Assembly: GCA_016191285.1 (NCBI GenBank)
Contig: JACPPA010000035.1
Coordinates: 1 to 62,350, forward strand
Direction of reading: 5' to 3'
DNA from: Gammaproteobacteria bacterium
GTDB lineage: Bacteria > Pseudomonadota > Gammaproteobacteria > Ga0077536
DNA length: 62,350 nt
The translations under genes were made by a program, and so were the position numbers. Positions 1 to 62,350 of this stretch are shown here, piece by piece. Under the pieces are notes generated by a model. That model saw only the letters and a list, made by a program, of their open reading frames with translations. It was not told where the DNA came from and searched no databases. Position 1 is the stretch's first letter, and the number at the start of each line of letters is the position of its first letter.

Positions 1-1
1 G

Positions 2-109
2 GTCGGCCTACATCCCGCCGCGCGGGTGGCCGAACTCACGCCCCGCCTGTGGAAACAACACTTCGCCGACAATCCACTGCGCTCGGATTTATACGGGCTA
101 CCCGATTAA
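2..109 (+). CDS. C-terminal fragment of an unidentified protein (cut by the window edge)
   Basis: An open frame enters from the left edge and stops with TAA at 107-109. It gives 35 residues, ending in RSDLYGLPD. The stretch AARVAELTPRLWKQHF looks a little like the C-terminal tail of IS66-type transposases, but this is only an impression and no catalytic part is visible. Frame openness and codon choice are the only support, so this may be any protein tail. Confidence 0.35.
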   Translation, partial: VGLHPAARVAELTPRLWKQHFADNPLRSDLYGLPD

Positions 110-373
110 GTAAGAAGAGCGCCGGCCAGTTACCGGTTACGGAGCTAGAGCGGGGCCTCTCGTACTAAAATCTGCTTTTCGGGGCGAATTGTGGCTCTGT
201 TACAGACGACCACATCAGAATCATTGGATAAATCAGACCTTCCTTAAGTGCCATTTTGAAAATAGCGCGATGCATTAATGTTATTTACCGCACGGTGATC
301 GAGCGCGCATTCGTACACCCTAGGTTCACGCTCCTCGATCAAATATGTAGATACCAAAACAGGAGAATCCATC
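110..373. other. Intergenic stretch, no gene recognised
   Basis: I see no convincing RNA gene or protein here. Its last 15 bases hold the ribosome binding site (AGGAG) of the PepSY gene that follows. Confidence 0.5.
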
Positions 374-733
374 ATGCCTCTTTCCAAAATTCGATTTAGT
401 GCCATCTTGACCATGTTAGCTTGCAGCTCCCCAATGGTGTTCGCCGACGCCACGTCGCAAGCGAAACTACACGCTGAAGCCAAAATTTCCGAAGCCGATG
501 CGCGGGCGACGGCACTCGCTAAGGTTCCAAGTGGAACTGTCTCCAGTACGGAACTTGAGAACGAACATGGCAAACTCATTTGGTCATTTGACATAGCGCA
601 GATCGGTTCAAAGGACATCACCGAAATTCACGTCGACGCAAAGACTGGAAAGATAGTGTCAACCGAAATGGAAACACCCAAGAAACAACGGCACGAAGCC
701 GCCGCTGAGAAGAAAGAGCATAAGACTTACTAA
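374..733 (+). CDS. Exported PepSY-domain protein
   Basis: A 119-residue protein with an N-terminal signal peptide (about residues 1-25, ending near MVFADA). A single PepSY domain follows at about 35-100: a helix with ISEADARATALAKV, then strands ending in ITEIHVDAKTGKIVSTE, the typical PepSY strand-turn-strand. PepSY proteins are small periplasmic or membrane-linked domains, some of which inhibit proteases; the role here is unknown. The C-terminus is rich in Lys, Glu and His (KKEHKTY), which might bind metal, but that is a guess. AGGAG lies 8 bases before the ATG. It stands alone beside another small exported protein. Confidence 0.85.
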   Translation: MPLSKIRFSAILTMLACSSPMVFADATSQAKLHAEAKISEADARATALAKVPSGTVSSTELENEHGKLIWSFDIAQIGSKDITEIHVDAKTGKIVSTEMETPKKQRHEAAAEKKEHKTY

Positions 734-868
734 GCTATTCGCCTCAGGAAACATTTCGGCAAGCTTGCCCCTTCACTAGAACGCGCTGATCACGCCGGTG
801 AACGTGTTGCGGGCCGATGCGGCACTCACATGGTTCGATGCGCGAGGCAAAAAACAAGGGAGTGAACG

Positions 869-1180
869 ATGAAACGGTTTTTCACCAACGTAACCATCTT
901 CAGTATGTTGGCGCAGCCGCTGTACGCAGCGGAAACCGCCAACGCGCCGGGTGCCAGTGTCTATGACAAACACCCCGCGTGCATGGAGCGCACTTACGGT
1001 ACTGCTGCTAACCCCAACTGCGTCGTGCATAACGGCCCTCCACACCGCAAAGTAATCGGCGCCAGCAGTGCCGCGAGGACTAACAAAAGCGACCGGGGAG
1101 CGGCACAGTCGCCAGGCAACAGGGCGGGAGCGCAAGCTTCCCGTAACGCCGGGACGAGCGGTTCGGCCATGACGCGTTGA
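869..1180 (+). CDS. Small exported protein of unknown function
   Basis: 103 residues with a signal peptide (about 1-20, cleavage after PLYAAE or nearby). GGGAG sits 7 bases before the ATG, which supports a real gene. The mature part has two cysteines (in HPACMERTYG and NPNCVVHNG) and a low-complexity tail rich in Ala, Gly, Ser and Arg. I do not recognise a family. The neighbour upstream is also a small exported protein, so the two may share an envelope role, but no operon link is visible across the 135-base gap. Confidence 0.6.
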   Translation: MKRFFTNVTIFSMLAQPLYAAETANAPGASVYDKHPACMERTYGTAANPNCVVHNGPPHRKVIGASSAARTNKSDRGAAQSPGNRAGAQASRNAGTSGSAMTR

Positions 1181-1746
1181 TCGGCTCAGCGTGAACCGTA
1201 CCCGTGTCCTTAAGGCAGTCGATCGTATGGGGCCGCTTTTGGTTTGGCTGAGTCTAAATTTCGTTTTCACACAAGCTCGGGGCGTGCAGAGCCTGTCGCC
1301 CACCAAGCCTGAAACAACCGCGATGAGCGACTAAATAGCGAAGCGCAAATACCGGCCACCCCGTTCCTGCCGGTAGGTCGGTGGGTCCAACCGCCGGCGG
1401 TTGCGGGGCTGTCGGACCAGTTCGTCTTCACCAGCGCACCGCCGGCAACTGAAGAGACACTGCGGCGTGTGCATCCCCAGTCCTATCCGGATATTCGCTC
1501 TGCGAATTCCGGGGTGACGGGCGGCGATTCGAGTTTTTACACGTCCTCTTCGCCGGAATGACGAAGGACCAAGAGTGCGCATCTTTCCCGGCATTTCAGC
1601 GTAAGTAAGTGTCATTCATCTTCGGCGCCAAAAATGCGGCCGTGGACACCATACAAATCTCAGTCTGATAAATTGCGCGACCCTGGTCATCCGATGGACC
1701 TCAGTCTCAGCCGAGACGCTTTTCAGTGTAAATTAGCCTCGAGTAT
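1181..1746. other. Long intergenic region before hsdR
   Basis: No open frame here looks coding on either strand: those present are arginine-rich and lack family features. The repeated motif noted separately lies inside it. No clear promoter for hsdR was found. Confidence 0.5.
1504..1564 (+). repeat. Two degenerate copies of a CCGG-N2-TGACG motif
   Basis: ATTCCGGGGTGACGG at 1506-1520 and CGCCGGAATGACGA at 1551-1564 share a CCGG..TGACG core in the same orientation, 35 bases apart. Motifs of the CCGGAATGACG type occur as dispersed intergenic repeats in many proteobacteria. This could be a decayed copy of such a repeat, but the similarity is short. Confidence 0.3.
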
Positions 1747-4077
1747 ATGAACAAAAAAGACCTCACCGAAACTGACATCCGCACTAAGTTCATCACGCCG
1801 GCAATTGTCGGGGCGGAGGATGGCAAATGGAACGTGATGACACAGGTTCGGGAGGAGGTCTATTTCACCAAGGGTCGCGTCATCGTTCGCGGCAAAACAG
1901 TAAAGCGCGGCGAGGCAAAAAAAGCAGACTATCTCCTCTATTACAAACCTGGCATTCCGCTTGCGGTTATTGAAGCGAAGGACAACAACCACACCGTCGG
2001 CGATGGCATGCAGCAGGCGCTCGAATACGCTGAAATCCTCGATGTGCCGTTCGCCTACAGTTCCAATGGCGATGGGTTTCTAGAGCACGACCGGACCGCG
2101 ATCAGCGGCGCCGTTGAAAGAGAGCTCCCACTTAATCAGTTTCCTGCGCCTGCCGCGCTCTGGGCGCGCTACTGCGCGGCGAAGCACTACACCGCAAGCC
2201 AAGAAGCCCTCGCCACCCAAGATTATTACGACGACGGCGCGAAGAAGTCGCCGCGCTATTACCAACTCATCGCCATCAACCGCACGGTCGAAGCCATCGC
2301 GCGCGGCGAGAACCGCATTCTGTTGGTGATGGCCACCGGCACGGGCAAAACCTACACCGCCTTTCAGATTATTTGGCGGCTATGGAAGTCCGGTGCCAAG
2401 AAGCGAATCCTGTTCCTGGTCGATCGCAATATCCTCGCCGACCAGACCAAGACCAACGACTTCAAACCTTTCGGTCAGGCGATGACCAAGATCACCAATC
2501 GCACGGTCGACAAGGCCTTCGAGATCTATCTCTGCCTGTATCAAGCCGTCACGGGCACCGAGGAAGAACAGAATATCTACAAGCAGTTCACGCCGGACTT
2601 TTTCGATCTGATTGTGATCGACGAATGTCACCGTGGCAGCGCCGCCGATGATGCGGCGTGGCGCAAGGTACTCGAATATTTCGAGTCCGCCACGCAGATT
2701 GGCCTCACCGCCACCCCGAAGGAAACCAAGGACGTTTCCAACATCGAATACTTTGGCGATCCCCTCTATACCTACTCGCTGAAACAGGGCATTGCCGATG
2801 GGTTCCTGGCGCCGTACAAAGTCATCCGCATCGCCATCGATCGCGACTTGGAAGGTTGGCGCCCCGAACGCGGTAAGACGGATAAACACGGCTATCTCAT
2901 CGAGGACCGTGAGTACAACGGCAACGACTACGATCGCGGCCTGGTGCTGGAACAACGTACGGAACTCGTCGCCGCCAGAATTACAGAATTCCTAAAAGCC
3001 ACCGACCGCTTCGCGAAAACTATTGTCTTCTGCGAGAACATCGATCACGCGGAACGTATGCGCTAGGCACTCGTCAATGCCAATGCCGATCTCGCCGCCG
3101 CGAACAGCAAATACATCATGCGCAGCACCGGCGACAACGAGGAAGGCAAGGCTCAGCTCGATAACTTCATCGATCCGGAATCCACGTTTCCAGTCATCGC
3201 CACCACGTCGCAGTTGATGTCCACCGGTGTGGATGCGCAGACTTGCCATCTCATCGTGCTCGATAAGCACATCAACTCGATGACCGAGTTCAAGCAGATT
3301 ATCGGCCGTGGCACGCGCATCAACGAGGACTACAACAAGTTCTTTTTCACGATCATGGATTTCAAGCGCGCCACGGCGCTGTTCGCCGATCCCGCGTTCG
3401 ACGGGGACCCGGTGCAGATCTACGAACCCGGTCCGGGCGATCCGCCGGTGCCTCCCGATGATCCCGGCACCCTTTCCGATCCGGAACCGCCGACCGAGCC
3501 AACACCAGGCAACGTCAAATACTTTGTGGACGATGTGGAAGTGACCATCGCGGGCGAACGCGTGCAGTATCTCGATGCCGACGGCAAACTCATCACCGAA
3601 TCCTTGAAGGACTACACCCGCAAGACCGTGCGCCAGGAGTACGCCTCACTGGATGCGTTCCTTACCGCGTGGCGCGATGCCGACCGCAAGCAGGCCATCA
3701 TCGAAGAATTGTCTAGTCGCGGGGTGTTTCTCGATGAATTGGCCGAGCAAGTGGGGAAGGGCTTTGATGCGTTCGATCTGATCTGCCATGTGGCTTTCGA
3801 TCAACCGCCGTTGACCCGGCGCGAGCGCGCCGAACGCGTGAAGAAGCGGCATGTATTCGCCAAGTATGGCGACCAGGCGCGCGCCGTGCTCGATGCGCTG
3901 CTGCAAAAATATGCCGACACCGGCATCCGAAGCGTGGAATCGCTGGAGATCTTGAAAGTAGATCCGCTCACTCACTTTGGTACACCCATCGAAATCATCA
4001 ACTTCTTCGACGGTAAACAACGCTACCTTGCCGCCATTCATGAACTAGAAGTGCAGCTCTACCAGGAAGCCGCCTGA
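1747..4077 (+). pseudogene. hsdR: Type I restriction enzyme R subunit (EcoEI-like HsdR), interrupted by an in-frame amber codon
   Basis: The DNA-translocating and cutting subunit of a type I restriction system. The frame encodes an N-terminal nuclease domain (residues about 1-160; [10 protein letters not shown] carries the D/E-x-K core) and an SF2 helicase motor with Walker A ATGTGKT (about 196-202), DECH box IDECHRGS (about 290) and GLTATPKE. The second RecA-like domain contains VIATTSQLMSTGVD and QIIGRGTRIN. TAG at 3064-3066 follows HAERMR; the expected residue is Gln (MRQALVNA), so CAG to TAG explains it. After the stop the same frame continues to TGA at 4077, giving 776 codons in all. Separate translation of 1747-3066 would leave half a motor. 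It could be a real null, a stop suppressed by a tRNA, or a sequence error. Confidence 0.9.
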
Positions 4078-4080
4078 TCT

Positions 4081-5555
4081 ATGCCCAACGTTTCCAATCT
4101 CGTTAAAACCATCCAGGACATCATGCGCAAGGACGCCGGCACCTACGGCGACGCGCAGCGCCTAGAACAACTCGGCTGGATGTTCTTTCTAAAAATCTTC
4201 GACGATCGCGAAAAGGAACTCGAACTCCTGCGCGACCACTACAAGTCCCCGCTACCGCAGCACCTGCGCTGGTCTACCTGGGCGGCGGACGACGAAGGCG
4301 ATACCGGCGAGAAGCTTCTCGACTTCGTTAACACACCCTATTGCCGAAGTTGAAAGCGCTGACTGGCGGCGGCGACAAAATCGCCGGGCTCATCCGCATG
4401 GCCTTCGAAGACGCCAACAACTATATGAAGAACGGCACGTTGATGCGGCAGGTCATCAACAAGATCAACGGCATCGATTTCAATGTTTCCGATGACCGCC
4501 ACATGTTTGGCGACATCTACGAGAAGTTGCTGAAAGACCTGCAGTCCGCTGGCAATGCCGGCGAGTTCTATACGCCGCGCGCCGTCACCCAGTTCATCGT
4601 CGAACAAGTCAATCCGCGACTCGGCGAAACCCTTCTTGATCCTGCCTGCGGCACCGGCGGCTTTCTCGTTTGCGCGATCGAACATTGGCGGAAGCAGGTG
4701 AAGACCGAAGCCGACGAGCGCACCATCCAGGAATGCTTCGCCGGCATCGAGAAGAAACACCTGCCGCATGTGCTGTGTATGACCAATTTGCTGCTCCACG
4801 GCATCGATGTGCCTTCAAACGTGCGACACGACAACACGCTCGCGCGGCCGCTGCGTGACTGGAGCCCAAAGGAGCGCGTGGATGTGATCGTCACCAACCC
4901 GCCATTCGGCGGCATGGAAGAAGACGGCATCGAGTCGAACTACCCCGCCGAGTTTCGCACCCGGGAGACTGCAGATCTTTTCCTCGTGCTGCTGATGAAA
5001 ATCCTAAAGCCCGGCGGCCGCGCCGGACTCGTGTTACCAGACGGCACGCTGTTCGGCGAAGGCGTTAAAACACGCATCAAAGAAGCGCTACTGAACGATT
5101 GCAACTTGCACACCATCGTCCGCCTGCCGAACGGTGTGTTTAATCCCTACACCGGCATTCGTACCAATCTGCTGTTCTTCACCAAAGGCCAGCCGACGAC
5201 AGAGGTCTGGTACTACGAGCACCCCTACCCGCCTGGCGCCAAGAGTTACAACAAGGGCAAACCCATCCGCATCGAAGAATTCGAAGGCGAGCGCGCGTGG
5301 TGGGGATCGGAACACGACGGCTTCGCCGCCCGTGTCGAAAACGAGCAGACCTGGCGTGTGTCCATCGATCAGATCGAAGCCGGCAACTACAACCTTGACC
5401 TGAAGAACCCGCACAACCCTGACACCGGTCCCGGCGATGTGGATCATTTGCTGCCGGAATACGAAAAGCTGCTTGCGCAGATCGCTGAAACGCGCGCGAT
5501 GTTAAAGCAAGAACTCTATCGTGCATTGACTGCGACCGCCGGAATCGCTGAGTGA
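4081..5555 (+). pseudogene. hsdM: Type I restriction-modification DNA methyltransferase (HsdM), single-base frameshift
   Basis: The N6-adenine methyltransferase subunit. Its first part (4081 to about 4335) encodes the N-terminal helical domain (MPNVSNLVKTIQDIMRKDAG, QLGWMFFLKIFDDREKE). The rest, in another frame from about 4332, holds the SAM-binding motif DPACGTGGF and the catalytic NPPFGG, then the C-terminal region to 5555. At 4328-4340 the bases read AAC ACACCCTA; one extra A (AAC AAC ACC CTA) would restore an unbroken LDFVNNTLLPKLKAL, the usual family sequence. So one base appears deleted. Without correction the first part ends after 90 residues, and the methyltransferase part could only start at TTG 4341. 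It lies 3 bases after hsdR and overlaps hsdS by 4 bases. Confidence 0.88.
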
Positions 5556-7087
5556 AGCTGGAAACTTTTTTTGGAAAGTTCGATCAGTTCGTGGACGCCC
5601 CCGATGCGGTGCCGAAGATGCGGGAGCTGGTGCTAGAACTGGCAGTGAACGGTTCGCTCAGCGAACGCCTCGCTTGCGATCAGGATGACGATGCTTGGCT
5701 CGAATTTATCGCCGAACTCGATCACCGCCTTTCGAGCCACGATCCCGCCTCACCACCACCATTCGAGATTCCAGAAACATGGCGTTGGGTGTGCCTCGAC
5801 AACCTCGGAAAGACGAAGGTCCGAAACGATATTGCTGACGGAACGCGCGTCTCTTTTGTTCCGATGGCATTGATCCCAGCAGGCTATGGGCTTGCTGCTC
5901 AGTCCGAGGAAAGAACGTGGAGCGAAGTGAAGAAGGCGTTCACTCATTTCGCCGACGGCGACGTGGTCATGGCGAAGATTACACCATGTTTTGAAAACGC
6001 GAAGTCCGCCGTGATGCGGAAATTAGTGAATGGAATTGGCGCAGGGACAACCGAGCTGCACGTGTTCCGACAGAGCACCGAAGTAATCGTACCCGAGTTC
6101 GCTTTAATTTATTTGAAGACACAAGGATTCATCACGCGCGGTGAGTCTCGAATGACAGGATCAGCAGGCCAGAAGCGAGTGCCACATAGTTATTTTGCTG
6201 GCTCACCGTTTCCTCTACCGCCGCCCGCCGAGCAGAAGCGGATCGTGGCGAAGGTGGATGAGTTGATGGCGTTGTGTGATCGGCTGGAGGCGCAGCAGCA
6301 GGAAGGGGCGACGCGGCACGCCGCGCTCGCCCGCGCGTCGCTGACCCGCTTTGCCGACGCGCCCACCCCGGCCAACCTCGAATTTCTATTCCACGATTCC
6401 TTCGACATCGCGCCCGCCGACCTCCGCAAATCCATCCTCACCCTCGCCGTCCAAGGTTTGCTTCTGCCACATGACCCAGAATCAGCTGGCTGGGAAACGC
6501 GGAAGCTAAAGGAAGTGACCACGAAGATCGGCAGCGGATCCACTCCGTCGGGCGGAAGAGATTCCTACCAAGAATCGGGCGTGCCGTTGATTCGCTCCAT
6601 GAATGTCCACTTCGGCGGATTTGTACGGCATGGCCTCGCGTTCTTAAACGAAGAGCAGGCCGAGAAGCTCAGGAACGTGACAGTGCAAGCTGACGATGTA
6701 TTGCTGAATATCACTGGCGCCTCAATTGGCCGGGTAACCACTGCGCCGAACGACATGGAAGGCGCGAGAGTCAACCAGCACGTATGCATCGTCCGGCCTT
6801 CCGCCGCAGTACTTCCCAGCTTCCTGGAGCTGTTTCTCGCGAGCCCGGTAGTCCAAGACCTTATTGACGATGTTCAGGTGGGAGCAACGCGCGAGGCCCT
6901 GACCAAGGCGATGATCGAACAATTCGACATTCCCCTCCCACCCCTCGCCGAACAACGCCGGATCGTGGCCAAATTGGAGCAGCTGATGGCCTTGGTGGAC
7001 GCGTTGGAAACGCAGCTCGCCGCCTCCCGCGCCACCGCCGCAAAACTCATGGAAGCACTGGTCGCGGAATTGACGAGCCCAACCTAA
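5552..7087 (+). CDS. hsdS: Type I restriction-modification specificity subunit (HsdS)
   Basis: 511 residues, intact. HsdS sets the bipartite DNA target of the complex through two target-recognition domains separated by long helices. The layout is visible: a helical start, TRD1 (about 75-225), a conserved coiled region with LPPPAEQKRIVAKVDELMALCDRLEAQ (about 225-250), then TRD2 (about 310-460) and a second copy of the helix (LPPLAEQRRIVAKLEQLMALVDALE). The start is GTG in a GTGA overlap with the hsdM stop, so translation is coupled. Because hsdM and hsdR are both broken, this intact subunit may have no functional partner unless those lesions are sequencing errors. Confidence 0.92.
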   Translation: MKLETFFGKFDQFVDAPDAVPKMRELVLELAVNGSLSERLACDQDDDAWLEFIAELDHRLSSHDPASPPPFEIPETWRWVCLDNLGKTKVRNDIADGTRVSFVPMALIPAGYGLAAQSEERTWSEVKKAFTHFADGDVVMAKITPCFENAKSAVMRKLVNGIGAGTTELHVFRQSTEVIVPEFALIYLKTQGFITRGESRMTGSAGQKRVPHSYFAGSPFPLPPPAEQKRIVAKVDELMALCDRLEAQQQEGATRHAALARASLTRFADAPTPANLEFLFHDSFDIAPADLRKSILTLAVQGLLLPHDPESAGWETRKLKEVTTKIGSGSTPSGGRDSYQESGVPLIRSMNVHFGGFVRHGLAFLNEEQAEKLRNVTVQADDVLLNITGASIGRVTTAPNDMEGARVNQHVCIVRPSAAVLPSFLELFLASPVVQDLIDDVQVGATREALTKAMIEQFDIPLPPLAEQRRIVAKLEQLMALVDALETQLAASRATAAKLMEALVAELTSPT

Positions 7088-7167
7088 CCATCCCAGTGCG
7101 TCTTTTAGTCGACTTACAAATTCTTACTGTTTTGGCTAGCTATTTTACGATAGAGCGGCTGATTCAG

Positions 7168-7195
7168 TTGACACAAGTTGACAGCTTCGTATGAT
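7168..7195 (+). promoter_or_regulatory. Near-consensus sigma-70 promoter overlapping the start of the Xre-ImmA gene
   Basis: TTGACA at 7168-7173, 16 bases, then TATGAT at 7190-7195. Six of six and five of six consensus positions match. A second GTTGACA lies at 7177-7183, making a direct repeat with 10-base period that could be an operator. The -10 box covers the first ATG (7191), so transcription would start near 7202, next to the in-frame GTG at 7203. No ribosome binding site precedes 7191. Confidence 0.55.
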
Positions 7196-8324
7196 GCCGA
7201 CTGTGGAAAAACGCCTCAACATAAAAGCGCTTCGTTCCGCGCTTGAAAAGACCGGTATGAACGCTTCTGCGCTGGCCGAGAAGCTTGAGGTCTCGAGAGA
7301 AGCGGTTTCCAAGTGGCTCAGCGGCGAGACATTCCCACGCCCGGACAAGCTTCTACGTTTGGGTTCGATTGTCGACCTTGCTTTCGGCGAACTCATTGTC
7401 CGCGAAGAAGCAAATGCGCCGGTGATCGCGTTTCGCAAAACGCGCGGTTCCAAGACTACTGATGATCATGTCACGCTCGCTCGCGAGATGGGTCGCTTGC
7501 TGAAAGAACTCGTACCGTTCTTGCCGTTCACAACACTAACCCTACCACCTTTCCTGAAAGCGCCTGCGGTGGATTACGACTACATCCAAGATGTGGTCAA
7601 GAATGTTCGGCAGGAAATTGGTGTTGACGCTGATGGCGTCGTGGATTTTCGTCGGCTAATCCGTACATTTCGGGAGCTTCAAACGGTTTTAATCCCTGTG
7701 TTTTGGGGGAGCAAAAATCGGCACGAGAATGCAATCCATGTCTATCTTCCCGACTCCAAAACGACGTGGGTATACCTCAACCTGGATACGAATGTGCACG
7801 ACTTTTTATTTTGGATGTCTCACGAACTAGGGCACTCGCTTTCGCCGGACCTCTCCGGAAATATTGCGGAGGACTTTGCCGACGCCTTCGCCGGAGCGCT
7901 GTTGTTTCCACGGGTGTTAGCAGAGCGGGCATATAAAGGAATAGGTAAGCAGCGCATCGGTGTCCAGATCAATCGAATCAAGCGGTACGCCGAGAACATG
8001 ATGATCTCGCCACTCAACGTGTATACCCAGATCAATGCCTATGCCGAAAGTGTGGGGCAACCGAAATTATCGTTGAACAAGGATATTCATCCGGCTACCA
8101 CTAAGTTCAACCAAGCGTTCCCGAATCTCAGCGAAGTATTTTTTGACAGAGCATCGCCGAAACCGGAGGTTTATATCGACCGGATTGGCAATGAATTTGA
8201 AACCCCATTTTTTGAAGTTCTGCGACTATTCCTTCGCGAAACCGGTCGCGGGCCTGGGTTTGTTCAAACCGTGCTCGATTACGGCGCATTGGATGCGAAG
8301 GCGATCCATTCCGAGTTGATATGA
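7191..8324 (+). CDS. Xre-type HTH regulator fused to an ImmA/IrrE-like zinc peptidase
   Basis: 377 residues. An N-terminal helix-turn-helix (about 10-65: NASALAEKLEVSREAVSKWLSGE) is joined to a COG2856-type metallopeptidase domain with the zinc motif HELGH (about 210) and a downstream acidic segment (AEDFADAFAGALLFPR). In ImmA/IrrE-type families this domain can cleave a partner repressor; Xre-COG2856 proteins are also predicted antitoxin or regulator parts of type II toxin-antitoxin loci. The PIN-domain gene starts 1 base after its stop, so the two form an operon. The first ATG overlaps a strong -10 box and lacks a ribosome binding site, so GTG 7203 may be the true, leaderless start. Confidence 0.88.
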   Translation: MMPTVEKRLNIKALRSALEKTGMNASALAEKLEVSREAVSKWLSGETFPRPDKLLRLGSIVDLAFGELIVREEANAPVIAFRKTRGSKTTDDHVTLAREMGRLLKELVPFLPFTTLTLPPFLKAPAVDYDYIQDVVKNVRQEIGVDADGVVDFRRLIRTFRELQTVLIPVFWGSKNRHENAIHVYLPDSKTTWVYLNLDTNVHDFLFWMSHELGHSLSPDLSGNIAEDFADAFAGALLFPRVLAERAYKGIGKQRIGVQINRIKRYAENMMISPLNVYTQINAYAESVGQPKLSLNKDIHPATTKFNQAFPNLSEVFFDRASPKPEVYIDRIGNEFETPFFEVLRLFLRETGRGPGFVQTVLDYGALDAKAIHSELI

Positions 8325-8325
8325 A

Positions 8326-8886
8326 ATGGCGCAATCGAAGATTCTGCTTGATACAAGCTGCTATCTTCGGCTAGCGGTAAGCATTCATCCTTTGCTCTTT
8401 CAGCCGTTTGGCGACGCCGAATACTGTTTTTACTGCCTTCCAGAACTCGACGACGAGCTGACGCGAAACCCGCGACTTCAGACAAAATTTCATTGGGCGT
8501 TGGAGCGCGAATACCGAGATAATCGCAAAACCTATTTGTCATTGGGAAAGAGAGAAAGAAAAGAAATTAACCGAGCTTACGAGTTTATCTGGGATTATAT
8601 TCAGACGGATTTCCGTGGAGTTTCCAGGGTTGATGCGTTGGCACTAGCGCACGGCTATGCCTTGCAGATTTCGGTTGCCACGGATGATAAAGCGATGACG
8701 GAAGTCGGTGCCGCATTCGATATTGAGACTTTTCGATCTCTCGACCTACTGAAACTGATGCTCGACGCAGATCACATCTCGCTGGTAAAAGTTCGCGAAA
8801 TTGTTGCCTACTGGCGATACTGGAAAGATGTTCCCAGTGATTTGGCTGAACAATATCTTGCTATTTTTGGGGAATCGACCCCGTGA
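8326..8886 (+). CDS. PIN-like domain protein, putative toxin
   Basis: 186 residues. PIN-like acidic positions can be traced: KILLDTSCYLRL at the N-terminus, ELDDEL at about 45, SRVDALALAHG at about 103-113 and VATDDKAMTEVG at about 123. PIN domains are RNases that use a cluster of three or four acidic residues with Mg2+; many are toxins of type II systems. It lies one base after the Xre-ImmA gene, which fits a toxin with a protease-type regulator. The PIN fold is inferred from motif spacing only, and catalytic competence is not certain. Confidence 0.7.
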   Translation: MAQSKILLDTSCYLRLAVSIHPLLFQPFGDAEYCFYCLPELDDELTRNPRLQTKFHWALEREYRDNRKTYLSLGKRERKEINRAYEFIWDYIQTDFRGVSRVDALALAHGYALQISVATDDKAMTEVGAAFDIETFRSLDLLKLMLDADHISLVKVREIVAYWRYWKDVPSDLAEQYLAIFGESTP

Positions 8887-8982
8887 AAGCGCGTTCAATT
8901 GATCTGCGTAATGCGCTTATATTGTCGCGAGCATCGGATTACAGGAACGTCATAGCTGACTGGTATTTCCTGGGACAGTAAT

Positions 8983-10020
8983 ATGGCGATAAACCTAATG
9001 CGCGGAGACCTGCTGCGGCAGGATGATGTCGACGCAATCGTCAATACGGTTAACTGTGTCGGCATCATGGGCAAAGGCATTGCGCTGCAGTTCAAGAACA
9101 AGTGGCCGGATAACTTCAAGGCTTATGAGGTCGCGTGCAAAAAGGGCGAGGTGAAGCTCGGCCACATGTGGATCTTCGACGCCGGGGGTCTGGTTACGCC
9201 GAATTACATCATCAACTTTCCAACCAAGCAGCATTGGCGCGGTAAGTCGGAGATATTATCGATCCGCGATGGGCTTTCTGCTCTAGTCGCGCAGATAAAA
9301 CGGCTAGGAATTCGCTCGATAGCCATTCCTCCGCTCGGTTGCGGCAATGGGGGACTCCAGTGGACCGACGTACGGCCTTTGATCGAAGCCGCGTTCGCCG
9401 ATGTCACGGATGTCGAGGTTCGATTGTTTGAACCAGGCCCCAACATTGATGTTAAGGAAATGGTGGTTAAGACGCCAAGGCCGAAAATGACACCGGGGCG
9501 CGCGGCTATTCTTAAAGTAATCGAGATCTATCGCGAGATGGAATACGGACTCTCGAAGATAGAAGTTCAGAAGCTCGCTTATTTTCTTCAACTCGCGGGC
9601 ACGGACCTGCGCCTAAAGTTCGTCAAACAGAAGTACGGCCCTTACTCTGAGGAACTCAAACACGCCCTCGATAGGATGGAAGGGCATTTCATTCGCGGGG
9701 TGGGCGACGGTGTGATGGAAGCCGAAATCGAACCAGATAAGCAAGCATTGGCGGAAGCAGATAAGTTTGTCTCAGCGTTCGGAAACGACGCACTAAACGA
9801 GCGCGTTCAACGGGTCGCCCGGCTCATCGATGGATTTCAAACGCCGTACGGAATGGAGCTGTTTAGCCACCGTACTTGGGTCGCCGCGAACAACGCCGAC
9901 GTTTACGACGCCGCGACTGCGTTATCGGCAATCCAGCAATGGAATCCGCGCAAGCAGTCAATAATGAAGCCGGCCCAGGTCTCGATTGCATGGGGAAGGT
10001 TGGCGCAGGAGGTTGGCTAA
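8983..10020 (+). CDS. darG: DarG-like macrodomain protein (DNA ADP-ribosyl glycohydrolase antitoxin)
   Basis: 345 residues. The N-terminal macrodomain (about 1-150) has the DarG-type signature DAIVNTVNCVGIMGKGIALQFK and the loop IPPLGCGNGGLQW. In DarTG systems this domain removes the ADP-ribose that DarT puts on thymidine in DNA. The C-terminal half (about 165-340) contains SKIEVQKLAYFLQLAG and KYGPYSEELKHAL, as in full-length DarG, where this part binds the toxin; it also resembles the SocA/Panacea-type domain. The usual partner darT is absent: the gene upstream encodes a PIN-like protein and the one downstream is a convergent LexA-like gene. It starts at ATG 8983 after a 96-base gap. Confidence 0.85.
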   Translation: MAINLMRGDLLRQDDVDAIVNTVNCVGIMGKGIALQFKNKWPDNFKAYEVACKKGEVKLGHMWIFDAGGLVTPNYIINFPTKQHWRGKSEILSIRDGLSALVAQIKRLGIRSIAIPPLGCGNGGLQWTDVRPLIEAAFADVTDVEVRLFEPGPNIDVKEMVVKTPRPKMTPGRAAILKVIEIYREMEYGLSKIEVQKLAYFLQLAGTDLRLKFVKQKYGPYSEELKHALDRMEGHFIRGVGDGVMEAEIEPDKQALAEADKFVSAFGNDALNERVQRVARLIDGFQTPYGMELFSHRTWVAANNADVYDAATALSAIQQWNPRKQSIMKPAQVSIAWGRLAQEVG

Positions 10021-10072
10021 ACGCCATGCCACAGGTGCTTTCGACTAAATAACCTAGCACTGATTGTCAGCG

Positions 10073-10648
10073 TCATCGATATTTCCGAAACAATCCCGTC
10101 ACTACACCAAATATCTCGAGATTCCCGCGCGGGCGGATCACCGGATAAGCCTTGTTCTCCGGTCGTAAAACGATCCGCCCTTTGTCACGTGCCAGGCGCT
10201 TTAACGTGAATTCGTTGTCCACTATCGCCACGACGATGTCGCCGATTTCCGCTTTTGATCGCTTTTCCACGATCACGGTGTCTCCTTCATGGATGCCCGC
10301 GTCGATCATCGAATCTCCCTTAACCTTGATGAGAACGCTTTTGGACGGATGCGGGACGAGATGCGCGTCAATCATCAAGGCGTCCAGTGAAGAGTCAGGG
10401 ACAGGACTGTGCTCCCCCGCGCGGACGTGCTCAGCGACCTCGCGTTCAAAGAATCGCCCGCCAGGCTTCAGGCGCCGGTCGGGTGTGCTTCTCAGTAAGT
10501 CTTCAGCCTTCAAGCGCTGAACAAGCCCCGCAACCGAAGCCTTGGAATTCAAGCCAATGAGCTCGCCAATGCGAGCATAAGACGGCAATACCTGATGCCG
10601 GGCATAGTAGTCCCGGAGTTTCGAGAGATATTGACCGTCGTCTGCCAC
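10073..10648 (-). CDS. LexA-like SOS repressor / S24 autoprotease
   Basis: 191 residues from GTG 10648. The N-terminal LexA-type winged helix (LPSYARIGELIGLNSKASVAGLVQRLKAEDLL) is followed by an AG cleavage site in VRAGEHSPV, then an S24 protease domain with catalytic Ser in KGDSMIDAGIHEGD and catalytic Lys in EFTLKRL. RecA-stimulated self-cleavage between Ala and Gly inactivates such repressors. The frame is open further to ATG 10765, but that extension would cross the divergent promoter and carries no family sequence. A TTGCCA-N17-TATCGT promoter would start transcription at about 10648, so the mRNA may be leaderless. The DNA-binding domain is closer to the Gram-positive type, which fits the adjacent CGAAC-N4-GTTCG box. 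Confidence 0.85.
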   Translation of the reverse strand: MADDGQYLSKLRDYYARHQVLPSYARIGELIGLNSKASVAGLVQRLKAEDLLRSTPDRRLKPGGRFFEREVAEHVRAGEHSPVPDSSLDALMIDAHLVPHPSKSVLIKVKGDSMIDAGIHEGDTVIVEKRSKAEIGDIVVAIVDNEFTLKRLARDKGRIVLRPENKAYPVIRPRGNLEIFGVVTGLFRKYR

Positions 10649-10659
10649 GAGACTACGAT
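10631..10659 (+). promoter_or_regulatory. Predicted sigma-70 promoter of the tcmP operon
   Basis: TTGACC at 10631-10636 and TACGAT at 10654-10659, with 17 bases between. Transcription would start near 10666, inside the SOS-type box. Confidence 0.5.
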
Positions 10660-10683
10660 ACCGAACGTTCGTTCGCTTGGCAA
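10655..10683 (-). promoter_or_regulatory. Predicted sigma-70 promoter of the LexA-like gene
   Basis: Read on the minus strand: TTGCCA (10683-10678), 17 bases, TATCGT (10660-10655). The SOS-type box lies wholly within the spacer. Confidence 0.5.
10662..10675. promoter_or_regulatory. SOS-type LexA operator between divergent genes
   Basis: A perfect CGAAC-GTTC-GTTCG, i.e. the CGAAC-N4-GTTCG form bound by Gram-positive-type LexA. It sits between the LexA-like gene (start 10648) and tcmP (start 10694), in the spacer of one predicted promoter and over the start site of the other. That is the position from which a repressor would control both. Gammaproteobacterial LexA usually binds CTGT-N8-ACAG, so this is a separate regulatory circuit. 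Confidence 0.7.
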
Positions 10684-10693
10684 CGGAGGCGAA

Positions 10694-11893
10694 GTGCCTA
10701 AAGAAAAGCGGGGTGCGCAAGCCCCGGATGAGTACCGCGGCCGAGAACAGGCATATATCAAGCATGAGCTTTTGAAAGCCTATCTTCAGAAACTTTTCAT
10801 GATCATCGGGATGAGCGCGTCCCGCCTCGGCATTCGAGAGATCTGTTACGTCGATGGTTTCGCCGGACCGTGGTCCTCAACCAGCGAGAATCTTGCGGAC
10901 ACGTCTATTGGCATTTCGCTCAGCATCCTTAGCCAATGCAAAGCAGACCTCAGTAAGGTGAAGCAGGATTTGCGCTTCCGCGCTCTCTTTGTCGAAAAGG
11001 ACAAAAAGGTATTTTCGAAACTAAATGATTTCCTTGAGAAGTGGAACTCGCAGGAGTTGGAGGCCAATGCGTTTCAAGGAGATTTCGTTTCTTTGCTAGG
11101 GCAAATTCAGGAGTGGTGCGGAACACGTGCCTTCGTATTCTTTTTCCTGGATCCCAAAGGATGGAAAGACGTCAGAGTAGACATGCTTAGTCCACTCTTG
11201 CGAAGACGACAATCGGAGTTTCTGATCAATTTTATGTACGAAAATGTGAATCGGACCGCTTCGATGGTTGATTGGAATGAAAAAATTGCCGCCTTGCTGG
11301 GGGAACCAGTTGACATGAGTGGGTTGGACGGGAGTTCTCGCGAAAAACTGCTAGTGGACACCTACCGAAAAAATCTCAAACGCGAATTGGCTGCAAGTGA
11401 GAGTAGACCAGCCAGATCTGCCCATGTGCGAGTCTTGGATCGAAAAAGAGAACGACCAAAGTACCACCTGGTTTATTTGACAAGTCATCCACGCGGTATT
11501 GTCGAGTTCATGCAGATATCAGAAAACCTTCAACAGATTCAGAAGCTCGTTAGAGCTGCAACCAAGCAGGTAGCACGCGTGACCAGGTCTGGACAGAACG
11601 AATTGTTTGATGGATCAGATCTCGTAGATCTGGAATCAGGAAACGTGGGGAACGAAGTGGTGCAAGCCTACTGGTTAAACTATCTCGCTGGGGGCGACAA
11701 ACGAATAGGGGAAGAGCAGTTCGCCGATATTCTTGAACAAACAGGATGGTTTCCCGGAGATTTTCAGCGCGCGCTGGTTCGTCTAATTGAGGTTGGCGCA
11801 GTACGCAATTTAGACGCGAAGGGTAAAAGGCCAAAGCAACCGCTACATTGGAAAGACGGCGAGCGACTTTCGCTTATGGAGCGATCTCAATGA
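10694..11893 (+). CDS. tcmP: Three-Cys-motif partner protein (TcmP family)
   Basis: 399 residues from GTG 10694, chosen because GGAGG lies just before it and family-like sequence begins at REQAYIKHELLKAYLQKL. ICYVDGFAGPW (about 55-65) and FFFLDPKGWKDV (about 150) are typical of TcmP proteins; the D-G-F-A-G-P and D-P pair recall SAM-dependent methyltransferase folds. The C-terminal part (about 250-399) looks like a winged-helix region. The family is named for its genetic partner, the three-Cys DUF5131 protein, which follows here in an ATGA overlap. Its biochemical role is not established. The divergent LexA-like gene and SOS box imply damage-inducible expression. Base use is more AT-rich than in the core genes, suggesting transfer. 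Confidence 0.85.
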   Translation: MPKEKRGAQAPDEYRGREQAYIKHELLKAYLQKLFMIIGMSASRLGIREICYVDGFAGPWSSTSENLADTSIGISLSILSQCKADLSKVKQDLRFRALFVEKDKKVFSKLNDFLEKWNSQELEANAFQGDFVSLLGQIQEWCGTRAFVFFFLDPKGWKDVRVDMLSPLLRRRQSEFLINFMYENVNRTASMVDWNEKIAALLGEPVDMSGLDGSSREKLLVDTYRKNLKRELAASESRPARSAHVRVLDRKRERPKYHLVYLTSHPRGIVEFMQISENLQQIQKLVRAATKQVARVTRSGQNELFDGSDLVDLESGNVGNEVVQAYWLNYLAGGDKRIGEEQFADILEQTGWFPGDFQRALVRLIEVGAVRNLDAKGKRPKQPLHWKDGERLSLMERSQ

Positions 11894-12657
11894 GCACGCA
11901 GACCTCGATCGAATGGACCGAGATGACCTGGAACCCAACCGTCGGCTGCACGAAAGTATCCCCGGGTTGCAAGCATTGCTACGCGGAAACGATGGCCAAT
12001 CGATTGCGCGCGATGAGGATGCGCGGTTATGAGAATGGCTTCAAGCTTTCCCTCGTACCCGAACGCCTGAACGAACCCCTGGCGCGACGAAAGCCGACGA
12101 TCTATTTCGTGAACTCGATGTCGGATCTATTCCATCAAAAAGTGCCATTCGACTACGTGCGCCGCGTTTTCGATGTCATGGCACGAGCACCGCAGCATAC
12201 CTTCCAAATCCTTACAAAACGTGCAGATAGGATGGCATCGTTCTGCGCGACCATGGAAGTGCCGCGCAATGTATGGCTTGGTGTTTCGGTCGAGAATCGA
12301 AGACATGGGTTACCGCGGATTCCGCTGTTACGAAAAGTTAACGCGCCGGTGCGTTTCCTGTCTGTGGAACCACTGTTGGAGGATCTTGGTGACTTCAATA
12401 TCGAAGGAATTCAATGGGTGATTGTCGGCGGGGAATCTGGGTCTCGGGCTCGGCCGATGAAGCCGGAATGGGTGGAAAACATCATCCAGCGGTGCGATGA
12501 CGCCAGTGTTGCGTTTTTCTTCAAGCAGTGGGGTGCATGGGGCGCGGATGGCCAAAAGCGCTCGAAATCGGCGAACGGCCGCGCGTACCGAGGGCGGACT
12601 TGGGATGCGATGCCATTGGCGCTCCCTAGGGGACTCGAACCCCTGTTTTCGCCGTGA
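11890..12657 (+). CDS. DUF5131 (phage Gp37/Gp68) three-Cys protein, radical-SAM-like
   Basis: 255 residues. It has TSIEWTEMTWNPTVGC followed by the cysteine cluster CTKVSPGCKHCYAE (C-x6-C-x2-C), then YFVNSMSDLFH, FQILTKRA, WLGVSVEN and WVIVGGESG, all hallmarks of the Gp37/Gp68 family. The cysteine cluster and TIM-barrel-like pattern suggest a radical SAM-type Fe-S enzyme, but the substrate is unknown. ATG 11890 overlaps the tcmP stop (ATGA), so translation is coupled. The family body ends at about GRTWDAM; the last 13 or so residues are read from the antisense strand of the tRNA-Glu gene. The natural C-terminus was therefore probably replaced when the element integrated. Confidence 0.85.
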   Translation: MSTQTSIEWTEMTWNPTVGCTKVSPGCKHCYAETMANRLRAMRMRGYENGFKLSLVPERLNEPLARRKPTIYFVNSMSDLFHQKVPFDYVRRVFDVMARAPQHTFQILTKRADRMASFCATMEVPRNVWLGVSVENRRHGLPRIPLLRKVNAPVRFLSVEPLLEDLGDFNIEGIQWVIVGGESGSRARPMKPEWVENIIQRCDDASVAFFFKQWGAWGADGQKRSKSANGRAYRGRTWDAMPLALPRGLEPLFSP

Positions 12658-12692
12658 GAGGGCGACGTCCTAGGCCACTAGACGAAGGGAGC
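12617..12692 (-). tRNA. tRNA-Glu (anticodon CTC)
   Basis: The minus strand reads GCTCCCTTCGTCTAGTGG..., a 76-base cloverleaf with encoded CCA. The acceptor stem is GCTCCC/GGGAGC, the anticodon loop is CTCTCAC (anticodon CTC, reading GAG) and the T-arm is CAGGGGTTCGAGTCCCCT. Its 3' half overlaps, on the other strand, the end of the DUF5131 gene (to 12657). tRNA 3' ends are common integration sites. Confidence 0.95.
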
Positions 12693-12786
12693 ACGGTGGG
12701 CGGTGTTATTATACGGGCCGGTCCTCGCCGGTGCCTAACTTACGCCGCAAGAGCCCCGACCCTATAACCCGCGTTTAGGAGCGACT

Positions 12787-14136
12787 TTGGACTCCCAACC
12801 CTCGACCAGCGCTGAAATCATTCCACTGCGTCCGCGGCCGCGCATCTATACGCGGTCCGAGCACCCCATCTCACGCAAGTTCATCTCCGAAAGTGCTTTG
12901 AAAGTGTTGTATCGCCTGGACAAGGCGGGTTTCCAAGCCTATTTGGTGGGGGGCAGCGTGCGCGACCTGCTGCTCGGTCGCGAGCCGAAGGATTTCGATA
13001 TTGCCACCGACGCGCTACCGGAACAGGTGCGCGAGCTGTTCCGTAACTGTCGCTTGATTGGGCGGCGCTTTCGACTCGCGCATGTGCAGTTTGGAAATGA
13101 AATTATCGAAGTCGCCACCTTCCGTGCGGCGCACGACGGCGAGACGGACGGCGCCGCCGTCACGGATGATGGCCGCATCCTGCGCGACAATGTCTACGGC
13201 ACCTTGGACGATGATGTCTGGCGCCGCGATTTCACGGTCAATGCGCTGTACTACAACATCGCGGATTTTTCGATCGTCGATTATGTGGGCGGGGTGGAAG
13301 ATCTCCGCGCCGGTCGCTTACGCCTCATTGGCCAACCCGAAAAACGCTACCGCGAAGATCCCGTGCGGTTATTGCGCGCGATCCGCTTCGCGACCAAATT
13401 AGGGTTCGCGATGGATTCCGCCACCTTGGCGTCGATCCCGAAGCTGCGTCATCTACTCGAATCGATCGCACCCGCGCGCTTGTTCGACGAGATGTTAAAA
13501 CTGTTCCTCGGCGGGGTTGGCCACCAGACTTTCGCAGCCCTGCGTCATCACAGCCTGTTTCATTGTTTGTTCCCGCTCACGGACGATGCGCTCGATTCGC
13601 CCGATGGCGAATTCGCGATCCGTCTGATCGCCTGCGCACTGGCGAATACCGATGCCCGCATCGCGCAGGACAAACCGATCACCCCAGCCTTTTTATTCGC
13701 GGCGCTGCTATGGCAGAACGTGGAAGAAGCCGTGGCCGGACTGCAGGCGAATGGCGTTCCAATGACCGAAGCCATGCAATTGGCGGCCGACACGGTGATT
13801 TCCAAGCAAGTCGCGCGGATTGCCATGCCGCGACGTTTCACCAATGTCACGCGCGAGATTTGGGCGCTCCAACCGCGCTTGGTCAAACACATCGTCAAAC
13901 GCGCGCCGCGTTTAACCGAGCACCCACGATTTCGTGCCGCCTACGATTTTCTACTGTTGCGCGCCGAAGCCGGCGATCCGGTAACCGAAGCCGCGGAATG
14001 GTGGACTAATTATCTCGCCGCGGACGAAGGGGGTCGGGCACAACTGCTGGAGAACACGCGCGGTACCAGTAAACCCAGGCGCCATCGCCGCCAGCGACGG
14101 CGTGGTGGCACGGCAAATAGTCCCGGCGGCGGCTAG
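12787..14136 (+). CDS. pcnB: Poly(A) polymerase I
   Basis: 449 residues. PcnB adds A tails to RNA 3' ends and so promotes decay. The nucleotidyltransferase head shows GGSVRDLLLG (about 57-66) and the metal-binding DFDIATDA (about 70-77), then the RRDFTVNALYYN segment and the RNA-binding LIGQPEKRYREDPVRLLRAIRFATKLGF. The C-terminus is strongly basic (KPRRHRRQRRRGG), as in other gammaproteobacterial PcnB and unlike CCA-adding enzymes. The start is TTG at 12787 with AGGAG just upstream. The folK reading frame begins within its last codons. Confidence 0.93.
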   Translation: MDSQPSTSAEIIPLRPRPRIYTRSEHPISRKFISESALKVLYRLDKAGFQAYLVGGSVRDLLLGREPKDFDIATDALPEQVRELFRNCRLIGRRFRLAHVQFGNEIIEVATFRAAHDGETDGAAVTDDGRILRDNVYGTLDDDVWRRDFTVNALYYNIADFSIVDYVGGVEDLRAGRLRLIGQPEKRYREDPVRLLRAIRFATKLGFAMDSATLASIPKLRHLLESIAPARLFDEMLKLFLGGVGHQTFAALRHHSLFHCLFPLTDDALDSPDGEFAIRLIACALANTDARIAQDKPITPAFLFAALLWQNVEEAVAGLQANGVPMTEAMQLAADTVISKQVARIAMPRRFTNVTREIWALQPRLVKHIVKRAPRLTEHPRFRAAYDFLLLRAEAGDPVTEAAEWWTNYLAADEGGRAQLLENTRGTSKPRRHRRQRRRGGTANSPGGG

Positions 14137-14146
14137 GCGAGAGCGG

Positions 14147-14638
14147 GTGGTGCAAGACTCGCTGGCGACCGCGTTTATCGGAATCGGTAGTAATCTTGAC
14201 GATCCCAAAGCGCAGGTCACGCGCGCGCTCATCGAACTAAGCGCGCTCCCCGGCACGCGTGTGGTGGCGCATTCAGCCCTTTATTGCTCACCCCCGATGG
14301 GCCCGTCCGAGCAACCTGACTATATCAATGCCGTGGCCAAGCTTGAGACCACGCTGGCGCCACTCAGTCTGCTCGATGCGCTACAAGCCTTGGAACGCTC
14401 GCATCATCGGGTGCGGAAGTTTCATTGGGGTCCGCGCACCTTGGATTTGGATATTCTGATCGTTGATCGCTGCGTCTTCACCAGTGAGCGGCTCACGCTC
14501 CCGCATCCCGGTATCGCCGAACGCGCGTTCGTCGTGATTCCGTTGTATGAAATCGCACCGGAGCTCACGATTCCGGGTATCGGCCCCATAAGCCGCGTCT
14601 ACGAGCGGTTCGCGACCGCTGTCATTTCGCGCCTATGA
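14147..14638 (+). CDS. folK: 2-amino-4-hydroxy-6-hydroxymethyldihydropteridine pyrophosphokinase
   Basis: 163 residues from GTG 14147 (GTG 14150 is an equal choice; the frame is open from 14102). HPPK transfers pyrophosphate from ATP to the pterin in folate synthesis. FIGIGSNL at the N-terminus and the signature HHRVRKFHWGPRTLDLDIL (about 85-103) are clear, with the Mg-binding D-L-D-I, and HPGIAERAFVVIPLYEIAP follows. A GGCGAGAG stretch upstream may serve as ribosome binding site. The pcnB-folK order is standard in gammaproteobacteria. It overlaps the kinase downstream by four bases (ATGA). Confidence 0.92.
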   Translation: MVQDSLATAFIGIGSNLDDPKAQVTRALIELSALPGTRVVAHSALYCSPPMGPSEQPDYINAVAKLETTLAPLSLLDALQALERSHHRVRKFHWGPRTLDLDILIVDRCVFTSERLTLPHPGIAERAFVVIPLYEIAPELTIPGIGPISRVYERFATAVISRL

Positions 14639-15285
14639 CTGAAATAGAGAAGATGCCGCGATTTATCGCGGTGGAAGGTCCTATTGGAGTGGGAAAAACC
14701 AGCTTAACGCGACGCCTCGCAGCCCACCTGGGCGCGGAGCTCCTGCTCGAAGGCGCGGCGGATAACCCCTTTCTGCCTCAGTACTATGCCGATCGTTCTC
14801 GCTATGCATTAGCGACTCAGCTTCACTTTCTGTGCCAACGCACGCGGCAGCTGCAACCGTGGTCGCAGACGGATTTGTTCGTGCCGGCGGTGATCGCCGA
14901 TTTTATGTTCGATAAGGATCGCCTGTTCGCACAAATCGCGCTCGACGACCAAGAGTTTGCGCTATATGACGAGATTTTTAAGCGCTTTGCACCGCAGGTG
15001 CCGATCCCAGAGCTGGTCATTTACCTCGCGGCGCCGGTGGACGTGTTACTCCGGCGCATCGAAGCGCGCGGGATCCAATACGAACGCGCCATCGATGCCG
15101 CCTATCTCGAGCGCCTGATTCACGAATACGCGCGCTTCTTCCAGCATTATCAAGCCGCACCGGTCCTGATAGTTGATGCCGCACGTCTGGACCTACTGAG
15201 CCACCCGGCACATTTTGGGGCGTTAGTGGCCACCGTCCAGGCCGGCATTCGCGGCAAGCAGGTGCTGGATATTTTAGACGCCTAA
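14635..15285 (+). CDS. Deoxynucleoside kinase
   Basis: 216 residues. Phosphorylates deoxynucleosides (dA/dC/dG type kinases) in salvage. The P-loop GPIGVGKTSLTRRLA is at about 15-29; LEGAADNPFLPQYY, a QLHFLCQRTRQL segment and FDKDRLFAQIAL match the dNK/dGK-dCK family. Substrate preference cannot be read. ATG 14635 overlaps the folK stop. A kinase between folK and the pan genes is usual in this lineage, but panB, which often lies between the kinase and panC, is absent here. Confidence 0.88.
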   Translation: MTEIEKMPRFIAVEGPIGVGKTSLTRRLAAHLGAELLLEGAADNPFLPQYYADRSRYALATQLHFLCQRTRQLQPWSQTDLFVPAVIADFMFDKDRLFAQIALDDQEFALYDEIFKRFAPQVPIPELVIYLAAPVDVLLRRIEARGIQYERAIDAAYLERLIHEYARFFQHYQAAPVLIVDAARLDLLSHPAHFGALVATVQAGIRGKQVLDILDA

Positions 15286-15370
15286 GCGCGCTCGCATCGG
15301 ATTAATGCCTTAGATTACACTGCGCGCCCGACTGAATTTGGGCTGGCCCAACTGCCTTACAAGGATTCCA

Positions 15371-16240
15371 ATGGAAACGGTTTACTCGCTCGAAGCCCTG
15401 CGCCACACCATCGTCGGTTGGCGGCGAACCGGGGCACGCATCGCCATCGTCCCCACCATGGGCAATCTGCATGCCGGGCATATTTCGCTGTTGGAACGCG
15501 CGCGTCTACTTGCCGATCGCACGGTGGTGAGCATCTTTGTTAACCCCATTCAATTCGGTAAGGGCGAGGATTACGCACGCTACCCTAGTACGCTAGACGC
15601 CGATAAGGAAAAGCTGGCGGAGGCCGGTTTGGATCTGCTCTTCGCACCGAATCTCGGTGAACTCTATCCTGGTGGCATCGAAGAAGACACCCGCATCACC
15701 GTGCCAGGTTTATCGACGATTCTCTGCGGTCAGTATCGCCCGGGACATTTCTCGGGAGTTGCGACCGTCGTTGCCAAACTCTTTATCAACGTTCAGCCCG
15801 ATGTCGCACTGTTTGGCGAGAAAGACTACCAGCAGGTGCTGATCGTCAAACGCATGGTGCATGATTTGTTGATGCCGGTCGAAATCATTGGCATGCCGAT
15901 CATCCGCGAGGCGGACGGTTTGGCGATGAGTTCACGCAATGCGTACTTGAAGCCCGACGAACGCGAGCGTGCGTCGAAAATATTCGCGAGCCTGAACGCG
16001 GCCGCGACCAAGCTCGGACAGCAGACACAAAGCTTAATCGCGATCGAAACGGCCGCCATGGCCGAGCTCGCGGCCGCCGGTTTTCGCCCCGAATATTTTA
16101 GTATCCGTCGCGCTGCCGATCTCACTGTCCCGCAGCTGGAAGACCGCAGTTTGCAGATCTTGGTTGCCGCCTGGCTCGGCGGCGCACGGTTGATCGATAA
16201 CGTAAGGGTAGAACTTTCAACGCCACTGGCCATGCTTTAA
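15371..16240 (+). CDS. panC: Pantothenate synthetase (pantoate-beta-alanine ligase)
   Basis: 289 residues. Joins pantoate and beta-alanine using ATP, the last step to pantothenate. VPTMGNLHAGHISLLERAR carries the HIGH-like motif (about 27-45). FVNPIQFGKGEDYARYP, LFGEKDYQQVLIVKRMV and the KMSKS-like stretch AMSSRNAYL (about 185) are all conserved. AAGGA lies before the ATG at 15371; an upstream in-frame codon at 15338 adds only non-conserved residues. There is an 85-base gap after the kinase, so it may have its own promoter. Confidence 0.94.
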   Translation: METVYSLEALRHTIVGWRRTGARIAIVPTMGNLHAGHISLLERARLLADRTVVSIFVNPIQFGKGEDYARYPSTLDADKEKLAEAGLDLLFAPNLGELYPGGIEEDTRITVPGLSTILCGQYRPGHFSGVATVVAKLFINVQPDVALFGEKDYQQVLIVKRMVHDLLMPVEIIGMPIIREADGLAMSSRNAYLKPDERERASKIFASLNAAATKLGQQTQSLIAIETAAMAELAAAGFRPEYFSIRRAADLTVPQLEDRSLQILVAAWLGGARLIDNVRVELSTPLAML

Positions 16241-16249
16241 AACTCCGCC

Positions 16250-16999
16250 ATGTTTACCAACGCACGTTCCGCCGCCATCCTTATCATCGGCAATGAAATA
16301 TTGTCGGGCCGCACGCGCGATGCCAACATTCAAATGATAAGCGAAGCACTGGGCAAACACGGTATACGCGTGCGCGAAGCGCGCGTGGTCGAAGATCGTT
16401 ATGAGGCGATCGTTTATGCCCTCAACGGCTTACGCGCGAGTCACGACTTTGTGTTTACCACCGGCGGGATCGGCCCCACGCACGACGACATCACCACCGA
16501 ATGCATCGCGGGCGCGTTTGGCCGCGTGGCGATCGAAAATCCGGCTGCCGTCCAGCGGCTAGTCGCCTATTACGGGCCTGCGGGAATGAACGAGGCGCGC
16601 CTTAAAATGGCGCATGTCGTCGCCGGCGCAACCTTAATTGATAACCCGATTAGCGCGGCGCCCGGCTTTCGCATTGAAAATGTCTTCGTGCTCCCCGGCG
16701 TACCGCAGATTCTAGAGGCGATGCTACCGAGCATTATCGCGAGCTTGCCCAGCGGGCAGCCGATTTTAAGTCGCACGATCACAGCGTGGATCCGCGAAGG
16801 AGAAATTGCGTCCGACCTGGCCAGCGTGCAGAACACCCATCCTAATTTAGATGTCGGCAGCTATCCGTTCGCGCACGACGGACGCTACGGTACCTCCCTA
16901 GTCATACGTGGCACCGATGCCGAGGGCCTTGAGCTTGCGCTGACCGCGGTGTGTGCATTTTTAATCACGCGCGGCGCCGAATTTGCGCGCGCCGAGTAA
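16250..16999 (+). CDS. CinA/MoaB-like molybdopterin-binding domain protein
   Basis: 249 residues. IIGNEILSGRTRDANIQMI near the N-terminus and FTTGGIGPTHDDITTECIA (about 67-85) define the MoaB/MogA-type molybdopterin-binding domain found at the N-terminus of CinA. PGVPQILEAMLPSI follows. The C-terminal nicotinamide-nucleotide amidase domain of full CinA is absent, and the length fits the short single-domain form. Suggested roles for such domains include ADP-ribose or NADH-derivative cleavage; none can be assigned. The start is 9 bases after panC, so the two are probably co-transcribed. Confidence 0.85.
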   Translation: MFTNARSAAILIIGNEILSGRTRDANIQMISEALGKHGIRVREARVVEDRYEAIVYALNGLRASHDFVFTTGGIGPTHDDITTECIAGAFGRVAIENPAAVQRLVAYYGPAGMNEARLKMAHVVAGATLIDNPISAAPGFRIENVFVLPGVPQILEAMLPSIIASLPSGQPILSRTITAWIREGEIASDLASVQNTHPNLDVGSYPFAHDGRYGTSLVIRGTDAEGLELALTAVCAFLITRGAEFARAE

Positions 17000-17057
17000 G
17001 GTTTGAATATTTACCGATCCCGTGTAGCTTAGGCGCTAATTCGAGTTGACGACTACC

Positions 17058-18401
17058 ATGCCAAAACGCGTTTTTATCAAGACTTTCGGCTGCCAAATGA
17101 ACGAGTATGACTCGCAAAAAATGGCCGATGTCTTGCGCGCGTCACATGGCATGGAACTGGTCGATGCGCCGGAGCACGCCGATCTTCTGCTGATGAATAC
17201 CTGCTCGGTGCGTGAAAAAGCGCAAGAAAAACTGTTCTCGGAGCTTGGCCGCTGGCGCGAATTTAAACTCGCGCGACCCGCGGTCGTGATTGGTGTCGGG
17301 GGCTGCGTCGCGAGCCAAGAGGGCGCTGGCGTGTTCACTCGTGCCCCTTATGTCGACCTGGTGTTCGGCCCACAAACCTTGCATCGGTTACCCGAACTCT
17401 ACGCCGCGACGCAACGGCGCGAACGACGGGTCATCGATATCAGCTTTCCGGAAATCGAAAAATTTGATCGGCTACCGGAACCCCGTGCGGAGGGCCCGAC
17501 CGCCTTTGTATCCATCATGGAAGGTTGCAGCAAGTACTGCACGTTTTGTGTTGTCCCTTATACCCGTGGCGAAGAATTCAGCCGGCCATTTGACGCCGTC
17601 ATCACCGAGATCCACGACCTCGCGAAACAAGGCGTGCGCGAAGTCACGTTGCTCGGACAAAACGTCAACGCCTACCGCGGATTGATGCATGATCGAAAGA
17701 TCGCAGATCTTGCCGCACTTATTCGTTATGTCGCCGCGGTCGACGGTATTGAACGCATCCGGTTCACGACCTCGCATCCGGTCGAATTTACTGACCGCTT
17801 GATCGACACCTATGCGATAGTGCCCAAACTCGCGAGCCATGTGCATTTACCTGTACAAAGTGGTTCGGATCGAGTTCTCGCGTTAATGAAGCGCGGCCAC
17901 ACCGCGTTGGAATATTTATCGAAGGTCCGCCACCTGCGCCGCGCGCGACCGGATATTTCCATCTCGTCGGATTTCATCGTCGGTTTTCCGGGCGAGACCG
18001 CCGATGATTTTGCCGCGACCATGCGTCTGATCGAGCAAGCTGACTTTGATCATTCGTTTAGCTTCATATACAGCCCGCGACCGGGAACCCCCGCCGCGAG
18101 TCTGCCCGATGCGACGCCGATCGAAGAAAAGAAACATCGTCTTGCGATCTTGCAACGCCGGTTGATCGAATTAGGGCAGGCTAAAAGTGCTGCCATGGTC
18201 GGCACCATACAGCGGGTATTAGTCACTGGCGCATCGCGCAAAGAATCACGGGAAATCGCCGGGCGGACTTCGAACAATCGAGTGGTGAACTTTGCCGGTA
18301 ATGCCGCCTCGGTCGGCGACTTTGTCGCAGTCACTATTACTGACGCCTTACCCAATTCATTGCGCGGCGAACTCTGCGTTGCGGAAACCGCCGTCGCTTA
18401 A
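17058..18401 (+). CDS. miaB: tRNA-2-methylthio-N6-dimethylallyladenosine synthase
   Basis: 447 residues. MiaB is a radical SAM methylthiotransferase acting on A37 of tRNAs. The N-terminal UPF0004 domain has its three cysteines ([26 protein letters not shown]). The radical SAM motif is [17 protein letters not shown] (C-x3-C-x2-C), with [19 protein letters not shown] and [12 protein letters not shown] beyond, and a C-terminal TRAM domain. [15 protein letters not shown] matches the usual N-terminus, so ATG 17058 is preferred over TTG 17046. phoH follows one base after its stop. Confidence 0.95.
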
Positions 18402-18402
18402 A

Positions 18403-19368
18403 TTGGATTCCGACGTCACCCTCGAGCTAACGCTGGAACCGTTCGAGAACGAGCGCCTCGCGAATCTTTGCGGCCAGTTCGATGAGCATCTGCGCCTGAT
18501 CGAACGCCGCCTAGGGGTTGCCATCAGTAACCGTGGCAATGCCTTTGCGGTCGCCGGCCCCGCCGCCACCGGTGAGACTGCCGCCAAGATCCTGCGCGAT
18601 CTGTATACGGCCACGGGGCATAAATTCATCGCACCCAGCGACGTGCACCTGCACTTGCAAGAGTCGGTCGCAAACACCCTGTTTAATGAACACGACCCAA
18701 GCACGGATCTGGTGGTGCAGACGCGCCGGGTTATGGTCAAGGCACGCGGATTGAATCAACGGCTCTATCTGCGAAATATCGAACATTGCGATATCAGCTT
18801 TGGTATTGGACCGGCGGGCACCGGGAAAACCTACCTCGCGGTCGCCGCCGCGGTCGCCGCGCTCGAAAGGGATCGCGTTCGCCGCCTATGCCTTGTGCGA
18901 CCCGCGGTCGAAGCCGGCGAACGGCTTGGCTTTTTACCCGGGGATATGGCGCAGAAAATCGATCCTTATCTGCGGCCGCTGTACGACGCGCTGTATGAGA
19001 TGTTGGGTTTCGAACGGGTGGCGAAGTTGATCGAACGCAATGTCATCGAAGTCGCGCCGCTGGCGTTCATGCGCGGGCGCACCTTGAACGATTCGTTCAT
19101 CATTCTCGACGAAGCGCAGAACACCACCGTCGAACAGATGAAGATGTTTCTAACCCGCATCGGTTTCGGATCGAAAGCGGTAATCACCGGTGATGTCACG
19201 CAGATCGATCTACCACGCGGGCGCGAATCAGGATTGAAGAGTTCGCTCGAAATTGTACGGGAGGTAGAGGGAATTAGTTTTACGTTTTTCAAATCGCAAG
19301 ACGTGGTGCGTCATCCGCTGGTGGGCAGAATTCTCGATGCGTATGAAAAGCACGAAACTGGACGCTGA
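18403..19368 (+). CDS. phoH: PhoH-like ATPase (YbeZ)
   Basis: 321 residues from TTG 18403; the longer frame from 18292 lies inside miaB and adds unrelated residues. The N-terminal segment LTLEPFENERLANLCGQFDEHLRLIERRLGV is typical of YbeZ. The ATPase domain has Walker A GPAGTGKTYLAV (about 140), RPAVEAGERLGFLPGDMAQKIDPYLRPLYDAL and Walker B FIILDEAQN. YbeZ works with YbeY in ribosome/RNA quality control. The order miaB-ybeZ-ybeY-ybeX-lnt matches E. coli, with 8 bases to ybeY. Confidence 0.93.
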   Translation: MDSDVTLELTLEPFENERLANLCGQFDEHLRLIERRLGVAISNRGNAFAVAGPAATGETAAKILRDLYTATGHKFIAPSDVHLHLQESVANTLFNEHDPSTDLVVQTRRVMVKARGLNQRLYLRNIEHCDISFGIGPAGTGKTYLAVAAAVAALERDRVRRLCLVRPAVEAGERLGFLPGDMAQKIDPYLRPLYDALYEMLGFERVAKLIERNVIEVAPLAFMRGRTLNDSFIILDEAQNTTVEQMKMFLTRIGFGSKAVITGDVTQIDLPRGRESGLKSSLEIVREVEGISFTFFKSQDVVRHPLVGRILDAYEKHETGR

Positions 19369-19376
19369 TCACGGCG

Positions 19377-19820
19377 ATGGCGATCGCGGTTGAGATCCAG
19401 CGCGCGTGTCGCGTCGTGACGCCGACCAACGCTGAGCTCAGGCGCTGGTTAAAACAGGCGATCCAGCCGTACCGTGACGCGGCGACGGTAACGGTGCGTA
19501 TCGTCGATGAAGTCGAAGGGAGTGCCCTTAATAAGCGCTGGCGCGGCAAAACCGGCCCCACCAATGTGTTAGCATTTCCGCTCGAAGGACTAGAAACCAT
19601 CGCGCCGGATTTGCTCGGTGATATCGTCGTCTGCGCACCGGTGGCAGCGGCGGAAGCCGAGATCCAACACAAAACGTTAAAGCAGCACTGGGCGCACTTA
19701 ATCGTACACGGCGCGTTACACCTGCTAGGGTTCGATCATCTGAGACGCACCGAGGCCCGCGCAATGGAAGCCGTCGAGCGACACGTCCTCGCCGATCTTG
19801 GTTACCCTGATCCTTATTGA
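19377..19820 (+). CDS. ybeY: Endoribonuclease YbeY
   Basis: 147 residues. A zinc-dependent single-strand RNase needed for 16S rRNA 3' processing and 70S quality control. The zinc site HGALHLLGFDHL (H-x3-H-x5-H, about 112-122) is intact, preceded by KTGPTNVLAFPLEG and LGDIVVCAPV. The start ATG 19377 is 8 bases after the phoH stop. It lies in the conserved ybeZ-ybeY-ybeX-lnt operon. Confidence 0.94.
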   Translation: MAIAVEIQRACRVVTPTNAELRRWLKQAIQPYRDAATVTVRIVDEVEGSALNKRWRGKTGPTNVLAFPLEGLETIAPDLLGDIVVCAPVAAAEAEIQHKTLKQHWAHLIVHGALHLLGFDHLRRTEARAMEAVERHVLADLGYPDPY

Positions 19821-19845
19821 ACCCGTTAACTTCGATAATCCGCCC

Positions 19846-20727
19846 ATGCAGAATAATCGCCCGGATAAACCTCCCCCTAGCTGGCTTAGCCGCGTTACCC
19901 ATCCGCTCTCGCAGCGTCTGTCGAATTTTTTCCGGCGGCGGCCCAAAGGCCGCTCCGAACTTATAGAAGTACTGCAGGATGCGGAAGGCGAGCATTTAAT
20001 CGATGCCGACACCGCCGGCATGATGGAAGGCGCGTTACTGGTCTCGGAACTTAAAGTTCGCGACATCATGATCCCGCGCTCCCAGATGATCTTTATCGAA
20101 GTCGAGCAAAGCCCTCAGGATTTTCTACCGGCAATCATCGAGTCCGCACACTCGCGATTTCCGGTGCTCGATAGCAAACACGAGAAGGTCATTGGAACGC
20201 TGTTGGCCAAGGATCTGCTACCCCTTGCCATCGATCCAAAAGCTCCATTCACGATTCGCGATGTGCTCCGCGCGCCCGTTTTCGTGCCCGAAAGTAAACG
20301 CCTTAATATTTTATTACGCGAGTTTCGGCTAAGTCGAAATCATCTCGCGATTGTGATCGACGAGTATGGAGAAATCGCGGGTCTGGTCTCAATCGAGGAC
20401 GTAATCGAACAAATCGTCGGGGAAATCGACGATGAACATGACGTCGACGACGAAGAATTTATTCGCCAGCATCGGGGCTATCGATTTACGGTTAAGGCAC
20501 GTACCCCGCTGGAAAACTTCAACGAAGTATTCGGCACCACGTTTCCGGATAATCAATACAACACCATCGGCGGGTTCATCATTCATCAGTTCGGCCGGGT
20601 GCCGCAGCGGGGCGATAAGCTCGATTACGGCGGCTTGAACTTCAAAGTACTGCGCGCGGACCGTCGCCGCGTGCAAGTATTGCGCGTGATCCGCAGTCAT
20701 CCCGCGGCGGCGCGCGACGATGGCTGA
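19846..20727 (+). CDS. corC: CorC/YbeX family CBS-pair transporter-associated protein
   Basis: 293 residues from ATG 19846. Two CBS domains (about 67-190: VRDIMIPRSQMIFIE, FPVLDSKHEKVIGTLLAKDLL, NHLAIVIDEYGEIAGLVSIEDVIEQIVGEIDDE) precede a CorC_HlyC domain (about 205-280: NTIGGFIIHQFGRVPQRGD). YbeX/CorC has been linked to Mg/Co efflux and, in E. coli, to ribosome metabolism. There are no transmembrane segments. The frame is open to TTG 19798 inside ybeY, but family sequence starts later. Confidence 0.93.
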   Translation: MQNNRPDKPPPSWLSRVTHPLSQRLSNFFRRRPKGRSELIEVLQDAEGEHLIDADTAGMMEGALLVSELKVRDIMIPRSQMIFIEVEQSPQDFLPAIIESAHSRFPVLDSKHEKVIGTLLAKDLLPLAIDPKAPFTIRDVLRAPVFVPESKRLNILLREFRLSRNHLAIVIDEYGEIAGLVSIEDVIEQIVGEIDDEHDVDDEEFIRQHRGYRFTVKARTPLENFNEVFGTTFPDNQYNTIGGFIIHQFGRVPQRGDKLDYGGLNFKVLRADRRRVQVLRVIRSHPAAARDDG

Positions 20728-20786
20728 GCCGCGCCTAGACGCGCGGCGCGAAGCGCCAATTCTCGCCTCGACGGCTTTTTAACGCG

Positions 20787-22268
20787 ATGGCACCTGTGTT
20801 TCTCGCCATCGCCGCCGGCGCGTTGCTCGCGTTCGCGTTCGCACCCTACGCACTCTATCCGCTCGCCTTTATCTCGCTTGCAGTTCTGTTCTATTTAACC
20901 CGCGGTGTCACCCCACGGCGCGCGGCGCTGCTTGGCTGGTGTTACGGCGTCGGTATGTTTGGGCACGGCGTGTGGTGGATCCAAGTGAGCATTCATCAAT
21001 TCGGATTGCCGCTGTATAGCTTTTCCGTCACGACTACTGCGTTATTCGCGCTCTTCCTCGCGCTCTATCCGGCAATCGCGATGTACGTTGCATGCCGTCT
21101 AACGCTCGCGAATAGTCTTTCGCGAACCTTATTGGCGATGCCGCTGCTGTGGGTCATGGTCGAATGGATCCGCGGCTGGTTCTTAAGTGGTTTCCCGTGG
21201 CTGGAACTTGGCTACAGTCAAACCGATTCTTGGTTGGCGGGATTCGCCCCGGTGTTCGGCGCGCTCGGGATAAGCATGGCTGCGGCGGTGGTTGCCGGTG
21301 CTTTGGTCGTTGCCATCACCGGTGATCGCCGGGGAAAAATAACGAGTGCATTATGTCTGGCGCTTATTTGCGTCGCCGGAAATCTATTGCGCGGCCACGA
21401 ATGGACTAAACCGACTGGCCAAACACTCAGCGTGGCGTTGGTGCAGGGAGCGATACCGCAGACTGTTAAATGGCAAGCCCAGTATCGCGCGGCCACGTTC
21501 GAACTGTATCGAGCCTTAAGCGAAGCGCACTGGGGAAAATCCGTCATTATTTGGCCGGAAACGGCCATTCCCGCGTTTCCCGAGGAGGTTCAGGACGAAC
21601 TCGCCGCGCTGACCGCCCGTGCAATCACCACGAAAACCACTTTGCTCGCCGGTGTGCCGACCGGAGATCGGCGCGCCGGTCCCTACTACAACTCGGTGAT
21701 GCTGCTCGATGGCACGGGGCAGCACTACGATAAACACCATCTAGTCCCCTTCGGTGAGTACCTACCCCTCGACCACTGGGTGCGCCCGGTGCTCAATTTT
21801 CTCGCGATCCCCATGTCGGATTTCGCGCCGGGTAAGGATAAGCAAGCTGCATTAGTCAGCGGCGACGCCGGATATGGCATTACGATTTGCTACGAAGACG
21901 CGTACGCAAGCGAAGTGATCAAGGCATTGCCGCAGGCCAATATTCTGGTGAATGTGAGCGATGATGCATGGTTCGGTGACAGCATCGCGCCGCATCAGCA
22001 TCTCCAGATCACGCGGATGCGCGCGCTCGAAGCCGGACGCGCATTTCTGCGCGCAACCAATACGGGGATCTCCGCCGTGATCGATCATCACGGCCGCGTC
22101 ACTGCGCGCTCGCCGCAGTTTAAAGAGTTTGTGTTGACCGGCGTAGCCGAACTTCGCACCGGCGCCACGCCATTTGTGCGGTTTAAAAATTATCCGGTGT
22201 TGGTCTTTATAGCCCTCGGCTTAGCGTTGGCGCGCGTTAATACGCGGCAGAGGGTGAACTTAAACTAG
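20787..22268 (+). CDS. lnt: Apolipoprotein N-acyltransferase
   Basis: 493 residues. An inner-membrane enzyme that adds the third acyl chain to lipoproteins. Several membrane segments occupy residues 1-200 (LAIAAGALLAFAFAPYALYPLAFISL and others). The periplasmic nitrilase-like domain holds the catalytic triad: Glu in WPETAIPAF, Lys in YDKHHLVPFGEYLP and Cys in GITICYEDAY. A last membrane helix lies near the C-terminus. It starts 59 bases after corC, in the usual operon order. Confidence 0.95.
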   Translation: MAPVFLAIAAGALLAFAFAPYALYPLAFISLAVLFYLTRGVTPRRAALLGWCYGVGMFGHGVWWIQVSIHQFGLPLYSFSVTTTALFALFLALYPAIAMYVACRLTLANSLSRTLLAMPLLWVMVEWIRGWFLSGFPWLELGYSQTDSWLAGFAPVFGALGISMAAAVVAGALVVAITGDRRGKITSALCLALICVAGNLLRGHEWTKPTGQTLSVALVQGAIPQTVKWQAQYRAATFELYRALSEAHWGKSVIIWPETAIPAFPEEVQDELAALTARAITTKTTLLAGVPTGDRRAGPYYNSVMLLDGTGQHYDKHHLVPFGEYLPLDHWVRPVLNFLAIPMSDFAPGKDKQAALVSGDAGYGITICYEDAYASEVIKALPQANILVNVSDDAWFGDSIAPHQHLQITRMRALEAGRAFLRATNTGISAVIDHHGRVTARSPQFKEFVLTGVAELRTGATPFVRFKNYPVLVFIALGLALARVNTRQRVNLN

Positions 22269-22317
22269 CGTGCTGTCCTCAATCGATCCGCATAATTCAC
22301 CCACCGAGCGACGCATT

Positions 22318-22365
22318 GTGGGAACCGCTTTAGCGGCGAACTTTCGCGGCTAAAGCCGCTCCCAC
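22318..22365. repeat. REP-like hairpin after lnt
   Basis: A 48-base imperfect palindrome: GTGGGAACCGCTTTAGCGG... pairs with ...CGGCTAAAGCCGCTCCCAC, three mismatches over 23-base arms. The GTGGGAGCGGCTTTAGCCGCGA type is a familiar REP-like sequence in gammaproteobacteria. A diverged second copy lies at 62126-62188. It sits between convergent lnt and hemE and could act as a bidirectional terminator. Confidence 0.75.
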
Positions 22366-22408
22366 ATTCGCTAAGCAGCTATTTATTGAAGCTCATCGCG
22401 GGACAACA

Positions 22409-23446
22409 CTAACGATGATATTGCCGACTGCTGGCGTGCACACGCTCCACCATCGCGGCCACCGCGTCGGGTTCGATATCGGGCGTAATGCCATGCCCCA
22501 GGTTGAACACATGACCGGGACCGGTCCCGAATCGTGTGAGGATACGATCGACCTCTTGTTCGATCACCGCATGCGGCGCACGCAACACCGCGGGATCAAG
22601 ATTCCCTTGCAGCGCTACTTGCGCGCCGATCCGCTGCTTGGCATCCGCGATGTCAACGCTCCAATCAAGGCCGACGCCGGCGCAGCCGGATGCCGCGATC
22701 TGCTCGAGCCACAGGCCACCACCCTTGGTAAAAATAATACTCGGCACCTGCGCGCTTAAGCCGCGGACGATTTTCGCCATCGGCGCCAGCGAATAAGTTT
22801 GATAGGCATCAGTGCTCAACACGCCGCCCCAGGTATCGAAAATCATCACCGCATCAACACCCGCGGCGATCTGCGCATTGAGATATTGGGTAACCGCTTC
22901 CGCTAATAAATCTTGGAGCTTGGCGAAGACCTCGGGCGCGCCATAAAGCCACGACTTGGCGCGCACAAATTCGCGATCGCCGCCGCCTTCAATCATATAA
23001 GTGGCCAAGGTCCACGGGCTGCCGGCGAATCCGATTAAGGGGGTTCTCCCGCCGAGTTCGCGCTTAATCAAGCGCACGGCGTCGGTCACATACTTGAGTT
23101 CGCGCTCGGGATCGGGAATGCCCAAGCGGGCGACATCCGCGGGGTGTTCCAAGCGTTGTTTGAAGCGCGGCCCAACCCCTTCTTCAATGCTGAGACCAAG
23201 ACCCATTGCATCCGGGATCGTCAAAATATCCGAGAATAGAATCGCGGCATCGAACGGGAAGCGCGCCAGTGGTTGTAGCGTCACTTCGCACGCAAGCTCG
23301 GGCGTTTTACATAACGTTAAGAAGTCACCGGCCCGTTCACGCGTCGCGCGATACTCCGGCAGATAGCGGCCAGCTTGGCGCATCAACCAAACCGGCGTGC
23401 AATCGACGGGCTCGCGCTTCAGCGCGCTTAGAAAGCGCGCTTGCAT
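22409..23446 (-). CDS. hemE: Uroporphyrinogen decarboxylase
   Basis: 345 residues. Converts uroporphyrinogen III to coproporphyrinogen III in haem synthesis. The N-terminal signature [16 protein letters not shown] (about 18-33), [35 protein letters not shown] and the C-terminal [16 protein letters not shown] are conserved. It starts 55 bases after gltD and is probably the last gene of the leftward block. Confidence 0.95.
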
Positions 23447-23501
23447 GGCGAACGTAGAAATCGATTGAGAGATCGGCGACGCTCGGCGATTACGCGCGAC
23501 C

Positions 23502-24944
23502 TCATAAGGGCGCGGGGAGATCGCTTGAGCCCATCAGGAATTGATCAACGCCGCGTGCGGCGGAACGCCCTTCCGCGATTGCCCATACAATCAGCGATTG
23601 CCCACGCTGCATATCACCCGCGGTGAACACGCCGGCGACCGAGGTCATCCAGTTCTTATCTCGCCAGACATTGCCGCGCTCGGTAATTTTGACGCCAAGC
23701 TGCTCGATGAGTGGACGATCCGGTCCCACAAAGCCCATCGCCAGCAACGCGAGATCACAGGGGATTGCGCGCACTGAATTCGGCACTTCAGTAATAGTGA
23801 GACGACCGTCTTTACTCGTAACCTCGACATCAACCACTTCGAGCGCCTTGACGCGGCCGTGCCCATCGTCGACAAAACGTTTGGTCGACACCGCGTAGAC
23901 GCGCGCACCCCCTTCTTCATGCGCGGACGACGTGCGGTAGATGCGCGGCCACTCCGGCCAAGGGTTGTCGGCGGCGCGAAGTTCCGGCGGTCGCGGCATG
24001 ATCTCGAGCTGCGCGACTTCGCGCGCCGCATGGCGGTGGACCGTGCCCAAACAATCCGCGCCAGTATCGCCGCCACCAATGATCACCACGTGCTTGTCTT
24101 TCGCACTGATGAATTGCGAGTCCGGAATTTGATCGCCTTCGAGGCGGCGGTTTTGCAGGGTCAAATACTCCATCGCGAAGTAAACGCCTTGCAAATCGCG
24201 CCCCGGTAGCGGTAGATCACGCGGCGCGGTCGCGCCGCCGGCGAGCAGAACCGCGTCGAATTCGGCGGTCAATTGGATCGCGTCGACGTTGACGCCGACG
24301 TTCGACGACGTGCGAAATTCCACACCCTCGACCCGCATCTGATCCAAGCGGCGATCGAGCACGCGCTTTTCCATTTTGAATTCGGGGATACCATAGCGCA
24401 GCAGACCGCCCAAGCGATCATCGCGTTCGAAGACCACCACTTTATGCCCAGCGCGCCGCAGTTGCTGAGCAGCGGCGAGACCCGCAGGACCCGAACCAAT
24501 GACCGCAATGCGCTTGCCCGTCTCTTGCCGCGGACATCGTGGCGTGACCCATCCGGACTCGAACGCACGGTCGATGATCGCGAGTTCAACGGCTTTGATG
24601 GTCACGGGATTGTCGTTAATGCCAAGGACACACGAACCTTCACACGGCGCCGGACACAGCGTACCGGTGAATTCCGGAAAATTATTGGTGGCATGCAGGC
24701 GATCAATCGCTTCGCGCCAACGATCGCGATAGACGAGATCGTTCCAGTCGGGAATGAGGTTGCCGAGGGGGCAGCCCTGATGACAAAACGGGATCCCACA
24801 ATCCATGCAACGCGCAGCTTGTTTAGTAAGCGCCGTAGGCTCCCAGGGCGCGATAACTTGGCCCCAGTCCTGCAATCGCTCCGCGACTGGGCGGTATGGT
24901 TGCTTGCCGCGCCCATATTCGATAAAGCCGGTGACCTTAGCCAT
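23502..24944 (-). CDS. gltD: Glutamate synthase small subunit
   Basis: 480 residues. The NADPH-oxidising subunit of glutamate synthase, passing electrons to GltB. The N-terminal Fe-S region has [20 protein letters not shown] (about 46-65) and [10 protein letters not shown]. The FAD site is [21 protein letters not shown] (about 147-167) and the NADPH site [15 protein letters not shown]. The C-terminus has [19 protein letters not shown]. The start ATG overlaps the gltB end by 8 bases. Confidence 0.96.
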
Positions 24945-27900
24945 GAGCCGCCTCCATCACCGCCTCATCTTCAGACGAGCCTACCTGGCGAGCCCGGGCG
25001 ATCGCCGCGAGTACGGCTTTATAATCGCGCGGCATGACTTTGACGAATTGCGCGGACGCGCTCGCCCAATCGTCGAGGATCCGCGCCGCGACGCGGCTAC
25101 CGGTGTAACGCAGATGGTTATCGAGTAGATGCTTGACCGCGCTGTCATCCTCCGCGGACTCGATGCGCTCCAGGTCGACCATGTCGAGATTACAGAGTTT
25201 TTTAAACGAATCGTGTGGATCAAACACGAATGCCACGCCGCCGGACATCCCGGCCGCGAAGTTGCGTCCCGTCTTGCCAATAATCACCACGCGCCCGCCC
25301 GTCATGTACTCACAACCGTGATCACCGACCCCTTCAACGACCGCTTGCGCGCCACTATTACGCACGCAAAAGCGTTCGCCGCCAACCCCGCAAAAATACG
25401 CTTCGCCAGAGGTAGCGCCGTACAAGGCAACGTTGCCGATCAAAATATTTTCTTCGGGCACGAAGGTCGATTCGCGCGGCGGAAACACGCTGATTTTGCC
25501 GCCGGAGAGGCCCTTGCCGATGTAATCGTTGGCATCGCCTTCGAGCGTTAACGTGATGCCGCGTGGCACGAACGCGCCGAAGCTTTGGCCGGCCGAGCCT
25601 TTGAAATTGATCTTGATCGTGTCGTCGGGCAAGCCACCGCCGCCATGGCGCTTAGTTACCTCATAACCGAGAATGGTGCCCACGGTCCGATTTACATTGC
25701 GAATCGGCAGATTCAATTCCACCGGCGTGCCGTGTTCCAACGCGGCACGACAGCTAGGCACCAAGGTCGTGCGATCGAGCGAGCGTTCAAGACCGTGATC
25801 CTGCACGCGGGTGCTGCGGATCGCCGTCTCCGGCCCAACGCTTGGTTGATACAGAATTTTCGAGAAATCGAGTCCACGCGCTTTCCAGTGACCGACCGCG
25901 CGCTCGACATCGATGCGGTTAACCTGGCCGATCATTTCATCCATGGTGCGGAACCCAAGCTCGGCCATGTATTCGCGTACCTCTTCAGCGATATAACGGA
26001 AAAAGTTCTCGACAAATTCCGGCTTGCCTGAAAATTTAGCGCGTAACCGCGGATCTTGCGTGGCAATCCCGACCGGGCAGGTATTGAGATGGCAAACGCG
26101 CATCATGATGCAGCCCGACACCACCAGCGGCGCGGTCGCGAAGCCATATTCTTCGGCGCCGAGCAGCGCGCCAATAATGACATCGCGCCCGGTTTTCATT
26201 TGGCCGTCGACTTGCACGATGATGCGATCGCGCAGTTTGTTCTGCACCAACACTTGTTGGGTTTCGGCGAGCCCCAGCTCCCACGGTACTCCAGCATGCT
26301 TCAGCGATGTCACTGGCGAGGCACCCGTGCCGCCGTCATAGCCGGAAATGAGCACGACATCCGAGTACGCTTTGGCGACGCCGGCCGCCACGGTGCCGAC
26401 GCCAACTTCAGCGACCAGTTTGACATGCACGCGCGCTTCCGGATTCGCGTTCTTCAGATCGTGGATCAGCTGCGCCAAATCTTCGATCGAGTAGATATCG
26501 TGATGCGGCGGCGGCGAAATCAAACCCACCCCCGGCGTTGAGTAGCGCACCTTGGCGATCCACGGATACACCTTATGCCCAGGCAATTGTCCGCCTTCGC
26601 CAGGCTTGGCGCCCTGCGCCATCTTGATCTGTAAGTCATCGGCGTTGACCAGGTACTCACTGGTCACCCCAAAACGTCCCGATGCGACTTGCTTGATCGC
26701 TGAGCGCCGTCGATCGCCGTTCGCATCCGGTTTGAATCGCGCCGGATCCTCACCACCTTCTCCAGTATTCGAGCGACCGCCGATCCGATTCATCGCGATG
26801 GCAAGCGTTTCATGCGCTTCGGCGCTGATCGAGCCATACGACATTGCGCCGGTATGGAAGCGTTTCATGATCGTCTCGATCGACTGGACTTCCGCAAGTG
26901 GGACCGACTGCAATGCCGGCTTGAATTTAAACAAGCCACGCAAGGTCGCTAGGTGCTCGCTTTGGTGATCGATCAGCGCAGTGTATTCCTTGAATATCTT
27001 GTATTGACCCGAGCGCGTTGCATGCTGGAGTTTGTACACCGTGTCCGGATTGAATAGATGATATTCACCCTCGCGGCGCCATTGATATTCACCGCCCCAT
27101 TCCAGCTCCGGTTTGCCAGCGACGCGCGTCGGAAACGCGTGACGATGACGCATGCTAATCTCGCGCTCGATCGTGCTAAGACCGATGCCGCCGATGCGCG
27201 ACGCGGTATAGGTGAAATAGCGATCGACAAACGCTTGATCGAGACCAACGGCTTCGAAAATCTGCGCACCGCGATACGATTGGATGGTGGAGATCCCCAT
27301 CTTGGACATCACTTTCACCAAGCCCTTGCTGACCGCCTTGATGAAATTGCGGACGGTGGCATCGCCCAATGCTTCGCCGCTCTGGTGGCTCTTGACCGCG
27401 GACTCCTTGATAACGCCCTGTTGAATCAGGTCGTACAAAGTCTCGAACGCGAGATACGGATTAACCGCATCGGCGCCGTAACCGATTAACGTTCCGAAGT
27501 GGTGGATTTCGCGCGGTTCACCCGATTCGACGATGAGTCCAACCCGCATACGCCGACCATTCCGCACCAGATGATGATGCGTGCCGGCGGTCGCGAGCAA
27601 TGCTGGAATCGGCGCCAGCACTTCACTCATGCCACGATCCGACAAAATCACGAACGAGTAGCCCTCGTCCACGGCTCGGTCAGTGTCCTTGAATAATTGC
27701 AACAGCGCCGCTTCCAGCCCCATGACGCCGTCGGCCATCGGATACAGCGCGGTAATGGTCTTGGTTCTGAAGCCATGCGTCGCCACATGGCGAATGCGCG
27801 CCAAATTTTCGTTATCCAAGATCGGCGTCGCAACCTTAAGACGATGGCAGCTCTGCGCCGTCGGCTTCAGCAAATTGCTTTCCGGCCCAATGGGCGTCGA

Positions 27901-29550
27901 GATCTGTGTGACGAGTTCCTCGCGAATGCCGTCGAGTGGTGGATTCGTGACTTGCGCGAATAGTTGCTTGAAATAGTCGTATAACAACCGCGGGCGATTG
28001 GACAACACGGCCAACGCCGCGTCGGTCCCCATCGAGCCGATCGCCTCTTCGCCCTTTTCCGCCATCGGCTGCATCAGCAAACGCACATCTTCGTGGGTGT
28101 AACCATAAGCTTGTTGGCGATGCCGAACCGTGTCGTGATCGATCGGATGCACATGCGGCGGTACGGGCAAGGTCGCTAACGGAATATGATGTTCCTGCAA
28201 CCACTCGGCGTACGGGAATTCAGCAATGTAACGTTGCTTTAATTCCGCATCGTCGATGATTCGCCCCTGCTCGGTATCGACCAAGAAGATACGGCCAGGA
28301 TGCAGGCGTTCCTTCAACTCGATATTTTCCGGCGCAAAGTCGAGCACGCCCACTTCGGAAGCCATGACCACCATGCCGTCCTTGGTCACGTAGTAACGCG
28401 ATGGCCGCAGCCCGTTACGATCCAGGACCGCGCCGATGATTTTACCGTCAGTAAAGGCAATCGATGCCGGACCGTCCCACGGTTCCATCAGACAGCCGTG
28501 ATATTCGTAAAAGGCTTTACGCGCGTCATCCATTTGCTCGTGCGCGCTCCAGGCTTCCGGAATCATCATCAACACCGCGAGCGGCAACGGCCGCCCCGCC
28601 ATATGCAGAAACTCCAATACCTGATCAAAGCTCGCCGAATCGGAGCTGCCTTCGATCACGATCGGGAATAGCTTTTTCAAGTCCTCGCCGAACAGGTCAG
28701 ACTCACATAGCGCTTCGCGCGCGCGCATCCAATTGATATTGCCGCGCAGCGTGTTGATTTCGCCGTTATGCGCGATATAGCGAAACGGATGAGCCAACGG
28801 CCACGACGGAAAGGTATTGGTGGAAAACCGTTGATGAACCAAGGCCAGGCCACTCGCCACCGCGGGGTTCACGAGATCCGGAAATTGCTGTTCGACTTGC
28901 GCCGCGTTAAGCATGCCTTTGTAGATCAACACCCGATGCGACAGGCTTGGAATGTAAAACAAACTCTTATCGCTAAGCTCCGAATTCCAAATCGCATGTT
29001 CAACGCGCTTGCGAATCACATAGAGCTTACGTTCGAACGCCGCTGGGTCGGTAAGCTGTGTATTACAGCCGATGAAAATTTGCTTGAACGCCGGTTCACA
29101 CGCCTTCGCGGTCGGCCCGATTGAACTGTCGTCGCTCGGCACCGTACGCCAGCCAAGCAGAGTTTGTCCTTCTTCGATCACGATCCGCGCCAAGGTTTGT
29201 TCGCAATAGGCGGCAGCGTCCGCCGCGTGCGGGAGGAAAACCAGGCCAGCGGCATAAGCGCCGAGTGGCGGCAGAGCAATTCCAAGCCTGCTGCATTCTT
29301 GACGCAGAAACGCGTCAGGCATTTGAATCAAGATCCCCGCGCCGTCCCCGGTATTGACCTCGCAGCCACACGCCCCGCGGTGCTCGAGATTCTTAAGGAT
29401 GGTCAGCGCGCGCTCGATAATCAAATGCGATTGGCGGCCCTTGATATCGACCACAAAGCCAACCCCGCACGCATCGTGCTCGTAGTTGGCGTCATAAAGG
29501 CCCTGCGTGGGCCGGCCCAACTGCGGGAGACGTGTTTCTGTGGTCGCCAT
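24937..29550 (-). CDS. gltB: Glutamate synthase large subunit
   Basis: 1537 residues from ATG 29550 (AGGTG upstream); the frame is open to 29649 with non-conserved residues. The class II amidotransferase domain begins after a short propeptide, with the N-terminal nucleophile Cys28 in [12 protein letters not shown]. Central and FMN-binding domains follow ([36 protein letters not shown]). The 3Fe-4S cysteines are in [17 protein letters not shown] (about 1150), and a C-terminal beta-helix contains [16 protein letters not shown]. It makes two glutamates from glutamine and 2-oxoglutarate with GltD. Confidence 0.96.
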
Positions 29551-29675
29551 TGGTGACACCTGTGCAAGGCTCCAATTGAATGTGCCCGGACCCGGGCCAA
29601 AAGGGCTGAAAGTATAGCGTTGGTTCCGGCGAAGTGTCATCCGTACCAAAACTTCGGGGCCTACTCGGCCCTAGA

Positions 29676-31253
29676 TTAGGGCGGTAGCGAACGCACGCTC
29701 CCGATCGAACGCGCCCACGGTTGCGTGTGCGGTAATCGCGACGCGAGCTTGCGACCCGCGTCGAGCGCGGCCGCTCGGTCGAGATAGTGGCCGTACACGA
29801 CGATATACCACGGAGCGCCCTTGAGCGTGCTGGTAATAATTTCGCTCTTCGTACCAATGCCATGTTGCGCGATGAAGCGCTGCGCGGCGCCCCGCTCACG
29901 TACGCCGAATAACTGCAACGTGTAACCAACCGCCGCTGGCTGCGTGAGCCAATCACCAGCACGAGCGGTGCTGCCCGGATGGGCTCCTGGATTTGACGAT
30001 TTAGCGCGACTCGTCGTAAATTTTTCCGGCGTGCGCTTCGGCTTGCCCGTAGCCGCCATGCTGGGTAATTTTGGCTTTGAATGGGTTGTGTCGTGCGCCA
30101 CCTTGGGCGCGAGCGGGGCCGATTCTGATCGCATGGTTTGAGTTGGGCTCGGCACCGCGACAGGCACCGATGTTTTGGGTTCCAGCACTGGCTCGATCGG
30201 TAGCGGGGCCGGGACGACTACAGCTTCGGGTTTCGCCTCGCGCACGGGAACCGCACTAGGGACTGCGGTTTCGGCGACTGGTGGCGAGCTCGGTTCGACC
30301 GCGCTGGGCGGAATTTCAGCCACCGGTGGTGCGACCGATACGGTCTCTACGCGCTGGGGACCAGTCGGCACAGTGCGCGAAGCCCACCACGCACCTAAGC
30401 CTAACGCCAGTGCCGCCAGCGCACCAATTCCGAGCGTGCGCGACCAACTCGACGCACCGCCACTTCGCGTTGTGCTCCGTTGCTTGGCGATCGGGGCGGG
30501 ACGCCCGGCGAGATGCTGACGCGCTAACGTAATCACCTTGCCGGTCACCCCGTCAGAGTTAGCGAGAATGCCGACAATATCGTCGCGCGAAAAATAATCT
30601 TGGGTTGTCAGCCCAGCCGCCGTTAGTTGGTGCGCGATGAGCGCGCGGATCTGCGCTTCGGTTAGTCGCGGCATTTCGACCACGTGGACCAAGCCGTGCT
30701 GCGGGTGTTCACGCTGTAAACCTTCGAGCAACGTCGATTCACTCAAATCGGCGGTCATCAACACCCGCATTTCCGCGAGTTGATCCTCGGCGTGGGCGAG
30801 TCGAATTACCGCCGCGATGGCTTCGGGCAGCAACTGATCAGCATCGTCAAGGAGCAAGACGGGGATTTTGCCGGCACGCTCGAGCGCCATGACCCGCTTG
30901 CGCAAGGTTTCGTCGGGGGCCGCTGACGCGTCGGCGGGCGGGTCGATGTCTAACTCATGGGCTACTTGCGTATACAGTGCGTGCGCGGTCAGCGACGGCC
31001 CACCTTGTACTCGGATGCAATACCAGGTGCTCCGTTGGCCCGTGGCAAACCGGCCCAGTACCGCCGATTTTCCGCTGCCGGCGACGCCGCTGATTAAAAT
31101 TATCTGGCGCCCGAACTCGATCAAATGCTCGATCAAATCCAGACGTTGTTGCAGCGTCGGATTGAGATACAAGGATTGCGGGTTAGTATCCGTACCAAAT
31201 AACTCACTCGCATTGCCGCCAACGGCGACGCTGCTATCGGGTGATGATTCCAT
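29676..31253 (-). CDS. damX: DamX-like AAA ATPase with SPOR domain
   Basis: 525 residues. A cytoplasmic ATPase domain (about 20-250) has Walker A SGVAGSGKSAV and Walker B VLLLDDADQLL. One membrane helix follows (about 290-310, IGALAALALGLGAWWAS), then a long Pro/Val/Ala/Glu-rich periplasmic linker and a C-terminal SPOR domain (about 440-520, YTLQLFGVRERGAAQRFIAQ). SPOR domains bind denuded septal glycan, placing the protein at the division site; DamX is a non-essential divisome component. E. coli keeps damX next to aroKB; here dgt lies between. Confidence 0.88.
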   Translation of the reverse strand: MESSPDSSVAVGGNASELFGTDTNPQSLYLNPTLQQRLDLIEHLIEFGRQIILISGVAGSGKSAVLGRFATGQRSTWYCIRVQGGPSLTAHALYTQVAHELDIDPPADASAAPDETLRKRVMALERAGKIPVLLLDDADQLLPEAIAAVIRLAHAEDQLAEMRVLMTADLSESTLLEGLQREHPQHGLVHVVEMPRLTEAQIRALIAHQLTAAGLTTQDYFSRDDIVGILANSDGVTGKVITLARQHLAGRPAPIAKQRSTTRSGGASSWSRTLGIGALAALALGLGAWWASRTVPTGPQRVETVSVAPPVAEIPPSAVEPSSPPVAETAVPSAVPVREAKPEAVVVPAPLPIEPVLEPKTSVPVAVPSPTQTMRSESAPLAPKVAHDTTHSKPKLPSMAATGKPKRTPEKFTTSRAKSSNPGAHPGSTARAGDWLTQPAAVGYTLQLFGVRERGAAQRFIAQHGIGTKSEIITSTLKGAPWYIVVYGHYLDRAAALDAGRKLASRLPHTQPWARSIGSVRSLPP

Positions 31254-31272
31254 AAATAGTTCCGCGTACTAG

Positions 31273-32442
31273 TTAAGCGGGAGCCGCGAAGCCCTGGCGT
31301 TGATGTTCGGCAATCGCGAAGCGATCCGTCATGCCCGCGATATAATCCGCCACCGCCTGTGGCGCCGATACGGCCGGTGGCGGCAGCGCCGGCAACAAAC
31401 GCGGACTGTCGATAAAGCAGCGAAACAAATCGTGCACAATACGCTGCGAACGCTCGGCCATGGCCACCACTTGTGGGTGGCCATAAAGGTGACGACGAAG
31501 GAGTTGCATCAAATCCTGATGTTGCGCCTTGGTCGACGGCGAGAAATCGACCACCGGCCTCGCCTGGGCACGCACGTCGGCGACAGTCTGGATCGGATCG
31601 CGACGCAGGCGCGCCGCGGTACAGTCGATTAAGTCCGACACGAAATGATTCAACATCTTGCGGATAACGGAGTAGCGCGCGCGTTTGCTGTCGATTGTCG
31701 GCCAACTGTCGTGCACCGCTTTCTCGTAATGGATATAGAGGGGAAATTCACGCAAGAGCGCCGGCTGCAACAAATTCGCCCGCAACCCGTCATCGATGTC
31801 GTGATGATTATAAGCAATCTCGTCGGCAACATTGGCGATTTGCGCTTCGATCGAGGGTTGTCGACGCTCGATAAAGCGCCGACCTAATTCGCCGAGCGTC
31901 TCGGCATTAGCCCGGCTACAGTGTTTTAGTATCCCTTCGCGCGTTTCAAACAATAAATTCAACCCCGGAAATTCCGGGTAGCGTTCTTCGAGTATCTCGA
32001 CCACGCGCAATGAATGCAAATTATGCTCGAACCCGCCATGCTCCCGCATGCAAGCGTTGAGCGCGTTCTGACCCGCGTGTCCAAATGGCGTATGTCCGAG
32101 GTCGTGCGCTAGCGCAATCGCTTCGGTCAGATCTTCGTTGACGCCCAAGGCGCGCGCCATGGTTCGCGCAATTTGCGCGACCTCCAAGGAGTGTGTCAGG
32201 CGCGTGCGAAACATATCGCCTTCATGATTGACGAATACTTGAGTCTTGTATTCCAGACGCCGGAATGCCGCGCTGTGGATGATGCGATCGCGGTCGCGCT
32301 GAAATTCGTTTCGCCACTGGGGCGCGGGTTCGGAATGGATGCGCCCACGGCTGTTGAGTGACGTAACCGCATAGGACGCGAGATGCAACTCGAGATCCCG
32401 TGGCGGGTCCGCACCGCGTGACGGCCGCGCTGTGTCGCTCAC
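31273..32442 (-). CDS. dgt: Deoxyguanosinetriphosphate triphosphohydrolase-like protein
   Basis: 389 residues. HD-domain dNTPase that splits dNTPs to deoxynucleoside and triphosphate. The metal site is visible: [36 protein letters not shown] and [13 protein letters not shown]. It belongs to the shorter type-2 group. GTG 32442 is chosen since GGAG lies 7 bases before it and GTGA overlaps the aroB stop; ATG 32457, 5 codons upstream, is possible. Confidence 0.9.
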
Positions 32443-33530
32443 GCCGTAACTCCGCATTGCTCGCCGTGCAATACCGCGTACAACGCGCTGGTGGCGTAAT
32501 CATCGTGTAAGCGTGTCGCCCCAAGGGCATCGAAGAGCACCAATCTTATTTGACCGTCTTTATTCTTTTTATCGACCCGCATTGCTTCCAGAAGGGCCTC
32601 CGCGCTCACCTCGACCGGTGGTGCGCTTGGTAACCCAGCACGCGTAATGAGATGGATCACTCGCGCGCAGTCCGCATGCGTTATGAGTTTAAGTCGGCAT
32701 GAAAGTCTGGCCGCCATGCACATTCCCGCCGCCACGGCCTCGCCGTGCAGCCACACGCCATAACCCAACGCATGCTCGATTGCATGACCAAAGGTATGTC
32801 CCAAGTTTAGCAACGCGCGCTGGCCCGATTCATTTTCGTCGGCCATGACGATCGCCGCCTTGACCCGGCATGAGCGTTCGATGGCGTAAATGAGCGTCGT
32901 CGAATCGCGAGCCACCAGCGCATCTAAATTCGCTTCGATCCAATCTAGAAATACGCGGTCGCCTAATAACCCATATTTAATGACTTCGGCGAGGCCTGCT
33001 TTTAATTCGCGGTCGGGCAAGGTTTCGAGCGTACCGAGATCGGCAATTACGGCCTGCGGTTGATAAAACGCGCCGATCATGTTTTTGCCGAGCGGATGAT
33101 TGACAGCCGTCTTGCCACCGACCGAAGAATCCACTTGTGCAAGCAGGGTCGTCGGGATTTGGATGAACTTAATCCCGCGTTGATAACTGGCGGCGGCGAA
33201 GCCCGCAATGTCCCCCACTACGCCGCCACCCAGCGCGACGATGGTGGCGCTGCGCTCGTAACGCGCTTCGAGCAGGGCCGTCATAATGCGCTCGAAACTG
33301 ACTAGCGTTTTATATTGCTCACCATCCGCTAGCGTGACCACGCGATAATCGCGATTCGTCAAACCCGTCCGCAGAAATTTTTCGTAAAGTGGCGCGACAA
33401 CCTCGTTGGTAACCACCATGACCTGTTTGCCCGGGATCACCGAGGACAGTAAATTTTTATCCGCGAGCAACCCTAAGCCGATGAGTATCGGATACGAGCG
33501 CGCGCCCAACTCCACTTTCACGGTGATCAT
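32439..33530 (-). CDS. aroB: 3-dehydroquinate synthase
   Basis: 363 residues. Second step of the shikimate pathway, NAD- and metal-dependent. NAD-binding [22 protein letters not shown] (about 98-119) and [26 protein letters not shown] are diagnostic; metal ligands are in [13 protein letters not shown] and GEAVAAGM. It overlaps aroK by 4 bases and dgt by 4 bases, so the three are one transcript. Confidence 0.96.
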
Positions 33531-34042
33531 GCGACAACACCGCGTCGAATCGATGACACGACTTCACCGATGCTATGTTTGCTGGTGTCGATGCTTAACG
33601 CCGCCACTTCCGTGTACAACGGTGCGCGAAACGTGATGATTTCGCGTAGACGATCAGCACGATTGGCGACTTTCAGCAGCGGCCGGTGGGTGTCGTTATG
33701 CGTTCGCGCCAACAGTTCTTCCAACGGCGCATGAAGGTAAACGGTGTAGCCGCGATGCATGAGATGCTGACGGTTTTCGGGATCCAGCACCGCACCGCCG
33801 CCGGTGGCGAGCACCACGTGATCGATTTGTGTTAGTTCCTCGATAAGGCGTTTCTCCCTTAATCTAAAACCCGCTTCGCCTTCGATATCAAAAATGAGTG
33901 CGATGGAGACGCCAGTCCGACGCTCGATCTCATGGTCGCAATCGATGAAAGTAAGCTTTAATCCATTGGCCAATCGTTTACCGATGGTGGTTTTCCCGGC
34001 GCCCATCGGTCCGACCAAAAATATGCGTGAATTCTCGTGCAT
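33527..34042 (-). CDS. aroK: Shikimate kinase
   Basis: 171 residues. ATP-dependent phosphorylation of shikimate. P-loop [18 protein letters not shown] (about 8-25), substrate-binding [11 protein letters not shown] (about 34) and [14 protein letters not shown] are intact. The stop overlaps the aroB start. A perfect palindrome lies upstream, separating it from pilQ. Confidence 0.95.
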
Positions 34043-34120
34043 GGCAGTTAATTGGGACTTCGACGTGCCCGAAAATGAACGAGGATTGTTGCAGGTCGCC
34101 GCGGTTGTTGCAAAGCAAAC

Positions 34121-34140
34121 GCGGGGCCTTAAGGCCCCGC
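34121..34140 (-). terminator. Perfect palindrome between pilQ and aroK, likely terminator
   Basis: GCGGGGCCTTAAGGCCCCGC is a perfect 20-base palindrome. Read leftward it is followed by GTTTGCTTTG, a moderately T-rich tract. It would end or attenuate the pilMNOPQ transcript before aroKB. Confidence 0.6.
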
Positions 34141-34164
34141 GTCGTTCGATTCCTCAACTAGCCG

Positions 34165-36381
34165 TTAGCGCGACGTTATCGACAGGCTCTCTTTCAGAAT
34201 TTTCGGCGTCACGAAAATTAAAAGCTCTTGCTTCTTGTTGGTCACGGACGTGCGCTTAAAGAGATGTCCAAGATACGGCAGTTCACCAAAGAACGGCACG
34301 CTGGTTTTATCGTTCCGGTTGGTCGATGTCATGATTCCGCCGAGCACCACGGTCTCGCCGTTCTCAACCAAGACCTGCGTTTGCACTTCGTTCGTATCGA
34401 TGCTCGGTACGCCCGCGAAGATTTTGCCGACTGAGTCGCGATTGACTTTCAGGTCCATGATGATGCGATCGTCCGGCGTGATGTGCGGCGTGACGGTCAA
34501 GCTTAAGACAGCTTTCTTGAACGAGACCGACGTGGCGCCGCTCGAAGACGCTTGTTGATACGGAATTTCAGTACCGGATTCGATAACTGCTTCCTTTTGA
34601 TTAGCGGTAATAACCTGTGGGCTCGCCAGGATTTCGCCGCGACCTTCAACTTGTAACGCCGATAGTTCCAGCTGCAGTAAGTAGCTACCGATTTTACCGA
34701 TCGACCATTTAAAGGCCGCGGCCGGCCCGGCAACTGGGAGATCGACGATGTAGTTTTCTTTACCATCGGTGTTAAACGAGGTAACACCGCTGTACTTCGT
34801 ATTGCCATTGATGCCACCGCCGATCAGGCTCACGAAATTCGATTGCAGACCGCCGGCCTGGGTCAACGCCTCATTCTTCGGGTTATTAATGTGGCTGTAG
34901 CCGAATCGAACGCCAAGATCTTTACTGAAGTCTTCGTTGGCGACGACGATTCGCGATTCGATCAACACCTGACGCACCGGAATATCCAGAGCCTGTACGA
35001 CTTTGCGAACGTCGGTAAGCGCTTCAGCCGTGTCTTGCACGAGCAAGGTGTTGGTGCGTTCGTCGACCGTCACGTTACCGCGTGCGGTCATGAGTTTGTT
35101 CGTTTCGGCTTTCAGCAATGTCGCGAGGTCGCTAGCTTTGGCATAATTGACCTGCACAAACTCGGTTTTCAGCGGCGCGAGCTCTTCAATCTGCTTCTGC
35201 GATTCAAGTTCGAGCTTTTCGCGCGCGGCGATTTCTTCCTGCGGCGCTACCATGATCACATTGCCGGATTGACGCTGGCCGAGCCCCTTGGTCTTCAGGA
35301 TCAGATCCATCGCCTGATCCCATGGCACATTCTTTAATCTAAGCGTCACGTGCCCGGACACAGTGTCGCTCGTTACTAGATTTTTACCGGTGAAGTCAGC
35401 GATCAACTGGAGTACCGCGCGGACTTCAATATCCTGGAAATTCAGGGACAGTCGATCCCCCGTATACCCAAACTTGTCTTTCTTCGCCTGTTCCACTTCA
35501 GCCTTGGTGCGCGGACGTAATTCGAGCGTAAAGATATTGTCCGACTGATAAGCCAAATGTTCGAAATTCCCAGTCGCCGTGACGACCATGCGAGTGCCGT
35601 TGCCGAAGCGCTTGGTGTCGATTTCCTTGGCCGGGGTCGCGAAGTCGGTGACGTCGAGCTTGCGATCAAGTTCGTCGGGTAACGACGCATTGATGAAATC
35701 GACCAGCAGCTTGCCGCCCTGTTCTTTTATGTCGATACCGATTTTCGGATCCGACAGGTCAACGACTACTTGCGCTTCGCCGTGTGCGCCACGGCGGAAA
35801 TCAATGCCTTTGATCCGCGCACCGGATGCCGTCCCAGGCATCGTTACACCTGTCGATGCAGGTTTCGCCGTGGCGGCCGCGGGGGCGGGGGCGGCAGCCA
35901 CTTTATTGGTGATATCCGCTGGGACACCTTCCAACGTTAGTGTCACTTCGGAGCCAGAAGATTCGATTTTATAGGGAACCAGTTGCACTAAGTTTACGAC
36001 GACCCGGGTTCTGCCTTCGGCTTCGACCGCCGTGACACTTTCGACTTTGCCGACACCGATCGTTTGGCTTTTCACCGGTAATGCGGCCGTCGTGCCGGGA
36101 AAGTCGAGCGCGATACGCGCCGGATTATCGATCGTGAAATTTAATGGTTCCGCACCGAGCGGTTGCGAAAGCTGCATCTTAATTTGGACGCGATCTCCCG
36201 GTAACGACGTGTATTTAATGTCGTTGAGAGTACCGGCGACGGCGGCTGCCAGGGACGCCGCCGACACTACCAGGGTGAGACATGTGCGCCATAGGACTGG
36301 CACGCCGCGGGAGTGCGGCGGCTGCCTCGTGATGGTCCTCGCTGCGCTGCTGCGCTGGCTCGTAGAAGTTGCGGTTCTCAT
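34165..36381 (-). CDS. pilQ: Type IV pilus secretin PilQ
   Basis: 738 residues. Outer-membrane ring through which the pilus leaves. After a basic start and a hydrophobic signal segment (about 30-50), two AMIN domains (about 50-270) bind peptidoglycan. An STN/N0-N1 region follows (LSLNFQDIEVRAVLQLIADFTGKNLV), then the secretin core with ATLLKAETNKLMTARGNVTVDERTNTLL and the C-terminal gate (VPFFGELPYLGHLFKRTS). It ends the leftward pilMNOPQ operon, 15 bases after pilP. Confidence 0.95.
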   Translation of the reverse strand: MRTATSTSQRSSAARTITRQPPHSRGVPVLWRTCLTLVVSAASLAAAVAGTLNDIKYTSLPGDRVQIKMQLSQPLGAEPLNFTIDNPARIALDFPGTTAALPVKSQTIGVGKVESVTAVEAEGRTRVVVNLVQLVPYKIESSGSEVTLTLEGVPADITNKVAAAPAPAAATAKPASTGVTMPGTASGARIKGIDFRRGAHGEAQVVVDLSDPKIGIDIKEQGGKLLVDFINASLPDELDRKLDVTDFATPAKEIDTKRFGNGTRMVVTATGNFEHLAYQSDNIFTLELRPRTKAEVEQAKKDKFGYTGDRLSLNFQDIEVRAVLQLIADFTGKNLVTSDTVSGHVTLRLKNVPWDQAMDLILKTKGLGQRQSGNVIMVAPQEEIAAREKLELESQKQIEELAPLKTEFVQVNYAKASDLATLLKAETNKLMTARGNVTVDERTNTLLVQDTAEALTDVRKVVQALDIPVRQVLIESRIVVANEDFSKDLGVRFGYSHINNPKNEALTQAGGLQSNFVSLIGGGINGNTKYSGVTSFNTDGKENYIVDLPVAGPAAAFKWSIGKIGSYLLQLELSALQVEGRGEILASPQVITANQKEAVIESGTEIPYQQASSSGATSVSFKKAVLSLTVTPHITPDDRIIMDLKVNRDSVGKIFAGVPSIDTNEVQTQVLVENGETVVLGGIMTSTNRNDKTSVPFFGELPYLGHLFKRTSVTNKKQELLIFVTPKILKESLSITSR

Positions 36382-36396
36382 GATCGATGATTCCTT

Positions 36397-36984
36397 CTAT
36401 CGCTTGCCTTCGTCGTCAGTTAGCGCCAAGTTAGCCTGGCGTTCTTCCCATCGTCCGTCCGAATCTTTAACTATCTCGCGGAGATCAATTCGGTCTTCTT
36501 GAATGTTCAATATCTTGCCGTAGTTGCGACCAAGGTAATTACCGGTTTGCACGCGATGCACGGTGCCGGCGTTATCCTTGACGATGCCCCACATCTCGTC
36601 GTTGTTTTGTAGGGTTCCCACCATCCGCAAACTATCGAGTTCAAATTCTTCTAGATCTTCGCGGTTATGCGTCGTAATCTCGTCAACGAAGTGCTGTTGA
36701 ACTGCGTCTGTGCCCGGGCTCTGCTCGACATCCTTCTTCGGTTCCTTCGCGACGAAGGATTGGAAAGGGTCGCGTCCATGCGCATCCGCTGATTGATACA
36801 AATAGCGTTCGTAGGGCTTGATCGGTGGCAACGGTTCGATTTGACCGCCGGGGCGCTTCAGGACTTCAGTGACATAGCTATCGAGATCGCTTTTGTCCTT
36901 GTTTACGCAACCCGCGAGCAATCCGCCGAGCGTTACTACTATCAGCGCCCAGCTAGCGCTGCCGAATCGTTCGGCGTGTTTCAT
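36397..36984 (-). CDS. pilP: Type IV pilus inner-membrane lipoprotein PilP
   Basis: 195 residues. The signal peptide ends in a lipobox (LGGLLAGC, Cys about 26). A disordered stretch follows, with the HM-loop motif ending IEPLPPIKPYE. The C-terminal beta domain (about 110-185: LDSLRMVGTLQNNDEMWGIVKDNAGTVHRVQTGNYLG) contacts PilQ. It overlaps pilO by four bases. Confidence 0.93.
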   Translation of the reverse strand: MKHAERFGSASWALIVVTLGGLLAGCVNKDKSDLDSYVTEVLKRPGGQIEPLPPIKPYERYLYQSADAHGRDPFQSFVAKEPKKDVEQSPGTDAVQQHFVDEITTHNREDLEEFELDSLRMVGTLQNNDEMWGIVKDNAGTVHRVQTGNYLGRNYGKILNIQEDRIDLREIVKDSDGRWEERQANLALTDDEGKR

Positions 36985-37604
36985 TTTTTCTGCGCTCCTT
37001 TGGCTTTTTCCTGCTCAGCCAATTCCTCTTCCTCATCCATATAGCGATACGTTTTCGCCGTGGTCTCGAGGGTCAACGAACCTTTTTGATTGGGCGTGAT
37101 ATGGATGTCGTGGTTAGTCACGATGCGTGGCAGATCGGAAACTCCACTAATGAATGTGCCGAACGCATGGTAGTTTCCAACCACCTTGATCTGAATCGGC
37201 AGTTCGACGTAGAAATCGGCCGGATGCTCAGCGCCCGGTTTGAATAATTCAAACTCCAAGCCCGCACCCAAGCCTTGTTGCGAGATATCGACCAGCAGCG
37301 CCGCGACTTCGGTCTTATTCGGCAAGCGCTTTAGCAAATCACCGAAAGTTTCTTTGATGTCGTCAAGCTGCTGCTTTAGCGCGGTCAGGTTGGCGGCTTT
37401 CTTTTGCTTGGTTTCAAAAGTCTGCTTTAGGCTTACTTCTTCATCTTGAACGCGCTTTAAATCGTCCTGCAGCGGGCTGATATCTTTCCAATAACTTAAC
37501 CCTAGGATTGCGCCACAGATTATGAGCGTGAACACGGCCTTCACGAGGAGCGGCCAGGTCCCGATATTTTCAAACGTTAAGTTGTTGAGGTCCGACAGTT
37601 TCAT
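36981..37604 (-). CDS. pilO: Type IV pilus alignment protein PilO
   Basis: 207 residues. One N-terminal membrane helix (about 20-40: PLLVKAVFTLIICGAILGLSY), a coiled coil (about 45-100) and a periplasmic ferredoxin-like domain (FELFKPGAEHPADFYVELPIQIKVVGNYHAFGTFIS). It pairs with PilN to form the alignment complex. ATGA overlaps occur with both pilN and pilP. Confidence 0.93.
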   Translation of the reverse strand: MKLSDLNNLTFENIGTWPLLVKAVFTLIICGAILGLSYWKDISPLQDDLKRVQDEEVSLKQTFETKQKKAANLTALKQQLDDIKETFGDLLKRLPNKTEVAALLVDISQQGLGAGLEFELFKPGAEHPADFYVELPIQIKVVGNYHAFGTFISGVSDLPRIVTNHDIHITPNQKGSLTLETTAKTYRYMDEEEELAEQEKAKGAQKK

Positions 37605-38176
37605 GATGCGTCGTGACCTCCCTCGGTCGCGGCTTGCGGAATAACTTGATCCGCTTTCAAAATGAAATTCGCTACACGCCGACTCGCTTCATCCGCCGTC
37701 TGAATAATCTGCAATTGCGGATTTTTGATCCACTCCGACTTTTCGATATTACGCATAAAGCTCGACACGCGCGCATTCGATTCCGCGACGCCTCTAATTT
37801 CTATCGATGTGCCTTGTTGGATGACTTCTTTCAGGTAAACACCCTCCGGAAGTGCGGTAACCATTTCGTCGAACAAATGCACGATCAACGGCCGGCTGGT
37901 TTGGAGACTTTCGATCGCTTTCATTCGCGAGATCAACCGCTCCTTTTCCTTTTCCAGTTCTTGGATTTCTTTAATCTGCTTGTCGAGATCGTGGATACGG
38001 TCGGTCAGGAACGCATTACGCTCGGTTTGAAAGGCGATCCGTTCCGTAAAGTGATAATGGACCAGTCCCCAGAGCGCCACGGCGATTGCCGCGCATATTC
38101 CAACCACGGAAAAAAATTCAACGCGCCGTTGTCGTCGCAGCTCAGCGCGCCATGGAAGTAAATTTACGCGAGCCAT
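37601..38176 (-). CDS. pilN: Type IV pilus alignment protein PilN
   Basis: 191 residues. The N-terminal motif MARVNLLPWR binds PilM. A membrane helix lies at about 20-40, then a coiled coil (about 45-95) and a periplasmic domain (YLKEVIQQGTSIEIRGVAESNARVSSFMRNIEKSEW). It overlaps pilM by 13 bases. Confidence 0.94.
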   Translation of the reverse strand: MARVNLLPWRAELRRQRRVEFFSVVGICAAIAVALWGLVHYHFTERIAFQTERNAFLTDRIHDLDKQIKEIQELEKEKERLISRMKAIESLQTSRPLIVHLFDEMVTALPEGVYLKEVIQQGTSIEIRGVAESNARVSSFMRNIEKSEWIKNPQLQIIQTADEASRRVANFILKADQVIPQAATEGGHDAS

Positions 38177-39237
38177 TTGTCAAAGCTCCGAAGCGCTAGG
38201 CCACACGCAATCATCAGTGCAGGGGCGTCGTTAGTCAGAGCTTCTGCCCTGACCCGCGAGGCTGCCGTCATGCTTGCGAAGGGGTTTGCAATTGAGACTG
38301 GCGTATCAATTTTAGATTGCACGAGCGCGTCAATTCCGGGAATCGACGCGCAACCGCCGGCAATTACCACATGGTCGACCGTCCCGACCTGGCTCGACGA
38401 ATAGAAAAATTGTAGCGCCCGATTAATTTCCTGCGCCATCGATTCCATAAATGGCTTTAGAACCTCGGGTTGATAGTTTTCAGGCAGGCCGCCCTGGCGT
38501 TTAGCGAGTCCGGCTTCTTCATAAGAAAGCCCGTAACGACGCTGGATTTCGTCGGTAAGTTGGCGACCGCCAAACAATTGTTCGCGGGTGTAAATGATTT
38601 TTGAGTCTTCTAACACACTGAGCGTCGATGAGGTGGCGCCGACATCCATCACCGCAACGATATGCGACTGACCCACGGCGCCGCCTTGTGCCGCGAGCAG
38701 TGCCATCGCGTTTTCCAATGCAAAGGCTTCTACATCGACAATTTTTGCTTCGAGCCCCGCGACCCCGAGAGCGGCGACGCGGATATCGACGTTATCGCTA
38801 CGCGACGCCGCCAATAGCACGTTTACCCGGTCAGGGTCGGTCAGTGATGGACCAATGATGGAATAGTCGAGACTAATTTCGTCCAGCGAGTACGGAATGT
38901 ATTGGTCGGCCTCAAGCTGAATCTGGCTTTCCATTTCGTCTTCGCCCAAATTCGATGGCATCGAGATGACTTTGGTGATCACCGAAGAGCCGGCCACTGC
39001 GCACGCTGCGGCACGGGTGCGTGTCCCGGATTTCTTGACGGCGCGTCCGATGGCTTCGCCGACGAGTTGGGTGTCCGTGATATTCTTTTCCATTACCGAA
39101 TTGGGCGGTAAGGGCTCGACGGCATAGCTTTCGACCCTGTAACGCCCTCCGGAACGGGTAAGTTCGAGTAACTTTACCGACGTCGAACTTATATCAACGC
39201 CCACCACTGGGATGTTTTTTCGTCGAAACAACGCCAC
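38164..39237 (-). CDS. pilM: Type IV pilus actin-like ATPase PilM
   Basis: 357 residues. Cytoplasmic FtsA/actin-fold protein that binds the PilN tail. The phosphate-binding loops are VVGVDISSTSVKLLEL (about 11-26) and VMDVGATSSTLSVLE; VIAGGCASIPGIDAL is the adenosine motif. QEINRALQFFYSS is typical. First gene of the leftward pilus operon, divergent from the PBP1A gene across a 195-base AT-rich gap. Confidence 0.95.
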   Translation of the reverse strand: MALFRRKNIPVVGVDISSTSVKLLELTRSGGRYRVESYAVEPLPPNSVMEKNITDTQLVGEAIGRAVKKSGTRTRAAACAVAGSSVITKVISMPSNLGEDEMESQIQLEADQYIPYSLDEISLDYSIIGPSLTDPDRVNVLLAASRSDNVDIRVAALGVAGLEAKIVDVEAFALENAMALLAAQGGAVGQSHIVAVMDVGATSSTLSVLEDSKIIYTREQLFGGRQLTDEIQRRYGLSYEEAGLAKRQGGLPENYQPEVLKPFMESMAQEINRALQFFYSSSQVGTVDHVVIAGGCASIPGIDALVQSKIDTPVSIANPFASMTAASRVRAEALTNDAPALMIACGLALRSFDKWLA

Positions 39238-39432
39238 GAGTTTTCCTTTAATAAATATGAAGTTACAGAAAACTGGTGCTTAGTCACCTTAAAAACTAAG
39301 GGCAACTATAGCCAACAGATTGGTAAAACACAAACTATTTCTGGATGAAATATCAATAAAAACCCGATCTTACCTATTTTTATTAAAGTAAAGCCTAGTA
39401 GATATGGTGCAAAAAGTAGCTCGAAGCACAAT
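39238..39432. promoter_or_regulatory. AT-rich divergent promoter region between pilM and ponA
   Basis: This 195-base gap is much more AT-rich than its surroundings, particularly 39290-39400. It must hold promoters for both directions. Several TA-rich boxes are present but I could not fix a -35/-10 pair with confidence. Confidence 0.5.
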
Positions 39433-41892
39433 ATGTTGCGTCTCGCGTTTTATTCGCTATTAGCTGCATTTGCCCTCTCGCTGGCGGCAATCGGTGCTGT
39501 CCTGTGGTGGATCTTGCCAAGCCTGCCCCCGGCCGAGCAACTGCACGACGTGCAGTTGCAGACACCATTGAAAATCTACACTGCGGACGCGAGCTTGATC
39601 GGCGAATTCGGTGAAAAATGGCGCACGCCCGTGGCGATTACCAAGGTTCCGCTCGCGCTTAAGCAAGCTTTTCTGGCAGCGGAAGACGATCGCTTCTATG
39701 CCCACTCCGGAGTTGATTGGATGGCTATCGTGCGTGCCGCATTCAATTTGGCGCGCTCGCACGAGAAGCGTCAAGGTGGCAGCACGATTACGATGCAGGT
39801 CGCGCGCAATTTTTTCCTGACACCGGAAAAAACCTTTACACGCAAACTCCGTGAAATTGTCCTGGCAATGACGATCGAACGCGAACTCACCAAGGACCAA
39901 ATCCTCGAACTTTACTTGAACAAAATTTTTCTTGGCCAACGCGCCTATGGTGTCGCGGCGGCGGCGCAAGTCTACTTTGGCGCTCAACTCCAAGACTTAT
40001 CGTTGGCCGAATACGCGTTAATTGCTGGATTGCCGAAAGCGCCGTCACGACTTAACCCGGTCTCATTCCCAACGGCGGCTATCGCGCGCCGCGGCTACGT
40101 CCTGCGCCGCATGTTGGAACTTGGGTTTATCGACCACACCAGTTACGACACTGCCAATGGCGCACCGCTGGCGGTCAAATTACACGGTCAAGCCGTCGAA
40201 ACCGAAGCCTCTCATCTCGCTGAAATGGTCCGCGCCTATATGCGGGAAAAATACGGCGATGATGCCTATACGCACGGCTACCGGGTATTTACGACCGCAA
40301 CGAGCGATGCCCAGTTCGCAGCCGTCAACGCCGTACGCAACGCCCTGGTAACGTATGATCGTCGTCATGGTTATCGCGGCGCCGAGGCTCATGTGGAATT
40401 GGGTCAAAAAGCGACGCGCGAATTGGTCGAAATGCTGGATCCGTATCAGCCCGTTAGAGATCTGACTCCGGCGCTTGTCACTGCGGTTAAGGAGCGCGAA
40501 ATCGATGTCCTCGATCGTGCTGGAACGACACGCCACATCGCCTGGGAAGGATTGAGCTGGGCGCGGCGCTATAAGGCGCCCGATCAAGTGGACGCGCCAC
40601 CGCGCACCGCAGCTGAAATTGTCAGCCTCGGCGATATCGTGCGGCTCGAGTGGTATGTACCGCAACCGACGGGAACACTGAAAACCAGCGCTGCTACGCC
40701 GAATAAGCCGGACCAAGGATATTGGCGACTAGCGCAGCTTCCTGGAGCCGAGGGCGCACTTGTTTCACTCGACTCTCATGATGGCGCGATTTTGGCGCTC
40801 GTCGGCGGTTTTAATTTCGAGCGTAGCAAATTTAACCGCGTCACCCAGGCGCTGCGTCAACCCGGTTCGAATTTCAAACCCTTTGTTTACTCGGCGGCGC
40901 TTGACAATGGCTTTACCCCGGCGAGCTTTATCAACGATGCGCCCATTGTGTTCGACGCCCCAGGGCTTGAGGGCGCGTGGCGTCCCGAAAACTATTCCGG
41001 TACCTACTACGGACCGACCCGGTTACGCGACGCACTCGCCAATTCTCGTAATTTGGTGTCGATTCGGTTGATGCGCGAAATGGGCGTTAATACCGTGCTT
41101 AAGCATGCTGGGCGATTTGGCTTCGATATGCGGAAATTGCCCCATAACCTTTCGCTTTCGCTCGGTACTGGAGAATTAACACCCTTGCAACTGGTCGCCG
41201 GCTACGCCGCGTTCTCCAACGGCGGATTTCGAGTCGAGCCTTATTTCGTCAAGCGCATCGAAAGCGCCAATGGCGAAATTTTATACACGGCACAACCTAA
41301 ACAAGCGTGTAGCACCTGCGAAGCAGCGGCGGCGGAGGAAGAGCCCGAAGACCTGCAAGCCTTGATTGCCAAGCAACAACAAACGCCGACTCACATTGCC
41401 GAGCGCGCCATCGACGCGCAAAACGCATGGATCATGTATTCCATGCTCAAGGACGTGATTACTCGCGGCACCGGCCGGCGCGCACTCGAACTCAAACGCG
41501 CTGACCTCGCCGGTAAAACGGGCACCACGAATGATCTAAAGGACGCTTGGTTCTCGGGATTTAACGGTCAAATTGTGACCACCACCTGGGTCGGCTTCGA
41601 CGACTCAACGTCCCTGGGCACACAGGAAACTGGTGCGACGGCGTCCCTGCCAATGTGGATGGATTACATGCGCGCCGTGCTCAAGGATGCGCCGCTCGCC
41701 GAAGTTCCTCGCCCGGGTGGCCTCGTCACAGTACGCATCGATCCGAATAATGGGTTGGTCGCGGGCAGCGGTAACTCGCGCGCCATATATGAGACATTTC
41801 GCACGCAAGATGTGCCGCGATCAGTGGAATCGGCTGATACCCATTTTGATTCGTCGCCGACAAAAGCCAACACCGCCGAACAAATATTTTGA
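39433..41892 (+). CDS. mrcA: Penicillin-binding protein 1A
   Basis: 819 residues. Bifunctional peptidoglycan glycosyltransferase/transpeptidase. A membrane anchor lies at about 1-28; the GT51 domain has AAEDDRFYAHSGVDW (catalytic Glu) and QGGSTITMQVARN; an OB-like insert is at about 310-420. The transpeptidase has PGSNFKPFVYSAAL (active-site Ser), SRN and AGKTGTTNDLKDAWFSG. The gene next to pilMNOPQ is the usual place for PBP1A. Its stop overlaps a TTG of the next gene, but ATG 41910 is more likely used there. Confidence 0.95.
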   Translation: MLRLAFYSLLAAFALSLAAIGAVLWWILPSLPPAEQLHDVQLQTPLKIYTADASLIGEFGEKWRTPVAITKVPLALKQAFLAAEDDRFYAHSGVDWMAIVRAAFNLARSHEKRQGGSTITMQVARNFFLTPEKTFTRKLREIVLAMTIERELTKDQILELYLNKIFLGQRAYGVAAAAQVYFGAQLQDLSLAEYALIAGLPKAPSRLNPVSFPTAAIARRGYVLRRMLELGFIDHTSYDTANGAPLAVKLHGQAVETEASHLAEMVRAYMREKYGDDAYTHGYRVFTTATSDAQFAAVNAVRNALVTYDRRHGYRGAEAHVELGQKATRELVEMLDPYQPVRDLTPALVTAVKEREIDVLDRAGTTRHIAWEGLSWARRYKAPDQVDAPPRTAAEIVSLGDIVRLEWYVPQPTGTLKTSAATPNKPDQGYWRLAQLPGAEGALVSLDSHDGAILALVGGFNFERSKFNRVTQALRQPGSNFKPFVYSAALDNGFTPASFINDAPIVFDAPGLEGAWRPENYSGTYYGPTRLRDALANSRNLVSIRLMREMGVNTVLKHAGRFGFDMRKLPHNLSLSLGTGELTPLQLVAGYAAFSNGGFRVEPYFVKRIESANGEILYTAQPKQACSTCEAAAAEEEPEDLQALIAKQQQTPTHIAERAIDAQNAWIMYSMLKDVITRGTGRRALELKRADLAGKTGTTNDLKDAWFSGFNGQIVTTTWVGFDDSTSLGTQETGATASLPMWMDYMRAVLKDAPLAEVPRPGGLVTVRIDPNNGLVAGSGNSRAIYETFRTQDVPRSVESADTHFDSSPTKANTAEQIF

Positions 41893-41909
41893 CGGACCAG
41901 CGACCCGCT

Positions 41910-42587
41910 ATGTCGAATCGCAAATCGCGGCCGCCGGCGTTCCGGCACCCGAAAAATCAGCTACCGCAACTCGCGGCCAAATTATTGGCCGACGGTACAG
42001 CGCGCGACTTCGGCATCGCCAAACGCAAGGCCGCGGCACTCCTCGGGATCAGCGATCAGCGTGACTTGCCCGATAATCAAACCGTGCTCGTGGCCTTAGT
42101 AGATTATCAGCGATTATTCGATAGTCCCGCGGTCACCGCGCGTAACTCGCGGCTACGCACTGCCGCGCTGGAAGCGATGACGTTTTTCGCGGACTTCTGC
42201 CCCGCGTTAGTCGGCGCGGTCATGCGCGGATCGACGCTGCCGCACTCAGCGGTGTCATTGCACTTATTCGCCGACGAAGTCGAAGCCGTGTCGCGGTTTC
42301 TGCTCGATAAGCGCGTGGCGTATCAAATTTCAGACGTTAGATTGCGAATCAACCGGCGCGAACAAGAACAATATCCCGTTTTTGAGATATGGCTAACCGA
42401 CATCCAATTCCAACTCGTCGTGATGCCAACCCGGCGCCTGGCGAACCCACCGCTTAGCCCGCTCGACGGCGCGCCGTATCGTCGGCTTGGCGCGACTCAA
42501 TTGGCAAAGCTTGTGGCGAGTGCAAATCCGGGTGCACCGTGGGACGAGGCGAGCGTTTTTATCGACTCGACCGCTCCGCGAATATGA
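41910..42587 (+). CDS. Uncharacterised protein between ponA and priA
   Basis: 225 residues from ATG 41910 (TTG 41889 would overlap the ponA stop). No family that I can name. RGSTLPHSAVSLHLFADEVEAVSRFLLDKRV recalls a minimal nucleotidyltransferase strand-helix, but no paired Asp catalytic motif is visible. The N-terminus is basic; no signal peptide or membrane helix. It is in an ATGA overlap with priA, so a link to replication restart or to regulation of priA is possible but unproven. Confidence 0.8.
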   Translation: MSNRKSRPPAFRHPKNQLPQLAAKLLADGTARDFGIAKRKAAALLGISDQRDLPDNQTVLVALVDYQRLFDSPAVTARNSRLRTAALEAMTFFADFCPALVGAVMRGSTLPHSAVSLHLFADEVEAVSRFLLDKRVAYQISDVRLRINRREQEQYPVFEIWLTDIQFQLVVMPTRRLANPPLSPLDGAPYRRLGATQLAKLVASANPGAPWDEASVFIDSTAPRI

Positions 42588-44797
42588 ATTTGCCACGTTT
42601 TCTAGGCGTGGCGGTTTTTGCTCCGTTGCGCCAAGGTTTTGATTACAGCTGTCCCGCGGACCTATCCGCCATACCGCAAGTCGGCTGTCGTGTATTGGTG
42701 CCGTTTAGTCGCGGCCGTCGGGTAGGTGTGATCACCGTCGTCAAACAACATTCGGAACATCCCCTCAATAAGATAAAACCGATTATCGAGCTTATCGATA
42801 GCGTTCCGCTGATCACTGCCGACCAATTACGGCTCGCGGAATGGGCGGCTCGTTACTATCACTATCCGCTCGGTGAAATCGTCCAGGCACTGCTGCCGCA
42901 AACCGCACGCGGGCTCGCTGCTTTTGCGCATGCAGTGAAGCAAGAATGGTTTATCACCGCGGCCGGTCGCGATGTCTGGGTGTCAGGCGGCGCGCGCGGC
43001 GCCCGGCAAATCGCCGTGTTGAAACATGCCGCTGATGAACCGATAACCCCGGCTACGCTGCTGTTATTTGCCTTCGACGCGCGCCGCGTGGTGCGCGAAT
43101 TAGTTGCCAAAGCGTGGCTTGAATTACGCTTTTCGGAGGTTTCGGTTGAACCCTCGATATGGATCAATCACGATAATTTCCTTACCTTAAACCCAGCGCA
43201 GGCCACGGCTTTCTTAAGCATCAGCGCCGCGCCTGATCGCTATCGAACCCATCTGCTCCATGGCGTTACCGGCAGCGGTAAAACGGAGGTTTATTTACAC
43301 CTTGTGAGGTCAATCCTCGAGCGCGGTGCGCAAGCCCTAGTCTTAATTCCTGAAATAGGTCTCACGGAACAGATCGTCGCGCGTTTCACGGCGCGTTTCG
43401 GTTCACAGGTGGCCGTCGCACATTCCAAATTGAGTAACCGCGCCCGGGCGCTGGTATGGCAGCGCTGCAATCAAGGACAGCCGACCGTGTTACTCGGCAC
43501 ACGCTCTGCCGTGTGGACGCCGCTCCCGAAACTAAAGCTCATTGTCGTCGATGAAGAGCACGACGCCTCGTATAAACAGCAAGAGGGTTTACGCTATTCC
43601 GCACGCGATGTCGCCGTGGTACGCGCGCGATTGGCGAATATCCCGATTGTCTTGGGTTCCGCAACTCCGTCATTTGAATCAATGGCAAATTGCGTACGGG
43701 ACAAATATTCATATATCGAATTACCGGTGCGGGCGGGTGGCGCAGTGCCGCCAAGCTTCCAGGTGCTCGATATTCGCGGGTTGCCGCTAACCGGCGGCTT
43801 GAGCGAACCGCTGCGGCACGCCATAACCAGCTGCGTCGTGCGGGGCGAACAAGCCCTATTGTTTCTAAATCGTCGCGGCTATGCGCCAGTGGTGCTCTGT
43901 CACCGTTGCGGTTGGATTGCGAATTGTGAGCGGTGCGATGCGCGTCTGGTACTCCACCAGGCCGCAGGTCGTTTGCGCTGTCATCATTGCGGGACGGACC
44001 GATCGATGCACGCGCCGTTCCCGCAACATACCTGTGGTGACTTGAGCGACTACGTCGCGCTTGGCGTCGGCACCGAACAAATCGAAGAAGTTTTCACCGA
44101 GATTTTCCCGACCTATCGAATCTTGCGCATCGACAGTGACACCACCGCACGCAAAGGCGAAATGGCGGCCGCGTTCGCCAAAATTAATGCAGGCGAAATC
44201 GACCTTTTGGTTGGCACGCAAATGGTCGCGAAGGGCCATGATTTCAACCGAGTTACGTTGGTCGGAATTATCGATGCCGACGGCCGGCTCTTCGCCAATG
44301 ACTTTCGCGCCGAAGAGCGCTTTGCCCAGCTCGTCCTGCAAGTTGCGGGGCGCGCCGGCCGCGCCGCGCTGCGGGGACAGGTGTTGATTCAGACCCATTT
44401 CCCGGATCATCCAGTCTTCGCCTTCCTTAGCGCTGGTCGCTACGCGGAATTCGTTAAATATGGTTTGCGCGAACGCGAATCCGCTGGTCTGCCGCCGTCG
44501 CGCGTGCTCGCATTATTGCGCGCGGAGGCGACTGGTCGCGCGTTGCCACTCGAGTTTCTGACCGCTGTGGTAGCGCGTCTCCGTCCGCAACTGCCGCGCG
44601 GCGTGACCCTCGACGGTCCGATCCCAGCGGCGATGGAGAAGCGCGTCGGAAAATTTCGAGCGAATGTCCTTATCTCTGCCCGCGAGCCCAAAAGCTTGAG
44701 TGTAAGTCTTGAACGCGCGCTGGAAATCATTCCCCACCTGCCGGGCGCCGCTAAAGTTAAATGGAGCTTGGATGTCGATGCGCAGGATACGTTTTGA
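42584..44797 (+). CDS. priA: Primosomal protein N' (replication restart helicase)
   Basis: 737 residues from ATG 42584. PriA recognises stalled forks and loads DnaB. The N-terminal 3'-DNA-binding domain (AVFAPLRQGFDYSCP) is followed by helicase motifs GVTGSGKTEVYLHL (Walker A), VVDEEHDASYKQQ, LGSATPS and LVGTQMVAKGHDFNRVTLV. The zinc region has CHRCGW, CERCD and CHHCG, but the fourth pair, usually C-P-x-C-G, reads PQHTCG, so one Cys ligand is missing. The flanking GVGTEQIEEV is normal. Confidence 0.95.
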   Translation: MNLPRFLGVAVFAPLRQGFDYSCPADLSAIPQVGCRVLVPFSRGRRVGVITVVKQHSEHPLNKIKPIIELIDSVPLITADQLRLAEWAARYYHYPLGEIVQALLPQTARGLAAFAHAVKQEWFITAAGRDVWVSGGARGARQIAVLKHAADEPITPATLLLFAFDARRVVRELVAKAWLELRFSEVSVEPSIWINHDNFLTLNPAQATAFLSISAAPDRYRTHLLHGVTGSGKTEVYLHLVRSILERGAQALVLIPEIGLTEQIVARFTARFGSQVAVAHSKLSNRARALVWQRCNQGQPTVLLGTRSAVWTPLPKLKLIVVDEEHDASYKQQEGLRYSARDVAVVRARLANIPIVLGSATPSFESMANCVRDKYSYIELPVRAGGAVPPSFQVLDIRGLPLTGGLSEPLRHAITSCVVRGEQALLFLNRRGYAPVVLCHRCGWIANCERCDARLVLHQAAGRLRCHHCGTDRSMHAPFPQHTCGDLSDYVALGVGTEQIEEVFTEIFPTYRILRIDSDTTARKGEMAAAFAKINAGEIDLLVGTQMVAKGHDFNRVTLVGIIDADGRLFANDFRAEERFAQLVLQVAGRAGRAALRGQVLIQTHFPDHPVFAFLSAGRYAEFVKYGLRERESAGLPPSRVLALLRAEATGRALPLEFLTAVVARLRPQLPRGVTLDGPIPAAMEKRVGKFRANVLISAREPKSLSVSLERALEIIPHLPGAAKVKWSLDVDAQDTF

Positions 44798-44898
44798 ACA
44801 ATTGGATGGACGGGAAAGTGGAACGATTTCAGCGGTGCGGGTGACGAAATCGGAGCAAGGCTTTTCGATGCCTAGCGAAGCCGCGTATGCTAGGGAAC
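44798..44898. other. Intergenic gap after priA
   Basis: A weak hairpin (CCTAGC at 44871-44876 with GCTAGG at 44889-44894) precedes the hairpin array. No T tract follows it. Confidence 0.4.
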
Positions 44899-45033
44899 CT
44901 CTGAATAAGTCCATCCTGGACTTATTCAGAGTACGGGAAGCAAAAAGTATGATTTTTGCTTCCCTTCATTTTCAATGGTTTGCAACCATCGAAAATGGCG
45001 GCACCTCCCTGTGCCGCGGGAAGCTCTGCCGCG
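44899..45033. repeat. Array of consecutive hairpins reaching into argS
   Basis: Back-to-back inverted repeats: (1) 44899-44931, 15-base perfect arms CTCTGAATAAGTCCA, 3-base loop; (2) 44935-44964, 12-base perfect arms GGGAAGCAAAAA, 6-base loop; (3) 44967-44997, 14-base arms with one mismatch, 3-base loop; (4) 44998-45017, 7-base perfect arms GCGGCAC; (5) 45015-45033, CGCGG/CCGCG, overlapping the fourth. Gaps are 0 to 3 bases. The likely argS ATG (44995) lies in the third hairpin. I do not recognise a named element. Confidence 0.8.
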
Positions 45034-46719
45034 CTCGCGCTATCGACGCCGCCGCCATCAGTCACGATCGAACCGTGCAAAAATCCTGCGCACGGTGACT
45101 TCAGCACCAATATCGCGATGCTGTTGGCGAAACCCTGCCGCCAGTCGCCGGTCGCGATCGCGCAGTTGATCGCCGGCAAGCTGGGCGCCGACTCATCGCT
45201 TAAGCAAGTGACCGTCGCTCCGCCAGGATTCATCAATTTCCATCTGCAGCAGTCGGCATTGTTCGACGTCGTGGGAAAAATACTGCAAGACCCGGCGGCT
45301 TGCGGGCGAAGTACTCGTGGGGGCCAGCAAAAAATTCAAATCGAATTCGTTTCAGCCAATCCCACCGGGCCGTTACACGTTGGGCACGGACGGGGTGCGG
45401 CCTATGGCGCGGCGTTGGTAAACCTGTTGCGCGCCGCCGGCTTCGACGTAACGGCCGAATACTATGTCAATGACGCGGGCCGGCAGATGGATATCTTGGC
45501 GCTCAGCGTGTGGCTGCGGTATTTAGAGCATCTGAACGTAAACATTGCGCTCCCGGATAATGCGTATCGCGGTGAATATGTAAAAACACTCGCCGCTGCA
45601 CTCGCCGCGCGCGACGGTACTCGCTACCTGCCAACGAATTACGCGCCGCCCGCGTTATCCGATCCCACCGCGGCCGAGACACACCTAGATGCCTTCATTG
45701 ACTACTGCCAGCAGCAACTCGGCGACGCACAATACCGCGCGTTGCACGCCTTTGGCTGCGACAGCATCCTTAACGGCATTAATGAGGATCTGAGATATTT
45801 CGGGATGGTGTTCGATAGCTGGTATTCAGAACGCTCGTTGAGCGAACGTGATCTGCTGGCCAAAGCAGTCGGGAAGCTCGCCGACGGCGGGTTTATCTAT
45901 GCCAAGGATGGTGCGCAGTGGTTTCGATCAAGCGCCTTTGGCGATGAAAAAGATCGAGTAGTGATCCGCGATAATGGCCAACCGACTTACTTCGCTTCCG
46001 ACATCGCCTACCATGCGGACAAATTCGCGCGGGGCTTCGAGCACGTCATCAATATCTGGGGCGCCGATCATCATGGCTATATCCCGCGCGTGAAAGCCGC
46101 GCTCTCCGCGCTTAACGAGGATCCGAATCGACTTGAGATCCTGTTAGTGCAATTCGCGAGTCTCTATCGTGCCGGACAAAAGGTTCAGATGTCGACGCGC
46201 TCGGGGGAGTTCGTGACCTTGCGCGAACTCATCGACGAAGTCGGGGTAGACGCCGCTCGCTTCTTCTATACCAGTCGCCGCTCGGACCAGCACTTGGATT
46301 TCGATCTCGATCTGGCTAAATCTCAAAGCCAAGATAACCCGGTGTATTACTTGCAGTACGCGCATGCCCGGATCTGCAGCGTGTTTCGGCAGCTTGCACA
46401 ACTTGGCGGGAATTTCGATCAAGCAGTCGGAATCGCCGCGTTGCACCGACTTAGCGAGGCTAAGGAGATCGCCGTCGCGGCGACGCTTGGTCGCTACGCG
46501 GAAACGGTCGCGCACGCCGCCATGCAACGTGAACCGCATGCGCTGGCCAATTTCTTGCGTGAGCTCGCGACCGACTATCACGCGTTCTACAACCAACACA
46601 AGATCATCGTCGACGATGAGCCGCTGCGACAGGCACGCCTAGCCCTGTGTAGCGCCGTGCGCGTGGTGCTCGAGGATGGGCTAAAAATGCTCGGCGTATC
46701 GGCGCCGCGGGAAATGTAA
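44995..46719 (+). CDS. argS: Arginyl-tRNA synthetase
   Basis: 574 residues from ATG 44995. Class I synthetase: HIGH-type motif NPTGPLHVGHGRGAAYG (about 125), YFASDIAYHADKF, HVINIWGADHHGYIPR, KMSKS-equivalent QKVQMSTRSGEF and a C-terminal anticodon-binding DALR domain (about 470-574). The family-like N-terminal part begins near VTIEPCKNPAHGDF (about 23); the residues before it (MAAPPCAAGSS) are read from the hairpin array and do not resemble the usual first helix. TTG 44956 would add 13 residues, all from the array. The stop overlaps the next start (TAATG). Confidence 0.93.
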   Translation: MAAPPCAAGSSAALALSTPPPSVTIEPCKNPAHGDFSTNIAMLLAKPCRQSPVAIAQLIAGKLGADSSLKQVTVAPPGFINFHLQQSALFDVVGKILQDPAACGRSTRGGQQKIQIEFVSANPTGPLHVGHGRGAAYGAALVNLLRAAGFDVTAEYYVNDAGRQMDILALSVWLRYLEHLNVNIALPDNAYRGEYVKTLAAALAARDGTRYLPTNYAPPALSDPTAAETHLDAFIDYCQQQLGDAQYRALHAFGCDSILNGINEDLRYFGMVFDSWYSERSLSERDLLAKAVGKLADGGFIYAKDGAQWFRSSAFGDEKDRVVIRDNGQPTYFASDIAYHADKFARGFEHVINIWGADHHGYIPRVKAALSALNEDPNRLEILLVQFASLYRAGQKVQMSTRSGEFVTLRELIDEVGVDAARFFYTSRRSDQHLDFDLDLAKSQSQDNPVYYLQYAHARICSVFRQLAQLGGNFDQAVGIAALHRLSEAKEIAVAATLGRYAETVAHAAMQREPHALANFLRELATDYHAFYNQHKIIVDDEPLRQARLALCSAVRVVLEDGLKMLGVSAPREM

Positions 46720-47339
46720 TGGCCCGCGACTATAAAAATGCGAATAAGCGGAGCACCACCGCCGAACGTCCCCCGGGCAGTTGGGCTTCTTTCTTTACCG
46801 GCCTTGCCATCGGCCTCGTGGTGGCGGTGCTCGCCTATTATTGGGGTGGCTTCGCGCAACCTCGCGCAACCGCCACCCGCACCAACTCCAATGCCGCACC
46901 AGTCAATGACGTCCCGCAACCGACGACACCTGAAGCGCCGACCAGCGGTCAAGGGAGCCAGACAATAGGGGTCCCCGCACCGAAATTCGATTTCTATAAA
47001 ATTCTGCCCGAAATTGAGGTAAAAGTTCCAGAATCGGAGCCAGCGACGGCCCCAACGAACGAAGCAATAGCCGGCGCGGCTAAACCCACTGGCGCGTATA
47101 TGCTTCAAGTCGGCTCGTTCCAACGCTTTGAGGAAGCCGATCAGGCCAAGGCGCAACTCGCCTTACAAGGGGTGCACGCCTCAATCCAACGCGTCGTCAT
47201 CAATGGACAGGACGCCTGGTATCGAGTTCACATCGGGCCATATGCGGCACTCCCCGCCGCACAGGCCATGCGCAGCCGCCTGACCCAGCTCGGAATGAGC
47301 TCCATCATGTTACGTCTCGGTGGAAACGAGCCGCCTTAG
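46719..47339 (+). CDS. SPOR-domain membrane protein (FtsN-like)
   Basis: 206 residues. A short cytoplasmic start, one membrane helix (about 22-43: WASFFTGLAIGLVVAVLAYYWGG), a Pro/Ala/Thr-rich periplasmic linker and a C-terminal SPOR domain (about 127-200: YMLQVGSFQRFEEADQAKAQLALQGVHASIQ). SPOR domains bind denuded glycan at the septum. Position after argS is where ftsN-like genes lie in many gammaproteobacteria, but no essential FtsN helices can be verified. Confidence 0.88.
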   Translation: MARDYKNANKRSTTAERPPGSWASFFTGLAIGLVVAVLAYYWGGFAQPRATATRTNSNAAPVNDVPQPTTPEAPTSGQGSQTIGVPAPKFDFYKILPEIEVKVPESEPATAPTNEAIAGAAKPTGAYMLQVGSFQRFEEADQAKAQLALQGVHASIQRVVINGQDAWYRVHIGPYAALPAAQAMRSRLTQLGMSSIMLRLGGNEPP

Positions 47340-47407
47340 CGATAGTGCCTCGCCTGCAAAAAAGTGCCTCACGATCGCCGCATGCCATCGCAAAAGTAAG
47401 GTGCACG

Positions 47408-47481
47408 TGGAGCGGGTGATGGGAATCGAACCCACACTCTCAGCTTGGGAAGCTGATGTTCTACCATTGAACTACACCCGC
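47408..47481 (-). tRNA. tRNA-Gly (anticodon CCC)
   Basis: The minus strand reads GCGGGTGTAGTTCAATGG..., a 74-base cloverleaf with encoded CCA. The anticodon loop is TTCCCAA (anticodon CCC, reading GGG); the T-arm is GTGGGTTCGATTCCCAT. It closely resembles E. coli tRNA-Gly(CCC). Confidence 0.95.
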
Positions 47482-47743
47482 GGTGGCGAGCGCATTCTAA
47501 TTTAAGAGTCACGCTTTCCGCGACCCACCCGTGCGGCCAACCACGTCGGGGTACGAACATCCCAACACGGACCGGCCGGCATCCCGCACCTACGGCAGAC
47601 GCCGCGCTTCGCGGCGACGCTAAAAGTGCTTGCCCGGACACGGTATTCGCATGTCGGCGCTCGCCTCATGCCGCCGGAATGGCATATAGTTAGCGTCCGA
47701 CGACCAGCGTCAATCGCCGTCGCGCAAACCAACGAAACCTAAG

Positions 47744-48148
47744 ATGTCCGAACGCGCTCATACTGTTGTAATCGTGGATGATAGCGCCGCCGTCCGCATA
47801 TTTTTTGAGAAGGTCGCGACCGCCATCGACGTTGAGCTCAAGACCTACCCATCGGCGGCGGCCGCGCTGGAGTATCTGGGCACCCAACAACCATCGCTAC
47901 TGTTTCTTGACATCATCATGCCCGACAAAGACGGTTTGACTTTTTTGCAAGAGCTGCGGCGGTTGCCGCTTCATCAAAACACCACGACCATCGTGATAAG
48001 TTCCAAGGATTACGCGCAAGACCGGAACACCGCGCGACAGCTCGGGGTCGTCGAGTTCGTCGCCAAGCCGATGACTACGCGCGTCATTGAGGACTTAATC
48101 GTTAAATACACCGGAGCCAGGCTTCGTTCCGCCGATACCCGCTCATGA
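47744..48148 (+). CDS. CheY-like response regulator receiver protein
   Basis: 134 residues, a single receiver domain. The acidic pocket VVIVDDSAAV (about 10-18), the phospho-acceptor Asp in LLFLDIIMPD (about 55), the switch Ser in VISSKD and the conserved Lys in VAKPMTT are all there. No output domain. It is in an ATGA overlap with a metallo-beta-lactamase-fold protein, which may be its output partner. No histidine kinase lies nearby. Confidence 0.92.
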   Translation: MSERAHTVVIVDDSAAVRIFFEKVATAIDVELKTYPSAAAALEYLGTQQPSLLFLDIIMPDKDGLTFLQELRRLPLHQNTTTIVISSKDYAQDRNTARQLGVVEFVAKPMTTRVIEDLIVKYTGARLRSADTRS

Positions 48149-49053
48149 GTGCGAATTATTTGCGATTCTGGGGTGTTCGCGGCTCGTACGCCGCGCCGCA
48201 TAAAACCCACTTGAAGGTTGGCGGAAACACCTCCTGTGTCGAATTTCGCGCTGGTAATTATTTATTGATATGCGATGGCGGCACCGGGATCATACCGCTC
48301 GGCGATGCCTTGATGAGCGCACGCGACATGCCGGAAACGTTGGTGGTGTTTACCCATTATCACTGGGATCATATTTGTGGCTTACCGTTTTTCCAGCCGG
48401 CGTTTTCGTCGCACTGGAAAATTAAATTCTTCGGGCCCGGCGAAACTGCCGGTGAAATCGAACAACGGCTCTCGGATCAAATGAAGGCGCCGTATTTTCC
48501 CGTTGAAATCGGCACGTGGGCGGCCGATATCGAATATCAAGCACCAGTGGCGAGTGGTTTGCAGCACGGGCCTTTCACGCTGAATTATCACAGCGTGCAT
48601 CATCCTGGTGTCACTTATGGCTATCGAATCCAATTGGGCGAAAAAAGCATCGTCTACATGTCCGACAATGAAATCGATTTTCTAAAGTCGTCGATTGCGC
48701 GGCGCGCTGACGAGTTCACGCCAGAAGAGCAGCGCCTAAATAAGACCATGCAAAATGAAGAACGCGCGGCCGAACTTGGCGCGGTGCGCAATGCGGATAT
48801 CTTGATTCACGACGCGCAGTACACCCCAGGCGACTATGCACGCAAACGCGGTTGGGGGCACTCCTGTTACGTCGACACAGTTAATTTTGCAATCGACGCT
48901 CAGGTGAAGGTGTTATATCTGTTCCATCACGATCCGAACTATGACGATGAGCGCGTCGAGGCCATCCAACGCGACTGCGAACAAGTGATCCGCGAACGGC
49001 AGTCGAACTTAACCTGCATCGTCGCGCGCGAAGGAACCGTTGTTCCGCTCTGA
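48145..49053 (+). CDS. Metallo-beta-lactamase fold hydrolase
   Basis: 302 residues. RFWGVRGSYAAP and GGNTSCVEFRAG at the N-terminus, then the metal motif THYHWDHICGLPFF (H-x-H-x-D-H, about 74-79), a further His in HSVHHPGVTYGYR, Asp in YMSDNE and DAQYTPGDY. Proteins of this group are hydrolases (phosphodiesterase-like) of unsettled substrate; they often accompany receiver domains. Coupled by ATGA to the CheY-like gene. Confidence 0.88.
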   Translation: MSANYLRFWGVRGSYAAPHKTHLKVGGNTSCVEFRAGNYLLICDGGTGIIPLGDALMSARDMPETLVVFTHYHWDHICGLPFFQPAFSSHWKIKFFGPGETAGEIEQRLSDQMKAPYFPVEIGTWAADIEYQAPVASGLQHGPFTLNYHSVHHPGVTYGYRIQLGEKSIVYMSDNEIDFLKSSIARRADEFTPEEQRLNKTMQNEERAAELGAVRNADILIHDAQYTPGDYARKRGWGHSCYVDTVNFAIDAQVKVLYLFHHDPNYDDERVEAIQRDCEQVIRERQSNLTCIVAREGTVVPL

Positions 49054-49073
49054 TTTAGGTTATGAATTGAGCA

Positions 49074-49271
49074 ATGGAGCTTATCCTGAACGGCGAACGA
49101 CGAAGCTTGAGCATGGCGTCGACCGTCGCCGCGTTGGTGTCCGAGTTAAATTTGCAGGGCCGCTTCGCAATCGAAGTCAACGGCGAAATCGTGACGCGTA
49201 GCCGCTATGCCGAGCGTCGACTCGACGCCGAAGATGTAATCGAAATCGTACGCGCGATCGGTGGCGGTTGA
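49074..49271 (+). CDS. thiS: Sulfur carrier protein ThiS
   Basis: 65 residues. Ubiquitin-like sulfur donor for the thiazole of thiamine. It ends with the essential Gly-Gly (AIGGG) that is adenylated and thiocarboxylated. [12 protein letters not shown] is the typical N-terminus. thiG follows, as expected. Confidence 0.93.
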
Positions 49272-49302
49272 TCGCGCGACTCTCCCTAAGGTACTCAGCC
49301 CG

Positions 49303-50118
49303 ATGCCAACGCTCACTTCGCAAGCCAACGATGAAATCACGCCACCGCTGATCATCGCCGGCGTCGATTATGAATCGCGACTGCTGGTGGGAACCGGGAA
49401 ATATCGCGATTTTGACCAGACCCGCGCAGCCATCGAAGCCAGCGGCGCCGAGATTGTCACGGTCGCGATCCGCCGCACGAATATTGGCCAGCAGAAAGAC
49501 GACCCCAATCTGCTCGACTATCTGTCGCCGGATAAGTACACCATTCTGCCGAATACCGCGGGCTGCTACGACGTCGATAGCGCGGTTCGTACCTGTCGCC
49601 TAGCGCGCGAGCTACTGGATGGTCACGATTTAGTGAAACTCGAAGTTCTTGGCGACAGGAAAACGCTCTACCCCAATGTACTCGATACACTCAAAGCCGC
49701 GGAGATCCTATGTCGCGACGGTTTCAAGGTCATGGTGTATACGACCGACGATCCGCTGCTCGCCAAACGCCTCGAGGAGATCGGTTGCGTCGCGGTCATG
49801 CCCCTCGCGGCACCTATCGGATCCGGTCTCGGCATCCAAAACCGTTATTCGATTCGCGAAATTGTCGAAACGCTAAAAGTCCCCGTCATTGTCGATGCCG
49901 GCGTGGGCACTGCGTCGGACGCGAGCATCGCGATGGAACTCGGCTGCGCGGCCGTTCTAATGAATACCGCCATCGCCGAAGCGCGAGATCCCGTGCGCAT
50001 GGCGCGCGCGATGAAGCACGCCGTCATCGGCGGTCGTGAAGCTTTTCTGGCCGGTCGAATGCCGCGTCGCGCGTACGCCTCGGCGTCATCGCCGATCGAT
50101 GGCACTTTCTTTAACTAA
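49303..50118 (+). CDS. thiG: Thiazole synthase
   Basis: 271 residues from ATG 49303 (AAGG upstream; GTG 49261 would overlap thiS by 11 bases). Forms the thiazole phosphate using ThiS-thiocarboxylate, DXP and dehydroglycine. [13 protein letters not shown], the VRRTN-like [10 protein letters not shown], the Schiff-base lysine in LVKLEVLGD (about 110) and [21 protein letters not shown] are conserved. Confidence 0.94.
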
Positions 50119-50147
50119 GTTTCGCGCCGCTTGTCCTGCTCGCTCAG

Positions 50148-50894
50148 GTGTTACACGAAGCACACCACCGGCAAGTCCGCAGTTTTGTCCGTCGCGAAGG
50201 CCGGACCACGGCCGCTCAACTACGCGCCTTGGATTCCTGCCTTCCTCGCTTTGAAATCGCGGCCGCCGGCCCGCTGAATTTTGATCTAGTATTCGGGCGG
50301 CGCGCACCACTGTATTTAGAGATCGGCAGCGGGAATGGCGAATGTACAAAAGCGTTCGCCGAGAGATACCCGGAAAACAATTATCTCGCCATCGAAGTTC
50401 ATCGCCCGGGCCTCGGGCATCTGTTGAATTTGGCGATCGACGCGAAGTTGACCAATCTCCGCGTGGCGCTGCGGGATGTGTATACCGTATTGCCGCAGCT
50501 GGCGCCGGAGTCCGTAACCGGCATCTACGTTTTCTTCCCGGACCCGTGGCCGAAGACTCGGCACCAGAAACGTCGTTTACTGCAAAATCAATTCTTTGCT
50601 GAACTGCGCACGATTCTGCACCGCCACGGGCGGCTGTACCTCGCAACGGATAGCGCGAGTTACGCGGCACATCTTGATGAGCTCATTCCAAACCTGAACG
50701 ACTGGGAAAATTTAAGCGGCACCGGCCTTCACGCGCCACGCTTGAAAGCGCGGCCGCCGACGAAATTCGAAACGCGCGGACTGGCGGCGCAGCACCTCAT
50801 TCGCGACTACGTACTCGCGCGGCGTGCGCATCCGACGGCCGCCGAAGCCTCGAATTTATTTACGAGCGCTAATTTAAACGCCGCGCGTTCGTAA
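50148..50894 (+). CDS. trmB: tRNA (guanine-N7)-methyltransferase
   Basis: 248 residues. Methylates G46 of tRNAs. RSFVRREGRTTAAQLRALD, SAM-binding LEIGSGNGE (about 56), the IEVHRPG segment, and catalytic-region FPDPWPKTRHQKRRLLQ (about 128-144) are diagnostic. The GTG 50148 start has only a weak ribosome binding site; it follows thiG by 29 bases. Its end overlaps yrfG, on the other strand, by 21 bases. Confidence 0.94.
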   Translation: MLHEAHHRQVRSFVRREGRTTAAQLRALDSCLPRFEIAAAGPLNFDLVFGRRAPLYLEIGSGNGECTKAFAERYPENNYLAIEVHRPGLGHLLNLAIDAKLTNLRVALRDVYTVLPQLAPESVTGIYVFFPDPWPKTRHQKRRLLQNQFFAELRTILHRHGRLYLATDSASYAAHLDELIPNLNDWENLSGTGLHAPRLKARPPTKFETRGLAAQHLIRDYVLARRAHPTAAEASNLFTSANLNAARS

Positions 50895-51554
50895 CCAGGG
50901 CAACAACTCGTCCAGCGCGTTAACACTAGCGAACGCCGGATAATGTTTGAGGCTCCCGCTGCTGCTCGGATAGCGCACTCCAAAAACGTGTCGAATGCCG
51001 AACTCGCGCGCGGTGGCGAGCACCGCGGGGTTGTCGTCCACGAGAACCGCCGTACTCGGCTCGATTTGCGCCTGTGCGGTAAATTCAGTCCAAAATCGCG
51101 GGTCCTCCTTGGGCACGCCAAACTGATGCGCGCTCACGATTTGATCAAAATAGGGCGCGAGGCCCGTGCGCACCAGCTTCCGCTGTAGACTCGCCGGGTG
51201 CGCGTTGGTCGCGAGTACACAGCGACTGCGACTTGCGTGGCCGAAGTTTAGAAATTCCAGCGTCCCATCGCGCACACCGATGAGATGCGCTAATTCGTCT
51301 TCAATGTCGTGCAGCGACAAGCCGAACTCGCGACTCCAATGATCCATGCAGTACCACGCCAACGTACCGCGCGCCGTATTTAGCGTCGTGACGACATGCG
51401 CCTTGGCCTCCGGCAACGCCGAACGTTGTCGTGCAGCGAGTTCTCGCGGTAACGCGTAATTCCACACCTGATCGTCAAAATGCAGGTCAAGCAGCGTGCC
51501 ATCCATGTCCAGGATTAGCGTCTTGATTTCACCGTGTGGAACGGATTGCGTCAC
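50874..51554 (-). CDS. yrfG: GMP/IMP nucleotidase YrfG-like HAD phosphatase
   Basis: 226 residues from GTG 51554. HAD motifs: LILDMDGTLLDLHFD (nucleophile Asp), VLATNAHP (motif II), GVPKEDPRFW (Lys) and VLVDDNPAVL (acidic pair). WYCMDHWSREFGL matches YrfG, which dephosphorylates GMP and IMP. The frame is open to ATG 51587/51596 but that would overlap the Sel1 gene; GTG 51554 gives the family's usual N-terminal length. Confidence 0.87.
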   Translation of the reverse strand: MTQSVPHGEIKTLILDMDGTLLDLHFDDQVWNYALPRELAARQRSALPEAKAHVVTTLNTARGTLAWYCMDHWSREFGLSLHDIEDELAHLIGVRDGTLEFLNFGHASRSRCVLATNAHPASLQRKLVRTGLAPYFDQIVSAHQFGVPKEDPRFWTEFTAQAQIEPSTAVLVDDNPAVLATAREFGIRHVFGVRYPSSSGSLKHYPAFASVNALDELLPWLRTRGV

Positions 51555-51564
51555 GTCGGGGTGC

Positions 51565-52647
51565 TTAGTTCGCCGTACTTGGCGCATCGCCGACAATCGC
51601 CGTATGTTTCGCCCGCAATTCCGCAGTTAGCGTTTCCGCCCGTGCAATCTGGTCCGCGTTCAGCTTGCCGCGCAACGCGACGAGGCCGGCGGCGGCGGCG
51701 GATTCACCATTGGCCGCCCCTAAACTGAACCAACTCCACGCTTGGATCAAATCCGGGTTCGTCCCTAAGCCGCGGGCATACATGTTGCCGAGATTGAGCT
51801 GAGCAACGCCGAGCCCCTGGCGTGCGGCTTGCTGTAACCAAAATCGCCCTTCCTCGAAATCGCGCGGCATGCCTTGCCCAAGCACATGTGCCATGCCGAG
51901 ATGAAACTGTGCTTCCGGATTGCCACCGTCGGCGAGTCGCTTTAAGAGATCGCGGGCAGCCGTCGCCGCGGCCGGGTCGTCGTCGCGTTCGAGTTTGAGT
52001 TGCGCGAGGAGCAGCGCGCTGCGTTCACTGCCGTACTGCGAGCGTTCGAGATAGGCCACAGCCTGCGCGGCATCGGTGGTTCCGCCCTGGCCTTGTAACT
52101 GCATGACGGCCAGATTGTAGGCCGCGTCGGGCAGATCTTGATCCGCAGCACGCGTGAACCATGCCCGGGCCTGCCCCAGGTCGCGTGCAACTCCTTCACC
52201 ACGATAAAGCATCAGTCCTAAGGAGAATTGCGCATCACGGTCACCAGCCGTCGCCGCCTGCTCCAACCAGTGCGCCGCCGTGGTGGGCTCCTTGCTCATG
52301 CCGTAACCGCGCAAATGCATGATCCCAAGGTTATACATGGCGCCCGGCAAGCCGCGTTGCGCGGCCCGTTCGAACCAAACCCGCGCATACCCGTAATCGC
52401 GTTGCGTACCGCGACCCTGCAGATACAGCACGCCTAAATTATTCTGTGCGACGGGATCGCCGCCCTCCGCATGCGTGCTGAAAATCGCAAAAGCGCTCGT
52501 GTAATCCCCCCGTCCTAGCGCGGCGCTGGCCGAGTTCGCAGCGGCGCTCGCGCTGTTCATCAGTAACCCAAGCGTCATGCCGAGGAGCGCGCCCCGGACG
52601 CGAACACAACCATCAACGGGCCGAGCTTTCGAGGGAAGTATTCCCAT
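51565..52647 (-). CDS. Exported Sel1-repeat (TPR-like) protein
   Basis: 360 residues from ATG 52647 (GGGAA just upstream); an upstream extension to 52824 looks unlike protein. A signal peptide (about 12-36, ALLGMTLGLLMNSASAA) precedes about seven Sel1 repeats of 36 residues (e.g. AQNNLGVLYLQGRGTQRDY, AMYNLGIMHLRGYGMSKEP, AQFSLGLMLYRGEGVARDL). The repeats form an alpha-solenoid for protein binding; the partner is unknown. It stands back to back with the MNIO cluster, but no functional link is evident. Confidence 0.85.
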   Translation of the reverse strand: MGILPSKARPVDGCVRVRGALLGMTLGLLMNSASAAANSASAALGRGDYTSAFAIFSTHAEGGDPVAQNNLGVLYLQGRGTQRDYGYARVWFERAAQRGLPGAMYNLGIMHLRGYGMSKEPTTAAHWLEQAATAGDRDAQFSLGLMLYRGEGVARDLGQARAWFTRAADQDLPDAAYNLAVMQLQGQGGTTDAAQAVAYLERSQYGSERSALLLAQLKLERDDDPAAATAARDLLKRLADGGNPEAQFHLGMAHVLGQGMPRDFEEGRFWLQQAARQGLGVAQLNLGNMYARGLGTNPDLIQAWSWFSLGAANGESAAAAGLVALRGKLNADQIARAETLTAELRAKHTAIVGDAPSTAN

Positions 52648-52713
52648 GTTATTCCCATTACCCATGCTTAGAATTGCCTCTGTAGCGATAGCGTTACGCA
52701 TCAACTTTGCGAT

Positions 52714-52741
52714 ACCCCGCACAGCCCTGTCTGGGCGGGGT
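52714..52741 (+). terminator. Terminator-like hairpin in the Sel1/RiPP divergent region
   Basis: ACCCCGC (52714-52720) pairs with GCGGGGT (52735-52741) and is followed on the plus strand by CTTTCTT. It looks like an intrinsic terminator for a plus-strand transcript, although no plus-strand gene lies just upstream. It may instead lie in the 5' leader of the Sel1 gene. Confidence 0.4.
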
Positions 52742-52857
52742 CTTTCTTCCCCTTCCACGGTCGTAGTCCCTGAAATCCCGTTCCATGGGCGTTGGTAGAC
52801 AGCAAAATGCACGAGGGCTACCATCGGCTTGCCGCCTACGAAACCGTACTCCGTGCG

Positions 52858-52894
52858 CCCTACGGGATGTAGGGATTATCGACCGTTTTACGGT
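52858..52894 (+). promoter_or_regulatory. Two perfect inverted repeats upstream of the RiPP precursor
   Basis: CCCTAC-N5-GTAGGG at 52858-52874 and ACCGT-TTT-ACGGT at 52882-52894, about 60-90 bases before the ATG. They could be operators for a metal- or stress-responsive regulator. A TA-rich stretch (TACTAAATAAAAC, 52908-52920) after them may hold the -10. Confidence 0.4.
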
Positions 52895-52949
52895 GCTCGT
52901 GCAGCGGTACTAAATAAAACGTTTTGAAGCTATTGAGGAGGAAGGTCAG

Positions 52950-53258
52950 ATGAACAAAAACAACTTGAAACCGGTCGTCGCCGCAATTGGCTCTACGGTC
53001 GTCTTAGCGCTGTCGGCTGCCGCGTATGCCGATAACCCGTTTCAAATGGTCGAATACGGCAATCCAGTCACGGTGGCGATTGATGCCGTGGATATGAAGG
53101 GTAATAAGGTCAAGATTAACGACGAGACTGGCTTCACTTACGGTGGCGACAACATGGGCGCCTACGCGTCCGGTAAAGTTGGGACCGGCTCCAAGGATCC
53201 CGCCGTGTGTGGCTCGTTCGCAGGCACCAGCTGTTCGATGGCGCACCTACAAAAATAG
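52950..53258 (+). CDS. Exported precursor peptide of an MNIO (DUF692) RiPP cluster
   Basis: 102 residues. A signal peptide ends at AYA-D (27/28); the mature part starts DNPFQMVEYG, like bufferin-type precursors. Cys87 and Cys95 are the only cysteines, in AVCGSFAGTSCSMAHLQK at the C-terminus. Bufferins and Hvf peptides are exported and have Cys residues converted by the DUF692 oxidase to copper-binding groups. The usual EGKCG repeats are not present, so this is either a divergent precursor or a different substrate. GAGGAGGAAGGT before the ATG is a very strong ribosome binding site, fitting a highly made precursor. The oxidase gene follows after 38 bases. Confidence 0.85.
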   Translation: MNKNNLKPVVAAIGSTVVLALSAAAYADNPFQMVEYGNPVTVAIDAVDMKGNKVKINDETGFTYGGDNMGAYASGKVGTGSKDPAVCGSFAGTSCSMAHLQK

Positions 53259-53296
53259 ATCGCCATTAGCATTAGTCTACCTACGCGACCGGTGCG

Positions 53297-54154
53297 GTGT
53301 ATCGGATCCCTCGGGTACACGGCGCCGGGCTCGGACTCAGGCGGGCCCATTTGGGCCCGCTCTTGGTTTCGGTTCCATCCGCCATTGAATTCATGGAGGT
53401 CGCGCCCGAGAACTGGCTCGGGGCCGGCGGTCGCCTCGGCGCTGCCCTCGAAAAAATTGCGAGTTCAGTTCCTTTAGTCGCGCACGGCTTGCTGCTCAAT
53501 TTAGGGGGCGTCGATCCGATCGATGTGACCTTTGTCCGCCAGATAAAAACCTTCCTCGATCAATTTGACGTCCGTGTTTACGGCGATCATCTGACTTTTT
53601 GCGGCGACCAGGGACTGCTCTACGAGTTACTCCCGATGCCATTCACGGCGGACGCGATTTCGCATATGGCGAGCCGCATTCGGCAAGTACAGGATATTTT
53701 GGAACGCAGGATCGCAGTTGAAAACGCCGCGTATTATTGCGTACCCCACCAAACCCTCTCCGAACTCGATTTCATCACTGGCATCCTGGCCGAAGCGGAC
53801 TGCGATTTACTGCTCGACATCAATAACGTGTACGTCAACAGCGTCAATCATCACTACGATCCGCTGACGTTTATTCGGCAACTGCCGTTCGAGCGAGTGG
53901 CGTACGCGCATGTCGCCGGTCACCTGCGGACCGCCGATGGCCTCATCATCGACACTCACGGAGAAGCAATCATCCCGTCCGTGTGGGATTTGCTCGCGCA
54001 GACCTACGCGGAATTCGGTGTCGTTCCGACCTTGCTCGAGCGCGACGAAAATATTCCGGATTTGGATGCCGTTCTAATCGAGATCGCGCAAATTCACGCC
54101 GCTCAACAGGCGGCGACGCGCGCAAATTCGACGCACACGGCGAGCATCGCATGA
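53297..54154 (+). CDS. bufB: DUF692 multinuclear non-haem iron oxidase (MNIO)
   Basis: 285 residues, TIM-barrel fold. Typical sequence: GLGLRRAHLGPLL, FMEVAPENWLGAGG, VAHGLLLNLGG, YGDHLTFCG, IAVENAAYY, CDLLLDINNVYVN, YAHVAGH, IDTHGEAI and LLERDENIP. These His, Asp, Glu and Asn positions form the two- to three-iron site of MNIO enzymes (MbnB, TglH, HvfB, BufB). MNIOs modify cysteines in RiPP precursors. The GTG start has no clear ribosome binding site. ATGA overlap with the DUF2063 partner. Confidence 0.9.
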   Translation: MYRIPRVHGAGLGLRRAHLGPLLVSVPSAIEFMEVAPENWLGAGGRLGAALEKIASSVPLVAHGLLLNLGGVDPIDVTFVRQIKTFLDQFDVRVYGDHLTFCGDQGLLYELLPMPFTADAISHMASRIRQVQDILERRIAVENAAYYCVPHQTLSELDFITGILAEADCDLLLDINNVYVNSVNHHYDPLTFIRQLPFERVAYAHVAGHLRTADGLIIDTHGEAIIPSVWDLLAQTYAEFGVVPTLLERDENIPDLDAVLIEIAQIHAAQQAATRANSTHTASIA

Positions 54155-54930
54155 CCGACGGCGTTGAACTCGACTTTCGCGCCGCACAGCGTGCTTTTTC
54201 GCAGCACGTGCGCGATCCGGCGCGCTACCCAGCACCGAATGGGCTCGACGCACGACGCGTCGCGGTCTATCGCGACGCGGTGATCTACAACATCGAACGC
54301 TTCATGTCGGATAATTTTCCGCGCGTAAAAGCCGTCATTGAGCCGACGCGCTGGACCGATCTGGTCCGCGATTATTTGGTTCGTCATCGTGCCGATACCC
54401 CGGCGTTCGCCCGACTACCCAATGAATTTCTGGCCTATCTAACCCAGCAGCGTCACGATGCGCGCGATCCTCCGTATTTGGTCGAACTTGCACATTTTGA
54501 CTGGCTCGAAAACGAACTTGCCACCGACCTGCGTCACATCGATACCACTAGAATCGATCCGCAGGGCGACCTTCTCGACGCGCCCATCGCCGTCAACCCA
54601 ATTCACGTGGTCACCACTTACCGGTTTCCCGTGCACGCGATTGACGGTGATTACGCAGCGAGCGACGCACCTGCGCGGGCGACGCATATCGTCGCGTTCC
54701 GCGACACGGCTCACCGCTATGCCTTCCTCGATCTAAACGCCGTCGCTTTAGAGCTTTTCATGGCGGTACGCGATAACCCAGCGCGCACTGCACGCGCGAT
54801 GTTAATCGATATCGCAACCGAACTTGGGCACGCCACGCCGGCCGCCGTTATCCAAGGTGGCAGCGATATCCTGCAGCGCATGCGCCAGCGAGAATTGTTA
54901 CTCGGCACCAAGATTTCGCCCGCTCCCTAA
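54151..54930 (+). CDS. bufC: DUF2063 RiPP-recognition partner of the MNIO
   Basis: 259 residues from ATG 54151. The N-terminal helical domain has FRAAQRAFSQHVRDP and RRVAVYRDAVIYNIERFMSDNFPRVKAVI, typical of HvfC/BufC (DUF2063) proteins, which bind the precursor and assist the oxidase. LPNEFLAYLTQQ and YLVELAHFDWLENEL also match. The overlap with bufB shows that they are made together. No bufD/DoxX-type gene follows. Confidence 0.88.
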   Translation: MTDGVELDFRAAQRAFSQHVRDPARYPAPNGLDARRVAVYRDAVIYNIERFMSDNFPRVKAVIEPTRWTDLVRDYLVRHRADTPAFARLPNEFLAYLTQQRHDARDPPYLVELAHFDWLENELATDLRHIDTTRIDPQGDLLDAPIAVNPIHVVTTYRFPVHAIDGDYAASDAPARATHIVAFRDTAHRYAFLDLNAVALELFMAVRDNPARTARAMLIDIATELGHATPAAVIQGGSDILQRMRQRELLLGTKISPAP

Positions 54931-55143
54931 ATCATCGCGCGGCTGGCGCCATGATCGTTATCGCGTAGGCGCGCGATAAAAGTGCAGGCCGTGACGAAGT
55001 GTCGCCGCTACTTTGAACGTCGCGCACTCAAATAGGTGGCCGACGATGGCCTTTCGTGTCCGCCACGCCTCGTGTACAGTTTGTGTGGACTCCATCATCG
55101 GCAACCTCCGATTACTCGGTCTCCGATAGCGACCACGAGCCAC

Positions 55144-58100
55144 ATGCCCAAGATTCATAAATTGCTGATCGCTAATCGCGGCGAAATAGCCATTCGCGTC
55201 ATGCGCGCCGCCGCCGAGCTTGAGATCGAAAGCGTCGCCATTTATTCGCAAGAAGATCGCTTCGCGTTGCATCGTTTTAAAGTCGACGAGGCCTATCTGG
55301 TCGGCAAAGGCAAGACCCCGGTACAAGCCTATCTGGATGCCGACGATATCATTCGCATCGCGCTCGAAGCCGGCGCCGATGCGATCCATCCAGGGTACGG
55401 TTTTCTGTCCGAACGGCCCGAGTTTGCCGAAGCCTGCGCGGCGGCGGGCCTGACGTTTATCGGACCGTCACCAGCGGTCATGCGGACCCTCGGAAATAAA
55501 GTGGCAGCGCGTAATCTCGCCGCAAGTTCCGGCGTGCCGGTCATGCCGGCGACCGCGCCGCTGCCCGACGACCCTCCGCGAATAGCAGCGATGGCGGCCG
55601 CTATCGGCTATCCGTTGATGCTGAAGGCGTCGTGGGGCGGTGGCGGGCGCGGCATGCGCGTGATCGAAGCACAGGATTCACTCCTCGATTTAGTGGCCGT
55701 CGGACGCCGCGAAGCCGAACAGGCTTTCGGTAACGGCGAGGTCTATCTCGAAAAGCTCATTCGCCGCGCGCGCCATGTCGAAGTCCAGATCATTGGGGAT
55801 CTTCACGGCAACCTAGTTCATCTGTTTGATCGCGACTGCACGGTGCAGCGGCGCAACCAAAAAGTCGTCGAGCGCGCGCCGTCGATGTTCTTGGACGAGG
55901 CGGCGCGTGACGCCGTCTGCAACGCTGCGGTCGAGCTGTGCCGCGCGGCGGGCTACACCAATGCGGGAACGGTTGAATTCTTACAGAACGCCGACACCGG
56001 CGAAGTCTATTTCATCGAAGTCAATCCGCGGATCCAAGTCGAACACACGGTGACCGAAGAAATCACCGGCATCGATATCGTCAAGGCGCAGATCCGCATC
56101 GCCGAAGGTGCGATCATCGGTACGCTGGACAGCGGCGTCCCGGCGCAAACCGAAATCAAACGCCATGGCTTCGCCATGCAATGTCGGATCACGACCGAAG
56201 ATCCGGAAAATAATTTCATTCCGGACTACGGCACCATCACGGCGTATCGGAGCCCGGCCGGTTTTGGCATTCGCCTCGATGCCGGTACCGCCTACAGCGG
56301 CGCGCAGATCACACGGTATTACGATTCCTTGCTGGTGAAAGTGACCGCGTGGGGCACGACGGCCGACGAGACCACGGCCCGCATGTTGCGCGCTCTACAC
56401 GAATTTCGGGTGCGTGGCGTAGTCACTAATTTGCGCTTCTTGGAGCAACTGCTGCGGCATCCGGATTTCACGGCCGCGCGCTACTGCACGACGTTTATCG
56501 ATACCACGCCCGAACTTTTTGCCTTCAAGCATCGACAGGATTTCGCGACCCCGCTGCTGCGCTTCATCGGTGACGTGATCGTAAACGGCAACGAGTCGGT
56601 GAAAAATCGGCCGCGGCCGCCGTCACTCACGTTACCCATCGCGCCAGTTGCGCCACATGGCGCGCCGCACGCCGGGTCGCGTCGACTATTGAACGAGCTC
56701 GGCCCGCGAAAATTCGCGGACTGGATGCGCGCCGAGCAACGCGTGTTGGTTACCGACACAACCTTCCGCGACGCGCATCAATCCTTGCTCGCTACCCGCA
56801 TGCGCAGTTATGACATGCTGCAAGTGGCCGACACTTACGCGCATTGGCTGCCTAATTTGTTCTCGATCGAATGTTGGGGCGGCGCCACGTTTGACGTGGC
56901 GATGCGCTTCCTAAAAGAATGTCCGTGGCAACGCTTACGCAGTTTGCGCGAACGTCTCCCCAATGTGTTATTGCAAATGCTACTGCGGGCATCGAACGGC
57001 GTCGGCTACACGAATTATCCAGACAATGTCGTCGAGTATTTTGTCCAGCAAGCGGCGCACGAAGGCATCGATTTGTTTCGCATCTTCGACTCGCTGAATT
57101 GGGTCGACAACATGCGCGTGGCGATCGACGCCGTGGTTGCAACCGGCAAGCTGGCCGAAGCCGCCATTTGCTACACCGGCAATTTGAGCGACCCAGAATG
57201 CACGAAATACGACCTCAAGTATTACGTGCGACTGGCCAAGGAACTCGAAACGGCCGGCGCGCATATCATCGGCATCAAGGACATGGCAGGCCTCTGTCGA
57301 CCGGCGGCGGCCTATGCTCTGGTCAAGGCTTTAAAAGAAGAGATCGGCCTGCCCATTCACTTTCATACGCACGATACCAGCGGCATCGCCGCGGCGAGCG
57401 TGCTGGCGGCAGTTGACGCGGGCGCCGACGCGATCGATGCGGCGATGGATTCCATGAGCGGATTGACCTCGCAGCCCAATCTGGGATCGCTGGTCGAAGC
57501 GCTGCGCCACGGACCGCGCGACACCGGACTCGATCCGGAACGCATTCGTGGTTTGTCGAGTTACTGGGAACAGGTTCGCGCCTGTTACGCCGCCTTCGAA
57601 AGCGACATCCGCGCCGGCGCCTCGGAAGTCTATGTGCACGGCATGCCGGGCGGCCAATATACCAATCTGCGCGAACAAGCTTTGTCGCTCGGCGTGGCAG
57701 CCGCGCGCTGGCCCGAGGTTGCCAAAGCCTACTCGCAAGTCAACGCGATGTTCGGCGACATCATCAAGGTCACGCCGAGTTCCAAAGTGGTCGGCGATAT
57801 GGCGTTGTTAATGGTGACAAGCGGCATAACTCGCGAAGACGTCGAAGCACCAGACACCGAAATCGCGTTTCCAGAATCGGTGGTGTCGTTTTTCCGCGGC
57901 GAACTCGGTCAACCGTATCAGGGGTTTCCGCGCGCGTTGCAGGCCAAGGTACTGAACGGCGAAGCGCCGCTGACGGCGCGGCCGGGAGCCGTGATGCCGA
58001 ACGAAGATTTGGTGGCCTTGCGCAAGGAAGCCGAACGGCGCGCGCGGCGCGTCATATCCGATACTGATTTCGCGTCGTACCTCATGTATCCGAAAGTCTT

Positions 58101-58587
58101 TGTCGAATATGCCGAGGCCGAACGCGAATATGGCGATCTGACTACGTTACCGACGCCGGTTTTTTTTTATGGCATGGAAGCAGGTCAAGAAATCACCGTG
58201 ATCATGGGCCGCGGGCGGGCGCTTATCATTCGCTATGTCGGCACCAGCGCGCCGCATGACGATAATGAGCGCACCGTTTTCTTCGAACTCAATGGTCAGC
58301 CGCGCCCAATCAAAGTGGTCGATGGCGCGCGCGCGAAACCGCGACCACCGCACCCGAAAGTCGAACGCGATAATCCCCATCAACTCGGCGCGCCGATGCC
58401 CGGCGTGATTACGCAGATTGCGGTAAAAGCCGGCGATCCGGTCACCCGCGGCGACACGCTAATGACGCTCGAAGCAATGAAAATGCAAACCGCGATTCGC
58501 TCCGATCAGGCAGGCAGGGTGAAACACATCGCCGTCACGATCGGCCAACAGGTGGACGCGAAGGATCTCTTGGTGGTTATCGAATAG
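55144..58587 (+). CDS. pyc: Pyruvate carboxylase
   Basis: 1147 residues from ATG 55144; the frame is open to 55036 with unrelated sequence. Single-chain enzyme: biotin carboxylase (LLIANRGEIAIRVMRAA, GGGGRGMRVI, EVNPRIQVEHTVTEEITGIDIVK), carboxyltransferase (about 570-870, TTFRDAHQSLLATRMRS, HTHDTSG, metal ligands), an allosteric/linker region and the C-terminal biotinyl domain with LEAMKMQ. It makes oxaloacetate from pyruvate and bicarbonate. This type is less common in gammaproteobacteria than PEP carboxylase or two-subunit forms. Confidence 0.95.
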   Translation: MPKIHKLLIANRGEIAIRVMRAAAELEIESVAIYSQEDRFALHRFKVDEAYLVGKGKTPVQAYLDADDIIRIALEAGADAIHPGYGFLSERPEFAEACAAAGLTFIGPSPAVMRTLGNKVAARNLAASSGVPVMPATAPLPDDPPRIAAMAAAIGYPLMLKASWGGGGRGMRVIEAQDSLLDLVAVGRREAEQAFGNGEVYLEKLIRRARHVEVQIIGDLHGNLVHLFDRDCTVQRRNQKVVERAPSMFLDEAARDAVCNAAVELCRAAGYTNAGTVEFLQNADTGEVYFIEVNPRIQVEHTVTEEITGIDIVKAQIRIAEGAIIGTLDSGVPAQTEIKRHGFAMQCRITTEDPENNFIPDYGTITAYRSPAGFGIRLDAGTAYSGAQITRYYDSLLVKVTAWGTTADETTARMLRALHEFRVRGVVTNLRFLEQLLRHPDFTAARYCTTFIDTTPELFAFKHRQDFATPLLRFIGDVIVNGNESVKNRPRPPSLTLPIAPVAPHGAPHAGSRRLLNELGPRKFADWMRAEQRVLVTDTTFRDAHQSLLATRMRSYDMLQVADTYAHWLPNLFSIECWGGATFDVAMRFLKECPWQRLRSLRERLPNVLLQMLLRASNGVGYTNYPDNVVEYFVQQAAHEGIDLFRIFDSLNWVDNMRVAIDAVVATGKLAEAAICYTGNLSDPECTKYDLKYYVRLAKELETAGAHIIGIKDMAGLCRPAAAYALVKALKEEIGLPIHFHTHDTSGIAAASVLAAVDAGADAIDAAMDSMSGLTSQPNLGSLVEALRHGPRDTGLDPERIRGLSSYWEQVRACYAAFESDIRAGASEVYVHGMPGGQYTNLREQALSLGVAAARWPEVAKAYSQVNAMFGDIIKVTPSSKVVGDMALLMVTSGITREDVEAPDTEIAFPESVVSFFRGELGQPYQGFPRALQAKVLNGEAPLTARPGAVMPNEDLVALRKEAERRARRVISDTDFASYLMYPKVFVEYAEAEREYGDLTTLPTPVFFYGMEAGQEITVIMGRGRALIIRYVGTSAPHDDNERTVFFELNGQPRPIKVVDGARAKPRPPHPKVERDNPHQLGAPMPGVITQIAVKAGDPVTRGDTLMTLEAMKMQTAIRSDQAGRVKHIAVTIGQQVDAKDLLVVIE

Positions 58588-58613
58588 CCACGTTCCTAAT
58601 GTAGTTCGCGCAC

Positions 58614-59759
58614 TTAGACGCCACCTAGTAAAGCCCGCAGTTTCGCCAGTTCGTCACCCACCTCCGTAACGCAGCGCAGGCGCCCAAATTCATCGAGCCC
58701 CGCCGGCGCAAGACCGGTTAGCACCGGACATTGGCTGGGACGCGGATCGGCCCACGGCAGATCGGCGGTCGGCGCATGCCAATGCGCGAGTAACAACGTA
58801 TCGCACAAGTCTGGCGAGCTGGCGGACGGTCGAGTCCAATGTTCGGCCGCGAAGGTCGCCTCGACCACGCTCTCGGGGAATTCCCACGCCCGTAGAATCA
58901 TCGCCGTTACTTGATGTTTGAGTTCGCGCATGACTACCTGCAGCGTGCCACTGTCGGCCAACAGCGCGGGATGTTTCGGCAACTCGGCGAGCAGCACCGT
59001 CACACCCAATTCATGGACTAGACCCGCCAACATCGCTTGCTCGGGATTTTGCTCGGTAACACGGCGCGCAATCACGTAACAGAGCGCGCCGATTTCCGTC
59101 GCGTGCCGCCACGCCAATCGCATGAGGTCGGCACAGTGTGGATTGCTGGATATGAACATTCCGCGCAGCGCATAGGCCAGCTCATTGATTCCTTCGCGTT
59201 CGCCATTGACGAGTGCGTGGATTCGCACCGCCGCCGGCAAGCTCGGGAGCGCCAGACGGTCTTCACACAGGGCGTCGTAAATGGCGAATAGCAAGCGGTG
59301 ATCGAATTCCGCGTCCGTTACCTCGGCAACATCGACACCCATCAGCGCCAGGCCGGTTGGTTGTGCGAGTAAATAGCTAGCCGGTAATCGAACCACGCGC
59401 GCCGGGGTTTTCGCGCGGGCCAAGGTGCGCGCCTTGGTCGTTGGTGATAAGGGATGCTGAGCTTCGAGCGAACCCGCCGTGACGGCGAAACTTGCGCCGT
59501 TCGCAGCCGTGAGCGTCAACGCGCCATCCAGCAAATAGAAAATCCACGCGTCATCGCGCCCGCTTCGAAATAGCTCGCGGCCGGGCGCGCAGGCTTCTAC
59601 TTCGACGTGATCTGCAATCGCGGTGAATTCGGTGTCGTTCAAATGCCGGATTGGCAGCAACGCCCGCAATCGGGCGAGATCGTGTGCATTGAGACTCGCG
59701 ACGGCGGACGGGTGGATAAGCTTTTGGGCGTGCATCGGTTCATGGCGGTGGGGGTTCAC
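58614..59759 (-). CDS. Cyclic-nucleotide-binding-like domain fused to an HDOD domain
   Basis: 381 residues. An N-terminal cNMP-binding-like beta barrel (about 30-130: LRALLPIRHLNDTEFTAIADHVEVEACAPGRELFRSG) and an HDOD domain (about 160-350: LPSLPAAVRIHALVNGER, MLAGLVHELGVTVLLAELP). HDOD is a degenerate HD domain used in signalling, without the catalytic HD pair. Convergent with pyc. The ligand is unknown; the phosphate-binding cassette of true cAMP sites is not obvious. Confidence 0.85.
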   Translation of the reverse strand: MNPHRHEPMHAQKLIHPSAVASLNAHDLARLRALLPIRHLNDTEFTAIADHVEVEACAPGRELFRSGRDDAWIFYLLDGALTLTAANGASFAVTAGSLEAQHPLSPTTKARTLARAKTPARVVRLPASYLLAQPTGLALMGVDVAEVTDAEFDHRLLFAIYDALCEDRLALPSLPAAVRIHALVNGEREGINELAYALRGMFISSNPHCADLMRLAWRHATEIGALCYVIARRVTEQNPEQAMLAGLVHELGVTVLLAELPKHPALLADSGTLQVVMRELKHQVTAMILRAWEFPESVVEATFAAEHWTRPSASSPDLCDTLLLAHWHAPTADLPWADPRPSQCPVLTGLAPAGLDEFGRLRCVTEVGDELAKLRALLGGV

Positions 59760-59998
59760 GGCGTTAGCGGCCAGCCGCGGCGCCGAGTTGAATCCTCGCG
59801 ACTAGCGGCTAACCGCGCTACCGATCACCCCCCAACGGCTGCGTGTGTCGCTAGTGACCCAGGGTCCACATCAAACCATGGCTGCGGATCAACGTGACGG
59901 CGTCGATCCGGCTGCCTTGCCGAACTTAGGAGTGCTATTCTTCGTCCCGCAAGCCGCGCGAATAACCCGACCCGCTATTGGATTTAAACTCGCCAACC

Positions 59999-60538
59999 AT
60001 GGAAGAAAAAGAACCCATCGTCCGCGCCGAGAAGGCATTTGAATTTCGCCACACGGTCTCGCATCTGTGGAATCCCGGGGCAATCGTGCCCGCCACGCAA
60101 TTAGATCGTTTGGTCGGCCTCGAACGCACGCGGGTAAATCTGGTCCGGATCATCCCGGGCGGTGAAGCGGCGCTGTATCACGCCCATCAATGCGAAGAAG
60201 AATGGATCTACATCCTACAAGGGCAAGGCATTCTCGAAATCGACGGCGCGGAGCACTTGCTCGGTCCCGGCGACTTCGCGGGCTTACCGGCGCCCGCGCC
60301 GCCGAATCAACTGCGAAACCCGTTCGCGAAAAGCCTCGTGTGTTTAATGGGGGGTGAACGACGCGATGTGGATATCGCCGACTTCCCGCGTCTCGGCAAA
60401 CGAATGTTTCGCCGGGGAGAGCACATGGAAATCTATGACACTGCAGATGCGGAAGAAGCCGCACCCGCCGATTTTGATGAATACCTGACGAAAAATTATC
60501 GACGCTCGCTGAATAAAGGACCCACTCATGGCAGTTGA
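59999..60538 (+). CDS. Cupin-domain protein
   Basis: 179 residues from ATG 59999 (TTG 59978 is an alternative). A double-stranded beta-helix with YHAHQCEEEWIYILQGQGILEIDGAEHLLGPGDFAGLPAP (about 62-102) has the cupin motifs 1 and 2: metal ligands H-x-H and E, but the second-motif His is replaced. The C-terminus carries DEYLTKNYRRSLNKG. Substrate unknown. Coupled to the peroxiredoxin gene, which starts within its last codons. Confidence 0.82.
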   Translation: MEEKEPIVRAEKAFEFRHTVSHLWNPGAIVPATQLDRLVGLERTRVNLVRIIPGGEAALYHAHQCEEEWIYILQGQGILEIDGAEHLLGPGDFAGLPAPAPPNQLRNPFAKSLVCLMGGERRDVDIADFPRLGKRMFRRGEHMEIYDTADAEEAAPADFDEYLTKNYRRSLNKGPTHGS

Positions 60539-61001
60539 AGAAGGCAAGGTCGCGCCGGCTTTCACGCTCGCGGATGCCACTGGCAAATCGCGTTCGCTGG
60601 CTGAATTCAAGGGCTACGATGTGGTGGTGTATTTTTATCCGAAGGACGACACGCCCGGGTGCACCAAGGAAGCGTGCGGATTTCGCGATCAGTGGTCAGC
60701 CTTGAAAAAGCGCGGCGTGGTGGTTATTGGCATTTCGCCCGATAGCGGCGCGTCCCACGCGAAATTCGCAAGTAAGTATGAATTGCCGTTTCTGCTGTTA
60801 TCCGATCCCACCAAACAAGTGATGGAGAAATACGGCGCGTACGGCGAGAAAGTGATGTATGGCAAGAAAGTCATCGGCGTCATTCGCTCCACCGTGCTAA
60901 TCGGGGCAGACGGCAAGGTGCGCAAGCATTGGCGCAAGGTGCCGAAGGCCGAGACCCATCCGGCGGCCGTGATTGCGGCGCTCACCAGTCACGACAAATA
61001 A
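60528..61001 (+). CDS. bcp: Thioredoxin-dependent thiol peroxidase (Bcp)
   Basis: 157 residues. Atypical 2-Cys/1-Cys peroxiredoxin of the Bcp/PrxQ group. YFYPKDDTPGCTKEACGFRDQW holds the peroxidatic Cys (about 46) and a resolving-type Cys five residues on. GVIRSTVLIGADGKVRKHWRKV is usual. AAAGGA precedes the ATG by 7 bases. It overlaps the cupin gene by 11 bases. Confidence 0.94.
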   Translation: MAVEEGKVAPAFTLADATGKSRSLAEFKGYDVVVYFYPKDDTPGCTKEACGFRDQWSALKKRGVVVIGISPDSGASHAKFASKYELPFLLLSDPTKQVMEKYGAYGEKVMYGKKVIGVIRSTVLIGADGKVRKHWRKVPKAETHPAAVIAALTSHDK

Positions 61002-61399
61002 TTCGGCAACGCCGAAATCGAAAGCGATAGTCGCAACTTTCTACGCTGCCTTCCGGTAGCGTGCCGAAAAACATAATGCGAGAGACGACCCCCATAAAAT
61101 GTCCACCATGATGTCGGGCGGCTGCGCTTGCGGCGCGATTCGTTACTGGTGTCGTTAAGGGTCGTCAGACCACCCACCCTTGAGCGCAATCTCGCCTACG
61201 CACGTCGCGCTGACTCGCAGGCCTCGGACGATTAACAGTAGCAGTAATTCGCAAAGCTAATTTCGCAGCCTGAAAGCAGTCATTCAAGTCGTCTTGAAAA
61301 GTAATTTAATTGAACGTGGCCTTTAGGTTCACGCCTTGGGGGATACTCGCAGCCAAAATGCTTATGGATTACTGCCGCCAACTACTTCTGGAGCCAGGT
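61002..61399. other. Mostly empty region with a gene remnant
   Basis: Apart from the GFA-family remnant at 61099-61158 I see no gene. Confidence 0.5.
61099..61158 (+). pseudogene. N-terminal remnant of a GFA/CENP-V family protein
   Basis: From ATG 61099 the frame reads 19 residues and then TAA; MSGGCACGAIRYWCR is nearly the standard start of glutathione-dependent formaldehyde-activating (GFA) family proteins (GGC-x-CGAIRY, with zinc-binding Cys). Nothing recognisable of the rest follows in any frame, so it looks like a deleted gene. Confidence 0.5.
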
Positions 61400-61888
61400 T
61401 CATTTAATCGAACGGATAGCGCGACTAAAGATATCGCCAGTCGGAGCGCGAAGTTCGATTCCCAAGTCGTTGGCGAAAGCGAGAGTAGTAGCGCGGCCTT
61501 CCGTCTTGGACACCGAACGAAACTTATGCCCCCCAATCTCCATATCTTCAGCAAAGGCATCAATCCCAGAACCACTGCTAGTCGGTTTGTTCTTAATTCT
61601 CGCAACCCCGACATATTCGTTACCACTCCATGGTTTGACCAGCCGAAGCGGAAAATAGACCACTTCGGGAACCGGTTCTCGACTAAAAAGGATTTCCAAA
61701 CCTGTAAACGGTGAAAGCGTCCATCCTCTATTTGTAACTATTGAAATTCCGGTTGCTACCGTAATTGTGCGATCAAATAAGCCTGCCCGAAGCGCGGCAT
61801 AGGTAAAAAGCGGCGCCTCATAGATTGCGAAAATGATCCCATTGACTACTATAAGGAACCACGCAAACCGCGAACGTAAAAATTTCAT
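61400..61888 (-). CDS. Membrane-anchored protein of unknown function
   Basis: 162 residues. A hydrophobic N-terminal segment (about 8-35: FAWFLIVVNGIIFAIYEAPLFTYAAL) suggests one membrane anchor or signal. The remainder is a mixed, non-repetitive domain (RTITVATGISIVTNRGWTLSPFTGLEILF). No family recognised. It lies 9 bases after the stop of a start-less reading frame on the same strand, so the two may have formed an operon. Confidence 0.6.
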   Translation of the reverse strand: MKFLRSRFAWFLIVVNGIIFAIYEAPLFTYAALRAGLFDRTITVATGISIVTNRGWTLSPFTGLEILFSREPVPEVVYFPLRLVKPWSGNEYVGVARIKNKPTSSGSGIDAFAEDMEIGGHKFRSVSKTEGRATTLAFANDLGIELRAPTGDIFSRAIRSIK

Positions 61889-61897
61889 TACGAAATG

Positions 61898-62137
61898 TCA
61901 GCGACCAAGGAGCGGATCCTTGACTGGGGGACGTGGTCCCAGCGGACTTGTGAGGCCACGCGCAAAATCCGCTGCGTCTTCGATTGCGCGACTTCGTGCC
62001 TCGTCAAGGTTTCGGCATGCCCCCGAGGACGGGCAATTATTGCAAGCGCCTAATTGGGCCCTATAGGCTCCAAATTGCTGTCCAACGCCGAACCTGCATA
62101 ATTCGCGCGCCGCTAGTGACGCATGGGGGGAGCCGCT
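61898..62137 (-). pseudogene. Start-less coding-like frame next to the REP-like repeat
   Basis: An open frame on the minus strand, ending TGA at 61900-61898. It reads ...RFGVGQQFGAYRAQLG, then CNNCPSSGAC, then RNLDEARSRAIEDAADF and PRPPVKDPLLGR. It has coding-like codon use but no ATG, GTG or TTG in frame before a stop at 62140, which is inside the REP-like repeat. It looks like the tail of a gene cut off by that repeat. Family unknown. Confidence 0.35.
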
Positions 62138-62188
62138 TTAGCGGCGAATCTTCATCTCAAGGCCTAGTCGCGGCTAAAGTCGCTCCCA
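62126..62188. repeat. Second REP-like hairpin
   Basis: GGGAGCCGCTTTAGCGGCGAA (62128-62148) can pair with TCGCGGCTAAAGTCGCTCCCA (62168-62188) across a longer loop. Same family as 22318-22365. Confidence 0.65.
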
Positions 62189-62350
62189 GGTTGGCCCCAC
62201 AATAATTTAGTGGCTCTTCCGGTTTGAGTGTGGGTAAAAATGAGTAGATGCTCAAGTTGTAAAGCCTATTTTCATAGGGTTCGCTGCATATTTGAGGTAA
62301 GGATAAATCTGGCATGATTTGCCAATGCCTAAAACACCTAAGCGCCGCCA
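62189..62350. other. Right edge, no firm gene
   Basis: ATG 62325 opens MPKTPKRR to the edge, and ATG 62314 opens another frame (MICQCLK). AAGGA lies 11 bases before 62314. Too short to call. Confidence 0.25.

Follow-up and report, generated by a model that had tools for sequence, protein, structure and literature searches.

The window considered here, meaning the whole stretch of 62,350 nucleotides of gammaproteobacterial DNA that was analysed, carries three co-directional genes on the forward strand, encoding a small exported precursor, an MNIO and a DUF2063/RRE partner protein, where the stop of the MNIO gene and the start of the partner gene overlap by ATGA. The next gene 3' of this trio is a pyruvate carboxylase (named from sequence), and no DoxX-like gene was noticed next to the three. 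The features of the locus are as follows:

52796..52824, + strand: promoter-like pair TAGACA - 17 nt - TACCAT, 125 nt upstream of the precursor start
52935..52945, + strand: ribosome binding site GAGGAGGAAGG, read from the sequence
52950..53258, + strand: precursor gene, 102 aa, composed of signal peptide, NPF module and DPAVCG tail
52950..53030, + strand: Sec signal peptide, residues 1-27, cleavage AYA/DN (by eye)
53031..53081, + strand: NPF module, residues 28-44, DNPFQMVEYGNPVTVAI, resembling the NPF...GYMVA start of HvfA-type precursors
53085..53255, + strand: DPAVCG tail, residues 46-102, Cx7C, a separate exported domain in other lineages
53208..53210, + strand: Cys87 codon (P-A-V-C-G), invariant in 19/19 and 27/27 (see below)
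53232..53234, + strand: Cys95 codon (T-S-C-S), invariant in 19/19 and 27/27
53297..54154, + strand: MNIO of the HvfB family, listed with a GTG start, the open frame reaching back to 53276
54047..54049, + strand: codon of MNIO Glu251, which follows Asp250 (aligned with the catalytic base) and corresponds to the Phe250 position of FonB
54151..54930, + strand: DUF2063/RRE partner of the HvfC family (NF050145, PF09836)

The order of exported precursor, MNIO and DUF2063 partner that a preliminary description had given for positions 52950-54930 was confirmed by matches to PF05114 and PF09836. Its broader label of a bufferin- or Hvf-like cluster holds in part: the cluster is of the MNIO RiPP type and of the HvfABC kind, and the bufferin half of the label falls away. 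The MNIO scores 319 bits against PF05114 (cut-off 25) and passes the HvfB model NF003818 (377.1 bits, cut-off 360), fails the BufB maturase model (256.2 bits, cut-off 310), and takes an HvfB-type position in the MNIO tree described below; on these three grounds we assign it to HvfABC and not to bufferins. The partner reaches 75.1 bits against PF09836 and 222.9 bits against the HvfC model NF050145 (cut-off 142), which places it among the type-1 DUF2063/RRE proteins. The best solved relative of the MNIO is 3bww (E 1.2e-70), in comparison with which the active-site motifs DxNN, DTHG and ERD are all retained, and the partner has a structural relative in 3dee (E 1e-4).

The precursor is atypical, as the preliminary description had recognised. 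It has a signal peptide and, by eye, a mature DNPF start after an AYA cleavage site, lacks the EGKCG repeat, and contains only two cysteines, Cys87 and Cys95, within AVCGSFAGTSC. Judged by its sequence, it is an HvfA-like signal peptide/NPF module joined to a 57-residue C-terminal Cx7C domain, and a profile of its family also matches EGKCG-type precursors, over a stretch that begins at position 2 and ends at about 50-90. By analogy, the signal peptide is expected to double as the RiPP leader: HvfA is modified poorly once its signal peptide is missing, and the Sec signal is described as acting as leader for HvfBC (PMC13419390).

An NCBIfam scan gave no match for the window precursor, which has neither the EGKCG nor the KCG repeat of HvfA. 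When 27 proteins carrying the tail were searched against Pfam, no family matched at E 0.01 and DUF2282 was not among the matches; at E 1 the window precursor gave a single chance-level match, to HupE_UreJ_2 (12.2 bits, cut-off 24.5). NCBIfam matches among the 27 were to HvfA models only (NF050137 in two, NF050188 in one), and EGKCG repeats occur in just two of them, the chimeras described below. A PDB profile search with the precursor family returned a best E of 0.6. An AlphaFold2 model built from 27 sequences was of poor quality (pLDDT 46, pTM 0.18), and we therefore claim no fold for the precursor.

To place the precursor among its close relatives we used a sample of 36 genomes of the window's bacterial family, the order comprising the same 36. 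Matches were found in 19 of these genomes. The match in G027 and extra loci in G015, G016 and G035 proved to be the leader of KCG-type precursors and were excluded, giving 20 Cx7C loci in 18 genomes, window included. At 17 of the 20 loci (again with the window) the MNIO and partner lie directly 3' of the tail gene; one of these precursors, in G008, is cut by a contig end with its tail still visible. The other three loci comprise two orphan paralogues (G001 contig 63 and G005 contig 162) and G028 (L041 1-986), a draft 57% complete, where an intact tail gene that retains both promoter-like pair and ribosome binding site is followed by a short, broken MNIO remnant.

The 19 full-length family precursors share 38 invariant columns, both cysteines included; every one has an NPF start and ends in a CG[TS]FxxxSC tail, so that the proposal of a subfamily with a conserved tail is upheld. 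The window precursor shares 65-76% identity with 17 other family genes and 54% with the most divergent orphan. Mean pN and pS (uncorrected, over pairs of 15 sequences) were 0.217 and 0.709 for the signal peptide, 0.135 and 0.645 for the tail (a ratio of about 0.2), and 0.104 and 0.604 for residues 75-99.

Scanning public genome contigs with the profile of the precursor family yielded 21 loci. One, L073 from Microbacterium, matched over 31 residues at 39% and was discarded as due to chance; the remaining records are titled as metagenome-assembled bacteria, mostly Gammaproteobacteria. Four metagenome-assembled records titled Klebsiella pneumoniae (L054, L056, L063 and L070) carry family loci, apparently the same ones as those in G005, G013 and G020, and these titles look wrong.

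The strong ribosome binding site noted earlier was also substantiated by the family. GAGGAGGAAGG is unique within the window, and GGAGG stands within 20 nt upstream of the start in each of the 17 precursor genes that occupy the family's usual locus, as against 0.5% of random 20-mers from the window; the two orphan paralogues have no GGAGG before their starts. This count includes G028 and leaves out G008, where the contig end cuts the gene, as well as the two orphans. The promoter-like pair is likewise present in all 17 genes (spacing 17 in 16 of them, 18 in one), and 0.2% of 200-nt stretches drawn at random from the window contain it; the pattern is post hoc, having been read off the same genes that were counted.

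Beyond the family, the profile was run against 369 genomes of the class and matched in 39. The match covers the tail in nine (the window's genome, G015, G017, G101, G154, G167, G279, G335 and G374), G232 has a tail fragment only, and the remaining matches are to the N-terminal part, most of those with an upstream gene read bearing KCG-type repeats. The G232 fragment (L198 602-710 and upstream) is a decayed tail remnant with stops around it, lying between an EGKCG precursor and its MNIO. In a phylum-wide sample of 398 genomes the tail was found in the window's genome only.

We found 15 intact tail genes outside the family: four each in G101 and G335, two each in G167 and G279, and one each in G374, G779 and G154. 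Seven of these tails follow an NPF start, one a TPF start, and seven have neither, of which two look like lipoproteins by eye. Both cysteines, at a spacing of 7, are present in 27/27 proteins of the tail alignment. At 13 of the 15 loci no MNIO stands beside the tail; the other two (G335 contig 349 and G101 contig 46) have both MNIO and partner, and here the tail is fused behind EGKCG repeats to form chimeras. The preliminary description had held that homologues without a DUF692 neighbour would speak against its reading. Such homologues do exist, at these 13 outside loci and at 3 of the 20 family loci, which have no intact MNIO, whereas the remaining 17 family loci keep the linkage. From these two sets of loci we take the tail to be a module and not a dedicated RiPP core.

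In G154 a leaderless tail gene has trmB on one side and pyruvate carboxylase on the other, with an MBL-fold gene, thiS and thiG upstream as in the window; hvfBC are absent and the pyruvate carboxylase is reversed relative to the window. The family operon may have grown around a pre-existing stand-alone tail gene of this kind, or G154 may have lost parts.

Several other neighbours of outside and orphan tails might hint at metals. At L132 4586-6867 and L133 4440-6722 the gene immediately 3' of the tail is a PQQ methanol/ethanol-type dehydrogenase (TIGR03075, about 700 bits, above cut-off), with response-regulator-like genes nearby, and the dehydrogenase is followed by a TonB-receptor-like gene (in L132, 148.5 bits in the family search, where the cut-off is 223.5). 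One orphan tail (L045 6418-6864) is followed by a pseudoazurin-like gene (86.1 bits, short of the 109.85 cut-off), and a CusA/CzcA-family pump (L126 959-5139, above cut-off) is found some 1.2 kb away from a lipoprotein-like tail, separated from it by other genes. Since the neighbours vary from locus to locus, a metal role drawn from them is a lead only.

The kind of tail and the kind of MNIO tend to occur together. Genomes with NPF-start tails also possess an HvfB-type MNIO (the 18 family genomes, broken in G028, as well as G167, G279, G101 and G335), and genomes with leaderless tails only (G154, G374 and G779) have bufferin-type MNIOs only, with HvfC matches under cut-off; this is raw co-occurrence, and 'bufferin-type' in these other genomes denotes tree place, motif or upstream precursor and not the BufB model. 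The co-occurrence of leader and enzyme fits the description of the Sec signal as leader for HvfBC (PMC13419390). The cysteine pair is equally invariant in the leaderless tails of G154, G374 and G779, so that the cysteines are kept without HvfBC, and judging from these genomes that is the strongest point against regarding the tail simply as a RiPP core.

The residue after the catalytic Asp was read in 57 MNIOs, 18 of which were classed as 'other' or 'none' and lie outside the fractions given here. It is Glu in 16/17 Cx7C-linked MNIOs (Leu in G035), Phe in 18/20 KCG-linked MNIOs (one Ala, one not read), and Phe in both chimera-linked MNIOs. On the EGKCG side the exceptions to Phe are Ala in G004 (L144) and G018 (L186) and Tyr in G008 (L089). 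In a tree of 56 MNIOs, from which one short row (L118) was omitted, the 17 Cx7C-linked enzymes and the Glu enzymes of G007 and G012 form one clade of 19 (support 100/98) that falls among 45 HvfB-type rows and off the bufferin-type branch. The chimera MNIOs sit on a separate branch from this clade, and L101, which has a KCG-type precursor and a motif that was not read, is a long branch on the bufferin side. As the Glu enzymes make up one clade of one bacterial family, the match between Glu and substrate amounts to roughly one correlated change and not to many.

The corresponding residue has been studied in FonB, where Phe250 follows the catalytic Asp249, contacts residues around the modified Cys in a model, and affects selectivity around that Cys; F250A and F250D still yield thiooxazole, and F250D alters substrate tolerance (PMC12668002). 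According to the same source FonBC rejects Pro at every position of a 5-mer and charged residues following Cys, tolerates Ala as the sole residue after Cys in double variants, with no mention of whether Ser was among those tried, modifies an N-V-C-G-G substrate once and leaves a single-repeat substrate unmodified (PMC12668002). Cys87 (P-A-V-C-G) and Cys95 (x-S-C-S) each fit these rules in part, and if the Glu enzyme does act on the tail it must therefore follow somewhat different ones.

Gene content within the family provides further natural experiments. In five drafts, 86-97% complete (G002, G003, G009, G010 and G020), PF05114 matches nothing but the Cx7C-linked MNIO, which thus has no other obvious task. 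In G007, G011 and G012 the sole MNIO, of the Glu type, occupies the usual locus but has no precursor there; the partner is also absent beside it in G007 and G012, and the contig of G011 ends there. Each of these three genomes has one MNIO match and one HvfC match (L193-L195, L202-L204). The HvfC gene lies at a different locus, flanked by lysS- and argG-like genes (named from sequence), and immediately follows an HvfA-like precursor that bears EG[AS]CGG and EGGCG motifs, no MNIO intervening. These half-systems probably work in trans, in which case x-C-G motifs are also within reach of the Glu enzyme, and Glu would be no strict lock for the tail. G014 stands outside this comparison on account of a contig end.

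The genome of the window itself has two further MNIO loci: one (G000:C58, L002/L051) behind an HvfA-type precursor with KCGNIC repeats, and another (G000:C27, L001/L052) behind a bufferin-like precursor, where the MNIO open frame of 568-585 aa runs into an apparent partner domain.

Beyond the observed anatomy, gene order, conservation, modularity of the domain, clade-specific Phe-to-Glu change and five single-MNIO drafts, we infer the modification of the tail, its product and its metal. With moderate confidence we favour an HvfABC-type operon whose enzyme pair has switched targets, from EGKCG repeats to a compact Cx7C domain, so that the product would carry one or two thiooxazoles and perhaps a single Cu(I) site. 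In the cytoplasm the RRE of the partner would bind the signal peptide/NPF module of the precursor, and the MNIO, mixed-valent diiron as in HvfB (PMC13419390), would oxidise Cys87 and/or Cys95 of the tail, the most likely product being a 5-thiooxazole (-4 Da each). Sec would then export the modified precursor, the signal peptide would be cut after Ala27, and the mature 75-residue protein would hold one soft-metal site on the modified cysteine(s), most likely Cu(I). In favour of such retargeting are the gene order at 17 of the 20 family loci, the invariant cysteines, the five single-MNIO drafts, the Glu clade and the NPF start of every full-length family member. Support also comes from a second family, where two genomes have the tail joined to EGKCG repeats next to an MNIO that sits on a separate tree branch. 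Counting against it in the gene content are the two orphan paralogues, the G028 copy beside a broken MNIO, and the Glu MNIOs without precursor or partner in G007 and G012; among the enzymes, the origin of the Glu clade in about one event, the Leu of G035, and the EGKCG-like precursors with Ala or Tyr enzymes also weigh against it, as does the incomplete fit of both cysteines to the FonBC rules.

Alternatively, the tail may not be the substrate at all, its cysteines forming a periplasmic disulphide or an unmodified metal site while the MNIO pair acts elsewhere or on non-Cys residues. This would suit the invariant cysteines of leaderless tails in genomes without an HvfB-type MNIO, the report that the outer Cys pair of bufferin 1 is a disulphide (PMC12452194), and the failure of either cysteine to satisfy the FonBC rules fully (PMC12668002). 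However, the linked MNIO is the only one found in five drafts, the precursor offers no cysteine besides Cys87 and Cys95, and the HvfA-like start is retained on 19/19 full-length family tails, and for these reasons we regard this explanation as unlikely, if worth keeping in mind.

Within the favoured reading of a retargeted operon, a narrower case can be made that a thiooxazole forms at just one of the two cysteines while its partner remains a thiol, producing a mixed thiooxazole/thiolate site. Several distant tails have A-K-C-S at the second Cys, which is near the K-C motif, and Pro lies three residues upstream of Cys87, where the FonBC rules would disfavour it (PMC12668002). On the other hand, the N-V-C-G-G that FonBC modifies once resembles A-V-C-G (PMC12668002), the Ser after Cys95 may be disfavoured, and the Glu enzyme may obey other rules; we consider this sub-case quite improbable. 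Lastly, that the locus is an ordinary bufferin is hardly credible, since it shares with bufferins 1 and 2 (DUF2282; 6/12 Cys) the exported precursor and the precursor-MNIO-DUF2063 order, but has no DUF2282 match, 2 Cys instead of 4 or 6/12, and an MNIO that is under the BufB cut-off and off the bufferin-type branch.

Among known systems the closest are oxazolin/HvfABC of H. influenzae and the fontiphorin system FonABC (Lys-Cys captophorins), with which the window shares the HvfB and HvfC cut-offs, gene order, active-site motifs, and a signal peptide with NPF start, as in the EGKCG-type precursors examined here. It differs from them in having no EGKCG or KCG repeat, in placing its two cysteines in a conserved 57-aa domain, and in an MNIO with Glu, not Phe, beside the catalytic Asp. 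The CxxxxC precursors of Antoine et al. 2025 (PMC12452194) are likewise exported, linked to MNIO/DUF2063 and equipped with paired cysteines, yet as described in that text their spacing is 4 versus 7 in the window. The HvfA-EF-hand fusion Buf_EGKCG|EF-hand_5 of the same study (PMC12452194) also joins an HvfA-type start to an unrelated domain but retains EGKCG, whereas the window tail replaces the repeats, unlike the two chimeras of another family. The precursor groups of that study are Buf1, Buf2, EGKCG/oxazolin, CxxxxC, TIGR04222 and adjamnio, none described as Cx7C in its text; it leaves hundreds of further precursors, with 1-18 Cys, unclassified (PMC12452194), and members of the window family may be among them. 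Our literature search found no description of the precursor family, the tail domain or the Phe-to-Glu change. The strings DPAVCG, PAVCGTF and AVCGSF were not found in the paper texts, a weak negative that says little because alignments are usually published as figures.

Tentatively, and as a possibility broader than the retargeting itself, the tail could be a new exported domain that serves some metal or redox function of its own, independent of MNIOs, and that HvfABC has captured at least twice: once in the window's family, where it replaced the EGKCG core (with the Phe-to-Glu switch), and once through fusion to that core. If this is true, the captured tail would be a minimal single-site thiooxazole metalloprotein built on a defined domain rather than on a repeat peptide, and would illustrate a route by which MNIOs pass from peptides to protein domains. 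Fontiphorin, an EGKCG product with seven sites, aggregates with copper, which hinders its study (PMC12668002). A tail substrate with at most two sites and a clear enzyme residue change would make both MNIO substrate choice and the copper stoichiometry of thiooxazoles directly testable, with natural controls at hand in the tails without MNIO, the tail-EGKCG fusions and the split gene sets. As the same domain stands alone in other bacteria, a known enzyme family may here have been redirected to a new substrate.
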